NCBI RefSeq assembly: GCF_041647995.1
Contig: NZ_JARRIB010000001.1
Location: 496,001 to 560,000 of the forward strand
From: Pyrococcus kukulkanii
GTDB lineage: Archaea; Methanobacteriota_B; Thermococci; Thermococcales; Thermococcaceae
Length of the DNA: 64,000 nt
Direction: 5' to 3'
This document shows positions 1 through 64,000 of the stretch, piece by piece. The notes beneath the pieces were generated by a model that did not search any database, had not been told where the DNA came from, and worked only from the letters and a program-made list of their open reading frames with translations. The position numbers and the translations under genes were made by a program. How positions within the stretch are numbered: position 1 is the stretch's first letter; each line of letters begins with the position of its first letter.

Positions 1-1
1 T

Positions 2-457
2 GAGAGTGAGCCCGTTGAGGTGTTTGCAATAGGAAAAGCGATAAGAGGAGAGGCAAGAGTAAACAAGACTTACGATCATGTCGTCATGTTCATAAAGTTC
101 GAGGGAGACAAAACCGGAATAGCTGAAGTGAGCTGGAGCTATCCGCTACCGGCTAAGTACGGCGTCTTCTACCACCACCTTGATATAATAGGGAAGAACG
201 GGAGGATAAGGTACACCCCACTGGATACTCCAGTCGTGGGAGTTGTAAAGAGCACATTCGAGATGCCAAGGTTCTCACCAATGCTGTCAACGTTTCCCGA
301 AGCATTTGAGGCTGAGCTTAGACACTTCTTTGAATGCATAAAGAGTGACTGTGAACCCGTTGTTACAGCAAAAGATGCTCTAATAGCTTTATACATAGCG
401 GAAAAGGCGAGAGAGAGCATTAGAAAGGGCGAGCCCGTTAAGTTGGAGGTGATGTGA
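2..457 (+). CDS. Gfo/Idh/MocA-family oxidoreductase, C-terminal part (5' end outside window)
   Basis: The reading frame is open from the first bases of the window (first full codon at position 2), so the start and the Rossmann domain lie upstream. About 151 residues are visible. They look like the C-terminal alpha/beta (GFO_IDH_MocA_C) substrate domain: a beta-rich stretch with SWSYPLPAKYG and HHLDIIG, then a final helix with PVVTAKDALIALYIAEKARES, the usual end of this family. The gene stops one base before the next gene, which belongs to the same family, so the two are probably co-transcribed. The likely role is NAD(P)-dependent oxidation or reduction of a sugar or polyol; the substrate cannot be told. 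An internal GTG at 20 could be mistaken for a start, but it has no ribosome site and would cut the domain. Confidence 0.85.
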   Translation, partial: ESEPVEVFAIGKAIRGEARVNKTYDHVVMFIKFEGDKTGIAEVSWSYPLPAKYGVFYHHLDIIGKNGRIRYTPLDTPVVGVVKSTFEMPRFSPMLSTFPEAFEAELRHFFECIKSDCEPVVTAKDALIALYIAEKARESIRKGEPVKLEVM

Positions 458-458
458 T

Positions 459-2200
<1,742 letters not shown>

Positions 2201-2203
2201 TCA

Positions 2204-3495
<1,292 letters not shown>

Positions 3496-3588
3496 TTATA
3501 GTATTATGCATCGGCTTGGTTAAAAGAAGTAATCATTCCACCATATGACAAGATGTTTAGCAATCTTGTTCAATGAAAGAAGACCTTT

Positions 3589-3666
3589 TGGGGCCGGGGC
3601 CGGGATTTGAACCCGGGCTAGGGGATCCACAGTCCCCTGTGCTAACCAGGCTACACCACCCCGGCC
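3589..3666 (-). tRNA. tRNA-His(GUG)
   Basis: The reverse strand folds as a tRNA. The acceptor stem GCCGGGG (3659-3665) pairs with CCCCGGC (3593-3599). An anticodon stem GGGGA/TCCCC encloses the loop CTGTGGA with anticodon GTG, and the T arm is CCGGG-TTCAAAT-CCCGG. A G at 3666 lies opposite discriminator C at 3592, the G-1:C73 pair that marks tRNA-His. CCA is encoded (3589-3591). A TATA element lies about 28 bp upstream. Confidence 0.97.
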
Positions 3667-3690
3667 ACTCAATCGAAGCTTTTAGAATAG

Positions 3691-3700
3691 ATTTATAAAG
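3691..3700. promoter_or_regulatory. Shared TATA box for divergent tRNA-His and taw3
   Basis: ATTTATAAAG reads as an archaeal TATA box on both strands. It sits about 28 bp from the tRNA-His 5' end on one side. On the other it is about 40 bp from the taw3 ATG, which would give a leader of roughly 15 nt containing GGGTGAT. This is inference from spacing only. Confidence 0.55.
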
Positions 3701-3737
3701 TTTTCGCCAGAATTAATCAAAGAAGGGTGATTATTCT

Positions 3738-4352
3738 ATGAAAGCTAAACGCGAGGCATTAATAAGCCTGTTTCAAGCAATGGAGAAAAAAGAAGTTGAT
3801 GAAGACATCATCGACCTACTTCTCCTGATTAATTCAATAAAGGGAATTTACACGACATCCTCCTGTTCGGGGAGAATTGGGATATTAGAGGAGCCAGCAC
3901 TCGGAGCGAAACCCCTTTCCAGATGGCTCATAAAAGTTCACAGGTCTTTGAAGTTTGAAGAGGCTAAAGAAGCTTTAAAGGAAGCTAAAAGCGGAATAAT
4001 ATTCCTGAAAAGCCAACCTCCAATATTCCACGTGGTGGCTGAGGATGAGGAGAAAGCCAAGCTTGTTCACGAAATTGGCCTTTCAAGTGGTTTTAAGTAC
4101 ACAACCTTTAAGGCAATATCCTCTAGGTATCTCGTTGAGATTAATGGAACCGAGTACCTTACCGTCCCCCTGGGGAAGGATGGAAAAGTTCTCGTCACTG
4201 ACGAATACTTGAAGTTTGCAATAGAAATTGGAAATCAGATGTTAGAAAGGGGCAAATCAAGGCTCCCCAGGCTTTACAAGAACTTTGAAAGATTGAAGAA
4301 AGAATTAGGAGAGGATCCACTCTTTAAAAATCTGAATATTGCGAAGTCTTAG
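3738..4352 (+). CDS. taw3: tRNA wybutosine/wyosine synthesis protein Taw3 (TYW3 family)
   Basis: S-adenosylmethionine-dependent methyltransferase-family protein of tRNA-Phe wyosine modification (position 37). The 204-residue protein has the family N terminus: a helix rich in Lys/Glu, then LLLLINSIKGIYTTSSCSGRIGI near 28-50 with the conserved SSCSGR motif. It also has IIFLKSQPPIFHVV and the later LSSGFKYTTFKAISSRYLVEI, all typical of TYW3. It starts after GGGTGAT. Its 3' end overlaps the convergent archaeosine radical SAM gene by 29 bp, so two tRNA-modification genes face each other. Confidence 0.93.
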   Translation: MKAKREALISLFQAMEKKEVDEDIIDLLLLINSIKGIYTTSSCSGRIGILEEPALGAKPLSRWLIKVHRSLKFEEAKEALKEAKSGIIFLKSQPPIFHVVAEDEEKAKLVHEIGLSSGFKYTTFKAISSRYLVEINGTEYLTVPLGKDGKVLVTDEYLKFAIEIGNQMLERGKSRLPRLYKNFERLKKELGEDPLFKNLNIAKS

Positions 4353-5367
4353 TCTTAACTAATTGCCAGTCCAATATTCCCTCATCCACTATATACATCC
4401 ACTCCTCCAGGCAGTCAAAAGGAAGGCTCTCCAAATGTTTAATATCTTGAGTCGTCGAGAACTGCCTTATTGCCTTCTCAAAGGCCTTATCGTCGCCACA
4501 GTTGTGAGGCCCTCTAACTGATCCAGCACCCACAGGATCCGAGAGGAACCTCTTCCTGGGGAACCTCTTTTTTGCCCACTTGAGAACTTCAACAACGCTC
4601 CAGAGCCATGGCGGCCTGTATTCACCTTTTTCCCATATCATCTCGTAAAGTGTTCCCCGCTGAATGTTCGTTATATTAATTGAAAATGTATCAGTATATG
4701 GTTCGGCCCTTTCTATGCTGTACTTCACATCCTCAATTGCATCCCTCTCGGAAAGGAAGATGGGCTTTAAAAGGAGGTACGTTTTGACTCTAGCTCCAGC
4801 ATCGTGAATAATCTCGCTAGCCCTCACGAACTGCTCAAATGTGTTTCCCTTATTTATTGATACATCCGCGATATCATTATTAGCAGTTTCGAGCCCCAGG
4901 GCTACTTCAAACCACTTTCCCTTGACTATCTCTGTGAGCTCTTCAACCCATTCCCTCTTTATTATCTCGCTCCTCGTCTCAACGACTATCTCGTAAACGT
5001 TGTCAAGCTTGGCTATCTCCTCAAATATCCTTAACCTAGTTTCTCTCCTAACTTCAGCCGAATCAAAGAATGATCCCGAAGTAAAAATCCTAACTGCGAA
5101 TCTCCCCTCTCTGTCCTTTATTTTGGAGAGAGCCTCAAGAAAGTGTCTCAAAATTTTTTGTTGAGATGTATTCCTGGGGGCCTGGGCGGGATAAGAGCAC
5201 ATGTAGCATGCTTTTCCAACCCTATACCTGTAACACCCAATCGTAGGGAGTATCACGTAGAGCACCTTTCCAGGTTCCCCAGCAACGTTGTCTTCTCCAA
5301 TCCAGTACATGAACCTGTCATAAACACCCGATCTTAAAAGCGTTATTGACACGCCGGGGATAAGCAA
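4324..5367 (-). CDS. Archaeosine synthase radical SAM subunit (RaSEA family)
   Basis: A 347-residue radical SAM protein of the COG1244/Elp3-like type that acts with ArcS to make archaeosine at tRNA position 15. The cluster cysteines lie in GCYRYRVGKACYMCSYPAQ near residue 43 (C-x8-C-x2-C). Conserved downstream pieces are RIFTSGSFFD, VVETRSEI, ALGLETAN and KTYLLLKPIFLSE. The start is uncertain: TTG at 5367 is the longest form, and a GTG and an ATG (MYWIGEDN, about residue 20) are alternatives, none with a strong ribosome site. Family assignment is from recalled motifs, not a search. Confidence 0.85.
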   Translation of the reverse strand: MLIPGVSITLLRSGVYDRFMYWIGEDNVAGEPGKVLYVILPTIGCYRYRVGKACYMCSYPAQAPRNTSQQKILRHFLEALSKIKDREGRFAVRIFTSGSFFDSAEVRRETRLRIFEEIAKLDNVYEIVVETRSEIIKREWVEELTEIVKGKWFEVALGLETANNDIADVSINKGNTFEQFVRASEIIHDAGARVKTYLLLKPIFLSERDAIEDVKYSIERAEPYTDTFSINITNIQRGTLYEMIWEKGEYRPPWLWSVVEVLKWAKKRFPRKRFLSDPVGAGSVRGPHNCGDDKAFEKAIRQFSTTQDIKHLESLPFDCLEEWMYIVDEGILDWQLVKTKTSQYSDF

Positions 5368-5423
5368 AGATTTTAAACAAAGACATTAAAGATCTTTTTT
5401 GATGATCGACGTACGAGTAAGAA

Positions 5424-5444
5424 CTTTTACTGGAACAGTAAAAG
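5424..5444. repeat. Perfect 9-bp inverted repeat upstream of the antiporter gene
   Basis: CTTTTACTG-GAA-CAGTAAAAG, a perfect dyad with a 3-nt centre, 100 bp upstream of the antiporter start. It could be a dimeric repressor site or an RNA hairpin in the leader. The same 170-bp gap holds no gene that I can see. Confidence 0.6.
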
Positions 5445-5543
5445 CAACAGTGCCTTTACATTTTTTAACCCTAAGCAGGAAAAACCCAGGAAAAGAATCC
5501 GAGGTTAAAACACCTGGCCGAAAAATTTTAGGAGGTGGCATCG

Positions 5544-7145
5544 ATGGGTGATTTTGGGGTCTTATCCCTGTTACCTCCATTGGTAGCTATAGTGCTAGCG
5601 ATATGGACGAAGAGGGTTGTGTTTGCTCTGTTCGCAGGTGTTTGGGTAGGGGGTTGGATGGCCGCTGGATGGAACCCAGTAACTGGTACGATAAAAACCT
5701 TTGAATGGATAGTGGGGAATGTAACGGACAGCTGGAACGCCACAATCTTAATTTTCGACTTCCTAATTGGTGCAGGTGTTGGATTAATATACAAGTCCGG
5801 TGGAGTCCATGCAATAGCAAACGCCCTAACTAAGAGGATAAAGACAAGCAGAGATGCAACACTTCTTGGATGGCTCCTTGGAGTCCTCGTGTTCTTCGAT
5901 GACTACACGAATACGATAATAGTTGGTAACACAATGAGGCCAATAACCGACAAGATGAGGGTTTCGAGAGAGATGCTTGCGTACATTGACGATTCAACCG
6001 CCGCACCGGTAGCTGGAATTGCCCTAGTCTCAACTTGGATAGGCTATGAGCTGGGTCTAATTAAGGAAGTATTTGGAAAACTTAACATATCGATGGGTGA
6101 ATACTATGCATGGCTTCACAGCGTGCCTTACAGGTTCTATTCAATATTCGCAATAATCCTCGTTTTCATTATAGCCTACACGCAGAGACACTACGGTGCG
6201 ATGCTTAAGGCAGAGATAAGGGCAAGAACAACTGGAAAAGTTGTGAGGGATGGGGCAAAGCCACTCATGGCAACTGAGAGCGACTTAGGACAGCCAAAAG
6301 TTGAGGAGGGTAGTATCCACTTCTTCATCTGGCCAATCCTATCATTGGTCTCCGTTACACTCTACGGTCTTTACTACACGGGTAAGAGTGCATGTGAAGG
6401 TGCATGTTCCTTCAGAGATATTCTTGGGAATGCAGATTCAGCAACCTCACTGCTCTGGGGTTCATTCGCAATGGTGCTAGTTGCCCTCGTCCTAATATTG
6501 GCAACTAAAACGATGACCGTCGAGGAAGTGGAGAATGCAATGATTCAGGGTATGAAGCAGATGATGATGGCTACCGTAATCTTAGTCCTAGCATGGAGCA
6601 TCAAGAGTGCAACTGAGGCCGTTGGAACTGCAGAGTACGTTGTCGGCCTGGCAGAAAGCGCAAAGGTTCCTGCAGGATTAATCCCAATGATAATCTTCCT
6701 AACGGCAATGTTCATATCGTTCACAACTGGAACGAGCTGGGGAACCTTCGGAATACTAATGCCCATAGCAATTCCACTTGCTTATAAGCTCGCTCCGAAT
6801 GATCCTCACGTTCTCTACGCGAGCATAGGTGCTGTCTTCGCAGGGGGTATCTTCGGAGACCACTGCTCACCAATAAGCGATACCACAATCATGAGCTCAA
6901 TGTTCTCAGGCTCAGATCACATTGACCACGTTACGACACAGATACCATATGCAGTAACAGCGGCCTCGGTCGGTTTAGTCCTCTACATCCTCTTCGCTGC
7001 GGGCATTAGAAGTCCAGTAATACTCCTGCCAATAGGCACTGTCCTCCTTGTCCTAGCCTGGTACTTCCTCAGCGAGTGGTATGGCAAGAAGTACGGCATT
7101 CCTCATGGAAAGGTTCCGATATATCCAACTGAGATTTCAGAGTGA
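5544..7145 (+). CDS. NhaC-family Na+/H+ antiporter
   Basis: A 533-residue polytopic membrane protein of the COG1757 (NhaC/Na_H_antiporter PF03553) type, with about 11-12 hydrophobic helices. Signature pieces are FALFAGVWVGGWM, VFFDDYTNTIIVGNTMRP with a conserved acidic pair near 120, IDDSTAAPVAGIALVSTWIGYE, TGTSWGTFGILMPIAIPLA and GGIFGDHCSPISDTTI near the C-terminal third. It most likely exchanges sodium for protons across the cell membrane, although some relatives swap organic substrates. The ATG at 5544 is preceded by a perfect GGAGGTG (5531-5537); an in-frame GTG at 5535 is part of that site. Expressed alone, with an inverted repeat upstream. Confidence 0.93.
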   Translation: MGDFGVLSLLPPLVAIVLAIWTKRVVFALFAGVWVGGWMAAGWNPVTGTIKTFEWIVGNVTDSWNATILIFDFLIGAGVGLIYKSGGVHAIANALTKRIKTSRDATLLGWLLGVLVFFDDYTNTIIVGNTMRPITDKMRVSREMLAYIDDSTAAPVAGIALVSTWIGYELGLIKEVFGKLNISMGEYYAWLHSVPYRFYSIFAIILVFIIAYTQRHYGAMLKAEIRARTTGKVVRDGAKPLMATESDLGQPKVEEGSIHFFIWPILSLVSVTLYGLYYTGKSACEGACSFRDILGNADSATSLLWGSFAMVLVALVLILATKTMTVEEVENAMIQGMKQMMMATVILVLAWSIKSATEAVGTAEYVVGLAESAKVPAGLIPMIIFLTAMFISFTTGTSWGTFGILMPIAIPLAYKLAPNDPHVLYASIGAVFAGGIFGDHCSPISDTTIMSSMFSGSDHIDHVTTQIPYAVTAASVGLVLYILFAAGIRSPVILLPIGTVLLVLAWYFLSEWYGKKYGIPHGKVPIYPTEISE

Positions 7146-7186
7146 ACTTTAAGTTCCCCTTTTCTATTTATCCTTAGGTGCAAATC

Positions 7187-7804
7187 ATGGGATTGCTTGA
7201 GGATAAAGCGTTAGTTGAAGCTGCACTTTTTGTCGCTGGGAGACCGCTAAGCGTTAAGGAGCTATCTAAAGCCCTTGGCATTAAATCCCAAGATTACCTC
7301 GAGAAGCTGATCGAGCTTATAGCGAGTGAGTATGCAGAGAGGAAGAGCGCAATTGAAGTAGTTAAAGTTGCAGGAGACAAGTGGGTCATGCAGGTTAAGC
7401 AGGAATACTCGCAGAGAGTCATCCACCTAATGCCGAAGCCAGAGCTTAGATCTGGAGAGCTAAAGACACTCGCATTAATAGCCTACCTTCAACCCGTAGA
7501 GCAGAGCAAGATAATCAAGCTTAGGGGGAACCAAGCTTACGAGCATATAAGGAGGCTCCTCGAGATGGGTTTAATATACGCTGAACCCTACGAAAGAACA
7601 AAACTCCTCGGAACTACCGAGAAGTTTGCTGAGCTCTACGGATTTCCAGAAAATGATCCCAAGGTCATAAGAGAAGCCTTCAAGAAAGTTATTCACGCAG
7701 AATATGAAGATCTTGTTAAGAAGCTGGAAGAAACTGAGAGCCGGGAGAAGGATCCTACTACCAAGTCCAGTACCACAGACGAAAGTATTAAAAACCCCAC
7801 TTAA
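7187..7804 (+). CDS. scpB: Segregation and condensation protein B (ScpB)
   Basis: Chromosome-organising protein that binds ScpA in SMC complexes. Two winged-helix domains are apparent: residues 1-75 (EAALFVAGRPLSVKELSKALGI) and about 85-165 (LKTLALIAYLQPVEQSKI, then LRGNQAYEHIRRLLEMGLI and the LGTTEKFAELYGF hallmark). The C-terminal tail of about 30 residues is charged and disordered. I place the start at the ATG at 7187 after AGGTG; a GTG at 7178 is inside that site. It sits directly upstream of the RPA operon, linking chromosome maintenance with replication. No scpA or smc is in the window. Confidence 0.95.
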   Translation: MGLLEDKALVEAALFVAGRPLSVKELSKALGIKSQDYLEKLIELIASEYAERKSAIEVVKVAGDKWVMQVKQEYSQRVIHLMPKPELRSGELKTLALIAYLQPVEQSKIIKLRGNQAYEHIRRLLEMGLIYAEPYERTKLLGTTEKFAELYGFPENDPKVIREAFKKVIHAEYEDLVKKLEETESREKDPTTKSSTTDESIKNPT

Positions 7805-7829
7805 TTAAATTATTGGAAAGGTGGTAGGT

Positions 7830-8906
7830 ATGGTCGTGCTGACAAAGGAGAAGATTATCGAGATAATCAAAAGGAAAACCGGAATGAGTAAAGAGGAAAT
7901 TGAGGAAGAGATCAGGAAAATCATGGAAGAGGATCCACTACTAAGCGAACAGGGTGCTGCAGCACTGCTTGCGGAAAGATTAGGAATAGAATTGATAGAA
8001 GAAAAAGAAGAGAACCTCATGAAAATCTCAGATTTGTACCCAGGAGTGGATCCCAGGGAGGTAAACGTAGTAGGAAGAGTGCTTAAGAAGTATCCACCCA
8101 GGGAATACACCAAGAAGGATGGCTCAGCTGGGAGGGTTGCCAGCCTAATTATATACGATGATAGCGGGAGGGCAAGGGTAGTTCTATGGGATTCCAAAGT
8201 TCTCGAGTACTATAACAAGATTGAAGTTGGTGATGTAATCAAGGTTCTAGACGCGCAAGTGAGGGAGAGCCTCTCAGGACTCCCAGAGTTGCACATAAAC
8301 TTTAGGGCAAGAATTATTCTTAACCCAGAAGATCCAAGGGTAAATTCAATTCCACCACTTGAGGAAGTCAGAATTGCCACGTACACGAGGAAAAAGATTA
8401 AGGACATCGAAGCGGGAGACAGGTTCATAGAGGTAAGGGGAACCATAGCTAAAGTTTACAGGGTTCTAGTTTATGATGCATGTCCCGAGTGCAAGAAAAA
8501 AGTTGACTATGACCCCGGAACAGAGACGTGGATATGTCCAGAGCACGGGGAAGTCGAACCAATAAAGATCACGATCCTAGATTTTGGACTAGATGATGGG
8601 ACGGGCTACATAAGGGTTACCCTTTTCGGTGATGACGCAGAAGAACTCCTAGGCGTTAGCCCAGAAGAGATATCCGAGAAAATTAGAGAGATGGAGAGCA
8701 TGGGAATGACGATGAAAGAAGCGGCAAGAAAGCTAGCTGAGGAGGAGTTTTACAAAATAATAGGGAAGGAAATAGTAGTCAGGGGAAACGTCATAGAAGA
8801 TAGATTCCTAGGCTTAATTCTAAGAGCGTCCTCTTGGGAGGACGTTGATTATAGGAGGGAGATAGAGAGAGTTAAGAGAGAGCTCGAAGAGGGAGGGGTG
8901 ATGTAA
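7830..8906 (+). CDS. rpa41: Replication factor A, RPA41 subunit
   Basis: Large subunit of the trimeric single-stranded DNA binding complex of Thermococcales. It has 358 residues from the ATG at 7830 (ribosome site GGAAAGGTGG), the same length as the P. furiosus protein. The N-terminal helical region is followed by an OB fold (VNVVGRVLKKYPPREYTKKDGSAGRVASLIIYDDSG), a second OB region, and a zinc finger with C218, C221, C236 and H239. The C-terminal helix is acidic/basic mixed. It forms an operon with RPA14 (1-bp gap) and RPA32 (4-bp overlap), matching the complex stoichiometry. Confidence 0.97.
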   Translation: MVVLTKEKIIEIIKRKTGMSKEEIEEEIRKIMEEDPLLSEQGAAALLAERLGIELIEEKEENLMKISDLYPGVDPREVNVVGRVLKKYPPREYTKKDGSAGRVASLIIYDDSGRARVVLWDSKVLEYYNKIEVGDVIKVLDAQVRESLSGLPELHINFRARIILNPEDPRVNSIPPLEEVRIATYTRKKIKDIEAGDRFIEVRGTIAKVYRVLVYDACPECKKKVDYDPGTETWICPEHGEVEPIKITILDFGLDDGTGYIRVTLFGDDAEELLGVSPEEISEKIREMESMGMTMKEAARKLAEEEFYKIIGKEIVVRGNVIEDRFLGLILRASSWEDVDYRREIERVKRELEEGGVM

Positions 8907-8907
8907 A

Positions 8908-9270
8908 ATGGAACAACCAATAAGGAGGAGAAAACCTGCCGTAGAGAGAAGAATAAGTGAGATTCGAGAAGATGACACCAGAGTTTCGCTGATCGGTAGG
9001 GTGATCAAGGTCGATAAAATGGAATATATGTTCTGGCTCGATGATGGAACTGGAGTTGCCATAATCGAGAGTGAGGGCGAGCTACCAAAGGTTGGTCAGG
9101 TAGTGAGAGTGATAGGGAGGATAATACGGAACGAGGAAGGCATGCACATTTACGGTGAAATTATCCAAGACTTCAGCGATGCAGATCTAGAGGCGTTGGA
9201 GGAGATTATGGAGTTAGAGAGGAAAGTTTTGCCTAAATTAGAAAGAGAGCTGGTGTGGTGGTCAGAATGA
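8908..9270 (+). CDS. rpa14: Replication factor A, RPA14 subunit
   Basis: A 120-residue single OB-fold protein, with VSLIGRVIKVDKMEYMFWLDDGTGVAIIE at residues 30-57 and a second strand set GQVVRVIGRIIRNEEGMHIYGEII. It is the small scaffold subunit joining RPA41 and RPA32. It begins one base after the RPA41 stop, using GGAGGGGTGATG within the end of RPA41, and ends inside the RPA32 start codon (ATGA), which indicates translational coupling of all three subunits. Confidence 0.95.
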   Translation: MEQPIRRRKPAVERRISEIREDDTRVSLIGRVIKVDKMEYMFWLDDGTGVAIIESEGELPKVGQVVRVIGRIIRNEEGMHIYGEIIQDFSDADLEALEEIMELERKVLPKLERELVWWSE

Positions 9271-10079
9271 AGAAGAGAATGCCTGCTACTCGGGTTTACA
9301 TCAAGGATATCCTGGAGGGGTACTTCGTTAAGAGTGAGGGTGACTTTGAGCCAAACTACCTAATAACCAAGGATGCCAGGAAGATATACAGGGCAAAGGT
9401 AGTGGGAACGGTGGTTAGGGAGCCCCTTATAGCTGAAGACGAGACTTACGGTAAGTTTCAGATAGACGACGGCACTGGGGTAATTTGGGTTCTTGGATTC
9501 AGGGATGACACGAAGTTTGCCAAGCTCGTGAGGAAGGGTGATCTAGTTCAGGTGATAGGGAAGATAGCGGAGTGGAGAGATGACAAGCAGATACTGGTCG
9601 AGGGAGTTGCCAAAGTCCATCCAAACATGTGGATACTCCACCGCTATGAAACGCTTAAGGAAAAGGTCGAGCACATAAGGAAGGCCAAGATAGCCTTGGA
9701 GATTTACAACCAGTACGGAATTACCGCAAAGTCAAAGGTAATAGCCAAGAACAAGGGAATAGACGAGGATCTGCTTGAGACGATAGACGAGCTTTACGGC
9801 ATAATGATGGAGCAGAGAGCCATAGAAGAGCCAGTAGAAGAGCTACTTGAGGAAGAGGTTACTGAAGAGGAGACCAAGGAGGAAAATGAGCTCTTAGAGG
9901 AAGTCAAGGAAGAGATACTCAAGATATTAAGGCAGAAAAAAATTGCAGTATCAAGGAAGTATTTGATGAAGAAGCTTGGGAGCAAGTACGACGAAGAGAC
10001 CATAGAAGATGCAATAGCAGAATTGCTGATCGATGGAGAGATATATGAGCCAGAAACAGGTTACTATAAGTTGCTTTAG
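9267..10079 (+). CDS. rpa32: Replication factor A, RPA32 subunit
   Basis: A 270-residue subunit with an OB fold at about 40-125 (YRAKVVGTVVREPLIAEDETYGKFQIDDG, then GDLVQVIGKIAEW). A helical linker and a very acidic stretch near 180-205 (EEPVEELLEEEVTEEETKEE) follow, and the protein ends in a winged-helix domain (ILKILRQKKIAVSRKYLMKKLG). I chose the ATG at 9267 because it overlaps the RPA14 stop and is preceded by GGTGG; GTG codons upstream are within the ribosome site. The acidic linker may mediate protein contacts. Third gene of the RPA operon. Confidence 0.95.
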   Translation: MKKRMPATRVYIKDILEGYFVKSEGDFEPNYLITKDARKIYRAKVVGTVVREPLIAEDETYGKFQIDDGTGVIWVLGFRDDTKFAKLVRKGDLVQVIGKIAEWRDDKQILVEGVAKVHPNMWILHRYETLKEKVEHIRKAKIALEIYNQYGITAKSKVIAKNKGIDEDLLETIDELYGIMMEQRAIEEPVEELLEEEVTEEETKEENELLEEVKEEILKILRQKKIAVSRKYLMKKLGSKYDEETIEDAIAELLIDGEIYEPETGYYKLL

Positions 10080-10125
10080 AAAACGTTAAGTAGAATTAGC
10101 TACGAAAAGTAGAGGGTGAAAACTA

Positions 10126-10779
10126 ATGGAGGAGAGTCAAGGAATGCAACTTGTTAACAAGTTCGTAATTTCACTTCCAGAGGGACAAATCTTGGGTTAC
10201 GTTACTGACATAAACGTTGAAGTGTCCGGCGATCAATATCTCTTTATATTCAAAATGAAAGCTCTTGAAAATGTCTCGAGAGGAGAATTTCATTCAGGAA
10301 TGTTTTCATCAGAAAAAAAGATAAAGGTTAAGCCCTCAGATATAGTAAACGTTGGGCCCGATGTAGTAATCCTGGGAGATGGAAAAGTCCCTCCATTGAG
10401 AGAGATAGAAAGGCTTGCTCAGATAGCTGAAGAATATAATAACCTCGTTAAGGAACTAGAAAAGAAAGAAGAGGAAATAAGAAAGTTAAAATCTGAAAAA
10501 GAACAACTTGAGAGAGAATTAGAGGAACTTAAAAGGAAAGTTAGAAGGTTAGAAGTGCTTGAGGATGACTTCGATCACCTCAAAGAGCAGTTACTCAAGC
10601 AGGAGGGGCAACTTGAGATGGCAAGGGAGTACATCAAATTGCTTGAGGGAATAAGGCACGACATAGATAACATAAAGGCCAATGTCGAGACGCTTATCTC
10701 TGGCTACTTAGAAGATATAATGAGGAGGATAGTAAATGATGAGTTAAATGCTAGAGGACTAAAGAAGACACCAATTTAA
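10126..10779 (+). CDS. PRC-barrel-like/coiled-coil protein of unknown function
   Basis: 217 residues. Residues 10-90 look like a PRC-barrel: FVISLPEGQILGYVTDINVE, then IKVKPSDIVNVGPDVVILGDG. Residues 95-165 are a long, highly charged coiled coil (heptads rich in E/K/L), followed by a helical tail containing NIKANVETLISGYLEDIMRRIV. A PRC-barrel followed by a coiled coil is the layout of crenarchaeal CdvA, although I see no obvious ESCRT-binding peptide and no sequence identity that I can vouch for. It lies 46 bp after rpa32 with its own site AGAGGGTGA and overlaps the convergent sec61 beta stop by 4 bp. A role in chromosome or envelope organisation is a guess. Confidence 0.8.
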   Translation: MEESQGMQLVNKFVISLPEGQILGYVTDINVEVSGDQYLFIFKMKALENVSRGEFHSGMFSSEKKIKVKPSDIVNVGPDVVILGDGKVPPLREIERLAQIAEEYNNLVKELEKKEEEIRKLKSEKEQLERELEELKRKVRRLEVLEDDFDHLKEQLLKQEGQLEMAREYIKLLEGIRHDIDNIKANVETLISGYLEDIMRRIVNDELNARGLKKTPI

Positions 10780-10946
10780 CCGAATATCCTTGGGCCAACG
10801 ACATGAAGGAGAACCTCAAGCATTATAAATATCAATACAAGGGCTATGGCTCCTTTTGGACTTATTTTTACTGCCCTAGTGTCTTCATCAAAGAACCTCA
10901 TCAACCCTGCACCAGTTGGAGGTAGCGTTGCCTTCTCCTTGGCCAT
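10776..10946 (-). CDS. Preprotein translocase subunit Sec61 beta (SecG equivalent)
   Basis: A short 56-residue gene. The protein begins MAKEKATLPPTGAGLMRFFD, then EDTRAVKISPKGAIALVL, a single hydrophobic helix at about 31-50, and ends HVVGPRIFG. The N-terminal cytoplasmic PPTGAGL motif, the KISP sequence before the membrane and the near-terminal GPR/GPxxF pattern are hallmarks of archaeal Sec61 beta. The ribosome site GGAGGTAGGTGAAG is upstream. It completes the heterotrimeric translocon with SecY (outside) and SecE (44.5 kb here). It overlaps the neighbouring convergent gene by 4 bp. Confidence 0.95.
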   Translation of the reverse strand: MAKEKATLPPTGAGLMRFFDEDTRAVKISPKGAIALVLIFIMLEVLLHVVGPRIFG

Positions 10947-10975
10947 TCTCTTCACCTACCTCCAGCTAGTCAAAG

Positions 10976-10986
10976 TTATATAAAAA
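10976..10986 (+). promoter_or_regulatory. TATA box for the H/ACA-like RNA
   Basis: TTATATAAAAA, centred about 24 bp upstream of the first base of the GC-rich RNA. It lies between that RNA and the divergent sec61 beta gene, so it could serve both directions. Confidence 0.6.
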
Positions 10987-11003
10987 CCTTGCTAATTTTT
11001 AAT

Positions 11004-11080
11004 GCCCGGGGCAACCGCGGGGGATGAGCTGAAGGAGAAGCCCGAGCGATGACTCCCCTTCGCTCCCCCCGGGCACATGG
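11004..11080 (+). ncRNA. H/ACA-like guide RNA with K-turn
   Basis: A GC-rich island in AT-rich surroundings. An 8-bp closing stem GCCCGGGG (11004-11011) pairs with CCCCGGGC (11067-11074) and is followed at once by ACA (11075-11077), the box position expected for H/ACA RNAs. Inside, two unpaired arms (CAACCGC and TTCGCTC) could be the pseudouridylation pocket. The upper stem (GGGG/CCCC) carries GATGA twice and one CTGA, the sequence parts of an L7Ae-binding kink-turn. The TATA box upstream and the T-rich CACTTTTCTTTTCC downstream support transcription on the + strand. The target is not determined. Confidence 0.75.
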
Positions 11081-11250
11081 GATCACTTTTCTTTTCCTAA
11101 AAAACTTTCTTTTCAGATTAGTAAGAAATGACGTGTCAATTATTAACGTGATTACACCACTCTCTAGGGCATTTACTTAACTTTTTAACTTTATCCACTT
11201 TTTCTATTAAAATATTTTATCATATAAAATTACATATATGGAACAAAAAA

Positions 11251-11291
11251 ATTATAAATAGTTAGATCAAATAGTATCGAGGTGATGAGAG
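11251..11291 (+). promoter_or_regulatory. Promoter and ribosome site of the 11.3-14.6 kb cassette
   Basis: ATTATAAAT at 11251-11259 is a good TATA box. GAGGTGATGAG at 11279-11289 is a near-perfect anti-16S site just before the ATG at 11292. The predicted leader is only a few nucleotides longer than the ribosome site. No other strong promoter is seen before 14.6 kb, so the five genes are likely one transcript. Confidence 0.6.
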
Positions 11292-11819
11292 ATGAGTACT
11301 AAAACTAAATTGCTGTTTACAATAATACTTATTTTTGGAAATATAATCCCAACGAACTTCGTCATGGGGCATGAACCCGTATCAGCTGCCATTCTAGGGG
11401 AATGGGTTGATACGGCAGATGGTGTAACCTCCGCCAACATAGAGCTTACAGCCAGGTATGGGAGTGCGTACCTTACTTTCAAGGTAGTCATATCTGGAGA
11501 ATATGGAGTTGCCGCTGGAGCAGCATCAGGGTACAGTATTGCTCACCTTTCCAATGGGAAGGTAGCAGTTAGTCCAAAGTATCTTCTCCAAGTAAAAGCC
11601 AAAGAACTTGACGGGCCTGAAAAGGATGTCAGGTACTACAAGACATACTACTGGAAGAAAAAGGTCATGGAAAGAACTGACTATGGGTACAGAGTTAATG
11701 CTGTGGCGTATGTAAAAGTCGTCAGAAAAATAATACACAGCCTCTGGAAAGACTACACAGAAGTGGTAATCTACAACCCCAATGTGGATGTTGGTGGCAG
11801 AATTTATATTCACGAATAG
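11292..11819 (+). CDS. Secreted protein of unknown function, first gene of ABC cassette
   Basis: 175 residues. The N terminus has basic residues then a hydrophobic stretch (KLLFTIILIFGNIIPTNFVMG) like a signal peptide, with possible cleavage near residues 26-33. The mature part (about 145 residues) alternates short beta-type segments, is rich in Tyr, Lys and Val, and has no cysteine. It contains GVAAGAASGYSIAHLSNGK and RYYKTYYWKKKVMERTDYGYRV, followed by KVVRKIIHSLWKDYTEVVIYN. I do not recognise a family. The position ahead of membrane and ABC genes suggests it is the exported product, for example a bacteriocin-like or surface protein, but that is inference from context. Confidence 0.75.
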   Translation: MSTKTKLLFTIILIFGNIIPTNFVMGHEPVSAAILGEWVDTADGVTSANIELTARYGSAYLTFKVVISGEYGVAAGAASGYSIAHLSNGKVAVSPKYLLQVKAKELDGPEKDVRYYKTYYWKKKVMERTDYGYRVNAVAYVKVVRKIIHSLWKDYTEVVIYNPNVDVGGRIYIHE

Positions 11820-11830
11820 GGGGGATATTA

Positions 11831-12646
11831 TTGAAAAAAGCTGTGCTCGTCTTATTATTCTTTCTTTCACTCCTGATCACAGATAGTGTAATCGCTACTG
11901 AGGACTGCAGAATAACGGGATCTGTTTCAATAATTCCATTACGTCAAGTTGACTCAGATACCTATGAGACTGTTCCATATATAACTCCGAAGGGAGCTGG
12001 AAACACGAGATATGTAGGGGATGTCAGAATATTAAGCTGTCAAGACCTAGGAAAGTCCGTAAACGTTTCTGTAGAGCTCTTCATAAGGGATTTTTCTGGA
12101 TTTAACTTAACACAGAAGAAGTTTATAATTAATTTTATTGTCGACAAGGAGACTAATACCTTCAAGCTTAACAATACAAGGGTACTATTTCCATTCTACA
12201 TATTTGGAGATGAGAAGGAGCTCAAGCCCTTCCACATTTTTGAATTCCTTAAGGTTGAAAAAATGGAAAGAGCAGATGTATACCTAACAAATAACACCAA
12301 GGTAACAATTCCTAAACCAATTGACATTATGTCAACTAGAGAGTTTATGTACGTTTTCTGTTACGGGACTCTCCTCCCCTCAAGTAACACAACCTGTGAT
12401 AGTCCAGTCAAAATAAAATATGCAAACCTTCTAACAAAGCCGCCATATGTCGTGGGTAGTGAGTTGCTTTATCCTAAAGACCCGTTTGGGATATATGGAG
12501 GGCCAGTTTTACTTGGGTTCGAAATCCAGCCTTCAGACAAAATCTTAGAATTTCTGAAAAGCGATAATTCGGGGAATGAAAGTGTGTTGTTAGGTCTTAT
12601 TGTGTTATTCGGGGCAGGGCTCTTTATAATAGCCAAGTCGAGGTGA
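11831..12646 (+). CDS. Exported protein with C-terminal membrane anchor, unknown family
   Basis: 271 residues starting at TTG 11831 after GGGGGAT. A signal peptide (VLVLLFFLSLLITDSVIA, residues 5-22) precedes an ectodomain of about 220 residues with four cysteines (for example TEDCRITG and ILSCQDLG, which may form disulfides) and many N-x-S/T sites. A single C-terminal helix (LLGLIVLFGAGLFIIAK) follows, ending in KSR. So it should face outside and be anchored at its C terminus. The 11-bp spacing from the secreted protein and the shared unusual TTG/GGGGGAT start indicate one unit. It could be a receptor, immunity or maturation partner; the function is unknown. Confidence 0.75.
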   Translation: MKKAVLVLLFFLSLLITDSVIATEDCRITGSVSIIPLRQVDSDTYETVPYITPKGAGNTRYVGDVRILSCQDLGKSVNVSVELFIRDFSGFNLTQKKFIINFIVDKETNTFKLNNTRVLFPFYIFGDEKELKPFHIFEFLKVEKMERADVYLTNNTKVTIPKPIDIMSTREFMYVFCYGTLLPSSNTTCDSPVKIKYANLLTKPPYVVGSELLYPKDPFGIYGGPVLLGFEIQPSDKILEFLKSDNSGNESVLLGLIVLFGAGLFIIAKSR

Positions 12647-12651
12647 TAAAA

Positions 12652-13443
12652 ATGAAGCATGTAAGTCTAGAAATTAGTTCAAGCACTGGAATAATTGCCC
12701 TAATAATTTTAGCTCCTTCCTTACTCCTGTACCTCTCTTGGACTGCGTTTATTGACCTTAATCTTTCAGGAATTGGTGGAGCTAAACTTTTGAAAACTGT
12801 CCCCCTAGCCGACGTTGAAGAAACCCTAGCTCAATTCGAAACTTCTCTAGCTCCATTTATTCAGGATGTCTCCACAGAGCAGATGAAAGCGTTTAACAGG
12901 GGGATTAGGACGTCTCTCATAGGAGCTTTTCTTGTAACATCTGTTTTGACCGCACTAACTTTCGGGAAAGCATTGTCAACGGGCACAATAATTTACGACA
13001 TAGGACTAGTAAGAAACAAGAAGAAGGTGTTCTTTCATAGAATAGCTCCACTTATATTATACTCCCTCTTCCTAGCCTCTATACTGACCATAGGACTCGC
13101 AGCAATATTTCCCCTTACGGGAGTTAAAGCCCTAAAGTCCGATCTTGTGATCTTGCTTTTGGTAATGATTCTCTCCTCTCTTTGGGGAGTTTTCCTTTCT
13201 GCAACATTAAGTGCTATATCTAAGGAGTATGCGTATTCGATCCTAATGTCTTTTTTAGTAGCTGGTATCTTCCTTACATTAGAGAACGTTGGTGACCTTG
13301 TTTTCCCCTTCTTCAGACTACTCGTTTGGTTATCAACCTCAGGACAAATACCCCTCGGAAAATGGGGATTAATTGGAACGACTTTGTTTGCAGTGTCTCC
13401 AGCTTTGTCCTTAAAGGCATTTGAAAGGGGGGATTACTATTGA
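12652..13443 (+). CDS. ABC-2-like multi-pass membrane protein (putative permease)
   Basis: 263 residues, about six hydrophobic helices. The first helix (IIALIILAPSLLLYLSW) is followed by an external loop of about 80 residues, then five helices clustered at 95-240. The topology (helix, large loop, helix cluster) is that of ABC-2-type permeases such as those working with CcmA-like ATPases. Start: ATG 12652 after GAGGTGAT, which itself contains the stop of the previous gene; the in-frame GTG at 12643 is the ribosome site. The next gene overlaps the stop by 4 bp. It is the probable membrane half of the transporter with the ATPase at 13.8 kb. Confidence 0.75.
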   Translation: MKHVSLEISSSTGIIALIILAPSLLLYLSWTAFIDLNLSGIGGAKLLKTVPLADVEETLAQFETSLAPFIQDVSTEQMKAFNRGIRTSLIGAFLVTSVLTALTFGKALSTGTIIYDIGLVRNKKKVFFHRIAPLILYSLFLASILTIGLAAIFPLTGVKALKSDLVILLLVMILSSLWGVFLSATLSAISKEYAYSILMSFLVAGIFLTLENVGDLVFPFFRLLVWLSTSGQIPLGKWGLIGTTLFAVSPALSLKAFERGDYY

Positions 13444-13850
13444 AAGTAAGCATTAAAAAAGCCTTTTTGATGTCAACTATACTCTTCGTACTGACGCTAT
13501 CAGGTCTCTTTTACCATGCATCTAACAAAATCGTAGAAGTGCAATTTCTTACTTTTAACGACGAAAATCAAAATCTTTATTCCGTTTGCATGGAAGAAGT
13601 TGTTCTCCCTTTCGCCGGAAAGTATAAAATAGAGGGGACTAATGTCACAGTCTTTACCGCAGAAGGCAGATTTGACAAAAATTTCAGCACAAGTATTCGT
13701 GCCGTCGGAGTAGCAGCAGTCATAAAGAATAAGGGAAAAACTGCCATCATACTGAAACCTGAAATAGAGTTTCCGCTGTTCTACGTGGTATTAGTATTAA
13801 TTGCAGGAGGGGGAACGACATATGCTCTTAGAGTGTTCAAACTTGAGTAA
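13440..13850 (+). CDS. Small two-helix membrane protein of the cassette
   Basis: 136 residues. An N-terminal helix (AFLMSTILFVLTLSGLFYHA) and a C-terminal helix (FPLFYVVLVLIAGGGTTYALRV) flank an extracellular domain of about 80 residues with one cysteine and beta-type segments. It begins at TTG in a TTGA stop/start overlap with the permease, with GGGGGGATT upstream, the same start style as the second cassette gene. The ATPase gene begins 29 bp before its end. It is probably an accessory part of the transporter; no family recognised. Confidence 0.7.
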   Translation: MKVSIKKAFLMSTILFVLTLSGLFYHASNKIVEVQFLTFNDENQNLYSVCMEEVVLPFAGKYKIEGTNVTVFTAEGRFDKNFSTSIRAVGVAAVIKNKGKTAIILKPEIEFPLFYVVLVLIAGGGTTYALRVFKLE

Positions 13851-14595
13851 ATCATATGGAAAAATCAAAGCCCTTGACAACGTCAGTTTTACTCTCGAGA
13901 AAGGCCTTTCATATATACTTGGCCCCAATGGGAGTGGAAAAACAACTTTTATCAAGATAGTCAGCAATATAATACCTCCTGACTCAGGAGAGATAAAGAT
14001 CCTTAAAAAACACTATCTTAATCTTAAGCCCAACGATATATCTTTTTCTTATGAAAAAACTGTGTTCCCATCTTCAATCAGGATCATTGACTACCTCCAC
14101 ACGATTGGAGAATTTCGAGGAAATGATAACACAGATGAAATTCTCTCACTCTTTGACTTAGAAAGCGTCAAGACAAAGAAATTTGGAGAACTTTCTCAAG
14201 GATACAAAAGAAGATTTCTAGTAGCTAGTGCTTTTGTTGGCTTTCCGAAAGTGGTTTTTCTTGACGAGCCCTTCAGCAACGTAGATATAATTGCAAAGAA
14301 GAAAATGATGGAAACATTTCTCGAACTAAAGAAGAAAATTAACATAATCATTGTATCCCACGTTTTCATTAACATAGACAAAGTCGACAGCATTGTAGTT
14401 TTACACAATGGCAAAGTGATAAAAAACTTGATGAAAAACGAATTGAAAAACATAAGTGGGTTTAGAGCAGTATTTGAAGATGGAACAGTTATCATCAATA
14501 ACGTAGGAGAGATAAACAGGCTTGTTTCCCAGGGTAAAAGAATAGTGTCAATTGAACCATTGTCACTTGAAAAATGGCTAGCTGAGCAGTTTTAA
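13822..14595 (+). CDS. ABC transporter ATP-binding protein (divergent)
   Basis: 257 residues from ATG 13822 (site GGAGGGGG; a TTG at 13801 is less likely). Walker A is GPNGSGKTT near 34-42, the signature LSQGYKRR, Walker B VVFLDEPFSNVD and the switch His in IIIVSH. The Q-loop position reads SYEKTVFPSS: the usual Gln appears to be Glu. The ABC module ends near 205 and a tail of about 50 residues follows. It would energise export or expulsion by the membrane proteins upstream, with which it overlaps. It is more AT-rich and Lys/Ile/Asn-rich than the flanking housekeeping genes, as is the whole cassette. Confidence 0.9.
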   Translation: MLLECSNLSKSYGKIKALDNVSFTLEKGLSYILGPNGSGKTTFIKIVSNIIPPDSGEIKILKKHYLNLKPNDISFSYEKTVFPSSIRIIDYLHTIGEFRGNDNTDEILSLFDLESVKTKKFGELSQGYKRRFLVASAFVGFPKVVFLDEPFSNVDIIAKKKMMETFLELKKKINIIIVSHVFINIDKVDSIVVLHNGKVIKNLMKNELKNISGFRAVFEDGTVIINNVGEINRLVSQGKRIVSIEPLSLEKWLAEQF

Positions 14596-14603
14596 ATAAA
14601 ATG

Positions 14604-16880
14604 CTAGCCCTCCTCCCTGTATGGTGCCGTAATAACTTTTCTAATTTCTCTCGCTATCTTTTCCCCTATCCCCTCAACCTTCATCAATTCAGCTTCACTC
14701 GCTGTAAAAACCCTCTCAACCGTCCCAAAATGTCTGAGTAACCTCTTTGCTAATGTTGCTGAAACGTGGGGTAGTCCTTCAACTATGAGCCTCTGCCTCT
14801 CGGCCAACGTTACTGCCTTTTTCTCGCTCCTTATCCTCACTTCCCTCTCCTTTTCCTCCTGCTCCCTCTTCGCTATCAGGAATATGTACTGGGCAGTCTC
14901 TTCAGGGTTTGAAGAGAATATTACCGGGACGCCAAAATCAACTGTTACCGCGGCAATTGCACCCCTTATCGCGTTTGGATGAACGTTCCTTATCCCATAG
15001 AGCTGACCTTCGATGATCATTATGGGCCTGGGGTAGGCCTCTTTAAGCCTCTTAACTTGATCGAAAAGCCTTCCATCTATGATAGACTGAATAAAATCAT
15101 TAGCTGATTTCCTCTCTATCGCAACGTCCTCGCTAACTATGTAATCCCCAACATCCAAAGTTTTAAACTCAAGCTTAATGCCCAGGGTTTTCAATCTCTT
15201 AACCACTTCACTCCTTAATTCTCTGCTGTCAACGACGACCTTAATCCCTTTCTTTTCTTCCCTACCCTTCTCTTCCTTAGGTTCTTCCCGAGAGAGCCAC
15301 GCCTCAAGCCCCTTCTTCTCACTTTCAACCTTTTGAACAAAAGCTTCAAGAGATGTCTGCCTCTGTTTCTTTATCATCTGACTTACCTTTCTTATTGTCT
15401 CCTGCATTATCTTTTCTTTCTGCCTTGAGCTCCAGTAGTAGGCTTCATCCCTAGTCCCCTTAGCCATAAGAATTACAACCCTACCCGGCCTGTGCCTTCC
15501 AGTCCTTCCCCTCCTTTGTATACTCCTTATCGCGGAGGGAACAGGCTCGTAGAATACCACAAGGTCAACCTCTGGAACATCCAATCCTTCCTCCCCCACG
15601 CTCGTCGCAACTAAAACGTTGAACTCTCCCCTTGCAAAGGCGTCAAGAACGAGCTTTTGCTCCCTCTGGCTCATTCCCCTATCGTTTTCCTTACTTGCCT
15701 GACCGACGAATCTCTTCACCTTAAAGCCTTCTTTACTCAGCTCTTCCACAAGCTTCTTTGCTGTCTCCCTATAGTTCGTAAATACTATTATCTTTGAATT
15801 TGGCTTTTCCTTGATCTGTTCTTTTATTAGCTCCTTTAGCTTGTCCATTTTTGGATGGTCAAGCCCAAGCTCCCTAGCTTGGACAAGCAAACTTATTGCC
15901 TTCTTCATCCTCTTGTCTGAAAATAGTTCTTTGCTCGCTTTGGTTGATCCTGACCTTGCCTCCTCATAGAGCTTCTTTAGGTAAGCCCTCAGGGCCGATA
16001 AACCCTGAGTTTCCAACAGCTCTATAGCGTGGTGGAGCTTCAGGGCCATTGCGTGGAACAGGAGGTACTTCCTCAAATCGTGATTGCCTTTGGCCATCTC
16101 CTCGTTTATTATCTGCCCAGCCCGCAAAATTTCTTTCTTAGGTATATCGGGAGAAGAGGAATCTATGAGGGCGGCTTCGGCCAAGGGTTTTAAGGTGTCC
16201 CTAAGCATTTCCCTCAACAGCTTCCTAACTTCTTTGTACAGTTCGGGTAGATCGACTCTTATCCATTCAAACTTTATTCCCTGGACGTAGGGCCTAACAT
16301 CGGGAGAGCTTTCCGAACGGTACTCAACATGCTCTATCCCCAGGTTATTCAGGACTTCTATAATTTTCTCAGGAGTGCTTCCAGGAGAGGCCGTTAGCCC
16401 TATAACAAGGGGATTCTTTGCCTGCTCTCTGTACTCCTTGGCTATGTACACATAGGCGTAGTTGCCCACTGCCCTGTGGGCTTCATCGAATATCAACAGA
16501 ACTACATCCTCTAAACTTATCCTACCAACGAGGAGATCATTTTCAATAGTTTGAGGAGTTGCCACTATAACCTTAGCCCTAGCCCAAGCCCTCTGCCTAT
16601 CACTTGGGCTTTTTTCACCCGTAAGAGCAACTATCTTATCCTGGGGAAGATTAAAGAACTTCCTAAACGTTTCAGCATGTTGGAGGACTAGGGGCTTAGT
16701 GGGGGCCAACATTAAGACTTTACCACCGTACTTACTTAACCTATAATCTGCGATCATCATGGCTATTATCGTCTTACCTAACCCGGTTGGGAGGACTATT
16801 AGGCAGTTTCTCTCCTTGCACTTAGCGTATATGACTTCCTGATACAACCTTGGTTGAAGTAACTCCTTTTTCAGGTACAT
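14604..16880 (-). CDS. hef: Hef helicase/nuclease
   Basis: Archaeal XPF/FANCM-like enzyme that processes stalled and branched replication forks. 758 residues: an SF2 helicase domain (Walker A PTGLGKT near 32-38, DEAH box LLIFDEAH, motif VI QRRGRTGRHRPG near 460), then a charged linker with EEPKEEKGREEKK. An XPF-type nuclease domain with VVDSREL and the ERKSANDF catalytic motif follows, and the protein ends in tandem helix-hairpin-helix motifs (LPHVSATLAKRLLRHFGTVERVF, VEGIGEKIAREI). No intein or frameshift is seen. The start has GAAGTGATAGG, four bases after the stop of the IMPase gene, so it is co-transcribed with it. Confidence 0.97.
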   Translation of the reverse strand: MYLKKELLQPRLYQEVIYAKCKERNCLIVLPTGLGKTIIAMMIADYRLSKYGGKVLMLAPTKPLVLQHAETFRKFFNLPQDKIVALTGEKSPSDRQRAWARAKVIVATPQTIENDLLVGRISLEDVVLLIFDEAHRAVGNYAYVYIAKEYREQAKNPLVIGLTASPGSTPEKIIEVLNNLGIEHVEYRSESSPDVRPYVQGIKFEWIRVDLPELYKEVRKLLREMLRDTLKPLAEAALIDSSSPDIPKKEILRAGQIINEEMAKGNHDLRKYLLFHAMALKLHHAIELLETQGLSALRAYLKKLYEEARSGSTKASKELFSDKRMKKAISLLVQARELGLDHPKMDKLKELIKEQIKEKPNSKIIVFTNYRETAKKLVEELSKEGFKVKRFVGQASKENDRGMSQREQKLVLDAFARGEFNVLVATSVGEEGLDVPEVDLVVFYEPVPSAIRSIQRRGRTGRHRPGRVVILMAKGTRDEAYYWSSRQKEKIMQETIRKVSQMIKKQRQTSLEAFVQKVESEKKGLEAWLSREEPKEEKGREEKKGIKVVVDSRELRSEVVKRLKTLGIKLEFKTLDVGDYIVSEDVAIERKSANDFIQSIIDGRLFDQVKRLKEAYPRPIMIIEGQLYGIRNVHPNAIRGAIAAVTVDFGVPVIFSSNPEETAQYIFLIAKREQEEKEREVRIRSEKKAVTLAERQRLIVEGLPHVSATLAKRLLRHFGTVERVFTASEAELMKVEGIGEKIAREIRKVITAPYREEG

Positions 16881-16884
16881 CCTA

Positions 16885-17649
16885 TCACTTCTTTAGTTCT
16901 GTGAGAATTGTATTTAAGAGCTCTTCACTGTTAACTGCTATTATGTCAAGCTTCTCGGTGGCACTAAACGAAACTTCTATGTCCCTACCATCTGAATCCT
17001 TGACTAATGCACCCGCTTCCCTAGCTATTATAACTCCAGCTGCTATGTCAGTTGGCCTTACGTACTTCCTTATGTCTATAACACCATCCAATGCCCCCAT
17101 GGCCAAGTATGCAAGTTCAAGGGCTATAGCTCCTAAAGTTCTCGTTCTCTTCACCTTATTCACAAGTTCTATTCCCCTTCCTCTCGTGTAAAAGCTTATT
17201 GCTGGCTTTTCACTAGGCTTCCTAACTCTAATTTTTCTGCCGTTTAGATATGCACCTTTGCCAGGAATTCCTTCAAATAGCCTATCCATCACGGGCTCGT
17301 ATATAAAGGCGTAAACAGGTTCTTTACCTTCAAATACCGCTACACTTACTGCAAAAAAGGGAATTCCAGCTATGAAATTATAGGATCCATCAAGAGGATC
17401 TACAAGAACCGTATACTTACTTCCCCGGTCTATAGTGCCAACTTCTTCACTAACTATGTTAACGCCCAATCCCCTAAGCTTTGCAAGTATGGAATCTTCG
17501 GCTACCTTGTCTATCAGCTTAGTCTCGTCCCCACTGGGACTTATTGCTATAGTTTCAGATGCCCTAGGATCCCCAAACAGCGCCATAACGTTAGTTTCAA
17601 CTTCATGTATCACATCAAGGGCAACCTTTCTCCACCACTTCACATCCAT
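16885..17649 (-). CDS. Inositol monophosphatase/fructose-1,6-bisphosphatase family phosphatase
   Basis: 254 residues, matching the archaeal dual IMPase/FBPase group. Metal-site motifs: the Glu pair in IVSEEVG, VDPLDGSYNF near 84-93, and RPTDIAAGVIIAREAGA near 200, where the common W-D-x-A-A is replaced by PTDIAA. It dephosphorylates myo-inositol 1-phosphate (a precursor of the thermoprotectant di-myo-inositol phosphate) and possibly fructose bisphosphate; which one matters in vivo cannot be read from sequence. It lies 2 bp after the DUF63 gene and 4 bp before hef. Confidence 0.9.
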   Translation of the reverse strand: MDVKWWRKVALDVIHEVETNVMALFGDPRASETIAISPSGDETKLIDKVAEDSILAKLRGLGVNIVSEEVGTIDRGSKYTVLVDPLDGSYNFIAGIPFFAVSVAVFEGKEPVYAFIYEPVMDRLFEGIPGKGAYLNGRKIRVRKPSEKPAISFYTRGRGIELVNKVKRTRTLGAIALELAYLAMGALDGVIDIRKYVRPTDIAAGVIIAREAGALVKDSDGRDIEVSFSATEKLDIIAVNSEELLNTILTELKK

Positions 17650-17651
17650 GG

Positions 17652-18452
17652 CTAAGCCCCCAAGAGCATTCTTAACAAATTCCTCGTTCCTGGGGCGAAC
17701 CCCAGGATAAATATCACCATCCTAATGAAGTCTAATAACTCTTTGTCCTCACCCTCCTCTTCAAGCTTCCTCATTATCCAGAGAGCCAGATAGAGAACAG
17801 TAAATTTGAGCACGTACATTACTGCAGCCGTCCCGGTTAGGCCTATCAAAAGCCTAGGTAAGACATGCTGTTCCCAGTACCCCATAAAGTCCACTCCAAC
17901 GAATGTCGTCGTTGCATCGTAGAAGTGAACGTAAAAGAGGTAAGAGTTTTCCCTAACTATTGACAGCTTCTTGGTCATTAGGTAAACTACCAGCTCAGCT
18001 AGTATCAGGAAGGGGATGAAGTACTTCAAAACGGTAAAGTTAAAGTGTATCTTTTCAAGGTTCGCTCCCATGGCCACAAAATCTACCATAACGAGAGCCC
18101 AACCGAACCACAAGAAGACTCTCCAGCCCTTAAAGAATTTCCAAGAGATTATCAGGACTGGGGAGCCTATGAAAGACACCAAGAAATATATCCCGGGAGA
18201 AACAGTGATGTACGTTCTAGGATAAACACCAGCATCAGTTAAGGCCCTAGTAAATGCCCCAAATACCATATAGGGAATTAAAGCCCTAAAGAAGGCTTTA
18301 TCAATTTTTATTTTCATCTTCTTGAGACCCTTATATACGATTAGCGTTGCTATCCCCAAGATTATCGCATAAACGAGTGTATTAACGGGGTTATAACCCG
18401 TATTATATTTTATCGGGTTTACAAAGTATTTTTCAAAGAACTCTTTTAGCAT
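17652..18452 (-). CDS. DUF63-family integral membrane protein
   Basis: 266 residues with about seven or eight hydrophobic helices. The N terminus FFEKYFVNPIKYNTGYNPVNTLVYAIILG, the FGAFTRALTDAGVYPRTY segment and the HFYDATTTFVGVDFMGYWEQHVLPR segment are characteristic of the DUF63 family found across euryarchaea. The function is unknown. The conserved charged residues within helices suggest a transporter or an enzyme acting on lipids, but nothing decides this. First gene of the DUF63-IMPase-hef run. Confidence 0.9.
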   Translation of the reverse strand: MLKEFFEKYFVNPIKYNTGYNPVNTLVYAIILGIATLIVYKGLKKMKIKIDKAFFRALIPYMVFGAFTRALTDAGVYPRTYITVSPGIYFLVSFIGSPVLIISWKFFKGWRVFLWFGWALVMVDFVAMGANLEKIHFNFTVLKYFIPFLILAELVVYLMTKKLSIVRENSYLFYVHFYDATTTFVGVDFMGYWEQHVLPRLLIGLTGTAAVMYVLKFTVLYLALWIMRKLEEEGEDKELLDFIRMVIFILGFAPGTRNLLRMLLGA

Positions 18453-18503
18453 TCGACCACCGATAAGAAAGAGGCAAGGGAATTAAAAAGATTTTTGAAG
18501 AAA

Positions 18504-20702
18504 TCAGAACATCGGACAGACATCCTTCTCTGTTGGAGGCTCTGGATTGAGGCCCTTCCTCTGTCTGATCTGCCTTATGATCTGAATTGCTAACTCATTA
18601 GGCACCTTCTTGAACCCAGCGTGCTCGGTGCTCCACAATGCCCTACCACTCGTTGCACTTCTTATGGCCCCTGCGAATCCGAACATCTCAGCCACTGGAG
18701 CTTCTGCGATTATCGTCATGACCTCTCCTTCCTGCCTCATGTCGACGAGCTGACCTCTCCTCTGGCTGATCTCCCTGCTAACGGCACCCATGTATTCATA
18801 GGGAATGTTGATGATGACCTTCTGGTATGGCTCATAGAGAACTGGACCGGCCTTCATCATTGCACAGTGGATTGCGGTTCTAATTGCCGGGTAAATCTGG
18901 GCTGGACCTCTGTGGACGTTGTCCTCGTGCACCTGAGCATCAAGCAACCTAACGATGACCTTCATTACTGGCTCCCTGGCAAGTGGACCCTCGTCCATGG
19001 CCTGGTGGAATCCATCGATTAGGAGGTCCATTACCTCGTTGAGATACTGGATACCCTTGGTGTTGTCGAGGAACATGTTACCGTTGTACACGTCAACGAT
19101 ACCCCTCGCGATCTCATAATCCATACCAAGCTCGGCCAGCTTCTTGGCAACTTCCTTCGGATTCTTGATCCTGCCCTCTGGGATTATTCCTTCCTTGATA
19201 GCGTTGTAGATCTCGTCTGGCATTGGCTCAACCACTATGTAGAACCTGTTGTGCTTGTTTGGCGACTTACCCTCAACCATTGGACTTGGCTTGGTTATGC
19301 TCTCCCTGTAAACGACTATTGGCTCTGAAACCTCTATGTCAATTCCCCAGTCCCTCTTGAGCTTGTGGAGCTTGACCTCGAGGTGTAGCTCACCCATGCC
19401 GCTGAGGAGGTGCTGACCGGTCTCCTCGTCGATCTTAACATGGAGCGTTGGGTCTTCCTTAGCTAACTGCCTTAGGGCTTCAATGAGCCTCGGGAGATCC
19501 TTAACGTTCTTAGCCTCAATTGCAACGGTAACAACGGGCTCGCTGACATAGTGGAGCGCCTCAAATGGCTCAATTGGCTCCTGAGCTACGGTCTCACCGG
19601 CCATAGCATCCCTCAAACCTGTTACGGCAACGATGTTTCCTGCGGGAACTGCATCCATGTTTATCCTCTCTGGACCCATGTAGATACCGACCTGCTGGAT
19701 CCTAGCCTTCCTCTTGCTGTTGATCAGATGAACCTCCATACCGCTCTTCACGGTTCCGCTCCAGACTCTACCAGTTGCAACCTCTCCAGCGTGCTTGTCG
19801 ATGATGATCTTGGTAACGACCATGACCATCTTACCCTTCGGATCACAGTTGAGCATCGCCTGTCCGATATCACTGTTAATGTCTCCCTGCCAAAGGTGTG
19901 GGATCCTGTACTTCTGGGCCTCAATCGGATTTGGCAGGTGCCTGACGACCATGTCGAGGACAACAACGTGGAGCGGAGCCTTCTGCCTTAAGGTCTTGTT
20001 GTCGCCCTTGAGTGTGAGGTCAATTATCTCGTTGAACTTAACACCAGTCCTCTGCATAAATGGAACACTCAACGCCCAGTTGTAGTATGCTGAACCAAAG
20101 GCAACGCTACCGTCCTCAACCCTAACAATCCACTTCTTCTTATACTCTTCAGGTGCGTACCTCTGGATGAGCCTGTTAACGTCCATAATTATCTTTGAGA
20201 ACCTCTCCATCATCTGCTGTGGAGTTAGCTTAAGCTCCCTAATAAGCCTGTCAACCTTGTTGATGAAGAGGACGGGCTTAACGTACTCCCTCAACGCCTG
20301 CCTGACGACAGTTTCAGTCTGAGGCATAACTCCCTCAACTGCATCAACCACGATGATAACTCCGTCGATGGCCCTCATTGCTCTGGTGACGTCACCACCG
20401 AAATCAACGTGACCTGGGGTATCGATGAGGTTAATCAGGTAGTCCTTCCCCTCGTAGTTGTGAACCATTGAGACGTTCGCTGCGTTAATGGTAATACCTC
20501 TCGCCTGCTCCTGCTCGTCAAAGTCGAGGACAAGCTGCTTTCCTGCGAGCTCCTCACTGATCATTCCAGCTCCAGCCAAGAGATTATCGCTCAGTGTGGT
20601 TTTACCGTGGTCAATATGAGCGGCTATACCGATATTTCTAATCCTTTCAGGCTGGAGCATGAGTTCCTTAATCTTTGCGATCATTTCCTCTCTCCTACCC
20701 AT
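18504..20702 (-). CDS. fusA: Translation elongation factor 2
   Basis: GTPase that drives ribosomal translocation. 732 residues from ATG 20702, preceded by GAGGGTGGTGG; upstream GTG codons belong to the ribosome site. G motifs: AHIDHGKTT near 28-36, [10 protein letters not shown] near 97-106 and NKVDRL near 151. The diphthamide loop is [16 protein letters not shown] near 595-610, where the second histidine is the expected modified residue. It ends in the normal CPMF tail. It has its own promoter: GCTTTATAACC on the minus strand about 40 bp upstream. The C-terminal LSALFG tails of P0 and L12 (41.4-42.8 kb) are the usual factor-binding partners. Confidence 0.98.
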
Positions 20703-20836
20703 TTCCACCACCCTCGATGAGCTTGCTCGGGTTTACTTAAAAGGTAGGGTTATAAAGCTTTTCCCAACTGTTAAAAGCTCTTTTAGTTTTATACCAACGC
20801 CACGTCATAAGTCAAGCATTAGAGAACCCAAGTAAA

Positions 20837-21085
20837 TCAAAGATCTATGGCATCCATAGCAACCTTAATCCACCTTAGGTAGGAGTTTACAGTTCCACGC
20901 ATGGCAGAAGAATCGGTGGCTTTTATATCGATGATTATCCTCTTCCTCTCCAGCCTAAACTTTATCTCGCTCCTCCTGTAGGGAACGCTCAAATGCTCGT
21001 AAAGGACGGCCTCATAAACTACTTTAGCTATGTCTTCAGAAGGGAACTCAATCACTATTCTCCCTCTTACCTTCTTTGCCTTCAC
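20837..21085 (-). CDS. pcc1: KEOPS complex subunit Pcc1
   Basis: An 82-residue dimerisation subunit of KEOPS, the complex making t6A37 in tRNAs. Motifs: EFPSEDIAKVVYEAVLYEH, then VPYRRSEIKFRLE and IDIKATDSSAMRGTVNSYLRW, the Pcc1 hallmark. A longer frame reaches TTG at 21115, but the GTG at 21085 is preceded by GGAGGAGG and gives the family's usual N terminus (VKAKKVRGR), so I use it. It overlaps the end of the Brix gene by 38 bp. Last gene of the L37Ae-rpoP-Brix-Pcc1 operon. Confidence 0.93.
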   Translation of the reverse strand: MKAKKVRGRIVIEFPSEDIAKVVYEAVLYEHLSVPYRRSEIKFRLERKRIIIDIKATDSSAMRGTVNSYLRWIKVAMDAIDL

Positions 21086-21719
21086 CTTCCCTCCTCCTGG
21101 GAACTTTAATTCCAAGGGCCTCCTTATAGTCCCACCTTCTCCCGTCCTCCATTATCCATATCTTAACGTTGATTAAAGGGCCGACTGGCCTTTCCTTCGT
21201 AACGTCAAGCCTATAGAAGTTTATCGACATGCCCCTTGGGTGTCGTTCTATAACGGCCAGAATATCCGTGTTGTAGCGGTCGGCTATCGAGGTTAAGCTT
21301 TTATCTCCCCTAGGGACGAACTTTCCAGTTGTGAGCTCAGCGAAAACCTGGGCAAAGGCCAAGTGATCCAAACCCACTCTTTTGGCCGTTGTAACGATAA
21401 GAGGCATATCCTCCCTTATCGGATTAAGCCCCTTAAATCCCATCTCCCTCTGAAGCTTTATGCCATGGAGGTACAAGTAGCCTAGATAACCCCAGTCCTC
21501 AGGGTCAACCTTAATGAATGTCATCTTCAGGGGATTGCCCTTCCAAACATTGAGAATTAGTAACCTTTCATAACCCCTATCGTAAGCCTCCATTAAAAGC
21601 TCCTGAATGGTCTTCTTCCCCCTAGTCATATATAGAGAATTAGGGAAAACTTTCTCCAAGTCATGACCAAAGCTCCTAGTTCTTCTTGTAGGTCTATGGG
21701 ATGTGGTAATGAGCATCAT
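21048..21719 (-). CDS. Brix-domain ribosome biogenesis protein (Imp4-like)
   Basis: 223 residues. The sigma70-like Brix fold is recognised by LITTSHRPTRRTRSFGHDL at the start, GKKTIQELLMEAYDRGYERLLIL, and VWKGNPLKMTFIKVDPEDW. The C terminus is highly charged (PRRREGEGKEGKRENSD). It probably binds pre-rRNA during subunit assembly, as the eukaryotic Imp4/Rpf relatives do. It is embedded in an operon of translation and transcription genes, 43 bp after rpoP, and overlaps pcc1. Confidence 0.92.
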   Translation of the reverse strand: MMLITTSHRPTRRTRSFGHDLEKVFPNSLYMTRGKKTIQELLMEAYDRGYERLLILNVWKGNPLKMTFIKVDPEDWGYLGYLYLHGIKLQREMGFKGLNPIREDMPLIVTTAKRVGLDHLAFAQVFAELTTGKFVPRGDKSLTSIADRYNTDILAVIERHPRGMSINFYRLDVTKERPVGPLINVKIWIMEDGRRWDYKEALGIKVPRRREGEGKEGKRENSD

Positions 21720-21762
21720 GGCTATCCCTTCGAAGTTAAAGAGAAGAAGTTAAAAAGCTTAG

Positions 21763-21912
21763 CTAGATGGCCTTTACCCTTCTCGGAACCTTGGGCCTTG
21801 GCTTGTAAAGTATCTTGCTACCGCAGTAGGGGCAACGGAGATCTCTAGTAATCGAGAGATCAAGCTTTACCTCCCTACCACACTTGGCGCACCTGTATAT
21901 GGCCTCAACCAT
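21763..21912 (-). CDS. rpoP: DNA-directed RNA polymerase subunit P (Rpo12/Rpc10)
   Basis: A short 49-residue gene. The protein starts MVEAIYRCAKCGREVKL and has a zinc ribbon with C8, C11, C27 and C30 (RCPYCGSKILYKPRP), ending PRRVKAI. This is the archaeal counterpart of eukaryotic Rpb12, stabilising the Rpo3/Rpo10 platform. It begins 6 bp after the L37Ae stop with GTGATG as ribosome site. The L37Ae-rpoP order is widely conserved in archaea. Confidence 0.96.
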   Translation of the reverse strand: MVEAIYRCAKCGREVKLDLSITRDLRCPYCGSKILYKPRPKVPRRVKAI

Positions 21913-21918
21913 GAGGCA

Positions 21919-22170
21919 TCACTCTGTTACCCTCTTAGCGACCTTACCAGCCGGAGTAACTGGGAGGTAAGCTCCTCCGGCAAAGATAGCTCCGCACTTC
22001 TGGCACTGCCATATTCCAGTGCTAATCCTCTTCACTGCCCTTCTTCCACAGACTGGACAGACATGCTTCTGTCTCATCTTTGCCTCTACTGCCGCAACTC
22101 TCCTTCTGATCTTAAGACCGTACCTAGCCCCAAACCTTCCAGCTGAACCTACCTTTTTGGTGCCGCTCAT
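21919..22170 (-). CDS. rpl37ae: Ribosomal protein L37Ae
   Basis: 83 residues from ATG 22170, with GGTGAT directly upstream. The N terminus [18 protein letters not shown] and the zinc ribbon C38, C41, C56, C59 ([11 protein letters not shown], then WQCQKCGA) identify the large-subunit protein. First gene of the four-gene operon. The TATA box GCTTTATAAAG lies at about 22217-22227 on the minus strand. Confidence 0.97.
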
Positions 22171-22227
22171 GAGCATCACCCCATAATCGTGAGCTGAAGG
22201 GTGTAGGGGAAGTAGGCTTTATAAAGT

Positions 22228-22578
22228 TTAAGCATCCCTCGTGGCCACTATCCTTACTCCTTCGAATTCTGCAATCACATCGCCAACTCTAATCGGAGGC
22301 TTCACCTTAATTCCCGCCAAGAACTTCATGAGCTCAGGGATCTCATCCTTTGGCACTGGTTTCTCTGTTTTAACGCTGACTGTAGGTAGTTTTCCTCCTT
22401 CCACAGGAATAACGCTCATCACAACTCTCTTAGGGTTCGTGACTTCTTCAATGGCCCATTCCTTTCCCCTGGGGCAGGTATAGCCTTTTACATCCTTGAC
22501 CTTACCGTTTTCGACTTCAACTTCAATCGTGCAACTTAAAGGGCAGACTATACACGTGAAGCGGTAGACCTTACCCAT
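22228..22578 (-). CDS. DUF1667 protein, small cysteine-rich partner of glycerol-3-phosphate dehydrogenase
   Basis: 116 residues. Cysteines cluster in FTCIVCPLSCTIEV near residues 9-15, with another in GYTCPRGKEW near 34; four Cys in this arrangement could hold an iron-sulfur cluster, as suggested for DUF1667. The C-terminal half (MKFLAGIKVKPPIRVGDVI) resembles the small domain of the family. It overlaps the end of the FAD oxidoreductase gene by 8 bp and is the last gene of the glycerol operon, so it probably forms part of a three-protein electron-transfer unit with the two flavoproteins. Confidence 0.88.
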   Translation of the reverse strand: MGKVYRFTCIVCPLSCTIEVEVENGKVKDVKGYTCPRGKEWAIEEVTNPKRVVMSVIPVEGGKLPTVSVKTEKPVPKDEIPELMKFLAGIKVKPPIRVGDVIAEFEGVRIVATRDA

Positions 22579-23803
22579 GCTTTACCACCCTCATAGTTAT
22601 CTTATCTTCGGCCTTCGATATCTCCTCAGTCTTTAGCTTAATTCTAAGCATCTCTGCAGGTTTTATTACTGGAAGCTTGATCTTTTTGCCTATTTCAGGG
22701 AACTCAACTACCACATCCTCCATAGGCCTCCTTACTCTGGCATATATCCATACATCCCTCTCACCGCTTAGGTAATGAGGAGCAAGCAACCTAACGTTCT
22801 CTCCCTTTACCAGCCTTATCCACCTCCTACTCGGGATTCCTCCGTTCTCTATAAACTCCCTAGCACCTTCAGCGGCCAACTCACCTTGTTCCGCAACGTA
22901 ATCCACTAGATCGTTTATTAGGAGAGCATTTCCGGCCACGAAGATCCCAGGAACTGAAGTTTCTAGCCTATCATTAACGATAGGCCCGCCAGTTGAAGGA
23001 TCGATTGCAACCCCTATCTCAGTTAGAAGCTTGACGTTCGGTATTAACCCGGCGGAAATTACCAATGTATCTGCCTCTATCCAAAACTCCGTTCCTGGAA
23101 TTTCCCTTAGGTTTTCATCGACCTTAACTACCTTAATTTTCTCGACTCTACCCTTTCCCCTGACTTCAACGACTTTATGGCTTAAGTATAGGGGTATGTT
23201 GAAGTCCTTTAATATCATTATATTCCTAGCCAAGCCCCCGGGATAAGGCATTAGCTCTATAACGGCCTTTACCTTCGCACCTTCTAGCGAGAACCTCCTC
23301 GCCATTATCAATCCGACATCGCCAGAACCTACTATCACTATCTCCTTACCCGGCATTATTCCATAAATGTCCATTAAAGTTTGAGTCTCTCCAGCCGTGT
23401 AAATCCCAGCAACCCTGTCCCCAACGATCCCTATTTCAAAAGCATGCCTCTCCCTAGCTCCTGCAGCGTAGATTATCGTTTTCGTTGGAACTTTTTGAAC
23501 TCCCTGCGGGGATGTAAAGACTACGAACTTCTCTAAGTCAGAATAGTTTATTATTTCAAGGACTCTTGCGGATGTCTTTACTTCAACCCCATCCAGCTTA
23601 TTCATTAGCCTGTAGGCGAATTCGGGACCTGTAAGTTCTTCTTTGAAGTAGTGAATTCCAAAGCCAGGATGAATACACTGGGGAAGTACCCCACCAAGAT
23701 AATCATTGTCATCGAGGAGAAGAACCTTCAACCCAAGCTCCTTCGCCCTTATTGCAGCGGCCATTCCAGCGGGGCCTCCCCCGACAACAACAACGTCATA
23801 CAC
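22571..23803 (-). CDS. FAD/NAD(P)-dependent oxidoreductase of the glycerol operon
   Basis: About 410 residues. The first FAD motif is VVVGGGPAGMAAAIRAKELG at the N terminus, followed by DNDYLGGVLPQCIHPGFG. An NAD-binding motif VIVGSGDVGLIMARRFSLEGAK lies near 155-175, and the second FAD motif VPGIFVAGNALLINDLVDYV is near 290. Such proteins pair with GlpA-like dehydrogenases and probably pass electrons onward. The GTG at 23803 is preceded by GGGGTGAG; another GTG at 23812 overlaps the upstream stop and is possible. The active-site CxxC of disulfide reductases is absent. Confidence 0.88.
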   Translation of the reverse strand: MYDVVVVGGGPAGMAAAIRAKELGLKVLLLDDNDYLGGVLPQCIHPGFGIHYFKEELTGPEFAYRLMNKLDGVEVKTSARVLEIINYSDLEKFVVFTSPQGVQKVPTKTIIYAAGARERHAFEIGIVGDRVAGIYTAGETQTLMDIYGIMPGKEIVIVGSGDVGLIMARRFSLEGAKVKAVIELMPYPGGLARNIMILKDFNIPLYLSHKVVEVRGKGRVEKIKVVKVDENLREIPGTEFWIEADTLVISAGLIPNVKLLTEIGVAIDPSTGGPIVNDRLETSVPGIFVAGNALLINDLVDYVAEQGELAAEGAREFIENGGIPSRRWIRLVKGENVRLLAPHYLSGERDVWIYARVRRPMEDVVVEFPEIGKKIKLPVIKPAEMLRIKLKTEEISKAEDKITMRVVKHG

Positions 23804-23804
23804 T

Positions 23805-25289
23805 TTACTCACCCCTCACGAGAACCTTAACATCCCCAATTCCTATTTCACTCCCCTTACCTTTTAGCGTAACTTCCCATGGAGGAACCCCATACTCTCT
23901 GGCAAGTATCTGGATTATCCTGGGCCTACAGAAGGAACCCTGACAGGTTCCAGTTGTTGCTTTGGTTCTAAACTTTACTGAATCTATACTTGGAGTCTTG
24001 ACCCCTATGAACTTCATCCTCTCTATGGCCTCAAGGATGTCTCCCTCGCTGACCTTGTTACACCTGCACACTATCTTTCCATAGGCAGGATTCTTCTTCA
24101 CTAGCTCGTTCACCTTCTCATAGCTTAGGGCGAAGAAGTGGGTAATCTCCCTTCTGTAGGGGTTCCACTTTTTCTTCTCAACTAACTCAATCCCAAGATC
24201 CCTCTGAATTATCTCAGCAACCTCGTAAGCTATTGCTGGGGCGCTCGTTAGGCCAGGAGAGCGGATTCCCGCAACGTTTATGAAGCCCCAAACTTCCTCT
24301 TCAGCCTTTATTATGAAATCTCCACCTGTGGGCTCTGGTCTTAAGCCGGCAAATGTTCTTATTACCTTGCTTCTAGGAGGCAGCTGAGGCCAGAGCTTTT
24401 TAGCTCCCTCCCAGACCTCTTCAAGCCCCTCCCTCGTCGTTGCAGTATTCTCCTTCTCTTCGGGAGGTAGATCCTGAGCATTCGGCCCTATCATCAAGTG
24501 CCCAGAAATCTCAGTCGTAACGACTATTCCCTTGCTTATTGGTGTTGGTGTAGGGAAGAGAACCCTTTTCGGCCCAGGAATTCCCTCATCAAATATCCAA
24601 TATTCACCTTTCCTGGGATGAATTTCAAAGTAGTCTATGCCAGCCATCCTCGAAATTTCATCAGCGTAAAGACCGGCGGCATTGATTAGTATGTCAGCCT
24701 CTATGAAGCCGCTATTGGTCTCTACACCCTTAACCTCCCCATTCTCAACCTTTATCCCTCTAACTTCAGTTTCCAAATGAGTCTTAACCCCGTTAGCTAC
24801 CGCATTCTCCACGATCGCTATTACAGCGGGAATTGGACCTATCTGTCCAACTATTGGAACCCATAAAGCACCAAGGGCCTCCCTAGTTAATCCAGGCTCA
24901 AGCCTAAAGAGCTCATCCCTGTCGACGATCCTCATCTCCGGAACTCCATTTCTAATTCCCCTCTCCAAGAGAACTTCTAGCTCCTTGAAATCTTCATCCT
25001 TTAAGGCAACTATCAATGCCCCATTCCAGACATGAGGGATCTCAAGCTCTTTAACCCACTGGTGCCAAAGCCTATTCCCTCTAATGCAGAGCTTGGCCCT
25101 CATTGGGTATTTGTCGGGGTCATCATCATAGCCTCCATGGATTATTGCAGTGTTGGCCTTACTTACACCCCAGCCCACATCTGGATTCTTGTCAATTAGA
25201 TGAACCTCGAGGTTCTCATATTTGCTTAGAACCCTAGCAATGCTCGCTCCAGTGATACCAGCCCCTATTATTGCTACCCTTATTTTCAT
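23805..25289 (-). CDS. glpA: Glycerol-3-phosphate dehydrogenase, GlpA-like with BFD [2Fe-2S] domain
   Basis: 494 residues from ATG 25289 (site GAGGTGG). The N-terminal FAD fold VAIIGAGITGASIARVLSKY and a DAO-type domain with NAAGLYADEISRMAGI make up about 370 residues. The C-terminal domain is a BFD-like [2Fe-2S] unit with cysteines in IVCRCNKVSEGDILEAIER and TGTCQGSFCRPRI. It oxidises sn-glycerol 3-phosphate to dihydroxyacetone phosphate. The order glycerol kinase, this enzyme, FAD partner, DUF1667 defines a glycerol catabolic operon whose product feeds tpiA. Confidence 0.92.
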   Translation of the reverse strand: MKIRVAIIGAGITGASIARVLSKYENLEVHLIDKNPDVGWGVSKANTAIIHGGYDDDPDKYPMRAKLCIRGNRLWHQWVKELEIPHVWNGALIVALKDEDFKELEVLLERGIRNGVPEMRIVDRDELFRLEPGLTREALGALWVPIVGQIGPIPAVIAIVENAVANGVKTHLETEVRGIKVENGEVKGVETNSGFIEADILINAAGLYADEISRMAGIDYFEIHPRKGEYWIFDEGIPGPKRVLFPTPTPISKGIVVTTEISGHLMIGPNAQDLPPEEKENTATTREGLEEVWEGAKKLWPQLPPRSKVIRTFAGLRPEPTGGDFIIKAEEEVWGFINVAGIRSPGLTSAPAIAYEVAEIIQRDLGIELVEKKKWNPYRREITHFFALSYEKVNELVKKNPAYGKIVCRCNKVSEGDILEAIERMKFIGVKTPSIDSVKFRTKATTGTCQGSFCRPRIIQILAREYGVPPWEVTLKGKGSEIGIGDVKVLVRGE

Positions 25290-25424
25290 AATTTCCACCT
25301 CAATTTTGACATCTACATCGGCGTTAGATGTTTTAAAGGTTTCTTTAACCTCCAGTCTGGCAAAAAGGCAAGGAAAGAACTTCTTTGGACACTAAAAGAA
25401 AGAACATAAAAGAACGTGGCCTAG

Positions 25425-25442
25425 ATGAACATATATGTTCAT
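25425..25442. promoter_or_regulatory. 18-bp perfect palindrome between glpK and glpA
   Basis: ATGAACATATATGTTCAT is a perfect 18-bp palindrome. A further half-site AGAACATAAA lies at 25401-25410, on the glpA side. The dyad sits 20 bp after the glpK stop and about 135 bp before the glpA start, near a possible minus-strand TATA (CCTTTAAAACA, near 25340-25350). A dimeric regulator binding site is the simplest reading; a transcript hairpin is the alternative. Confidence 0.5.
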
Positions 25443-25461
25443 TTTATTTTAAAGGATTACA

Positions 25462-26934
25462 TTAACTTCCCACTATTTTTGCCCACTCCATTGCCCTTCT
25501 TACGGCTTCTTTCCACCCTTTATATAATCTTTCCCTTGTTTCTTCATCCATTTCTGGTTCAAAAACTCTTTCAGCCTTCCAGAGAGCTCTTATTTCATCA
25601 AGACTCTCCCAGTAATCAACCGCTAATCCCGCCAAGTATGCTGCACCTAAGGCTGTTGTCTCTTTAACAACTGGTCTTACAACGCGCCTGTTGAGAATGT
25701 CAGCCTGGAATTGCATTAAGAAGTCATTTGCTGTCGCTCCACCATCGACACGAAGCTCCTTTATACCAACAAGCTTCTCCATTTCTTCTATGACATCACG
25801 TGTTAGATACGCTATAGCTTCGAGCGTCGCTCTGGCAAGGTGCTCCCTTCCCGTTCCGCGGGTTATGCCAATTATCAGACCACGTGCAAACTGATCCCAG
25901 TATGGAGCTCCAAGTCCAACAAACGCAGGCACGAAGTAAACCCCCTCATTGCTTTCAAGCTTTCTTGCAAGCTCCTCTGTCTCGGCAACGTGTTTTATAA
26001 TTTTTATTCCATCACGAAGCCATTGAACAGCTGCACCTGTCACGAAAATGCTCCCCTCAAGAGCATAGGTTATCTTTCCATTGATACCCCAGGCTATAGT
26101 TGTGAGTAGGTTCTTAGAGTAGCGAAGAGTCTTTCCGGTATTAACTAAGATGAAGTTTCCAGTCCCGTAAGTAGCTTTCACTATTCCCGTCTCAAATCCA
26201 GCCTGTCCAAACAGAGCTGCCTGCTGATCTCCAGCGTCTCCGCTGACTGGAATTTCACGCCCTAAAATCTTTGTGTAACCATAAATCTCACTAGAATTTC
26301 GGACTTCAGGCAAAATGTCTGAAGGAATATCAAAAATTTCTAAAAGGTCTTCATCCCACTCAAGCTTTCTAATGTTAAAGAGCATAGTTCTTGAAGCGTT
26401 TGAATAATCCGTTACGTGCTCGCCCGTAAGCCTATAGATAAGGAATGTATCAACAGTTCCAAAGTATACTTCTCCCCTTTCTGCCTTTTCTCTTAACCCA
26501 GGGACATTGTCGAGTAGCCACTTAATTTTACTAGCCGAGAAATAAGCATCTGGAACGAGGCCTGTTTTCTCCCTTATTACATCCCCGTATTCTCTCTTTA
26601 TTTCCTCGATCATTTCAGCTGTCCTTCTACACTGCCAAACTATAGCATTATAAACAGGCTTCCCATTCTTATCCCAGATTATCGTGGTTTCCCTTTGATT
26701 AGTGATTCCTATCGCAACTATATCATTGGGAGAAAGCTTGGCTTTCTCAATCGCAACCTTTATTGCTTTTACCTGCGCCTCCCATATTTCCTCAGGGTTA
26801 TGCTCGACCCAACCGGGCTTTGGATAATACTGAGGAAACTCGAACTGTCCAATGCCTAGCACATTACTCTCTTTGTCAAACAGAATAGCCCTAGCGGAGG
26901 TAGTTCCCTCGTCCAAGGCGAGAACCGCCTTCAT
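25462..26934 (-). CDS. glpK: Glycerol kinase
   Basis: 490-residue FGGY-family kinase phosphorylating glycerol with ATP. Markers: [16 protein letters not shown] at the N terminus, [13 protein letters not shown] near 80, [26 protein letters not shown], and [13 protein letters not shown] near 240. The FGGY signature region [21 protein letters not shown] is near 355 and [18 protein letters not shown] near 400. The start is ATG after GGTGGTGTC. A 163-bp gap with a palindrome separates it from glpA. The upstream neighbour on the same strand ends 34 bp earlier, with a TATA-like GTTATAAAG in that interval. Confidence 0.97.
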
Positions 26935-26968
26935 GACACCACCTACTTTATTCCGGTATATAGCTTCT

Positions 26969-28105
26969 TTATAACTTTCTCCTAATCAACAGCGTCAGTG
27001 AGAGAACCACCGCTCCAAGGATGAACGAATCCCTGGCAGTATCCCGCCACATCTCAGGCCAATAGTACACCCTCGGACTGATAAATAGCCACACGTAAGT
27101 GTAATTCCCACATAATTTTTCGCAAGCTTCTTTCTCGGCTTGGAATGACTTAAGGGAGTTAAGGTAACTCAGGTAGTAGTACTTGCAACACCCAGGAACT
27201 TCTTGTAAGTGTTCTTCCAGAAGTTTAATCTTCCCGGTGTAATCACCCTTTTCACATCCAGGTTTGTCAAAATTGAAGTTGCCTCTAAGGCTCTTTAATC
27301 TGTTAATATCCTCGTTCTTGATGATCCCTTCAATCGTTATTGAGCCATAGGGCTCGCCCATTACCGTGAAGTTCACAATGGAAGAGTTCATGAGAGACAG
27401 CAATACCCTGTAATTTTCTTCCGTAAGGATCACATTACCATAAATTACGTCGCAAGTCCTGTGAACTTCACCCCTCCCCCCAAGGGATATAAGCGTGTCA
27501 ATTAACTCTTTCTCCTTTTCGTATCCAACCCTAACTCTCCAATAGGGATAAAGGAAGTGCATTGATATCAAGAAGAGAATTGCAAACACCACAATCATCT
27601 TTCTATTAAACTTCGTGGACAAGCCAACCAACCCTAAGGAAAGAGCCCAAATTATCGTGTAGGCCAAAGTGAGATCCTTAACCGGGATTTCCCTGGGGAA
27701 GGCATATAACTGGAATAGATACGCGAAGTTCTCAGGGAGAGAACAGTTTTTGCAGATTCCAATCTCATCCAAGAATTCCATATATTCCTCAATCCCGGGC
27801 TTAGTGAAGTAAACCATACATCCCCTAAGTCGTTTTAGCTCCTCCGGGTTTTTGGTGTATACATATCCAAAGACAAAATTACCTTGAGAGCTTACATGAT
27901 AGCTCTCAAGCTTTTTTAGTTCCCTAATAAAGTTCTCAAAATCAGGGAAGAGGCACACTATTGCTCCTCCGTCGATTAGTGTGCTAGGTCTCGTCCCCTT
28001 CTTATCTACATAATCCGGAAGGTGGGAAGGAGCTGTAGCCGGGAAGAATATTCCAAAGATAAGGAGTAGCAATGCAAACCAAATTAACACGTCTTCAAAC
28101 TTCAT
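26969..28105 (-). CDS. Membrane protein of unknown function
   Basis: 378 residues, no family recognised. One N-terminal helix ([17 protein letters not shown]), a pair of helices at about 145-190 ([35 protein letters not shown]) and a C-terminal helix ([18 protein letters not shown]) separate two outside domains. These domains look like distant copies of each other: each has an ILxxGG/IVCLFP-type strand and a segment with [11 protein letters not shown] or [11 protein letters not shown] followed by KPG. It has ten or more cysteines ([22 protein letters not shown]), suggesting disulfides outside the cell. It lies between the GDPD gene and glpK on the same strand, but no link to glycerol can be claimed. 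Confidence 0.75.
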
Positions 28106-28135
28106 GAAATTAAATTGCGGAAGAACATTATAAAA

Positions 28136-28882
28136 TTATCTCAGTCTTAATTCCTTAAGGTAATTAACCATCCTCTCAACATCGTTAGCTATGACGACCT
28201 CGAAAAGGCCCTTCATCTTAGCGAGGTTATCGTTCTGGTAGAACAGCTCATCATTCTCGGTCCACAAAACAACTTTAAGGCCCAGTGAGCGGGCCCACTT
28301 TATTGCTTCTACGGTTCTCTCGAAGCCTATTATTGGAATTGCTTCCATAGGAACGTTTACAGACCATAAGTTAAGCTCCTTCTTTAGCTGAGGTATCTTT
28401 GGGACTATCTCCTCATTGTCTATGAGTAACCCCATTGTGGTTTCATTGTCCAGCTCCCTATACCTCTTTAGGGCCTCAACCTCGAAGGAGGATATCATGA
28501 ATCTTTCTGGATTGTTCTTGCTAACGATTTCATAAACCCTCTCCACAGCATCAACGTCCTTAATCTCAACGTTAATTAAAGCATCTCTTGGTAGGGCTTC
28601 AACAGTCTCCTCCAGCGTTGGAATCCTCTGTCCCATCCCTAAATCTGCTTTCTTCAGCTCTTCAAGCATCATATCCTTCTGCCTTCCCCTCATATTGCTC
28701 GTCCTATCTATGGTTTCATCGTGCATAATTATTGCTTCACCATCCTTGGTAAGCCACACATCAAATTCTACACCATCCGCCCCACTCTCTATTGCCTTCT
28801 GGAAAGCCAGTAAGGTATTCTCTGGGTACTTGCCAATCCAACCCCTATGGCCTAAGACTATGACCCTCTCCTTCTCCCACAT
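28136..28882 (-). CDS. Glycerophosphodiester phosphodiesterase
   Basis: 248 residues from ATG 28882 (GGGGGATT upstream; a longer frame to 28924 has no site). Catalytic elements of the GDPD barrel: [13 protein letters not shown] (His and Arg), [21 protein letters not shown] (Glu, Asp, His) and NVEIKD near 120. It hydrolyses glycerophosphodiesters to glycerol 3-phosphate plus alcohol. That fits its neighbours, glycerol kinase and glycerol-3-phosphate dehydrogenase. No signal peptide, so it acts in the cytoplasm. Confidence 0.93.
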
Positions 28883-28949
28883 CCTAATCCCCCAATATGA
28901 CGATTGTAACTTGAAGTTAAACACCTTTCTTTAAGCGATATTAAATGTT

Positions 28950-28986
28950 GACAATTGTCCAATGAACTCCGAGACAATTTTTATAA
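28950..28986. promoter_or_regulatory. Divergent promoter region with GACAA half-sites
   Basis: Between the GDPD and MFS genes, GACAATTGTC (28950-28959) is a perfect 10-bp palindrome. A further GACAA follows at 28973, directly before TTTTTATAAAC (28976-28986), a TATA box for the MFS gene. A repressor bound to the half-sites would cover the start-site region. Inference from dyad symmetry and spacing. Confidence 0.45.
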
Positions 28987-29037
28987 ACATTGATGAACAC
29001 ATTTAGTCACCATGACAAATTCTCCGGAGGTGAAAAG

Positions 29038-30369
29038 ATGAACCAAGGAAAGTTCAGATACTCGATGATATTTCTCCTCGGCTTCGGATTCTTCGGAATA
29101 AGCATAATATGGGCCCTCTACAACGCGTACGTTCCAATATTCCTTCAGGACACGTTCCACCTCAGCAAAACTATCACGGGCTTTATAATGACGATAGACA
29201 ACCTCTTTGCAGTCTTACTCTTGCCGTTCCTTGGGGCTTTGAGTGACATGACGCGAACGAGGCTTGGAAGGAGAAAACCTTATATCCTCTTGGGAGCCCC
29301 CTCAGCTGCTATAATGTTCGCCCTTATACCCGTCGCTAGGAGATATGAAAACTTAGCCCTCTTCATGGGGACGATAATCTTCATGAACTTCTTCATGGCC
29401 CTCTTCAGGTCACCAGTAATTGCCTTCATGCCGGACATAACGCCCAGCGAAAAGAGAAGTCAAGCGAATGGAATAATAAACTTCATGGGAGGTTTAGGAG
29501 CACTCCTCGCGTACTTTGGCGGTAAAGTTTTGTATGACATGAATTATGCCTATCCCTTCTATTTCGGGGCATTGATAATGCTGATAGCAAACCTTTTGGT
29601 TGTGATATTCGTCCCAGAGCCGGAACAATACAGGGTGCCTGGGGCAAAACTTGACATCAAGAAGATATTGAGAGAAACAACAAAGAAGAGCTTTGGAGAG
29701 CTTAAGGAGAACCTGAAGGATGTCTTTGCAAGCAGGGAGAAGAGCCTCCTAGCAATACTGCTCGCAATATTCTTCTGGTTCATAGCCTTTAACTCATTAG
29801 AGACTTTCTTCACGAGCTACGCTAAGTACCATCTAGGCATAGAGGAGAGCACTGGAGCGTTCATGCTCGGAGTGTTCAGCCTGAGCTTCATGCTCTTCGC
29901 GATTCCAGCGGGATTTGTCGGGGCAAGGTTGGGGAGGAGGAAAACAATAAGCCTGGGTCTCCTGATAACCACCGCAATAGTCTTGGTGGCCTTCTATATA
30001 GGGGAGACTTCAAAGCCGGCAAGTAGTTCCCTGAGCGATCCAGTTGTCATGAGCTTCATGGGCCTATTCTTCGTTGGGGGTATTGGATGGGCGATGATAA
30101 ACGTCAACTCCCTCCCCATGGTCGTTGACATGACAACGGAAGAGAAGCTCGGTGGTTATACTGGGTTATACTACTTCTTCAGCCAAGCTGCAAACTTAGT
30201 TGCTCCCCCGCTTTCGGGAGCATTCATAGACGTCGCAGGCTACAAGACCTTACTACCATTCGCTGCGGTATTCTTCTTGTTGGCCTTGATAACAATGAGG
30301 TTCGTGAGGAGAGGTGACATTGTGAAGACCAAGCTTGATGCCCACGAATATATTCCCGATTTAGACTGA
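29038..30369 (+). CDS. MFS transporter, sugar/glycoside type
   Basis: 443 residues with 12 predicted helices. The start is ATG 29038 after a perfect GGAGGTGA; the in-frame ATG at 28990 is in the promoter region. The loop 2-3 motif GALSDMTRTRLGRRKPYILLGA (R-x-G-R-R-K/R-P-Y/F-I) is typical of the SLC45/GPH-like sugar transporters. Helix 8-9 carries a second ARLGRRKT motif. It is probably a proton- or sodium-coupled uptake system for a sugar or glycoside. It is followed after 10 bp by a second MFS gene and then a hydrolase, so the three form an operon. Confidence 0.9.
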   Translation: MNQGKFRYSMIFLLGFGFFGISIIWALYNAYVPIFLQDTFHLSKTITGFIMTIDNLFAVLLLPFLGALSDMTRTRLGRRKPYILLGAPSAAIMFALIPVARRYENLALFMGTIIFMNFFMALFRSPVIAFMPDITPSEKRSQANGIINFMGGLGALLAYFGGKVLYDMNYAYPFYFGALIMLIANLLVVIFVPEPEQYRVPGAKLDIKKILRETTKKSFGELKENLKDVFASREKSLLAILLAIFFWFIAFNSLETFFTSYAKYHLGIEESTGAFMLGVFSLSFMLFAIPAGFVGARLGRRKTISLGLLITTAIVLVAFYIGETSKPASSSLSDPVVMSFMGLFFVGGIGWAMINVNSLPMVVDMTTEEKLGGYTGLYYFFSQAANLVAPPLSGAFIDVAGYKTLLPFAAVFFLLALITMRFVRRGDIVKTKLDAHEYIPDLD

Positions 30370-30379
30370 GGTGGTAAGA

Positions 30380-31669
30380 ATGAAGAAGTTTAGCTGGAAG
30401 GTAGTCCTAGGGTTGGCCCTATTGGGATTCAGCAGGAGCGTTGGATGGGCCCTCAACAAGGGACTCTCATTCCCCCTCCTCACAAGTTATTCAAGATCGG
30501 CATTCATCAAAGGAACTATCCTTGCAAGCGAGGGGATAATTGGCCTAATAATTCCACCACTCCTCGGGTACTACAGTGACACCCTAAAATCAAGGCACGG
30601 GAGGAGAAGGCCGTTCATCATGGCCGGAGGCCTATTGGCAGGTATAGCTGCCCTCACAATTTACACAGCGTGCTCTTTTGGCATCCCACTTGCGGGATTC
30701 GCCCTAACCCTTGCCTTTTTCTACCTTTCAATGCACTTATATACAGCACAGTTCAGGGCATTAATGCCTGATACAATTGAAAGCGGGCAGAGAGGAAAGG
30801 CTAGTGGTGTGATAACGCTCTTTGAGTGGGCAGGGAATTTATTCCTCTTCGGCCTCGCGGGTTACCTGATAGCTAAAGCAGTCGCAGTAACAGGAGGAGA
30901 AGGGATAAAGGCGTTAGCCCAAACCCCATACCTCAAGATACCGTTCATAATAACCGCAATATTCTTAATAGGTGCCGCGTTATTCGTGTACTTCGTCATT
31001 AGAGAACCAAAAGCCCCTGAAATTGAAGAAAATGAGGGATTATTCGAGTACCTTAAGAGCATAGTCGAGAACAGGGACTTCCTTAAGTTCTATGCGGCTC
31101 AAACGCTGTGGTGGATGAGCTTCGAGTTCATAGCTATCTTCCTCTACGGAATACTAGCGTACATCCTCTACGGCTCAGCAAGCGAGGCAAACGTCAAGGC
31201 GGTAACATCCCTTGGGTTAATGTTAATGGCTCTCTTCAACGTCACAGTCCTGATAGGAGCGCTCCCAGGGGGAATAATCTACGACAAGCTTGGGAGGAGG
31301 TTAAGTATAATCCTGGGAGGAATCATCTTTGCTCTACCCCAGCTGTGGGGCTGGTTCATAAGCTCGAGGACTGAGATAATAATAGCCCTTGCCATCGCGG
31401 GAATTGGATGGGGGATTTTAATGGCAGCATCCTACCCAGTCATAGGAGATCTATTGACTAAGTTCGAAAGGGAAGCCTTCACAGGGAGATATTACGGCTT
31501 CTTCGAGGCCACAAGGTCACTACCAGTTCTCCTTGCCGGAGTCATTGGAGGGGCAATAGTCGACTTAGCGGGAGAGAACTACAGAATACTCTTCCCAATT
31601 GGAGCCTTACTAGTGTTAATGGCCATGCCTATGATCTGGATGATGAGGAACCTGGAGGTGGAAGAATGA
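30380..31669 (+). CDS. MFS transporter, second of a pair
   Basis: 429 residues, 12 predicted helices. ATG 30380 follows GAGGTGG; the GTG at 30371 is in the ribosome site. It has the same loop motif, YYSDTLKSRHGRRRPFIMAGG, and DKLGRRLSIILGG in the second half, so it is a paralogue of the gene before it. The tandem arrangement could mean a heterodimer or two related substrates. It overlaps the hydrolase start by 4 bp (ATGA). Confidence 0.88.
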   Translation: MKKFSWKVVLGLALLGFSRSVGWALNKGLSFPLLTSYSRSAFIKGTILASEGIIGLIIPPLLGYYSDTLKSRHGRRRPFIMAGGLLAGIAALTIYTACSFGIPLAGFALTLAFFYLSMHLYTAQFRALMPDTIESGQRGKASGVITLFEWAGNLFLFGLAGYLIAKAVAVTGGEGIKALAQTPYLKIPFIITAIFLIGAALFVYFVIREPKAPEIEENEGLFEYLKSIVENRDFLKFYAAQTLWWMSFEFIAIFLYGILAYILYGSASEANVKAVTSLGLMLMALFNVTVLIGALPGGIIYDKLGRRLSIILGGIIFALPQLWGWFISSRTEIIIALAIAGIGWGILMAASYPVIGDLLTKFEREAFTGRYYGFFEATRSLPVLLAGVIGGAIVDLAGENYRILFPIGALLVLMAMPMIWMMRNLEVEE

Positions 31670-32520
31670 TAGTTGCAATCCTTTCATTTATCATCTTTGC
31701 ACTTTTGGCATTTTCAGCGTTCGTGGGCTATAAAATGGTCACACCTCCGAGGCAAAAAGGCCAGTGGACACCCAAAGATCTCGGCTACGAGTACGATGAT
31801 GTGACTATAGAGACGAGGGACGGGCTTAAGCTCAAGGGCTGGTGGATTAATCAGGGAGGAGATAAGACGGTAATCCTGCTCCACGGCTACACGGCAAGTA
31901 AGTGGAATGAAACTTACATAAAACCCGCCTTAAAGTTCCTCCTTGATGCCGGCTTCAACGTTCTCCTCTTCGACTTCAGGGCTCACGGAGAGAGCGAAGG
32001 CAACAGAACAACCGTTGGAGACAAAGAGCTCATAGACTTAATTTCAGCCGTTGATTGGCTTGAGAGAAGAGGGATAAAGAGGGTTGGAGTCGTTGGCTTT
32101 TCAATGGGTGCAATAGTTACGATAAGGGGACTTGGTGAAGATGAGAGGATAACCTGCGGTGTTGCGGACAGTCCACCAATATACATGGACAGGACAGGGG
32201 CTAGGGGATTGAAGTACTTCGCAAACCTACCCGAATTCCTTTATCCCCTGGTAAAGCCATTCACCCTCATTTTCAGTGGAGGCAGAGTTGTGAACGTCAT
32301 AGAGTACGCAGACAAGATCAGAAAGCCACTTCTACTAATAGCGGGCAAGAAGGATCCGCTCGTGAAAGTCGAGGAAGTCAGGGAATTTTACGAGAGGAAC
32401 AAGAGGATTAACGAGAGAGTTGAACTGTGGATTACGGAAGCTCCACACGTGAGGACTATAGTGGAAAATCCAGAGGAGTGGAAGGAAAGGGTCGTGAGGT
32501 TCCTAAAGGAGTCACTCTAA
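31666..32520 (+). CDS. Alpha/beta hydrolase, membrane-anchored
   Basis: 284 residues. An N-terminal helix (IVAILSFIIFALLAFSAFVG) anchors it. The hydrolase fold has the oxyanion loop LLHGYTASKWNE, the nucleophile elbow GFSMGA (Ser near 146), an acidic residue in AGKKDPLVKVEE and His in APHVRT. The family (COG1073-like) includes esterases and peptidases; the substrate is unknown. Co-translated with the MFS transporter, so it could act on the imported compound. Its last 9 bp overlap the restored end of the broken antitoxin on the other strand. Confidence 0.88.
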   Translation: MIVAILSFIIFALLAFSAFVGYKMVTPPRQKGQWTPKDLGYEYDDVTIETRDGLKLKGWWINQGGDKTVILLHGYTASKWNETYIKPALKFLLDAGFNVLLFDFRAHGESEGNRTTVGDKELIDLISAVDWLERRGIKRVGVVGFSMGAIVTIRGLGEDERITCGVADSPPIYMDRTGARGLKYFANLPEFLYPLVKPFTLIFSGGRVVNVIEYADKIRKPLLLIAGKKDPLVKVEEVREFYERNKRINERVELWITEAPHVRTIVENPEEWKERVVRFLKESL

Positions 32521-32773
32521 TTCATTTTCCAGCCACTCAGCGAGTCCCCAAGCTTCGTCTTGACTCGCATCTTGATCCAGCGTTCCTTTCCCAATTATCT
32601 TCCAAATGGAATCTTTCTTTTACCTCCCCTCTAATTCTCCTGTTTTCTAATTCAACGTAGTTTTCCAATGCCTCTTTTATGATCTCCTCTAGCGACACTT
32701 TCTTTTTCAGCGCAATAATGCGTAACATGTTGTATAAATCCTCATCAACCTCTATTTGCACCTTCCTGCTCAT
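32512..32773 (-). pseudogene. RHH antitoxin-like gene with a frameshift
   Basis: The intact N terminus (SRKVQIEVDEDLYNMLRIIALKKK, then VSLEEIIKEALENYVELE) is a ribbon-helix-helix DNA-binding unit with GGTGGAGAAG before ATG 32773. The frame as it stands runs to 32537 with a nonsense-like tail. In the +1 frame from about 32610 the reading becomes KDSIWKIIGKGTL, DQDASQDEAWGLAEWLENE and stops at 32512, a typical VapB-type acidic tail. One extra G within a GTAAAAGAAAG run explains the break. No PIN toxin is adjacent, so it is an orphan. It follows the ABC permease gene by 21 bp. Confidence 0.75.
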
Positions 32774-32794
32774 CTTCTCCACCACCCATAAACA

Positions 32795-33973
32795 CTAAGC
32801 GCTAAGTCTCCTTATCCTCCACCTGTAGCTAAAGAGTGCAACGGCAAGCATCATTAATGCCCCCAGGGTGACTATCAACAGCTCTACCCTAACCCCGCTC
32901 AAACCCAAGTGGTAAATTTCAAGCTTCCTCAGTGCCTTTAAAGCCGCCCCCAGGGGGAAGTACTTAGCTATTGGCCTCGCCCAGGAAGGGAGTAAAGACT
33001 CTGGAACGACGACGGCAGCGAAGAACAGGAGAGGCATCGATATTAAATTCACAACGGCATTAGTTGTCTTTATACTCCCCGTGAGCATGCCTATAGCCAA
33101 CCCCAAGGACATCGAGAATATCGAGGCAAGGACTATTACAACCCAACCCAAAGGAGAAGGAAAGAACCTAACATGGAAGGCTAGAAAGGCAAACGCAAGG
33201 CCCGTAAAGATGCTAACCAAGATTATCGCGAACGTTGCACTCATCTTACCAATCAAAAAGTCCCAGGGCGAAGCTGGAGAAGAAGCTATCCTCCTGAGAG
33301 TTCCCTTCTCGATTTCCTCTAAGACTGAAGAAGACATCATGAGCATCGTGGCGAAGAGGAACTGAATTCCTATAAAGCTTGTAACGTAGAATTCCATTGG
33401 AGTTACCTTTGTCCCCTCAACTGTCTTCTCCTCGAGGGTTACCGGCTTAGCGAAGCCAAGAATATATGGGAGGGCGTTCCTGGGGACGTACTTCCCCACC
33501 ATATTAAGCCTCTCCTCCTGAAGTCTTGAGCTCAATTCCGTGAAGAAGCCGGTTATAGCACCCTTCACGATCTGATAAGTTTGAGGATCGCTTTTATCGT
33601 AGTACACCTCAACATAGGTAGGATATCCCTTCGTCAAGTTTACGGTAAAGCCATTGGGGAACACCAAAAAAGCATCTATCTTTCCCTTCTTCAAAGCGTT
33701 AATTCCATCTTCCCAGCTTGAATAGTGGTAAATCGTGAACATCCTCTCCCCGTTTACCTCAACGCTCTCTATAGCGTGAATTATCCAAGAGACATTTTCC
33801 CGAGAATAGTAGCCGACCTTAACGTTCAGCGTTGGATTTTCATTTCCCCATATTCCCCCAAGGATCAGTAGCCAAAGAATGGGGAATATAAAGACCCAAA
33901 ATATCGCCATTTTCTCTCGAGAGAACTCCTTTACTTCCTTGATGAATATCCCCTTTACCGCCCTAAACTTCAT
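32795..33973 (-). CDS. ABC-2-type transporter permease
   Basis: 392 residues. One N-terminal helix (MAIFWVFIFPILWLLILGG) follows a cytoplasmic lead, then an external domain of about 150 residues. A set of five helices at about 190-380 contains FATMLMMSSSVLEEIEKGTLRRIASSP, the conserved cytoplasmic motif of ABC-2 exporters, and IGMLTGSIKTTNAVVNLISMPLLF. The start overlaps the ATPase stop (ATGA). With that ATPase it forms an exporter (drug, lipid or polysaccharide class); the substrate is unknown. Confidence 0.93.
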   Translation of the reverse strand: MKFRAVKGIFIKEVKEFSREKMAIFWVFIFPILWLLILGGIWGNENPTLNVKVGYYSRENVSWIIHAIESVEVNGERMFTIYHYSSWEDGINALKKGKIDAFLVFPNGFTVNLTKGYPTYVEVYYDKSDPQTYQIVKGAITGFFTELSSRLQEERLNMVGKYVPRNALPYILGFAKPVTLEEKTVEGTKVTPMEFYVTSFIGIQFLFATMLMMSSSVLEEIEKGTLRRIASSPASPWDFLIGKMSATFAIILVSIFTGLAFAFLAFHVRFFPSPLGWVVIVLASIFSMSLGLAIGMLTGSIKTTNAVVNLISMPLLFFAAVVVPESLLPSWARPIAKYFPLGAALKALRKLEIYHLGLSGVRVELLIVTLGALMMLAVALFSYRWRIRRLSA

Positions 33974-34851
33974 TCCAGCCCCCTCCCAGTGAGCTTCAGA
34001 AAAACATCCTCCAACGTGGGCTCCTCCACCCGCACAAGCCTGATTTCACTCCCGCTTTTTAGGAGAACATCTATAATCCTAGGCAACTCCTTCCTGGGAT
34101 CCTCCACAGGTATTCTAACATAGTTTTCCTTCACCAGAACGTTGCTACCGAGGTTCTCAGCTCTCACTATGGTTCCCTCAATGTGAAGTATGCTGGACTG
34201 ACCGGCCAGCCTTTTAAGCTCTTCAACCGTGCCGACAGCAATGACTCTGCCCTCATTCATTATGGCGACCCTATCGGAAAGAGCCTCAGCTTCCTCCATG
34301 TAATGAGTGGCCAGAATTATTGTTTTGCCCTCCTCCTTCAGCTCCCTTATTATCCTCCAAAGCTCCCTCCTCGAGGGAACATCCAAACCTGTGGAAGGCT
34401 CGTCGAGTATTATTATCCTCGGATCATGGAGGAGCGTTACTGCAATGCTGAGTCTCTTCCTGAATCCCCCGCTCAGTTCCCTAACCTTCTTCTTCCTCGG
34501 CAGACTAAATCTCTCAATTAAATCATCAATTCTCTCGGCCGGCGCGTCGAATAAATCAGCGTAAAACTGGAGGTTCTCCTCGACTGTTAGGAGGTTGTAA
34601 AGTATATCTTCCTGGGGAACGTAGCCAATAAATCTCAAAGCTTCTCGCGAAAGTTTCCTTCCAAATACTTTGACTTCGCCAGAATCATAGGAAAGACCCT
34701 CAGCGATTATCCTGAGGAGCGTTGTTTTCCCGGCACCATTGGGACCAAGGAGAGCAAAAATCTCATTTTCCTTTATCCTGAGTGTTACTCCTTTGAGAGC
34801 TTCAAAGTCTCCATATCTTTTTACTAGATTGGCAACTTCTATAGCGTACAT
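33970..34851 (-). CDS. ABC transporter ATP-binding protein
   Basis: 293 residues: Walker A GPNGAGKTT near 35-43, Q-loop GYVPQEDILYNLLTVEENL, signature RELSGGFRKR, Walker B IIILDEPSTGLD and switch His ILATHYM. The DrrA-like C-terminal extension of about 80 residues ends in VEEPTLEDVFLKLTGRG, usual in ABC-2 exporters. There is no clear ribosome site before ATG 34851, so the message may be leaderless. It is the first gene of the ATPase-permease pair. Confidence 0.95.
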   Translation of the reverse strand: MYAIEVANLVKRYGDFEALKGVTLRIKENEIFALLGPNGAGKTTLLRIIAEGLSYDSGEVKVFGRKLSREALRFIGYVPQEDILYNLLTVEENLQFYADLFDAPAERIDDLIERFSLPRKKKVRELSGGFRKRLSIAVTLLHDPRIIILDEPSTGLDVPSRRELWRIIRELKEEGKTIILATHYMEEAEALSDRVAIMNEGRVIAVGTVEELKRLAGQSSILHIEGTIVRAENLGSNVLVKENYVRIPVEDPRKELPRIIDVLLKSGSEIRLVRVEEPTLEDVFLKLTGRGLE

Positions 34852-34913
34852 GTTAGTTAGTTAAACCCGAGGCTTAAAAGGGGTGAGGAAGTTCTGGAAT
34901 ACAGAGTGAGAGC

Positions 34914-35645
34914 ATGAGAAAAGTTATCCTATTAATACTCACCGGACTCTTAATTACATTCCTCATTGAGCTTACCTATTCCCCCTGCCAAACGAGGTAT
35001 ACAGGAGGCTTCATGGTTCTAGTTCACGACGTTAGCCCTGTGTACACCTCAAACGTTCGGGAGATAGCCGAGCTATTGAAAGATCTCGGCTACCAAAACT
35101 CAACCATGCTTTTTATAATACCGAACCATGCAGGCAACCACCCGATAAGCAAGGATGGAAACTTTACTAAGCTAATACGGGAGCTGGAGAAAGAAGGCTT
35201 TAAGGTTGGAATTCACGGTTACACCCATTCAAGGGATGAGTTCAACTGCAATTCTTCGGTTGCAGAGATTAAAATAGAGGAGGCAATTGAGGAGATGCAC
35301 AAGGCAAACATAACCTTTGAGAGGGTATTCATCCCTCCCCAGTACTCCATATCCCAGGACGCCCTCAAGGTTCTCCTAAAGAACAACTTCACGGTCATCC
35401 TGAAGGATAAAATTTACTATCCAAACGGAAGCTGTGCCAAAATTGCAAATAGGGAGTACACGTGGTACGCAAGTAACTGGAGCCTCGGAATTAGGCTCTT
35501 CATTGCAAAATTAGATTACAGGCTCCACTCAGATAACTTTATGCTCTCAATACATCCAAAGGCCGTGAACCACGGATGCGGAATGGAGTTCTTAAGGAAA
35601 TTCCTTGAGTGGCTAAAGCTTAATGTCCAGAAAGTTAATTCCTAA
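34914..35645 (+). CDS. DUF2334 protein, polysaccharide-deacetylase-like
   Basis: 243 residues with a signal or anchor helix at 5-21 (ILLILTGLLITFLIELTY). Then a NodB-like fold: FMVLVHDVSPVYTSN with the catalytic-type HD, MLFIIPNHAGNHP, GFKVGIHGYTHSRDEF with the H-x-x-x-H metal pair, and FIPPQYSISQDALKVL. Members are outside-facing hydrolases of unknown sugar substrates. The 3' end overlaps the PAP2 gene on the other strand by 33 bp. It sits beside an ABC exporter and a PAP2 phosphatase, which suggests envelope glycan or lipid work. Confidence 0.88.
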   Translation: MRKVILLILTGLLITFLIELTYSPCQTRYTGGFMVLVHDVSPVYTSNVREIAELLKDLGYQNSTMLFIIPNHAGNHPISKDGNFTKLIRELEKEGFKVGIHGYTHSRDEFNCNSSVAEIKIEEAIEEMHKANITFERVFIPPQYSISQDALKVLLKNNFTVILKDKIYYPNGSCAKIANREYTWYASNWSLGIRLFIAKLDYRLHSDNFMLSIHPKAVNHGCGMEFLRKFLEWLKLNVQKVNS

Positions 35646-36212
35646 TTTCCTTACTATTTTCCTGTAAAGCGGAAGCCAAGTGTCCTGGGTTACCTTTACC
35701 ACGTTATAGATCCATGGAGCTAGTAGTAAACTAAAGAGGACATCGCTAAACCAGTGAACGTGGAGGAGGAGCCTCGTAAAAGCAACGCCAATGGCGTATG
35801 CCCATACAATAATCCTAGCCTTTTTCCAGCGATTGGATGAGTACGTAGCTATAATTCCTCCCCTGAATGCGTGTCCAGAAGGGAAGGAAAACCCTCCATA
35901 TCCCCTGGGCCTGGGCTCATTTAGTGCAACCTTTAGGATTCCAACAATTGCCAAGCCCAAAAATGCGGAAAGAAGAAAGACAAGAGTCTCCTTAGAGAGC
36001 TTCCCATACTCCTTAACGTCCAGATAGATGGCAAAGAGGGCAAAGGCGAAAAAGAATAGGTTACCACCCAAGACCGTTAAGATCGTGAGCACCCCGAGAT
36101 TTGGGGAGGGTAATAGAAGGTCAATCCTCTCATTGATTCCCTTCAATAGGCCAAGGACCTGGAGGATAAAAATTAAGGCCAAGAGAAATGAGCTTACCAA
36201 GATTTTCCTCAT
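35613..36212 (-). CDS. PAP2-family phosphatase
   Basis: 199 residues in the form I prefer. The acid phosphatase triad is complete: KVALNEPRPR, PSGHAFRGG and TRLLLHVHWFSD, with five or six membrane helices. It would remove phosphate from a lipid (for example a polyprenyl pyrophosphate or phosphatidate-like lipid) at the membrane. The frame stays open to 36275, but its GTG-ATG there is the C' box of a C/D RNA. ATG 36212 (MRKILVSSFLLALIF), with an AT-rich TATA-like stretch (TTTTTATTTC) about 26 bp upstream, better fits a leaderless start. Confidence 0.85.
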   Translation of the reverse strand: MRKILVSSFLLALIFILQVLGLLKGINERIDLLLPSPNLGVLTILTVLGGNLFFFAFALFAIYLDVKEYGKLSKETLVFLLSAFLGLAIVGILKVALNEPRPRGYGGFSFPSGHAFRGGIIATYSSNRWKKARIIVWAYAIGVAFTRLLLHVHWFSDVLFSLLLAPWIYNVVKVTQDTWLPLYRKIVRKLGINFLDIKL

Positions 36213-36249
36213 GGATGTAAGGGCGTGTGAAGAAATAAAAATGTTTTTG

Positions 36250-36304
36250 AGCTCAGCTAACCCTCTTCTCATCACCGATCAGAGTGGCTAACGGTCATCA
36301 TGGG
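36250..36304 (-). ncRNA. C/D box guide sRNA (minus strand)
   Basis: Reading the minus strand: C box ATGATGA (36295-36301), 12-nt guide CCGTTAGCCACT, D' box CTGA (36279-36282), 3-nt spacer TCG, C' box GTGATGA (36269-36275), 12-nt guide GAAGAGGGTTAG, D box CTGA (36253-36256). Box sequences and spacing are those of archaeal dual-guide methylation RNAs. It overlaps the 5' extension of the PAP2 frame. Targets not determined. Confidence 0.85.
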
Positions 36305-36383
36305 CCAAAGCTAAGTGACCCGCTCCGCCCTGAAGGGCGAGGTTTTCGGAAGAAAAATATAAAATGGGAGAGTTAAAAAGGTT

Positions 36384-36440
36384 GGGGATGATGAGCGTTT
36401 ACCGGTCTGAGCCGTGATGAGATCGGCACTGCCTGACTCA
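36384..36440 (+). ncRNA. C/D box guide sRNA (plus strand)
   Basis: C box GATGATGA (36387-36394), 12-nt guide GCGTTTACCGGT, D' box CTGA (36407-36410), 3-nt spacer GCC, C' box GTGATGA (36414-36420), 12-nt guide GATCGGCACTGC, D box CTGA (36433-36436). A TATA box (AAAATATAAAA, about 36353-36363) lies about 25 bp upstream. The 3' end touches the stop codon of gcvPB on the other strand. Targets not determined. Confidence 0.9.
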
Positions 36441-37946
36441 GTAATCCACTTCTCCCTTCTCCTTCAGCTCCCTGTACATTCTCCAGGTAATTATCGGCTT
36501 CTTAACAGCCAAGACATCATCAACCCTTCTAACGGCGGTGTTGTGTGGAGCTGACTTAACGATCTCTGGATTGGTGTAGGCTTCTTCGCTTATCCTCTTA
36601 AGGGCCTCAACGTACGCATCAAGCTCCTCTTTAGTTACACTCTCGGTAGGCTCTATCATTAATGCCTCATGCACTATGAGTGGGAAGTATATCGTTGGGG
36701 CATGCATTCCAAAGTCCAGCAACCTCTTTGCTACGTCCAAAGCCTTAACTCCCGTCTCCTTCTTCATTGGCTCAGCTGAGAAGACCACTTCATGCTTCCT
36801 CAGCTCCTTGTAGGGCAGCTCATAACCTCTAGTCCCCTTAAGCTTCCGGGTAAGGTAATTCGCATTAAGCACGGCAACTTCACTTACCTCTCTGAGCCCC
36901 TCCCTGCCCATGATCTTGAGGTACGTTAAAGCCCTAACTAACACTGCAAAGTTTCCGAACAGCTCCTTCACCTTTCCTATGCTCTTTGGAACGTTGTAGT
37001 CGAGGTAGTAACGATCGTTCTCCTCGTCATAGCTAACTAGAGGAACTGGCAGGTAGTCCTTCAGGAAGTCCTTAACTCCAACTGGCCCTGCTCCAGGACC
37101 GCCACCGCCGTGAGGCGTTGAAAACGTCTTGTGGAGGTTCAAGTGAACTATGTCAAAGCCCATATCACCGGGCCTTATCTTACCAAGGACTGCGTTCAAG
37201 TTTGCTCCATCGTAATAAAGCAGGCCTCCAGCCTTGTGAACTATCTTCGCAATCTCCAATATTTCGTCTTCAAATATTCCCAAGGTGTTAGGGTTCGTGA
37301 GCATTAAACCCGCGGTTCTCTCGCTGACGGCATTCTCTAGTGCCTCAAGGTCAACTGTTCCGTTTTCATTGGAGGGGATCTCAATGACCTTAAATCCAGC
37401 CATTGCAGCTGAAGCGGGATTAGTTCCGTGGGCTGAATCTGGAACGAGCATTTCGGTTCTCTGGGTCTCTCCCCTGTCCAAGTGGTAGGCCTTGATAATC
37501 ATTACACCGGTGAACTCTCCATTTGCACCCGCAGCTGGCTGGAGGGTGAAACGGTCCATTCCAGTTATTTCCTTAAGCCACTGCTCGAGCTCCCACATTA
37601 TCTTAAGGGCTCCTTGGACGGTCCTCTCATCCTGATATGGGTGAATGAAGCTGACCTTTGGATGGTTCGCTAACTCCTCATTTATCTTTGGATTGTACTT
37701 CATGGTACATGATCCAAGAGGATAGATGCCGGAGTCAACGCCGTAATTCATCTCGCTCAACCTTGTGTAGTGCTTAACAACCTCAGGCTCGCTAACCTCA
37801 GGCAGATTTAGGGGACTCTTCCTCTTGAGTTTCTCGGGAATTTCAACTTCAACCTCTTCAATTGGCTTTGGCAGAGTGTAGCCAACTCTCCCAGGATGGG
37901 AGAGCTCAAAGATGAGGGGCTCCTCCCACTTTGCTTGGCGGAACAT
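36438..37946 (-). CDS. gcvPB: Glycine dehydrogenase (decarboxylating) subunit 2
   Basis: 502 residues, the PLP-binding half of the split P-protein of the glycine cleavage system. The cofactor lysine lies in [21 protein letters not shown] near 250-270. Other markers are [12 protein letters not shown] near 77, [13 protein letters not shown] near 135 and [17 protein letters not shown]. It works with subunit 1 and the H-protein (not in window) to decarboxylate glycine. Start ATG 37946 after GAGGAGGAATG. It is normally adjacent to gcvPA; here a small decayed module intervenes. Confidence 0.97.
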
Positions 37947-37949
37947 TTT

Positions 37950-38048
37950 TCATTCCTCCTCTAGCTTAATTATCTCGACCAATCCAACATCCAAATCCCC
38001 ATTTAGAGCAGTAGCATAAATTAAATCATCATTTAGAGGAGATCGCAT
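37950..38048 (-). pseudogene. Remnant of a PIN-domain (VapC-like) toxin
   Basis: A 32-codon open frame reading MRSPLNDDLIYATALN, then GDLDVGLVEIIKLEEE. The segment NDDLIYATAL resembles the conserved PIN-domain helix (D-x-LI-x-ATAL) and the end resembles the last strand of archaeal VapC proteins. The catalytic acidic residues of the first two thirds are missing. It overlaps the small gene before it and now carries the gcvPB ribosome site. It could alternatively be chance coding. Confidence 0.5.
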
Positions 38049-38178
38049 TAGAGCTCGTTCTTTCAAGGATGTACTCATAGTACATCTCCTCCAGATCCCT
38101 GAAGTGGATCTTTTTCTTGATTTTCCCAAAACTCGCCTCTATGAAATTCTCCTTTTCATATACTGCTTCAATGGGCAC
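38029..38178 (-). CDS. Small antitoxin-like protein between gcvPA and gcvPB
   Basis: 49 residues from GTG 38178, which overlaps the gcvPA stop by one base and has GAGGTGG upstream. The product starts [20 protein letters not shown], continues KKKIHFRDLEEMYYEYILER and ends in TSSNAISSK. The beginning (IEAVYE) recalls DUF104-type antitoxins and the position before a PIN-like remnant fits a VapB role, but I cannot name the family with certainty. The last residues may be aberrant, following the deletion that removed the toxin. Confidence 0.55.
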   Translation of the reverse strand: MPIEAVYEKENFIEASFGKIKKKIHFRDLEEMYYEYILERTSSNAISSK

Positions 38179-39524
38179 TAAACCACCTCCCTGAGAGCCT
38201 CGATTAAAGCGTCTACCCATTCCTTCCTCGTCGTTTCAGTGGCCGCGAAGAGAGCTACCTCCCCAAGCTCCGGGAAGTGAGGTTTCACATAGTAGCCCCC
38301 GTGGATGTTTTTGCTCAAGAGGTGCTCGTGGATCTCCTTGTAGGGCTTCTCGAAGCGAACCAGAACATCCTTGAAGTTCACACCATCGAAGGGTAACTCG
38401 GCAACTTCCTTAAGCCTCTTCTTCAGGTAGGCAGTGTTCTTTAATATGACCTCGCCGAGCTCCCTGATCCCCCTCGGCCCAAGAGTCGCTATGTGGATCG
38501 CTGCTGCAACTGCAACCAACGCCTCGTTGGAACAAATATTTGACGTAGCCTTAGCCCTCCTTATGTGTTGCTCCCTCGTTTGTAATGTCATTACAAAGGC
38601 CCTCTTCCCCTCTGCATCCTTGGTCATCCCTATTACTCTGCCAGGCATCTGCCTAATCAGCTTAGGATCGTTCTTGACCGCGAATATTCCCGCCCTGGGT
38701 CCGCCAAAGTTCATTGGGTTTCCAAAGTAAGAGGCTTCACCAACAACTATATCTGCCCCAAGCTCTCCTGGAGCCTCGACTATTCCGAGAATAGTTGGAT
38801 CAACGCCAACTACGAAGTAAGCCCCTGCATCGTGAGCTATTTCCCCAACGGCTTGTATCTCTTCTTCAAGTAGGCCAAAGAAGTTCGGCATCTCAATGTA
38901 CACTCCTGCAGCATCCTTAACCTTCTCCTTTAGGTCCTCCAAGTCGACCTGTCCCCTCTCGTTCCAGTTAACCGTTACAACTTCAACTCCTGGACCCTTG
39001 CCATAGGTCTTTAAAACCTGCATCCTCTCCGGGTGGGTGTGCTTTGGAACGACAAACTTCTTCCTCCTGCCCCTATGGAGCCTCACCGTCATTAAAGCAG
39101 CTTCAGCCATTGCACTTCCCCAGTCGTACATTGAAGAGTTAACCACTGGAAGTCCGACGAGCTCAGCTATTAAGCTTTGATATTCAAACAGGGCTTGGAG
39201 CATTCCCTGACTTATCTCCGCTTGATAGGGAGTATAGGAGGTTAGGAATTCGCTCCTTTCAATTAGATATTTCACGTGGGCAGGTATGTAGTGGAAGTAC
39301 GTTCCAGCCCCCAGGAACGATGGCATCTCTAGGACGGTTTTGTTCTTCCCCAGGATTTCGTTCATCTCTAAGAACACTTCGTACTCACTCTTGCCCTCTG
39401 GGAGATTGAACTCCTTTATGAAGCCTTTAGGGACGTCTGCAAAAAGGTCTTCTATAGATGAAAAGCCAATCTCCTTAAGCATCTCGTCTTTATGGGCAGA
39501 ATTGGGGATGTAGTGCTTTGCCAT
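38178..39524 (-). CDS. gcvPA: Glycine dehydrogenase (decarboxylating) subunit 1
   Basis: 448 residues, the non-PLP half of the split P-protein. Markers are [28 protein letters not shown] at the N terminus, [24 protein letters not shown] near 95, [17 protein letters not shown] and [23 protein letters not shown] near 325. Start ATG 39524 after GGGGATCAC. It forms the heterodimeric enzyme with gcvPB, and the two genes are separated by 231 bp holding a decayed toxin-antitoxin-like pair. Confidence 0.97.
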
Positions 39525-39579
39525 TGTGATCCCCCAAAGGATTTAACATCCATGAAATATATATCTTTTCCCAAATTCC

Positions 39580-40257
39580 TTATCGAAGTTTCAATTCTCT
39601 TTCAAGCCTTTCTACCACATCAAGAAGGCTCCACAAGTCGTGAATAACGTGAAGGTGAGGAATTAATGCCAAAATATCGTCAGTTACGAACCTTGCGGTA
39701 TAGGGAAAGTACATCCAAACGTACTCTGTCCTTTCATCTCCTCGCCCTATGAAGCGCCAAGGCTTGTCATCAACCCACACGAATATCTCATCTTGCCCAT
39801 ACTTCTCCCTAACCATGAAAAAGGCTTCGCACAAACTGTACTTGTGGCCAAAAATTATAACATCGTCAAAGAGCTCGTAAAGGTCACTCTGCTTGAGCCT
39901 GTACTCTTTTATTCCTGGGATAAAATCTTCAGCTGAAAAAGAGATAACTATATGACCCCTCTTTTTTAACTCTTGAAGAACTTCCCTTGCCCCGTCTAAG
40001 GGCTTGGTAAGCTTAGCCCTCTCCTCGAACCACGCCCTAGCAAACTTTCCCCTGAAGATGTTCGGGGCCTTAATCCTTCGAGCACTCTTTCCGAATTTAG
40101 GCCTTTCAAACTGTTCCTCTACTTTTGTGAGCAACTTAGCTATTCTTTTCTTCCCTGGGAGCCTAGGATAGACCCTTTTTAGAGCTCTATAAAACGCCTC
40201 CTCAATGCAGGAGTAGCTGTCAACTAGTGTTCCGTCAAAGTCGAAGGCTACTATCAT
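39580..40257 (-). CDS. HAD-superfamily hydrolase
   Basis: 225 residues. Motif I is FDFDGTLVDS near 5-14, the cap is helical (SCIEEAFYRALKRVYPRLPGKKR), motif II lies in HIVISFSAED, and the acidic motif is VDDKPWRF near 165. Motif II has Ser in a FSAED context, as in MDP-1/FkbH-like or nucleotidase branches; the substrate is unknown. It stands alone between gcvPA and tRNA-Arg with only a weak ribosome site (GGGGAAGCC). Confidence 0.82.
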   Translation of the reverse strand: MIVAFDFDGTLVDSYSCIEEAFYRALKRVYPRLPGKKRIAKLLTKVEEQFERPKFGKSARRIKAPNIFRGKFARAWFEERAKLTKPLDGAREVLQELKKRGHIVISFSAEDFIPGIKEYRLKQSDLYELFDDVIIFGHKYSLCEAFFMVREKYGQDEIFVWVDDKPWRFIGRGDERTEYVWMYFPYTARFVTDDILALIPHLHVIHDLWSLLDVVERLERELKLR

Positions 40258-40285
40258 TAGGCTTCCCCTCTAATGCACCTGGAAA

Positions 40286-40362
40286 TGGCGGGCCCGCCGG
40301 GATTTGAACCCGGGATCTCCGGCTCCGAAGGCCGGCGCCCTATCCTGCTAGGCCACGGGCCC
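40286..40362 (-). tRNA. tRNA-Arg(UCG)
   Basis: The minus strand folds with acceptor GGGCCCG (40356-40362) pairing CGGGCCC (40290-40296). The anticodon stem CCGGC/GCCGG encloses the loop CTTCGGA with anticodon TCG, and the T arm contains GGTTCAAATCC. Discriminator G is at 40289 and CCA is encoded at 40286-40288. Confidence 0.97.
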
Positions 40363-40409
40363 CCAGAAGGCTTTAAAAATAATTGAGTAATAAAGCTTGC
40401 GGTGGTAAA

Positions 40410-40883
40410 ATGCTCCTCCCAGACTGGAAAATAAGGAAAGAAATACTTATCGACCCCTTCTCAGAGGAATCTCTTCAACCAGCAGGCTATGACCTCAGAG
40501 TTGGTAAAGAGGCCTATGTGAAGGGAAAGCTCATTAACGTGGAAGAAGAGGGCAAGGTTGTAATTCCACCAAAGGAATACGCCTTAGTTCTCACATTGGA
40601 GAGGATTAAGCTCCCAGACGACGTGATGGGAGACATGAAAATTAGAAGCAGCCTCGCCAGGGAAGGGATTCTTGGTTCCTTTGCTTGGGTAGACCCAGGA
40701 TGGGATGGAAACCTAACGCTAATGCTCTATAACGCCTCAAATGAACCAGTAAAACTCAACTATGGTGAGAGATTTGTCCAAATAGCCTTCATAAGACTGG
40801 AGGAACCAGCTAAGAATCCATATAGGGGAAACTATCAAGGAAGTAGAAGAATAGTTCTCTCAAAGAGAAGGCTTTCCAAATAA
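40410..40883 (+). CDS. dcd: dCTP deaminase
   Basis: 157 residues from ATG 40410 (site GCGGTGG; a TTG-type extension to 40383 lacks one). Deaminates dCTP to dUTP for thymidylate synthesis. Trimeric dUTPase/dCTP deaminase fold: SLQPAGYDLRVG near 25-36, MKIRSSLAREGI near 83 with the catalytic Ser-Arg, WVDPGWDGNLTL near 98-108, and GERFVQIAF near 125. The lysine-rich tail LSKRRLSK closes it. Some archaeal homologues are bifunctional (also dUTPase); I do not claim that here. Confidence 0.95.
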   Translation: MLLPDWKIRKEILIDPFSEESLQPAGYDLRVGKEAYVKGKLINVEEEGKVVIPPKEYALVLTLERIKLPDDVMGDMKIRSSLAREGILGSFAWVDPGWDGNLTLMLYNASNEPVKLNYGERFVQIAFIRLEEPAKNPYRGNYQGSRRIVLSKRRLSK

Positions 40884-41286
40884 TTCCAAAACTTTTTGAG
40901 GGCATCTTCTACATCACATCTTCTACATCATGAGTAAAGTAGTCAATGTAAACGGCCGAAAGATGCTTCTTTATTTCTTCAAATTTATAATTTGGACTCA
41001 TATGGCAGTAGGTAATCTTAACGCCCTCACCTGAGAGCTCCCTATGAGTAAAGCTTGATTTGCTCTTGATATTAAATTCGAAAATTCCCTTCTTTTGGAT
41101 TAGGAACTATCATTGCTAGATGATGCACTTTAACTCCGAGATCTTCTAATTTCTTACAAACTGTTTCAAAACCTATATATCGGGTCAAATATGTGTCAAC
41201 ACTCCTTCAGAATTCAATTCTCTAATGATGACAGAATTCTTCTTTCTCCCCTTCTAACAACTCCTGAAAGGGATACATCTTCAAAT
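40884..41286 (-). pseudogene. Broken protein gene of unknown family
   Basis: The minus strand gives coding-like pieces in shifting frames. Near the left end: EFNIKSKSSFTHRELSGEG, VKITYCHMSPNYKFEEIKKH, LSAVYIDYFTHDVED. Upstream: IGFETVCKKLEDLGVKVHH, LAMIVPNPKEGNF, and before that RRILSSLEN and SEGVLTHI in other frames. At 40903-40930 a 14-bp unit (CATCTTCTACATCA) is tandemly duplicated; removing one copy lets the frame run on (HDVEDALKKFWN). Several stops and frame changes show long decay. The fragments recall a small winged-helix or nuclease-like protein, but I cannot name it. No other gene is seen in this 517-bp gap. Confidence 0.65.
40903..40930. repeat. 14-bp perfect tandem duplication
   Basis: CATCTTCTACATCA occurs twice head to tail (40903-40916 and 40917-40930). 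It lies within the broken gene on the minus strand and introduces a frameshift and stop there. Confidence 0.9.
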
Positions 41287-41400
41287 TATAATAAAAGCAA
41301 GAAATTCCTTAATTCTGAGACTTGTCAATTTTATCCACTCCAACTTTATTAAAAAGTAAGGATTGCGGAATTAGAATAGAAAAATTTGAAAGAAAGAAAT

Positions 41401-41724
41401 TCATCCGAAGAGAGCGCTGAGGCCTGCAAGGGCCTCCTCTTCTGAGACTTCTTCCTCTTTCTCCTCTTCCTCCTTCTTCTCCTCTTCCTTCTTCTCTTCG
41501 CCGGCCTCTGCTGGAGCTGCTGCTGGAGCAGCGGCAACTGCAACGGGCATTGCAGCCTTCTCTATGACCTCGTCGATGTTAACTCCCTCAAGAGCAGCAA
41601 CGAGGGCCTTTATCCTAGCCTCATCTGGTGTAACTCCAGCAGCCTGAAGGACAGCCTTAAGGTTCTCCTCATTTATCTCCTTTCCAACACTGTGGAGGAG
41701 CAGAGCAGCATACACATACTCCAT
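41401..41724 (-). CDS. rpl12: Ribosomal protein L12 (archaeal P1)
   Basis: 107-residue acidic stalk protein. The N-terminal dimerisation helices are [21 protein letters not shown] and [24 protein letters not shown]. An Ala/Pro/Glu hinge and a very acidic Lys/Glu run follow, and the protein ends in [14 protein letters not shown], the factor-binding tail. It is the last gene of the stalk operon, 46 bp after P0, whose C-terminal 13 residues it shares. Confidence 0.97.
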
Positions 41725-41770
41725 CTCTTTACACCTCCCGATCAGCTTTATTCATTGAATACGCGTGAAA

Positions 41771-42796
41771 TCATCCAAACAGGGCACTTAATCCAGCAAG
41801 AGCCTCCTCTTCGGAGGCTTCCTCTTCCTCTTCTTCTTTCTCTTCAACTTTCTCCTCTTCCTTCTTCTCCTCTACCTGTTGTGCAACGGCAACTTGAGCC
41901 TGGGCACTTAAAAGTTCTTTGGTCTTTTCATCTAGTAAGTCTTCAGGTAACTGTTGGGCAAGCAATAGCATAGCCCTAAAGGCCTTGCCAAGGATATCGT
42001 TGATTGTCTCCTTCGTAACGTAACCCGCCTCAACCGCAACGGCCTTGGCGTTAAGGAATGCCTTCTGGAGAATTGCCTCAATTGTCTCAGGTGTTGGATA
42101 CGCAACGTTTACTGCCAGGTTGAATGCGTGCATGTAAGCCTGCTGGAGCATGTTGATGTACTCCTGCTCATCAATCGCTAGAACTTCTGGCGTATATATG
42201 ATCCCATCCTCGTACGCAGCTAGAAGGTCAAGACCTACTTCAAGAGGCTGGACTCCAAGAGCGTTGAGTATGTTGGCGAGCTCGGGGGTTATAACTTCTC
42301 CAGCTTTTAGAACTGTTGTATCCTTCTGTATTGTTACCTTACCCCTTTCGATTCTTGCTGGAATTCCCATGGCCTGCATTTGACCAACTATTGGCCCAGG
42401 GGCAAGGGGAGTAGGACCTGCAGGTATCACAACGTCTTTGGGAACCTTCACCCCAGGCTTTGCTGGAGCTGGTTGCCTGTTCTGCTGGAGGAACTTGTAG
42501 AGCTTAAAGGGGTTCATCTTTGTAACTAGAATTCCAGCTCCGCCCTGAATGTAGTCAATTAACTTCTCAAGCTCTGGCTTTCCAAGCTCCTGGGCAGCCT
42601 TCTTTATAGCTAACTCAATAAGCGTGTTCCTTGAAACCCTAAGCAAGCCCTCGTTCTCTCTAATTAGTCTCCTCATCTGTGAGAGTGGATAAGCAGGCAT
42701 GCTTGAAACGTCAACTAAGGCTACTACTGGGTAGCTCTTGATCAAGTTAGCGAGCTCTTCTACTTCCTTTTTCTTCCACTCAGCAACATGGGCCAT
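41771..42796 (-). CDS. rplP0: Ribosomal protein P0 (L10)
   Basis: 341 residues from ATG 42796 (GGGGTGAGGGAG upstream). The N-terminal rRNA-binding domain ([25 protein letters not shown]) precedes an inserted domain and the spine helices that hold P1 dimers ([14 protein letters not shown]-type region near 270-300). An acidic hinge follows and the same [12 protein letters not shown] tail as L12. Anchor of the stalk that recruits EF-2 and related GTPases. Six bases separate it from the rpl1 stop. Confidence 0.97.
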
Positions 42797-42801
42797 CTCC
42801 C

Positions 42802-43452
42802 TCACCCCTCAATCCTCACAGCTGGGCCCATCGTTGTCTTAACGTACACTGACCTTATCTGGCTCTCTCCCCTCTCAAGCTTTCCAATTATAGCGTTGAG
42901 CACTGCCTCGATGTTCTCAGCTAATTCTTCATCGCCCATTTTTTCAGTGCCAACGGGAGCATGAACCACTGGATTGTTCTTGAGCTGAATCCTAACTGTC
43001 TTCTTTAGCTTGTTGATTATCGGCTCTAGGTTGGTCATCGTTGGTGGGACAACTACAGGCATCTTGTTCCTAGGACCAAGGTACCTACCAAGGTACCTAC
43101 CAATCTTGGGCATTAACGGTGCCTCAGCTATGAAGAAGTCGTACTTCTTAGCTAACTTTCTCGCCTGCCTCGGGCTTTGGGCTATCTCCTCTAACTCGGC
43201 ACTACTAATAACATCAAGCCCGAGCCTCCTCGCCGCTTCAGCAACTGCACCGTCAGCGATGACCGCGATCTTTACATCCTTCCCTCTTCCATGGGGAAGG
43301 ACGACCTCGAGCTTAAACCTATTCTCGGGACGTTTTAGGTCAATATCCTTGAGGTTCACTGCCACCTCGACACTCTGTGTGAAGTTACGCGGCTTGGCCC
43401 GGGCTTTAGCCTCCTTCACCGCTTCCACGATTTTCTGCCTGTCAAAGGGCAT
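42802..43452 (-). CDS. rpl1: Ribosomal protein L1
   Basis: 216 residues: [23 protein letters not shown] at the N terminus, [19 protein letters not shown] near 45, [21 protein letters not shown] near 112-132, and [16 protein letters not shown] at the end. It binds helix H76-78 of 23S rRNA, and in some archaea its own mRNA. A 78-bp AT-rich gap from rpl11 contains a T-run and a TATA-like ATTTAAAAATA, so this gene may also have its own promoter. The ribosome site is AAAGGAGGGAGGG. Confidence 0.97.
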
Positions 43453-43530
43453 TAGAGCCCTCCCTCCTTTAGGTTTTTTAATTAAAAATCAAGTGGAGGT
43501 AAAAAGGGATATTTTTAAATTTTTTTATCC

Positions 43531-44025
43531 TTACTCTTTTTCAGCCTTCTCAAAAAGCTCGTCGTAAACTCCTTCATCAATCTCTTTCTGAACAACCCTG
43601 GGGTCTTTGCCCTCAACTGTTACTCCCATGCTCAATGCTGTCCCAATGACTTCCTTAGCTGCCGCCTTTAGGGTTAGAGCGAGCATCTGATCCTTCTTCA
43701 TCTTGGCGATCTTGATTACTTGCTCCATGGTTAGGTTACCAACGATATTATGCTTAGGTTCACCGCTCCCCTTCTCGAGGCCAAGCTCTTTCTTTATGAG
43801 CTGGCTCGTGGGTGGAACACCGACCTCAATTTCGAACTGCTTAGTCACTGGGTCAACTATGATCTTCACCGGAACCTGCATCCCCGCGAAGTCCTTGGTC
43901 GCCTCGTTGATCTTGTCAACTACCTGCTTAACGTTTAAGCCGAGAGGACCTATGGCGGGACCAAGTGGAGGACCAGGAGTTGCCTTACCTCCCTCGACGA
44001 GGACTTCAACAACCTGCTTTGGCAT
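43531..44025 (-). CDS. rpl11: Ribosomal protein L11
   Basis: 164 residues with the N-terminal signature [22 protein letters not shown] and [24 protein letters not shown]. The C-terminal rRNA-binding domain contains [32 protein letters not shown]. Part of the GTPase-associated centre. It starts 11 bp after spt5, with GAGGTGAGAAGG upstream. Confidence 0.97.
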
Positions 44026-44036
44026 TCCTTCTCACC

Positions 44037-44495
44037 TCACTCCTCCTTCTGACGCTTGCTTATAAGCCTAACGTATTCTCCCCTAACGGTAACGGGAATG
44101 GGAACTATTGCTCCTATAAGCTCAACGACGATCTCATCCTTGGCCTCGTCGACCCTAACGACCTTAGCCTTTTCACCCTTGAATGGGCCTGAGATCAGCT
44201 CAACGATATCTCCGGGCTCGAGACCGCTAACGGCAGGCTTCTCCTCAAGGAAGTGTTCTATCTCACTGAAAGGAATCTCCCCAGGAAGAACACCCCTAGC
44301 ATGCCTTATTCCCCTAATAGCCTCATCAACCGCGCTCTTATTGGGAGCTTCAATAAATATATATCCTTTAACTTTAGATGGAGTAAGGATAGCATAGATT
44401 GGAAGATTATACGTCCTAACCTTACTATAAATTAACCTCGCAGTGTTCTCCTCTTGCCCCTGAGTTACCCTAACCGCGAATATCTTCCCGCCCAT
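44037..44495 (-). CDS. spt5: Transcription elongation factor Spt5 (NusG)
   Basis: 152 residues from ATG 44495 (GGAGGTTGAGGG upstream; the longer frame to 44510 is not needed). The NGN domain is [21 protein letters not shown] to [21 protein letters not shown], and the KOW domain has [24 protein letters not shown] near 95-118. It binds the RNA polymerase clamp and the ribosome, coupling transcription and translation. Its place between secE and rpl11 is the conserved order. Confidence 0.96.
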
Positions 44496-44499
44496 TCCC

Positions 44500-44685
44500 T
44501 CAACCTCCAAGAGCGAGGATTCCCACGATTCTTATAAGCATGCCAATTAGCCCTATTAGAATGATTCCAAGGCCCGTTATCTTTGCTGCCTTTTTGTACT
44601 CATCCCATCTTGGCTTTTTAGTTACGAGGAAGACTCTCTTTGACTCCTTCCAGAACTCTCTGAGCTTCTCTTGAAACGTTGCCAT
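44500..44685 (-). CDS. secE: Preprotein translocase subunit SecE (Sec61 gamma)
   Basis: 61 residues: an amphipathic helix ([22 protein letters not shown]), the hinge [15 protein letters not shown], and a single membrane helix ([19 protein letters not shown]). Universal translocon subunit in the cell membrane. It precedes spt5 with a 4-bp gap and follows ftsZ by 53 bp. Confidence 0.95.
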
Positions 44686-44738
44686 TCCTTATCCCCACCA
44701 CTTGATAGGTAAATAATTTAAAAACTTTAAGAAAAGGC

Positions 44739-45860
44739 TTAAAGTTCAGGGATGCTAATGGTAACTTTCCTAGTTTCTTCCTCCTCCGAAGTTACAGGGG
44801 TTTCCTCTTGCATAGTTACGTACCTAGAGGTAACACCTGTAACTATTATCATAACCCTAATTGTCTTTTCGAGCTCTGGCTCAAGCTGGATTCCCCAAAT
44901 AACCTGAGCCTTCGGATCTACGTTCCTAGTGACGTACTCGATTATCTGCTGAGCCTCCTCAAGCTTGACATCGGCACCGCTTATGCTAATCAATGCTCCC
45001 TTGGCACCACTTATATCAACATCTAGAAGTGGGCTGTTCAGGGCCTGTTCAGCAGCCTCTAAGGCTCTCTTCTCGCTGTCGCTCTCACCGATGCCAATCA
45101 TTGCAACTCCTCCATCCTTCATGACTGCTCTCACATCGTTGAAGTCGAGGTTAACAAGGCCAGGCTTAGTTATTAGCTCGGTGATTCCCTTAACGGCCTG
45201 CACAAGTATTTCATCTGCAACCTTGAAGGCCATCTGAATTGGTAGCTTGGGGGCGACTTCGAGCAACTTATCGTTGGGAATAACTATCACTGTATCTGAG
45301 TTCTTGGCTAGTCTCTTAAGGCCGTACTCAGCGTTCTTTGCCCTCCTAATACCCTCCATTGTAAACGGCAAGGTAACTACTGAAACCGTTAGAGCCCCCA
45401 TCTTCTTTGCCATCTCGGCTATCACTGGCGCAGCCCCAGTTCCAGTTCCGCCACCAAGGCCGCAGGTGATGAAAACCATATCCGCCCCTTCCAAGGCCTC
45501 TCGGATATCTCTCTCACTTTCTTTAGCTGCTTCCTCACCGATCTTTGGATCGTTACCTGCTCCTAATCCTTTAGTGAGTTCCTTACCAATGAGAATCTTC
45601 TGATGAGCCTTAATCTTTAGAAGATCCTGAGCATCGGTGTTTACGGCTATTATCTTAGCCCCAGTGACGCCAACTTCCATCATTCTATTAACGGTATTGC
45701 CCCCAGCCCCACCAACACCTACGACATAAATTCTAGCCTTAATTTGCTCTACTATCTTTTTAAGCTCCTCATCAACACTTGACTGAGGAACTTGAACTTC
45801 TTGAACCTTATTTTCCTCGTTAGCCACCTTTTCGACAACGTTCTCTACAAGCTTCAGCAT
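44739..45860 (-). CDS. ftsZ: Cell division protein FtsZ
   Basis: 373-residue tubulin-like GTPase forming the division ring. After an N-terminal extension of about 40 residues come [17 protein letters not shown] near 44-60, the tubulin signature [17 protein letters not shown] near 132-148, [19 protein letters not shown], and the T7 synergy loop [13 protein letters not shown] near 235-247. The C-terminal tail ([22 protein letters not shown]) may bind partners. It has a good TATA (AGTTTATATATTTC on the minus strand, near 45917-45930) and heads the run into secE-spt5-rpl operon. Confidence 0.97.
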
Positions 45861-45926
45861 GCCTCAACCCTCCTCAACGATGACTAAAGTCTAAGAGAGG
45901 ATTTGGAGGGAAGAAATATATAAACT

Positions 45927-46343
45927 TCACTCCTGTCTAACGACAACCCTAGGAAGTGGAATTGGATAGGGTATTCTCATCTCTTTGGAAATCGACATCA
46001 TAAGAGGCATCAGTTCAGAAGTTGTGAAGTTCACGACCTCAGCCACCAATTCCCCAGGAAGCTGCTTCTTTTCTTCCCACTCGTCCAGTATTTTGTCTAT
46101 ATCCTCCTTAACCCGTGGAACGTAAAACACAAGGAGTTTCACTGAAACCTTAGCAATTTCGGGAGAGTAATTAATCCTGTAGTCAACAACTACCTCTATC
46201 CCCTTCACCCTTCCTGTAGGTAACTGAAGTTCCCCTAATCTCAGTTCCTCTATCTTTGGGTTTATAGATACCTCCACTTTTCCACCAGCCATTGTCAGTT
46301 TTTCTATTTCTATCCTGATGATGTTGTGCCCCAGTATCGGCAC
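45927..46343 (-). CDS. Conserved hypothetical protein upstream of ftsZ
   Basis: 138 residues from GTG 46343 with GGTGA six bases before. Beta-rich: GGKVEVSINPKIEELRLGEL, IEVVVDYRINYSPEIAKVSV, KLLVFYVPRVKEDID. A helical segment, FTTSELMPLMMSISKEM, comes next, and then RIPYPIPLPRVVVRQE. The layout of a beta sheet, a helix with N-F-x-x-x-x-x-L-x-P and a final I-P-x-P-I/L-P segment loosely recalls SecB-like chaperone folds, but there is no sequence match I can rely on. It lies 66 bp before ftsZ on the same strand and could be co-expressed. Confidence 0.75.
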   Translation of the reverse strand: MPILGHNIIRIEIEKLTMAGGKVEVSINPKIEELRLGELQLPTGRVKGIEVVVDYRINYSPEIAKVSVKLLVFYVPRVKEDIDKILDEWEEKKQLPGELVAEVVNFTTSELMPLMMSISKEMRIPYPIPLPRVVVRQE

Positions 46344-46374
46344 TTTCTGTCACCAAACTCTTAGGAAAATATCA

Positions 46375-46647
46375 CTACTTATTAACCTTTGCATGAATTC
46401 TCAGCTTAACATCCCTAACCACTTCCTCTTTAGATAGCTTAGGGTTCCTAGAGTATAGGTAAAGGATATCCTCCAAAATGTAGAGTAGCTTCTCCAGGAT
46501 ATCCTTGCCATGATTCCAAGGTGTCGCATACCTGTACTGAAGCAACTCCGCAAGCTCGTCTACTTCAAATTCGGCCAAAGTCTCAGACATCTTGCCCTTC
46601 GCAACTACAACTTTCCTATCATCTACCATTAACATTATATCTGTCAT
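46375..46647 (-). CDS. Small conserved hypothetical protein
   Basis: 90 residues: a beta start (IMLMVDDRKVVVAKGKM) followed by helices (ETLAEFEVDELAELLQYRY, GKDILEKLLYILEDILYLY and SKEEVVRDVKLRIHAKV). No motif recognised and no membrane segment. No ribosome site is obvious, so a leaderless message is possible (TATA-like CCTATTTAAC upstream on the minus strand). It precedes the 138-residue hypothetical by 31 bp. Confidence 0.65.
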   Translation of the reverse strand: MTDIMLMVDDRKVVVAKGKMSETLAEFEVDELAELLQYRYATPWNHGKDILEKLLYILEDILYLYSRNPKLSKEEVVRDVKLRIHAKVNK

Positions 46648-46696
46648 GATGCATCATAGTTAAATAGGAATATGCAGGTAAATTAAGTTTTTGCGT

Positions 46697-47515
46697 TTAA
46701 TCTTTAATAAATTCTAAACCAAGTTCCTGGGCCAAAGACCTCGCTAATTGCCTCGTCTCGCCCCTACTACCTTTCCAATCAACGTATATTGCCTCAACTT
46801 TCTCTGCGAATCTGTTAAGAGCCTTTAGCATTACCTCTTTAGGGACAGGCTGGGCGTACTTCGGGAGTATATGGCCAAAAGCAATGTCAGTTTCCAAAGC
46901 CCTCTTGGTCTGCTTGGGAGCATAATGCCCTCCCCCTACACCAAGAGCAACCTTAAACTTCTCCTTTTGATAATTCTCCAGGACATAAATTACCGTTTCA
47001 GCAATAATCTCCCCGGCCCTATCGTTGATCCACTCTTCCTCACTTGACCCTATCTCTATGAAGAAACTTGGAACATCAAGCTCACTAGGACCGTGATGGG
47101 TAGCCTCATAACAAACTGTCCAGCCGAGATCGTTTAGCTCATTCATCTTCAGAAGAGCAAGCTTCATTGCCGTGGGCAATGCTACAGCAAAGCTCTCATC
47201 TTTTCCCCCGTACATGGCCTTGCCCCAGTTCCCGGTAATGTGAGTAGTTAATGCGGGGAGCTTCTGCTTGCTTGAATGTCTCGATGCAAAGGCTATAACC
47301 TCAGGTCTAAAGCCTAGTTGCTTCTCAATTTCCCTGTCAAGGTAGTCATAATATATCATTTCATCATTCGTCGTTAGTATAATTATGTCCCCCTTCTTGT
47401 ATATCGGATTACCGTTAAAAGAACCTTCAACCTCCTTAAATCCGAAATTCTCGATTAGCTTTTCCTTTATATTCATAGAAGCCTTGTCGATTTTAGTCGT
47501 CATTATCACTTTCAT
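46697..47515 (-). CDS. dtdA: D-aminoacyl-tRNA deacylase (DTD2, archaeal/plant type)
   Basis: 272 residues. Removes D-amino acids from mischarged tRNAs. Family motifs: [24 protein letters not shown] near 76-99, [31 protein letters not shown] near 132-162, and [19 protein letters not shown] near 195-213. The conserved His and Gly residues of these motifs are all present. Start ATG 47515 after GGGTGGGTTC. It is divergently arranged with the membrane-anchored hypothetical at 47.6 kb. Confidence 0.95.
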
Positions 47516-47624
47516 TAGAACCCACCCTTTTCCCCTCCCTCCAACTGCTTAAATATATATTTCTAGCCTCTAAACGACCGCTAGATCGAAAGATTTTTAT
47601 TGCTCACGTGTTATCTTTCTAACC

Positions 47625-48209
47625 ATGAGAGTTAAGGTATTTATCTTGATTTTTGTAGTAATAAGTATAGTGATACTTGGAGGTATCGCGATAATAAACG
47701 CGACGGAGGTTCGCTACGAATACAATCTTGGCCAAGAAAGCTACACGCCTGTGCTATTTCAAAAGCCCCAAAACAGGACTTACATTTGGATAGTCGCTGA
47801 AGAACCCCTAAAAACCAGGCTAGAGGACTTAATGAAGGAAAAGTTTCCAGATGCAGAGTTTCTAGAAAATGCCACTTCCAAAGTCAACGGATCTATAATA
47901 ATAGCCTACTTCCCCAGGGTCGAGGCAAATTTTACACTGCTGAAGAAGATAGTCAGGGTTGATGGGGTAATTTACTACTCAGCTAATGGGAACGCTAAAC
48001 CTATGATCAAGTTCATGAGGGAGTACAAGAAAAACGTGTGCAAGAACATGATTAAGGTGAAGGAGTATTATGAGAAAGAGTTGCAAGAGTCTGGAACCCT
48101 TCATCTTGTGTGCTTAGACTTGACCATTAGGGTCGGAAAGTTAGCCAACGTTGACCCATTAGATAAAGTCACGGAGAGGATACGGGCAGACCTGAAAGAC
48201 TTCCCTTAG
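47625..48209 (+). CDS. Membrane-anchored hypothetical protein
   Basis: 194 residues with one N-terminal helix (VFILIFVVISIVILGGIAIIN) and an outside domain beginning RYEYNLGQESYTPVLFQKPQ. The domain has YIWIVAEEPLKTRLEDLMKEKF and VNGSIIIAYFPRVEANFTLLKK, and ends with a helix-rich part having two cysteines. No family recognised. It stands alone, with a TATA-like TTTTTATTG about 30 bp before the ATG and no ribosome site, so it is probably leaderless. Confidence 0.7.
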   Translation: MRVKVFILIFVVISIVILGGIAIINATEVRYEYNLGQESYTPVLFQKPQNRTYIWIVAEEPLKTRLEDLMKEKFPDAEFLENATSKVNGSIIIAYFPRVEANFTLLKKIVRVDGVIYYSANGNAKPMIKFMREYKKNVCKNMIKVKEYYEKELQESGTLHLVCLDLTIRVGKLANVDPLDKVTERIRADLKDFP

Positions 48210-48240
48210 ACTTATTAATTCTTTCGTTCTATAACCTCCG

Positions 48241-48939
48241 ATGCCCAGGGAAAAGGTGGTTAGGGTCTGGGACGAGAGGGAAGTAATTTACACTCCGAAA
48301 AGGTGGAAGATTCTATGGAAGAAAAGGGAGAAGGCCCTTAAGATAATGGAGTTATTGAAGGATTTTGATCCCCACGTTTACGGTAGTGTTGCAAGGGGAG
48401 ACGTTAGAAAGGACAGCGATATAGATATCGTCATTCCCTACCGGGTGCCAAGCTACATGATAGAGCTGGCCTTGGGTGATCTAATCCAGAGGAGAAGGAT
48501 AGTGATGGCTACTCCATGGCACTTAATTAAGGGACATATAGAGATAGATGAAGAGACAACGATCACATTTTTTCTAGTAGATCCAACCGACAGAGAGCTC
48601 GAATTTTACAAGTGGGGAGGAATGCTGGATTTGTGGGGAGTGAAGACCAAGCAGAGAGTTCCTGGGGTAAACAAAAAGCTGATTTTGATAATTCCCACGG
48701 AAAAGGGCCATATAGAAAGGGAGGTAGTAGGGAGGGAGCCCGAGGTCGCTAAAATCCTTGGGGTTAGCATAGATATCGTGGAAGAGAGGGTTAAGGTTCT
48801 CACGAGAAGGGACAGAATAGGAAGAACTGGAATATATTTAGATGAAGAAGTCCCAGACTGGAAGAGCTTTGAAGAGTTCTTAAAGGAGCTTGCGGACAGA
48901 GATCCCAACATAAGAAGGAGGGTTAGGGAGAGCCTATGA
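48241..48939 (+). CDS. Nucleotidyltransferase-domain protein
   Basis: 232 residues. The pol-beta-type motif GSVARGDVRKDSDIDIVI near 54-71 supplies GS and the D-x-D metal ligands. The rest (FFLVDPTDRELEFYKWGG, then QRVPGVNKKLILIIPTEKG, and VVGREPEVAKILGVSIDIVEERV) is conserved in an archaeal group annotated only as DNA polymerase beta-like. The C-terminal half resembles a small helix-turn-helix. Whether it modifies RNA, protein or a small molecule is unknown. No ribosome site precedes ATG 48241, so probably leaderless; tRNA-Pro follows by 40 bp. Confidence 0.85.
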   Translation: MPREKVVRVWDEREVIYTPKRWKILWKKREKALKIMELLKDFDPHVYGSVARGDVRKDSDIDIVIPYRVPSYMIELALGDLIQRRRIVMATPWHLIKGHIEIDEETTITFFLVDPTDRELEFYKWGGMLDLWGVKTKQRVPGVNKKLILIIPTEKGHIEREVVGREPEVAKILGVSIDIVEERVKVLTRRDRIGRTGIYLDEEVPDWKSFEEFLKELADRDPNIRRRVRESL

Positions 48940-48979
48940 GAAAAGTTTATAATCCTAATGGAAAAGGTTTCTCCCGACT

Positions 48980-49057
48980 GGGGCCGTAGGGTAGCTTGGC
49001 CCATCCTGCGGGCTTCGGGAGCCCGTGACCCGGGTTCAAATCCCGGCGGCCCCACCA
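48980..49057 (+). tRNA. tRNA-Pro(CGG)
   Basis: Acceptor GGGGCCG (48980-48986) pairs CGGCCCC (49047-49053). The anticodon stem CGGGC/GCCCG encloses TTCGGGA with anticodon CGG. The T arm has GGGTTCAAATCCC, the discriminator A is at 49054 and CCA is encoded. The TATA element AAGTTTATAATCC lies about 30 bp upstream. Confidence 0.97.
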
Positions 49058-49252
49058 GAATAGTTCTTCGGGAGGCTTATCCTCGGATCCCGGGCTCTCC
49101 CCAGAGGTATAATGGTACATAATAACGATGCAATTATAATATAATGTCAGGAAACAGAAAAGGAGACCCTTCTATTAAAGGAGAATACTCTCCTCTCAAT
49201 AGACTCGAGGCCAAGTATAAGATGTCATGGCAGAAATTCTACTATTACTAAC

Positions 49253-49393
49253 ATGGGTAAACTAATAAAGAGGGGCTACGATCCCAGGAAAATTTTTGGA
49301 AGATCCTGCAGATATCTCCATCCCGAAGTAATATTAAGGAGGGTTGCAAGAGAAAATATACTTGAAGAAATTGAAAGGAGAGAGTTGGAATGA
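49253..49393 (+). CDS. Small coupled ORF after tRNA-Pro
   Basis: 46 codons: MGKLIKRGYDPRKIFGRSCR, YLHPEVILRRVARENILEEI and ERRELE. Basic in the first half, helical and charged in the second. It ends in an ATGA overlap with the next gene, which argues that it is translated. Upstream to the tRNA (49058-49252) I see no gene, only AT-rich sequence with a short coding-like piece in another frame (EYSPLNRLEAKYKMSWQKFYYY). It may be the tail of a longer gene that was truncated, or a real small basic protein. Confidence 0.4.
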   Translation: MGKLIKRGYDPRKIFGRSCRYLHPEVILRRVARENILEEIERRELE

Positions 49394-49956
49394 GACTTAT
49401 CTACGAAGAATTTAGTCAAACCCTCTACTATGGGATGCGTGGAGACTTTACTTACTACTACATACTCGACACCGACCACTCATTGTTCGTAGTGCTCGAG
49501 GTATCTGACATTGAAGGAGACATTACGTGCTCGGCCATTGCAACAAAGTTAAGGAAGGAAGATGCAGAAAAGCTGTATGAGCTTGCCAAAAACTTGCCAA
49601 GGTCAATTTTAGTGGATTTTGACATTGCGATAAACCTCAGAGATCCGGACGTTATACTTGAAGTTATAGATACCTGGGAAGAACATGAAAAGGAGCTCAG
49701 AGAGCTGTACAACTATATAAAGGACGTTAAGGGAGAAGAAACTACTATAATCCCAGTTTTTCCATCTCCAGCCCTAGATTTGCTCCCCCTGGGTAACGAT
49801 ATTCTAGCAATAGACATAACAAACCTCTTCCTGTACAACCTTAAATCAGGAGATCTTGGTGAGAATAAGAGTGAAATCCAGAAAATTCTGGGTAGGGAAG
49901 TTAATAAGGTAGAGGAGGTAATAGAGCTACTGAGGTGTTGCGATGTACAGGATTAA
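49390..49956 (+). CDS. Hypothetical protein coupled to AMMECR1
   Basis: 188 residues, acidic, no membrane segment. Begins [20 protein letters not shown], with [20 protein letters not shown] and a mixed alpha/beta pattern. The C-terminal helix [20 protein letters not shown] ends in RCCDVQD. No motif recognised. Its end overlaps the AMMECR1 gene by 14 bp and its start overlaps the preceding small ORF, so the three are translated together. Confidence 0.7.
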
Positions 49957-50560
49957 AGATGAGTGGGGTAAATTCCTCGTCAGACTCGCTCGTAGGGCAA
50001 TAGAGGAATACCTCAAAACTGGAAGAGAGATAGAACCTCCAGAGGACACTCCACCAGAGCTGTGGGAAAAGATGGGGGTCTTCGTTACATTGAATAGGCA
50101 TGGAGTTCCCCACCAAGCAGCCCTGAGGGGATGCATAGGCTTTCCCCTACCAATATATCCCCTTGTTAAGGCCACGATAAAAGCCGCAATTTATGCAGCT
50201 GTAGATGATCCCAGGTTTCCTCCCGTGAAGTTGGAGGAGATGGACAACCTTATCGTTGAGGTCAGCGTTCTAACTCCACCAGAGCTGATAGAGGGCCCAC
50301 CCCATGAGAGGCCCAAAAAGATAAAGGTTGGAAGGGACGGCCTAATAGTGGAGAAAGGCATGTACTCCGGCCTACTATTACCTCAAGTTCCTGTGGAATG
50401 GGGCTGGGATGAGGAGGAGTTCCTAGCCGAAACGTGCTGGAAGGCAGGACTGCCCCCAGACTGCTGGCTCGATCCAGACACAAAGGTGTATAAGTTCACA
50501 GCAGAGATATTTGAAGAGGAATTCCCAAGAGGGCCAATAAGGAGGAAGCCTCTTGTCTAG
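49943..50560 (+). CDS. AMMECR1-domain protein
   Basis: 205 residues of the conserved AMMECR1 family, with the signature [15 protein letters not shown] near 52-66. It also has [26 protein letters not shown] near 90-115, [32 protein letters not shown] and [11 protein letters not shown]. The molecular role is not settled; in archaea it occurs near MEMO and radical SAM genes and is suspected to take part in RNA or small-molecule chemistry. Neither of those partners is adjacent here. The site GAGGTG lies in the previous gene. Confidence 0.93.
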
Positions 50561-51011
50561 GGCCTACATCTCCATTGGATGCTTTATAGCTCAAGCCCTT
50601 ATTACCTCAGCTTTTTGTGGTCTCCCCGCTGTAATGTTCTCCGCAATTATTCCAGATGCTCTCCAACTTAGTTTGCTTCTTCCATTCCTAGTTCTAGGAT
50701 ATTTCTCACTCGGAGCGATATCCCTATACTACCTCCAGACGCCTGAACCTAAAAAGGGCAGGCTTTTCGGTTATGCGTACTTTTCCCTTGGTCTAGTGGG
50801 TTCTATAGTGGTAGTAGCCAAAGTAAAGTATCCAGAGACACCTTTACTTCCAATAGTGTTCACTACGTGGGCCTTGATTTCCCTTATTGGGGTGATGTCC
50901 CTTAGGAGCACCGAGAGAATTCCAAAAATAATTGCCGTGCTGGCTATAACTTTCCTAATGATACCAGCATTCATTTGTGCATTAACGACCCAGTGGGTAG
51001 CCGTTGAATAA
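50553..51011 (+). CDS. Small multi-pass membrane protein
   Basis: 152 residues, four or five hydrophobic helices ([86 protein letters not shown]). No family recognised. It begins at TTG 50553, seven bases after GGAGG, in an 8-bp overlap with AMMECR1, so translation is probably coupled. Function unknown. Confidence 0.65.
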
Positions 51012-51044
51012 TTTTACCTCAAAAGAAGAGTATAAAAATAATTG

Positions 51045-51878
51045 TCAAAAAGCCTCGACGATTTCTAAGCTAACATCAAAGTTCTTGACTGAATGAGTCA
51101 GGTAGCCAAGGCTTATAACATCGATATCAAGCTTAGCGTACTCCTCAATATTTTCGGGTGTTATTCCACCAGAAACCTCTATCTTAATCCTATCTCTCAG
51201 CCCTCTTCTCTTCAACTCTTCAATTACCTTCTCTATTTCCTGGGGTTTCATGTTGTCAAGCATTACAATGTCAGCTCCTAGCTCTGCCGCTCTAACCGCA
51301 TCGTTTAAGCTCTCGACCTCTACCTCAACTATTTTGTAAACGCTGAAGGATTTGGCTCTCTTTATAGCCTCGTCAAGTGGAACTAAGGCCAGATGGTTAT
51401 CCTTTATTAGTATCGCATCACTAAGAGAAAACCTGTGAGGTTCTCCTCCCCCAATCATTATTGCCTTCTTATCCAAAGGCCTAAGAAGACTTTTTCTAGT
51501 TCCAGCGACTTTTACCTTGGGGTTGACCTTTCTTACTTTCTCAACCAACCTCCTAGTTTCAGTGGCTATTCCACTCATCCTACCCATTATATTGAGGGCC
51601 GTCCTCTCAACCAGAAGTATGGCCCTAGCATTGCCCTCAAGTTCTAGGATCACATCCCCTTCCTTTACTTCTTCACCATCCTTCCTCTTCACAGAAACCT
51701 TAACACCGAAGTACTCAAACAGAGCTTTGGCCTCCTCGACGCCAGCTATAGTCCCAGCTTGTTTTGCAATAATTACTGCCTTAGCACTCATATTCTCTGG
51801 AATTACTGCTTCACTTGTAACATCACCATAAGGAGCATCTTCCTCAAGGAATTTCAGGAGGTACGAGAGAGGGATCAT
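51045..51878 (-). CDS. nadC: Nicotinate-nucleotide pyrophosphorylase (carboxylating)
   Basis: 277 residues. Converts quinolinate and PRPP to nicotinate mononucleotide, the third step of de novo NAD synthesis. Markers are EDAPYGDVTSEAV near 13-25, ERTALNIMGRMSGIAT near 93-108, VAGTRKSLLRPLDKKA near 125-140 and GGGEPHRFSLSDAILIKDNH near 144-163, followed by EVEVESL, VMLDNM and IEVSGGI. Start ATG 51878 after GGGTGATATC. Third gene of nadB-nadA-nadC, 78 bp after nadA. Confidence 0.97.
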   Translation of the reverse strand: MIPLSYLLKFLEEDAPYGDVTSEAVIPENMSAKAVIIAKQAGTIAGVEEAKALFEYFGVKVSVKRKDGEEVKEGDVILELEGNARAILLVERTALNIMGRMSGIATETRRLVEKVRKVNPKVKVAGTRKSLLRPLDKKAIMIGGGEPHRFSLSDAILIKDNHLALVPLDEAIKRAKSFSVYKIVEVEVESLNDAVRAAELGADIVMLDNMKPQEIEKVIEELKRRGLRDRIKIEVSGGITPENIEEYAKLDIDVISLGYLTHSVKNFDVSLEIVEAF

Positions 51879-51955
51879 GATATCACCCAGTGTTTGGCTC
51901 TAGTAGGGAAGCTTATCACATTTTTCATTATTTAAAAAGTTGAAGTCTCAGGGAG

Positions 51956-52864
51956 TTAACTCATCTCAAGCATCCTCTCTATGGCCCTTCTTGCCTTTTC
52001 AGCTATATCCTCTGGAACAGTGACTTCGAACTTCATGTCCCTCAATGACTCGTAAACGTGCCTTAGGGTTATCGCCTTCATCCCGATGCAGACCGCATCT
52101 GTCCTGGCAGGATAGAACTTCTTCTCCGGATAAAGCTTCTTCAGCCTATAGACCATCTCCCTCTCGGTAAAGACGACCCACTCGTCATGCTCACAGGCCC
52201 TCTTTATCATCCCACCTGTTGAGACTATTATGTCGGCCCTCTCCTGAACTTCCGGGGTGCACTCGGGATGAACCATCAGCTTGGCATTCGGATGAAGTTT
52301 CTTGGCCCTCTCGACGTCTTTAACGGTAAACTTTTGGTGAACGTAGCAGTGGCCATTCGGAGGAACTGGTATGATCTTCTTACCCGTAACCTTGGCGACG
52401 TAGTGGGCCAAGTTTTTATCGGGCCCAAATATAACAACGTCAGAATCTAGCTTGCTCACTATCTCCACCGCGTTAGCTGAGGTAACTGTAACGTCGGCGT
52501 AAGCTTTAGCCTCGGCGGTACTGTTAACGTACAAAACTACCGGGGCGTTGGGATACTTCTCTTTAGCCTCAAGTATGTGCCTAACCTTAAGCATGTTTGC
52601 CATCGCACATGTTGCCTTTCTAGTTGGAATCAGAACCGTCTTGTCTGGATTCAGTATCTTCGCGGTTTCCGCCATAAAGTCTACCCCGGCAAACACTATT
52701 ACATCAGCATTAACCTTTGTTGCTTTCCTTGCCAGTTCCAAGCTGTCCCCGACGAAGTCCGCAACATCCTGCACTTCAGGCAGCTGATAGTTGTGAGCAA
52801 GAATTACGGCGTTTCTCTCCCTTTTTAACCTCTCAACTTCTTCCATTAGCTCCTTCAGGTTCAT
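51956..52864 (-). CDS. nadA: Quinolinate synthase
   Basis: 302 residues from ATG 52864 (site GGTGAG; the frame to 52897 is not needed). [4Fe-4S] dehydratase joining iminoaspartate with dihydroxyacetone phosphate. Markers: [21 protein letters not shown] near 22-42, ATCAMANML near 85 (first cluster Cys), [24 protein letters not shown] near 200 (second Cys) and [16 protein letters not shown] near 255 (third Cys). It lies 62 bp after nadB. Confidence 0.97.
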
Positions 52865-52925
52865 AAACTCACCGAAGTTAATGTCAATGTCCCACATTAA
52901 AACCTTGCTGGCAATTCATGAACAA

Positions 52926-54320
52926 TTATAAGGAACACTCATTTTCGAAGTAAAAGCTTGGTCTCCTGAACTCTTCCCTCATCATGGGGTGGTCTCTTCT
53001 GTAATGGGCCCCTCTACTCTCCTCTCTTTTTAAGGCACACTTTAGAACTGCTCTAGCAAGCAACTTCAGTCTAGGATCAGCCTCAATGCTCTCAAGCTTC
53101 TTAAGACCTTCCCTTAAGCTATCAGAATCCCTAACTATCCCAGCATGATCCCACATCAAGGCCCTTAAGGAATCAATATCCCCGAGCTCATAACCCCTGT
53201 AGGGAGCATCACTTACCTCCCTTGTGGGTCTCTCCCTCAATATAGTCCTAGCAACTTCCAGTCCAGAAACTATGCACTCCAGAAGGGAGTTGCTAGCAAG
53301 TCTATTGGCTCCGTGAAAACCATTACACGCAGCTTCTCCTATAGCGTACAGACCTCTTATCCTCGTCCTGTAAAATATGTCGACGCTTATTCCACCCATT
53401 GTGTAGTGGGCAACTGGTGTTATGGGAATTGGATCTTTCTTGGGGTCTATACCCTCCTTTCTTAAAAATGAATATATGTAGGGGAACCTCTCCTTAAAGT
53501 CATCTATTCCCGTTGCGTCCAAGAAAACACCCTTACCTTCAAGCATTTTTAAGTAGATTGCCCTTGCAACTATGTCCCTAGTTTCAAGTTCATTAACAAA
53601 CCTCTCGCCGTCACCGGTTACAAGCTTAGCTCCAGCTCCTCTCACGGCCTCGCTTATTAGATAAGTCCTCCTCCCAACGAAGCCTGTTGGATGGAACTGC
53701 ACAAACTCAACATCCCTCAGAGGGATGCCTTTCATCGCAACATCGCCTATCAGAAGACCCAGATTAGATTGAACTCCAGCAGTGAATCTATAGAGACCCG
53801 AAAATCCACCAGTTGCTATGACGACTGCATCAAACTTCAGCAACTCTCCTTCAACAAACACTCCTGCCACTTTCTTATTTCTAATTCCCACTTCCTCAGC
53901 AAACTTCCTCACAAAGTTCACACCCAGCTCCTTAGCGTGCTTTTCAAGAACCGGGATTATGTGCTTTCCGGTCTCGCTTTTTATCGTAAACACTCTGGGG
54001 TAGGAATGTCCTCCCTCAAGTTCATTCCCTGTAAACGTAACTCCAAGGGAAGTTAGAAAGTCATGAGCCTCAGGAGCCTTAGAGATAACACTCCAGACTG
54101 CAACTTCATCATTCAAATACTTGCCCGCCCTTATAGTATCGAGGACGTGGGAATACGGAGAATCGCCTTCGAGTATCGGAAAGGCTATTCCAGCCTGAGC
54201 TAAATAGGAATTTGAATCCTTTGATTTTGGGCCTACAACTGTTACATCAAGGCCTCTCCTCGCCAAGGATATTGAAGCAGTTAATCCAGCCAAACCCCCG
54301 CCGATTACAGCGACTTTCAT
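52926..54320 (-). CDS. nadB: L-aspartate oxidase
   Basis: 464 residues from ATG 54320. FAD enzyme oxidising L-aspartate to iminoaspartate for NadA. Markers: VAVIGGGLAGLTASISLARRG at the N terminus, SNSYLAQAGIAF near 43, VQFHPTG near 212, SEAVRGAGAKL near 230, PVAHYTMGG near 320 and RLASNSLLECIVSG near 360. The C-terminal helical domain keeps REESRGAHYRRDHP. GGAGG sits immediately before the ATG (an unusually short distance), and a TATA-like TTGTATAAG is about 35 bp upstream. Heads the nad operon. Confidence 0.95.
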   Translation of the reverse strand: MKVAVIGGGLAGLTASISLARRGLDVTVVGPKSKDSNSYLAQAGIAFPILEGDSPYSHVLDTIRAGKYLNDEVAVWSVISKAPEAHDFLTSLGVTFTGNELEGGHSYPRVFTIKSETGKHIIPVLEKHAKELGVNFVRKFAEEVGIRNKKVAGVFVEGELLKFDAVVIATGGFSGLYRFTAGVQSNLGLLIGDVAMKGIPLRDVEFVQFHPTGFVGRRTYLISEAVRGAGAKLVTGDGERFVNELETRDIVARAIYLKMLEGKGVFLDATGIDDFKERFPYIYSFLRKEGIDPKKDPIPITPVAHYTMGGISVDIFYRTRIRGLYAIGEAACNGFHGANRLASNSLLECIVSGLEVARTILRERPTREVSDAPYRGYELGDIDSLRALMWDHAGIVRDSDSLREGLKKLESIEADPRLKLLARAVLKCALKREESRGAHYRRDHPMMREEFRRPSFYFENECSL

Positions 54321-54497
54321 CCTCCGTCCCAAATAGAAGTTTGAATGGGGCTTATACAACTTTCGTCATCCCAGGAGCCCTTAGAAGCCCTACTCTAAAG
54401 AACATTGAAGTGCCCATTTATGGATATATAACAAAAATCTCCAAGAGAATTTGTTAAATATAAATTTAGGAAAGTTTGAAAGAATTAAGAAGAGGCC

Positions 54498-56141
54498 TCA
54501 GAACTCAGACTCTGTCTCGGTTCCTGACTCTCCGCCCTTCTCTCCTTCCTTCTCCTTCTCGAGTTTCTGGGCAGCAATGACATCATCGATTCTGAGGATC
54601 ATTATCGCTGCCTCGCTGGCGCTCTTGATTGCCTGCTTCTTGACTCTCACTGGCTCAATGACACCCCTCTCCATCATGTCTGCTGGCTCGCCCTCGTAGA
54701 CGTCAATTCCGATGGTTGGTCCCTTCTCCTTGTGTGCTGCAATGACCTTCACGAGGGTCTCGATTGGGTCAAGACCAGCGTTCTCTGCGAGAGTCCTTGG
54801 TATGACCTTGAGAGCCTCAGCGAATGCCTCAATTGCAAGCTGCTCCTTGCCACCGACTTCCTTAGCGTACTCATCGAGCTTAATGCTGAGCTCGATCTCA
54901 GCTGCACCTCCACCGGCAATGATCTTGCCGTCCTCGAGGATGTCCTTAACGACCTTAACGGCATCCTCGAGAGCCCTCTCGACTTCGTCGACGACGTGCT
55001 CAGTTCCACCCCTGATGAGTATTGTCACAGCCTTGGGGTTCTTGCAGCCCTCGACGAAGATCATGTTCTCTCCGGCAACCTTCCTCTCCTCGACGAGCTC
55101 AGCCTCACCTAGATCCTCAGGTGTGAGATCCCTAATGTTGGTGACAATCTTAGCTCCGGTAGCCTTAGCGAGCTTCTCCATATCGCTCTTCTTTACTCTC
55201 CTGACGGCGAGGATTCCGTACTTGGCTAGGTAGTGCTGTGCAAGGTCATCAATGCCCTTCTGAACGAAGACGACGTTAGCTCCAACCTCCTTGATCTTGT
55301 CGACCATCTCCTTGAGCATCTTTTCTTCCTGCTCAAGGAAGGCCTGGAGCTGTTCTGGGCTGGTGATCCTTATCTCTGCATCGGTCTCGGTCTCCTTGAC
55401 CTCAAGAGCGTCGTTTATGAGAGCAATCTTGGCATTCTCAACCCTCTTGGGCATTCCTGGGTGGACAACCTCCTTGTCGATGACGACACCCCTGATGAGC
55501 CTGGTGTCTCTGACGCTTCCACCCTCCTTCTTCTCAAGCTTGATGTTGTCGATATCAACTTTGAACTTCCCTTCCTTCTCCTCGGCAACCAGCTTGACAG
55601 CTTCAACCGCAAGCTTAGCGAGGTACTCCCTCTCCTCTTCAGCGGCCTTACCTGTGATTGCAGTCATTGCAGCCTTAAGGAGGATCTCCTCATCGTCAGG
55701 CTTAACTTCTTTGGCTATGCTGTCAAGGATTTCCTGGGCCTTCTGGGCCGCAAGGGTGTAACCCTTGATGATTATGCTTGGGTGAATGTTCTGGTCGAGT
55801 AATTCCTCAGCCTTCCTGAGAAGCTCACCAGCGATAACAACTGCAGTTGTTGTTCCATCGCCAGCCTCCTTGTCCTGGGTCTTTGCGACCTCAACCATCA
55901 TCTTAGCAGCGGGGTGCTGGATGTCCATCTCGTCGAGTATCGTGGCACCGTCGTTGGTGATGACGATGTCTCCGAGGCTGTCGACGAGCATCTTGTCCAT
56001 ACCCTTTGGACCGAGGGTTGTCCTAACAGTCTCAGCTATTATCCTTGCAGCAAGGATGTTCATTCTCTGGGCATCTCTACCAACATACCTCTGGGTCCCT
56101 TCGGGCAAAATCAGAATTGGTTGACCTGCCAACTGGGCCAT
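54498..56141 (-). CDS. ths: Thermosome (group II chaperonin) subunit
   Basis: 547 residues. ATP-driven protein folding chamber, highly expressed and heat-induced in this group. Markers: [30 protein letters not shown] near 22-51, NDGATIL near 60, [14 protein letters not shown] near 94-107, the apical domain with the helical lid in the middle third, [10 protein letters not shown] near 405, and the C-terminal [12 protein letters not shown] in place of a Gly-Met-rich tail. Only one subunit gene is seen. The leader of about 65 nt contains GGGGGGTGG before the ATG. Confidence 0.98.
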
Positions 56142-56228
56142 TTCTGCCCACCCCCCTTATTTTTTATTTTGATCCCTTCAGGAGTTTTAGTTACCACTTG
56201 TATCTTCCATCCATAGGTTCCTTAGTGT

Positions 56229-56244
56229 TGCTTATAAACTTTTC
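56229..56244 (-). promoter_or_regulatory. Thermosome promoter
   Basis: On the minus strand CCGAAAAGTTTATAAGCAAC gives a BRE-like purine run followed by TTTATAAG. It is about 95 bp before the start codon, so the leader should be about 65-70 nt. I looked for a Phr heat-shock operator here and did not see a convincing one. Confidence 0.6.
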
Positions 56245-56281
56245 GGTTAGAGTTGGGGAACTAGCAGGAAAAAGCTTGTGA

Positions 56282-56883
56282 AGCGGAAGCAGTAAAGAAG
56301 CCGCTGGCGAAAATAATAGTAAGTTAACTTTGTGACTCATATTCTTAGGACTTTAACATTCGCTATTAAACCACACTACAGGGTTAACAAGGGAGAGGTC
56401 TTCTCCATGTGGGTTTTGCGTGTTCGTGTGGAGTTTTATCTTGCGTGACACTGTGGGTGCTCGAACTTAGAGTGTCCTGTTAATTCTTCTTCTATGATGG
56501 ACTGTTCCATAGATAGTGAGAAGTGGGATGTTTGCTGGCTTTGCCTTATTTGCAATTATTATTAGGGTGTAGTAGTCCCGGTGTGTGGGGTTTTAAGCCC
56601 GAATGGAACTTTAACCGAAGATATGAAAAGTCACAATCCCTCCGAAAGCCACATGATGAAGACGGGAGTAGAAAGTCAGTCGTAACAACATTTACGAACC
56701 TTACGCAAATTACGGCTAACCAGAACGGCACAAGAAACTAACACTAAACCACACTAGTTGCCCATTATCGAATAATGAACCACTAATTCCCCCAAAGACT
56801 CACAAAAACCACAAAAAGAGGAACAGCTTAAGAAGGCGAGGGAATATATAAACCCCCAAATTCACCCCATGATTAATTATAAG
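56282..56883. other. Gene-poor 600-bp stretch with direct repeats
   Basis: Between the thermosome promoter and the end of the radical SAM gene no intact gene is visible. A 12-bp direct repeat TAAACCACACTA occurs at 56367-56378 and 56745-56756. Related GTGTGG-GTTTTA-like words recur in the interval (near 56407, 56431 and 56582). A 72-codon open frame (56523-56741) contains WGFKPEWNFNRRYEKSQSLRK and KPHDEDGSRKSVVTTF, which may be the tail of an old transposon protein but has no start signal. This looks like eroded mobile DNA; I cannot name the element. Confidence 0.4.
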
Positions 56884-58269
56884 TCAGATGTTATTCGTTA
56901 TTCTTGCTCTTAGCAAATCTATCGCTCTTGGAATTGCTCTTTTAAATATGAAGCCCCCTCTCGAAATTATATCCTTAATTAAATACGAGGGGCGCAGGTA
57001 GAAGGATAGATAGGCTTTCTGAAGCATCCTCTTTATCTGCTCAGAGGTGAAATTCTTCAGTTTCATAACAGGATCTAACGTGGTATATTTTCTCCAGTTG
57101 AACGTCAGGATAAGGTTCTTCGATAGAGCATAATTCCATAGCCTCGTTCCAGGATATGGAGTGGCTATCGTGAACTGAGCAAAATCTACCCCCACCTTCT
57201 TGGAGAATTTTATGGTCTTCTCGACGTCTTCTCTCGTCTCCTCTGGAAAACCAATGACAAAGGAACCTAAAGCATTGAGTCCGTACTTTTTTGCCTTCTT
57301 AACGGCCGCCACTGCTTGCTCTGGAGTTATCCTTTTGCCAATGAAGTCAAGTGTTTTCTGAGAGCCGGACTCGATTCCGAAGTAAACGGTATGACAGCCG
57401 CCGGACTTCATCGCCCTGGCAACATCATCTGTGAAGAGGTCGACCCTCGAAGAGGCCGACCATGATATGTCCAGGCCTTCCTCCCTAATCCGTTCCGCAA
57501 TCCTTATCGCTCTCGGCCTGTTTAACGTGAAGGTATCATCGAGGAACTCTATCTCACGAATCTTGTACTCATCGTGGAGTATTCTTAGCTCCTCGATAAC
57601 CCTCGAATCACTATGCCCACGCCACCTCTTGCCGAACTGCGCGGAGGAGGAACAGAAGACGCAGTCAAACGGACAGCCCCTGCTCGTCATCACAGTTCCG
57701 AACCTCACCCCATCCACCTGGTACTTTTTCATGGGGAGCAGGTCGTAAGAGGGTATGGGAATCGTGTCAATGTCCTTTATGAGAGGGCGAGGAGGATTGT
57801 TTTTCACCTTTCCTCCCATATTTATGCTCAGTCCTAAGATATCTGATGGATCCTTTCCCTTATCCAGGGCATCAATAAGCTCCTTGAACGTTATCTCGCC
57901 CTCCCCCCGCACTATGAAATCTATATACGGACATTCTCTGAAAGTCATCTCTGGTACGAACGTGACATGGGGACCTCCCATGACAACTTTGACGTTCTCG
58001 TTGTGCATCTTTGCGATTTTGGCGACTATACAGGCATCAGGCATCATGGAAGTCGTTGATGTTATTCCGACGACATCGGGGTCGTACTTCTTAATTATCC
58101 GTTCTACGTCCCTGTAAGTGTAATCCTCCACTAAGGAATCAACGATTTTAACGTCGTGCTCATCCCTTACCATAGAAGCTAAATACGCCAAGCCAAGAGG
58201 CGGGCCAGTCGTGCCGACAATTGCTTTAATAGCACTGATAGTCGGGGGCGAGACGAGTAGAATCTTCAT
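56884..58269 (-). CDS. B12-binding-domain radical SAM protein
   Basis: 461 residues from ATG 58269, which overlaps the previous stop by one base (TAATG) with AAGGTGG upstream. Residues 1-140 are a cobalamin-binding-like Rossmann fold (ILLVSPPTISAIKAIVGTTGPPLGLAYLASM, then VVMGGPHVTFVPE) without the D-x-H-x-x-G motif. The radical SAM core has C199, C203 and C206 (SRGCPFDCVFCSS), then IEFLDDTFTLNRPRA, VYFGIESGSQKTLDFIGK and GSFVIGFPEETREDVEKTI. Layout and length fit the BchE/HpnP/Tes-like group that methylates or couples unreactive carbons, often in lipids. The substrate is unknown. Confidence 0.88.
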   Translation of the reverse strand: MKILLVSPPTISAIKAIVGTTGPPLGLAYLASMVRDEHDVKIVDSLVEDYTYRDVERIIKKYDPDVVGITSTTSMMPDACIVAKIAKMHNENVKVVMGGPHVTFVPEMTFRECPYIDFIVRGEGEITFKELIDALDKGKDPSDILGLSINMGGKVKNNPPRPLIKDIDTIPIPSYDLLPMKKYQVDGVRFGTVMTSRGCPFDCVFCSSSAQFGKRWRGHSDSRVIEELRILHDEYKIREIEFLDDTFTLNRPRAIRIAERIREEGLDISWSASSRVDLFTDDVARAMKSGGCHTVYFGIESGSQKTLDFIGKRITPEQAVAAVKKAKKYGLNALGSFVIGFPEETREDVEKTIKFSKKVGVDFAQFTIATPYPGTRLWNYALSKNLILTFNWRKYTTLDPVMKLKNFTSEQIKRMLQKAYLSFYLRPSYLIKDIISRGGFIFKRAIPRAIDLLRARITNNI

Positions 58270-59717
58270 TATGAAGCCACCTTCTGAACTAGCTTTTCCC
58301 ATTCTTTTTTCATCAGTATACATCCAGGATCGGGGGCAAGGATATCACCATAATACGCGTATGCCCTTGCCCTGCAGCCGCCGCATACGTACCTGAACGG
58401 GCAATTCCTGCAGGCGTAATCAAGTGCATCCCTATCCCTCAGTCTCTTGAAGACCTCGCTGTTCTTCCACACGTTCACGAAGCCGTCCTTTATGACGTTG
58501 CCCACTTTAATGGGTATGAACACGCAGGGCTGGATATCTCCATTATGCTCGATTGAGCAGTAAATCCTACCCGCACCACATCCACCTATGAACTCAGTTA
58601 GTGCCTTTGCCGCCCCACCAAACTCCTTTGGTATTTCAATTTCCGCAAAATGCGTTGGCGAGACCTTGTCGCCCTCTCCACGCTCCATCGCGGTTATTGA
58701 TATTCTCGCGTATGCCGGGCAGGTAGAGAATATCTGGATGCCTCCCTTCTTCCATTCTTTGTAGAGGTACTTCATGAGCTCTTCCCTTTCCTCAGGGGTG
58801 AGATCTTCCTGAACTATCTCCTTCCCCCTTCCTGTAGGTATGAAGTTGAATACTATGAACCTGTCAACCTTCAGCTCCCTGGCGAGCTCCAGTATGTCTG
58901 GAATGTAGTCAAGGTTCTCACGGGTCGCCGTCGTTGCTATGCCAACGCTGAGTCCCGCGGCTTTGGCGTTCTTTATCCCCCTGATTGTGGCGTTAAAGGC
59001 ACCCTTAACTCCTCTGAATTCATCGTGAATTTCCGGAGTTGGTCCGTCGAGGCTTATCTCAACGTACCTTATCCCAACCTCCTTCAGTCTTTTCGCAACA
59101 TTCTCAGAGATGAGGGTTCCGTTCGTAGCGACTGAGAGGTAAAAGCCTTTTGAGGCAGCGTATTCGGCAACCTTCCAGAAGTCCTTGTTTATCAAGGGTT
59201 CTCCTCCAGAGAAGGATAGAGCGGCGACCCCTGCCTCGTCAAGTTGGTCGACAACATTCAGCTTTTCCTTAAGAGTCAGCTCATCGGGTGCCGGATATGG
59301 AGTGGCGTTAGCGTAGCAATGCTTGCACCTGAGGTTGCACTGCTTCGTGAAGTCCCAGACGACTAAAAATGGTGCAATTAACTTCTGAGGTTTCGTGATT
59401 CCATATTCCGCTATGCTCCTAAGAACCACGGCAAACCCTTTCCTCATATATGGATCCTTGAGGTGACTTTTAATCGCCTCGGGACTCACCCCGAATTTCT
59501 CGGCACCCTTCTCAAGAGCTTCTCCAACGATTTTCGCATGAAGCCTTTCTCTGATGCCTTTTGGTTTTACAACCCCAGCATACACACCAAGAGATTTTTC
59601 CAGCTTTTTGACCTCCGTCATCTCCTTGAGGATGAAGCTTGCAAACCTGTTATCCATCACTTTATGAAGATATTCTATTATTTCCGCTTCATTCAAGGCT
59701 ACATCTGATTTTTTCAT
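58269..59717 (-). CDS. Radical SAM/SPASM protein with N-terminal helical extension
   Basis: 482 residues. A 115-residue N-terminal helical region (FASFILKEMTEVKKLEKSLG, then GIRERLHAKIVGEALEKGAEKF) precedes the radical SAM core with C127, C131 and C134 (KQCNLRCKHCYAN), LSFSGGEPLINKDFW and ISLDGPTPEIHDEFRG. A SPASM domain with about seven cysteines closes it (GGCGAGRIYCSIEHNGDIQPC, then YACRNCPFRYVCGGCRARAYA and PGC). Such enzymes modify peptides or proteins, or complete cofactors and lipids. It is translationally coupled to the B12-type radical SAM gene. No small precursor peptide is seen within 1 kb upstream. Confidence 0.9.
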   Translation of the reverse strand: MKKSDVALNEAEIIEYLHKVMDNRFASFILKEMTEVKKLEKSLGVYAGVVKPKGIRERLHAKIVGEALEKGAEKFGVSPEAIKSHLKDPYMRKGFAVVLRSIAEYGITKPQKLIAPFLVVWDFTKQCNLRCKHCYANATPYPAPDELTLKEKLNVVDQLDEAGVAALSFSGGEPLINKDFWKVAEYAASKGFYLSVATNGTLISENVAKRLKEVGIRYVEISLDGPTPEIHDEFRGVKGAFNATIRGIKNAKAAGLSVGIATTATRENLDYIPDILELARELKVDRFIVFNFIPTGRGKEIVQEDLTPEEREELMKYLYKEWKKGGIQIFSTCPAYARISITAMERGEGDKVSPTHFAEIEIPKEFGGAAKALTEFIGGCGAGRIYCSIEHNGDIQPCVFIPIKVGNVIKDGFVNVWKNSEVFKRLRDRDALDYACRNCPFRYVCGGCRARAYAYYGDILAPDPGCILMKKEWEKLVQKVAS

Positions 59718-60768
59718 GAAAATTCACCTTCATACCTATGGTGAGATTTATACATTTTTAACTTTATCTAATTTTTGTTACTCATGTTTGCCCCATACTC
59801 CTTTAAGTTCTGACTCCTTAATCTAACAGTCTCTCAAGTCCTACTCTTCAACGTGCTCTCTTTCTAGATATCATCAAAACCCACATTTGAACACTAATTT
59901 TGAGAGTCCTGGTGAATTTAACTCCATCAACCCCAAGCTTCCTAATCGCACCTAACATCCAAAGACCTTCCCATTAGGAGGCTTGAAAAGAAAAAGATCA
60001 AACTCTCCAGCCTCACCCGCCCTCAACTTTCTCTTACACTTCAATTACTTCACGCCAAATCTCAACACTAAATGTGAGTGCAACTTGCAGGGAATTTTGG
60101 GAATTGCTATTGAAGCTTACAATACGCTAAGCTCTTCTCCCCTGCGTTTTAAGACATAAAATTCTCACGACACTTCCTTCCAGCTGAGTTTCTTTCCCAC
60201 GCTACCGAGATCCTCAAAGTCATTGTAAGATGAACTTCAGGAACACAAATAGAGTCCATAGATGAAGTCAGGAACCTTCGTGGAACTTCTCACAGCCCCT
60301 GGACTGGAATTTTAAGTGCTCTCATATTTTATCGCTTCTTGAGGATGCTTCTGACCATGCCCGATGACGCTAACCTACTCGACGAACCAAGTTAGAACGG
60401 TGATAGGGGGTAGAGCCGACTTCCTCCTTGGCGAGGATTCCTCTTGAGCGGTATAACCCAAAGGTTCATTGGTTCGAGCCTATCCTTCTAAGCTTCAGCC
60501 CTCCAGATCTGGTCTCCGATAAGCAAGTTTAAGGTTATCTTCAGCAAAAGCTCACAGGGGTCATCTCTCCCATACGAGTAAAATCACTCTAAAGATCCCC
60601 AGAACGGCCTTCTATGCTACAAGAATTTAAAAAGGTTTCAATTTATAAGGAGCTGAATTCTCAATTGCCGCATCTCCTACCTCTAATGTTAAAGGGAGAA
60701 GTGAAGTGTCATGAAGAAAAAGGATATATTAATAAACTTCAGGCTACCCTGTAGGGATGGTGAAAGTA
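59718..60768. other. 1-kb stretch without a recognisable gene
   Basis: Apart from the promoter side of the SPASM gene on the left and of the lipoprotein gene on the right, no frame with a start, ribosome site and coding-like composition was found on either strand. The plus strand is pyrimidine-rich. An imperfect repeat (AGATGAACTTCAGGAAC at 60229 and AGATGAAGTCAGGAAC near 60259) and a T-loop-like GGTTCGAGCC near 60471 occur without a full tRNA fold. TATA-like AAGGATATATTAAT near 60720-60733 would serve the lipoprotein gene. Probably eroded sequence. Confidence 0.5.
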
Positions 60769-61512
60769 ATGGGATATAGGTTTTGGTTTGTATTCCTTTT
60801 AGTTCTGGCAATCTCAATTAGTGGATGTATTGGAGAAAAAGCTACTCAAACCCCAACAACCACCCAGGTACAAGGAAGAACACTTTACAAGCTCCTAGAA
60901 AATGAATCCCAGTACGCCGTTACATGGATTTTAAGGCTAGAAAATGAAAGTTCCCTCGTGAGCATATCTACAGGAAAGGCCGTGATATTAAAAGATAAAG
61001 TTCTATCCTACAGAGAAGCTAAGGGATTTAAAGACGTACGTTGGAGCTCATCCTCAATAATTTTGTGGGAAAACGGAACTGGCAAGATGATTATGAAGAT
61101 GACAGTAGGAAACGTTACCAGGCCATATAAGGACATCAAGAAGTTCAACTATACAGTGGCAAAAAGGATAGCCATTCCATATGGGGAGATAGCTCTTACC
61201 CTTTCAGATGAATTCAAGTTTAATGAGACGAAAGTTTCAGAAGAATGCAATGATAAATGCACTATGTATATAAAGAAAAGTAATGGGGAAGATGTCTTCG
61301 GAGTTTATCCAAACACGTGGAGGATTGAGGTAGTGGAAGCCAATGTAACGTACGATCCGGTGACAAAGAAAATTATTGATGCCAGCATTTACATGAGAAC
61401 TAGCGAAAAATTTGAGGAAAAAGTAGAGATGGCATTTCATTGGGATAAAGGAACTATTGAGAGCATAAGAAGGGAGCTCGAAGAAATATACAAAGAGTAC
61501 ACTACTCAGTGA
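60769..61512 (+). CDS. Predicted lipoprotein of unknown function
   Basis: 247 residues from ATG 60769 (GGTGA five bases before; an ATG at 60757 is part of that site). A lipoprotein-type signal, WFVFLLVLAISISGCIGEK, has the invariant Cys near residue 23, followed by a Thr/Gln linker (ATQTPTTTQVQG). The mature domain is beta-rich with NATAESS-like N-glycosylation sites and one CNDKC pair (EECNDKCTMYIKKS). No family recognised. The 3' end overlaps nrdG on the other strand by 11 bp. Confidence 0.75.
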   Translation: MGYRFWFVFLLVLAISISGCIGEKATQTPTTTQVQGRTLYKLLENESQYAVTWILRLENESSLVSISTGKAVILKDKVLSYREAKGFKDVRWSSSSIILWENGTGKMIMKMTVGNVTRPYKDIKKFNYTVAKRIAIPYGEIALTLSDEFKFNETKVSEECNDKCTMYIKKSNGEDVFGVYPNTWRIEVVEANVTYDPVTKKIIDASIYMRTSEKFEEKVEMAFHWDKGTIESIRRELEEIYKEYTTQ

Positions 61513-62221
61513 CCCATCTATTAATGAAAACCTTAATTCCCAGGCTCTTTAACCTGTTTTCTATTTTAGAAACCTCTTCCTCATCTGGCCAGCAATGCTG
61601 AGAGCACCAATGATCATCCCTTGGATTTGTAAGGGGTTTACCTACCAAGGGATTCAAGACAACATAAAAATTCGTGTTCACATGTCTAAGGGCCTCTTCA
61701 ATCCATGGAAGCACGTCAAACTTTTTGGGAACTGGGATTCTCAGTTCCAGAGAAAGGTCGTACTCAGAAATTACTTCTAGACCCCTAAGGAATAACGTCC
61801 AAAGTTTCTCACTTGCATTTTTTGGTAGACCATAAAGTTCCTGGGGTGGCGCCTTTATATCAGTGGCAATATGATCCACAAGGTCAAACCTTAGTAACTC
61901 CTCCAACGGCCTCACTATCGTTAGGTTGGTGTTCAAGCTGACATCCGCTAAGGGTTTCACATCCTCTAAAAGATCCTTTAGTTCCCTCCACTGCATTAAA
62001 GGTTCTCCACCTGTAACGTGGAAGTAATCAATTAGGAAAGAGTGTGAGGAAAGCTCCTCGAGCATTGCATCCCTGGGCAATTCGAAGCACCCCCTTCTTT
62101 CGGCTATCCTCCAGTTGTGGCAGAATGGGCACTTGAGGTTGCACCCGCAGAGCCAAAGCGTAAAGGTGACCTTCCCGTGGACGTCAACCATGCTTACCGC
62201 TTTCCACCCGCTGGTAAGCAT
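61502..62221 (-). CDS. nrdG: Anaerobic ribonucleotide reductase activating protein
   Basis: 239-residue radical SAM activase. Cys motif C27, C31 and C34 in LWLCGCNLKCPFCHNW, then FHVTGGEPLMQW and LNTNLTIVRP. It generates the glycyl radical in NrdD using S-adenosylmethionine and a [4Fe-4S] cluster. ATG 62221 comes directly after the nrdD stop (TGAATG), so the two are co-translated. Longer than bacterial NrdG; the extra C-terminal part with CSQHCWPDEEE may bind another metal or partner. Confidence 0.92.
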   Translation of the reverse strand: MLTSGWKAVSMVDVHGKVTFTLWLCGCNLKCPFCHNWRIAERRGCFELPRDAMLEELSSHSFLIDYFHVTGGEPLMQWRELKDLLEDVKPLADVSLNTNLTIVRPLEELLRFDLVDHIATDIKAPPQELYGLPKNASEKLWTLFLRGLEVISEYDLSLELRIPVPKKFDVLPWIEEALRHVNTNFYVVLNPLVGKPLTNPRDDHWCSQHCWPDEEEVSKIENRLKSLGIKVFINRWVTE

Positions 62222-64000
62222 TCAACCACCCCTGTAATGCCTCCTCGTCCAGAACTCCTTCTTCCTGAAGGGATTCCAGTTCTTCAAGGGCCTGTAGTAG
62301 CCGATGATCCTGCTCCAGATCTCAACGTCCTCGCTTCCACACTTAGGACAGTGTGTATGCAGACCCGTGGTGGAGTAGCCGCACTTGTTGCAGATGGTTA
62401 TCGCTGGAGTGTAGCTCCAGTAAACGAGCTCAGTCCTCATGAGCCTCTTGGTCAGCTTCGCGAGGGCCTCAGGATCGGGCTCCTCCCCCAGGAATATGTG
62501 CATCATTACTCCTCCGGTGAAGCTCTTCTGAACTTTCTCCTCTATCCTTATCCTGTCGCCAAGCTCAAGAGAGCCGTAGTACGGGGCGATGCTCGTTGAA
62601 TAAATCGGATTCTCCGGGTCGCTGAGGTATTCCCTAAGCTCTGGAAACTCCTTCAGGTCTTTTATGGCAAGCTTAGCTGCAGCACTTTCCCCAGGAACCT
62701 CCTCAACGTTCCAAGGAGTTCCAGTTTTTCTCATCCATTCCCTAGCCTTTGAAGTCGCGAACTCAACCATTTCCTTCATAAGCTCAGCTGCCTTGAGCCA
62801 GTCCCGTCTTGAACCTTCTGTCCAGAGCTTTGGATCGTTAAGGTAGATTGCCGCGGCCTCGGGAAGGCCCAAAATTCCAATCGTGTTGAAGTGGCTTGAG
62901 GGGAACTCCTCGAGGTAGTTAACTATCATGCTGTACATGTGGGGATAGTTCCTTATAAGAGCCAGATATCTCTCCCTAAACCAGTCCGTGGTTATCTTAA
63001 CTACCTCTAGAACCCTCTCGTACTCCTCCCAGAACTTATCATCATCCCTCGCCTTAAGGGCTATCCTTGGAAGGTTAACTGTGGTGACGTTTACCGAGCC
63101 GGTAACGTCTGGCATGGCCCACAATCCGCCAAAACGCTGTCTCTCAAGTTTTTTAAGGGCCTCTTCCTCAACGCTCTTCCCGCTTAGGCCAAAGGCAAAG
63201 GCCATTTCACTTCTATCAATAGCTATCCTACAACAGTTGTGGGTTACTACGCCATCGCTATGAACGAAATGATGGAACTCCTCGACTTCCACGTCATAGA
63301 AGTGGTCCTCGACCTCAATCTCCTCGATGCTCTGAATCGCAACCCATCCAATTCCACCCTCGACATCATGATGGGATCTTGCGTATTTAGAATCTCCAAT
63401 CTTGCCCCTGTAGCTTCCAGGGAAATATACTACAACCGAGCCATCTCTATTCTTCCTGAAGTATGCCGACATCCCAGAAATTGACGCCAAGAATAAAGTA
63501 TCAAGGGCTAATCCCTCGTTCTTTATGTGCAACTCCCAAGATCCCCTCCTCCAATAACCATCACTCTCCAGTAACCCCCTAAGGAACGCTTTCCTAACCG
63601 AGGCAGGAGCTGAGAATATGAACCAGGGAATCCTCTTTTCGTGACTTAATCCAGACACGCCGTTATCATAGAGCGTTCTGGCAAGATAACTGTCATAAAT
63701 CCTGACATATGTGACGCTTTCCCACCTAGGGTCAACGCTGATCTTGGGCTCCTTCCCTAATACATTCCTCGAAAATTCTATTAGGAATTCTTTGATTTCC
63801 GTCTCTTCACTGTTTATTGAAAATTGAATGCCAGTTAGATAGTATCCGCCCCTATGCTTTTCCCCTCGAGTTCTACTCGCCATGTTAGAACTCCTGATTA
63901 ACGTCCCATCCCCATAGAAAAGCCCCAAAAAGTATCCAAATTTTTCGTCAACTTTAATTTTTCTGCCATCTTCTAGCTCTAATTCAACTTCCTCACCCGG
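62222..64000 (-). CDS. nrdD: Anaerobic ribonucleoside-triphosphate reductase with intein (5' end outside window)
   Basis: The frame is open to the right edge of the window; the N-terminal extein and intein start lie beyond. Visible: the C-terminal part of an intein (63236-64000) and the last 337 residues of the reductase (62222-63235). In the extein, DVTGSVNVTTVNLPRIAL, HFNTIGILGLPEAAAIYL, the zinc site CNKC and CPKC, and SRIIGYYRP with the expected radical glycine are present. Makes deoxyribonucleotides without oxygen. Coupled to nrdG. Confidence 0.95.
   Translation of the reverse strand, partial: PGEEVELELEDGRKIKVDEKFGYFLGLFYGDGTLIRSSNMASRTRGEKHRGGYYLTGIQFSINSEETEIKEFLIEFSRNVLGKEPKISVDPRWESVTYVRIYDSYLARTLYDNGVSGLSHEKRIPWFIFSAPASVRKAFLRGLLESDGYWRRGSWELHIKNEGLALDTLFLASISGMSAYFRKNRDGSVVVYFPGSYRGKIGDSKYARSHHDVEGGIGWVAIQSIEEIEVEDHFYDVEVEEFHHFVHSDGVVTHNCCRIAIDRSEMAFAFGLSGKSVEEEALKKLERQRFGGLWAMPDVTGSVNVTTVNLPRIALKARDDDKFWEEYERVLEVVKITTDWFRERYLALIRNYPHMYSMIVNYLEEFPSSHFNTIGILGLPEAAAIYLNDPKLWTEGSRRDWLKAAELMKEMVEFATSKAREWMRKTGTPWNVEEVPGESAAAKLAIKDLKEFPELREYLSDPENPIYSTSIAPYYGSLELGDRIRIEEKVQKSFTGGVMMHIFLGEEPDPEALAKLTKRLMRTELVYWSYTPAITICNKCGYSTTGLHTHCPKCGSEDVEIWSRIIGYYRPLKNWNPFRKKEFWTRRHYRGG
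63236..64000 (-). other. Intein in nrdD, LAGLIDADG type (C-terminal part)
   Basis: Homing-endonuclease blocks are visible: GYFLGLFYGDGTLI (block C) and AFLRGLLESDGYW (block E). Splicing block F is DHFYDVEVEEFHHFVHSDG, and block G, VVTHN, is followed by Cys as the first extein residue. The splice site is between codons ending at 63236 and beginning at 63235. The insertion lies at the conserved CCRIAIDR sequence. Both acidic residues of the endonuclease motifs are kept, so cleavage activity is plausible. The N-terminal splice junction is outside the window. Confidence 0.92.

Follow-up and report, generated by a model that had tools for sequence, protein, structure and literature searches.

The DNA analysed here (the window) is a stretch of 64,000 nucleotides from Pyrococcus kukulkanii, and the locus described in this work holds two divergent C/D box guide RNAs, sR34 and sR12, with a short repeat element between them and a PAP2-family phosphatase gene on the far side of sR34. 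Its features, in order of window coordinates, are as follows.

35613-36212, minus strand: PAP2-family phosphatase gene, likely start ATG 36212, 199 aa (Pfam PF01569, 1.8e-12; frame comparison)
36233-36241, minus strand: candidate PAP2 promoter TTTTTATTT, conserved in this genome (G000), G005 and G007; role putative
36251-36305, minus strand: sR34 C/D box guide RNA, mature body with approximate ends (Rfam RF01273, and boxes read from the sequence)
36253-36256, minus strand: sR34 D box, CTGA
36257-36268, minus strand: sR34 D guide, GAAGAGGGTTAG, 12 nt
36269-36275, minus strand: sR34 C' box, GTGATGA, doubling as the GTG-ATG with which the overextended PAP2 frame opens
36279-36282, minus strand: sR34 D' box, CTGA
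36283-36294, minus strand: sR34 D' guide, CCGTTAGCCACT, 12 nt
36295-36301, minus strand: sR34 C box, ATGATGA
36315-36358, minus strand: 44-bp insert, a copy of a dispersed hairpin repeat read as an IS605-like mini-element; present in G000 and G007, absent from G005
36326-36339, minus strand: hairpin CGCCCTTCAGGGCG within the insert
36358-36363, no strand assigned: TATA-like box TTTATA, 25 nt from the C box of sR12; read on the minus strand it could stand in for the displaced box and start a longer sR34 precursor
36373-36378, minus strand: ancestral TATA-like box of sR34, TTTTAA, now displaced (its G005 counterpart lies 28 nt from the C box)
36386-36437, plus strand: sR12 C/D box guide RNA (Rfam RF01147, 57.6 bits, full-length match)

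The minus-strand RNA at 36305-36251 is a member of the catalogued sR34 family of ribosome-methylation guides, and is otherwise ordinary. The original prediction had described a C/D guide RNA in which all four boxes are canonical and each of the two guides is 12 nt long, and both lines of evidence agree with it: the sequence displays the complete C/D box layout (C, D', C' and D boxes, 12-nt guides and a short D'-C' spacer, here of 3 nt), while the Rfam search of the window aligned it with positions 1-54 of the 54 in the RF01273 model (58.1 bits, E 2.9e-8, against a curated cut-off of 40 bits). Small differences from other sR34 loci lie at the 3' end, where the D box is CTGA (as in 30 of the 92 loci) rather than the CCGA found in 61, and where the 3' flank GCTC is unusual (3/92) and weakens the terminal stem.

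Conservation of the boxes in related genomes, on which the original prediction had staked itself, was borne out by a covariance model search of 94 genomes of the order, 92 of which contain sR34; the two genomes lacking a match, G010 and G052, are both incomplete assemblies (77 and 73 percent). Across the 92 aligned loci, the core of the D' guide (CGTTAGCCAC) is unchanged in every one and the core of the D guide (AAGAGGGTTA) is the same in 91-92 loci at each column, with part of this constancy reflecting ascertainment, because the loci were detected with the family model and placed with a guide-based pattern allowing up to three substitutions, both of which favour conserved guides. The D'-C' spacer is variable across the same alignment. 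A second, weaker sR34-like RNA (30-48 bits) is present in some genomes (e.g., G080:C1:1268473-1268527 and G073:C1:794846-794900) and possibly represents a related guide family.

In C/D sRNPs the RNA is bound by L7Ae, Nop5 and fibrillarin, and the target is set by the fifth nucleotide upstream of the D or D' box. The D guide of sR34 forms 10 contiguous Watson-Crick base pairs with positions 2040-2049 of the organism's own 23S rRNA (TAACCCTCTT), longer than any pairing obtained with 120 shuffled guides; against the opposite rRNA strand, used as a control, 7 bp was the maximum. The nucleotide singled out by the rule, C2043, aligns with C1920 of Escherichia coli K-12 rrlB, in helix 69, and is the predicted site of 2'-O-methylation by this guide. 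The target stretch was found in 61 of the 94 genomes, with zero mismatches in all 61; the remaining 33 were unmatched at up to one mismatch, and many of these are fragmented assemblies, with a few rated 99 percent complete (e.g., G001, G015 and G093). A survey of other archaea lists many predicted methylations in helix 69 (PMC4644070).

The rRNA matches that the original prediction had proposed to look for were clear for the D guide and weaker for the D' guide. The latter pairs over 9 bp with 23S positions 2314-2322, giving a predicted target of G2317 (about E. coli G2201), and 11 of 120 shuffled guides paired as long. Of the 9 Pyrococcus genomes, 7 carry the corresponding 23S site, GTGGCTAAC, without change; G011 has ATGGCTAAC in its place and G010 yielded no match. 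Since the pattern for this site proved too specific to Pyrococcus to be searched across the order (8/94), the sites were read directly in 11 other usable stretches, 10 of which (nine from other genera and that of G011) hold ACGGCTAAC or ATGGCTAAC and one of which (G002) holds ACAGCTAAC. Pairing with the D' guide runs to 7-8 bp in 10 of these 11 and is shorter in G002.

Candidates outside the rRNA were also sought for the D' guide. A perfect 10-nt complement of its core was conserved nowhere else in the genomes of the order, and in many of them the only copy listed is sR34 itself; three other loci bearing the complement had no Rfam match. Among tRNAs, 30 loci contained no match to the D' core with up to one mismatch, and the 15 stretches covering the other 16 tRNA genes contained no perfect pairing to either guide, with a single one-mismatch D' match (L180, position 352) and one-mismatch D-guide matches, counted anywhere in the stretch, in L186, L188, L192 and L193. 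Within the window, a perfect complement of the 10-nt D' core lies near the start of an ORF that we take to be ftsZ (about 45818-45827, minus strand); it was set aside as a chance occurrence because the genome holds three copies of the core pattern, that of sR34 included, and four of the reversed control. Taken together, the D' guide probably targets the site near E. coli 2201, with weaker support than the D guide has for helix 69. Its real partner may be another, because the guide is invariant (92/92) while its 23S site varies.

The second RNA, sR12, was absent from the original prediction. It lies ~80 bp from sR34 on the opposite strand, pointing away from it and antisense to the region just beyond the gcvPB stop codon, and its score is well above the Rfam cut-off of 38 bits. 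The D' guide of sR12 pairs over 11 bp with 23S positions 2016-2026 (0 of 120 shuffles as long), with G2020 as the predicted target (E. coli G1897), and the best match of its D guide spans 8 bp, a length equalled by 26 of 120 shuffles. A distance of 23 nt thus separates the strongest sites of the two RNAs (E. coli 1897 and 1920), in the helix 68-69 region. A pattern search placed sR12 beside sR34, in divergent orientation, at 82 of the 92 loci; sR12 was unmatched at G001-G003, G075, G078, G079, G082-G084 and G093. Elsewhere in the window there is also an H/ACA guide RNA, Pab160 (RF02796, 57.6 bits, 11004-11077, plus strand).

The spacer between the two RNAs takes several forms. In 86 of the 92 loci the C box of sR34 is preceded, at 26-31 nt, by a TTTAAA-like box (at least 5 of 6 positions, a level reached by 5.8 percent of random 18-base flanking windows); the exceptions are G000, G007, G004, G006, G008 and G001. 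In this genome no hexamer at promoter distance ahead of that C box agrees with TTTAAA at more than 3 of 6 positions, confirming that, as first noted, no TATA is found where one would be expected. In 61 of the 82 pairs the C boxes are 56-59 bp apart and one shared box, 25-28 nt from both, sits at start distance from each RNA, as a bidirectional TATA should; these comprise all 60 genomes of genus g3 with sR34 plus G011, and being related they are far from independent. In 16 pairs (7 from g4, 7 from g5, G005 and G009) the C boxes are 41-43 bp apart and each RNA has a box of its own, that of sR12 in G005 reaching only 4 of 6. The C boxes of G000 and G007 are 86 bp apart, with the promoter split, and those of G004, G006 and G008 stand head to head only 8 bp apart, the box being deleted, so that there is no room for a promoter between sR12 and sR34.

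Alignment with G005 locates the cause of the split. A 44-bp insert, which had likewise escaped the original prediction, separates sR34 from its ancestral TATA box. No TATA stands in the usual position because this insertion moved box and RNA apart; the box of sR12 was left in place. The insert holds a hairpin that in G007 reads CACCCTTTAGGGTG, altered on both sides of one pair relative to CGCCCTTCAGGGCG, and among the 92 loci such a hairpin occurs within 120 nt upstream of sR34 only in G000 and G007. The 17-mer CGCCCTTCAGGGCGGAG has 15 copies in the genome at up to two mismatches (0 for the reversed control), and 9 of these 15 have in common a left part similar to TTTTTTCTTTTGAAAGCC, which in most cases follows TTAC. 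One copy (C1:468277-468293) comes after a tnpB domain (C1:468038-468235) at a distance of about 40 bp; the left part was not found there. Judged by the familiar features of IS200/IS605-type elements, we read the insert as an IS605-like mini-element: like them it is a hairpin repeat, often following TTAC and ending near GGTCA, with one copy beyond a tnpB domain, while the copy at this locus differs in following TTTAT and in having no transposase gene.

From the flanks of the 92 loci (two of them short, at 113 and 188 bases), gcvPB is found upstream of sR34 in 21, a DUF2334 polysaccharide-deacetylase-like gene (Pfam) downstream in 27, and a PAP2 relative downstream in only 3 (G000, G005 and G007). 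In G004, G006, G008 and G009 a gap of 45-58 nt separates the D' guide from the end of the deacetylase-like match, against about 650 nt in the genomes with PAP2. Given this adjacency and these distances, PAP2 most likely entered between sR34 and the deacetylase-like gene in this subclade, as a latecomer beside a far older sR34; the guide RNA is independent of it. sR34 was found in none of 14 PAP2-related loci within the DNA compared, several of these loci being short.

The relation between sR34 and PAP2 could be closer than this if the protein truly began at the GTG of the C' box, so that the RNA overlapped coding sequence. The longest PAP2 ORF does start there (GTG 36275, 220 aa), its frame is open in G000 and G005, and 5' overlaps between C/D sRNA genes and ORFs exist, amounting to 7 percent of such genes in the survey of Tripp et al. 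2017, as given in section 9 of PMC7994747. The same frame is broken by a 1-nt shift in G007, where the ATG and the remainder are kept, an indel and poor conservation mark the DNA between the sRNA and the ATG, and the candidate promoter falls between the GTG and the ATG; a start at the GTG is accordingly very improbable. The protein likely begins at ATG 36212, 63 nt and 21 residues downstream, and the suggestion that the PAP2 frame had been over-extended by 21 residues is very probably right. The A of TTTTTATTT stands 24 nt before this ATG, a spacing that would fit a PAP2 mRNA with no leader or almost none; leaderless mRNAs make up about 14 percent of the total in Thermococcus kodakarensis (PMC4247193). 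The overlap of sR34 with the PAP2 frame is superficial.

A second way of coupling the two genes, proposed with the original prediction as the explanation of the missing TATA, is a single transcript from whose long PAP2 leader sR34 would be excised. The genes share a strand, no TATA is found directly upstream of sR34, and published surveys describe longer transcripts as a frequent source of C/D sRNAs (PMC7994747, section 9). We nevertheless consider a shared precursor improbable and the proposal unsupported: PAP2 adjoins sR34 in 3 of 92 loci while a TATA-like box precedes the RNA in 86, the promoter-like TTTTTATTT separates sR34 from the ATG in all three PAP2 loci, and the insert already accounts for the absent box. 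Transcription might also enter from the opposite side, by read-through of gcvPB, with no promoter in the spacer at all. This gene ends at 36438 on the same strand as sR34, and a route of this kind must operate in G004, G006 and G008, whose 8-bp spacer is too short to hold a promoter. For the present genome we regard read-through as possible, on the doubtful side, as the AT-rich boxes TTTTAA (36378-36373) and TTTATA (36363-36358) remain and are within reach of a precursor longer by 30-45 nt.

The reading that we favour, and hold to be highly probable as a whole, is that sR34 is a methylation guide paired with sR12, that its TATA box was split off by the insert, that it is now made from a longer precursor, and that PAP2 is expressed separately from ATG 36212. 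Assembled into its sRNP, sR34 would pair through the D guide with helix 69 of 23S rRNA and direct 2'-O-methylation of the equivalent of E. coli C1920. The RNA is one half of an old divergent pair with sR12, which would usually be fired from the short spacer between them, with a single symmetric TATA box serving both RNAs in most of the family. Here the 44-bp hairpin mini-element landed between that box and sR34; sR12 keeps its promoter, and sR34 is probably processed from a precursor that is longer by about 30-45 nt at its 5' end. The precursor would begin upstream, perhaps inside the insert, and be cut back to the C/D body after assembly of the sRNP, with minus-strand starts predicted near 36350 or 36335, 30-45 nt upstream of mature sR34. 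The longer 5' end thus likely runs into the insert and is not shared with PAP2, which is a neighbour on the other side in this subclade only and has a promoter-like element of its own.

Taken by themselves, the overlap and the missing TATA are both unsurprising, because published C/D RNAs often lack a promoter and some overlap ORFs. Most archaeal C/D RNAs are without a promoter of their own and 20 percent have a TATA-like motif within 50 nt (PMC7994747), a minority of the C/D RNAs of Nanoarchaeum are served by individual promoters (PMC3491384), and those of Sulfolobus are said to hijack the promoters of adjacent genes (PMC5539422); furthermore, the flanks of C/D RNAs can be altered without harm to maturation (PMC7994747, section 9). 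What the locus adds is modest in one respect, namely one more member of a catalogued family and a corrected PAP2 start codon. The new and moderately interesting part is the series of promoter states (shared, duplicated, split and lost). It amounts to a natural experiment in which the same conserved guide RNA stands behind a shared promoter, two overlapping ones, one split by a mobile element, or none, and it makes the idea that archaeal C/D RNAs need their boxes rather than their own promoter testable in close relatives. A broader proposal, whose chances we see as evenly poised, is that throughout Thermococcaceae sR34 and sR12 are co-expressed from one symmetric TATA box, a bidirectional promoter with two functional products, which was split by a mobile hairpin in one Pyrococcus branch and deleted in another, the guide RNA surviving in each branch through a shift from initiation at its own start to processing out of a longer transcript. 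In the literature searched, from which most subscription papers were out of reach, we found no description of the sR34-sR12 pair or of a TATA box shared by two functional guide RNAs.

Set against known systems, the RNA shares with RF01273 both guides and all boxes over its full length and departs from it in its split promoter, while sR12 (RF01147) is a separate guide RNA on the other strand whose promoter the insert spared. Like RNAs of the Tripp et al. 2017 survey, as summarised in section 9 of PMC7994747, sR34 abuts an ORF and has no recognisable promoter of its own in this genome; it differs in that the overlap involves only an over-long PAP2 frame and in that the loss of the promoter can be traced to an insertion. 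A parallel to the single-box pairs comes from Pyrococcus furiosus, where one symmetric TATA box fires both ways from starts 49-50 bp apart, the start lying 23 bp from the final conserved base of the box (PMC6640164). By analogy, each RNA of the single-box layout would start about 4 nt ahead of its C box, and the two starts would be about 50 bp apart, as in P. furiosus. The second product there was read as a non-functional antisense RNA (PMC6640164), whereas here both products would be conserved guide RNAs. Finally, the nucleotide predicted for the D guide is the one that the bacterial methyltransferase TlyA modifies, 23S C1920 (2'-O-methyl; PMC5778110). TlyA is a protein-only enzyme, whereas the archaeal modification is predicted to be guided by an RNA; if the prediction is true, RNA-guided and protein-only enzymes meet at one position of helix 69.
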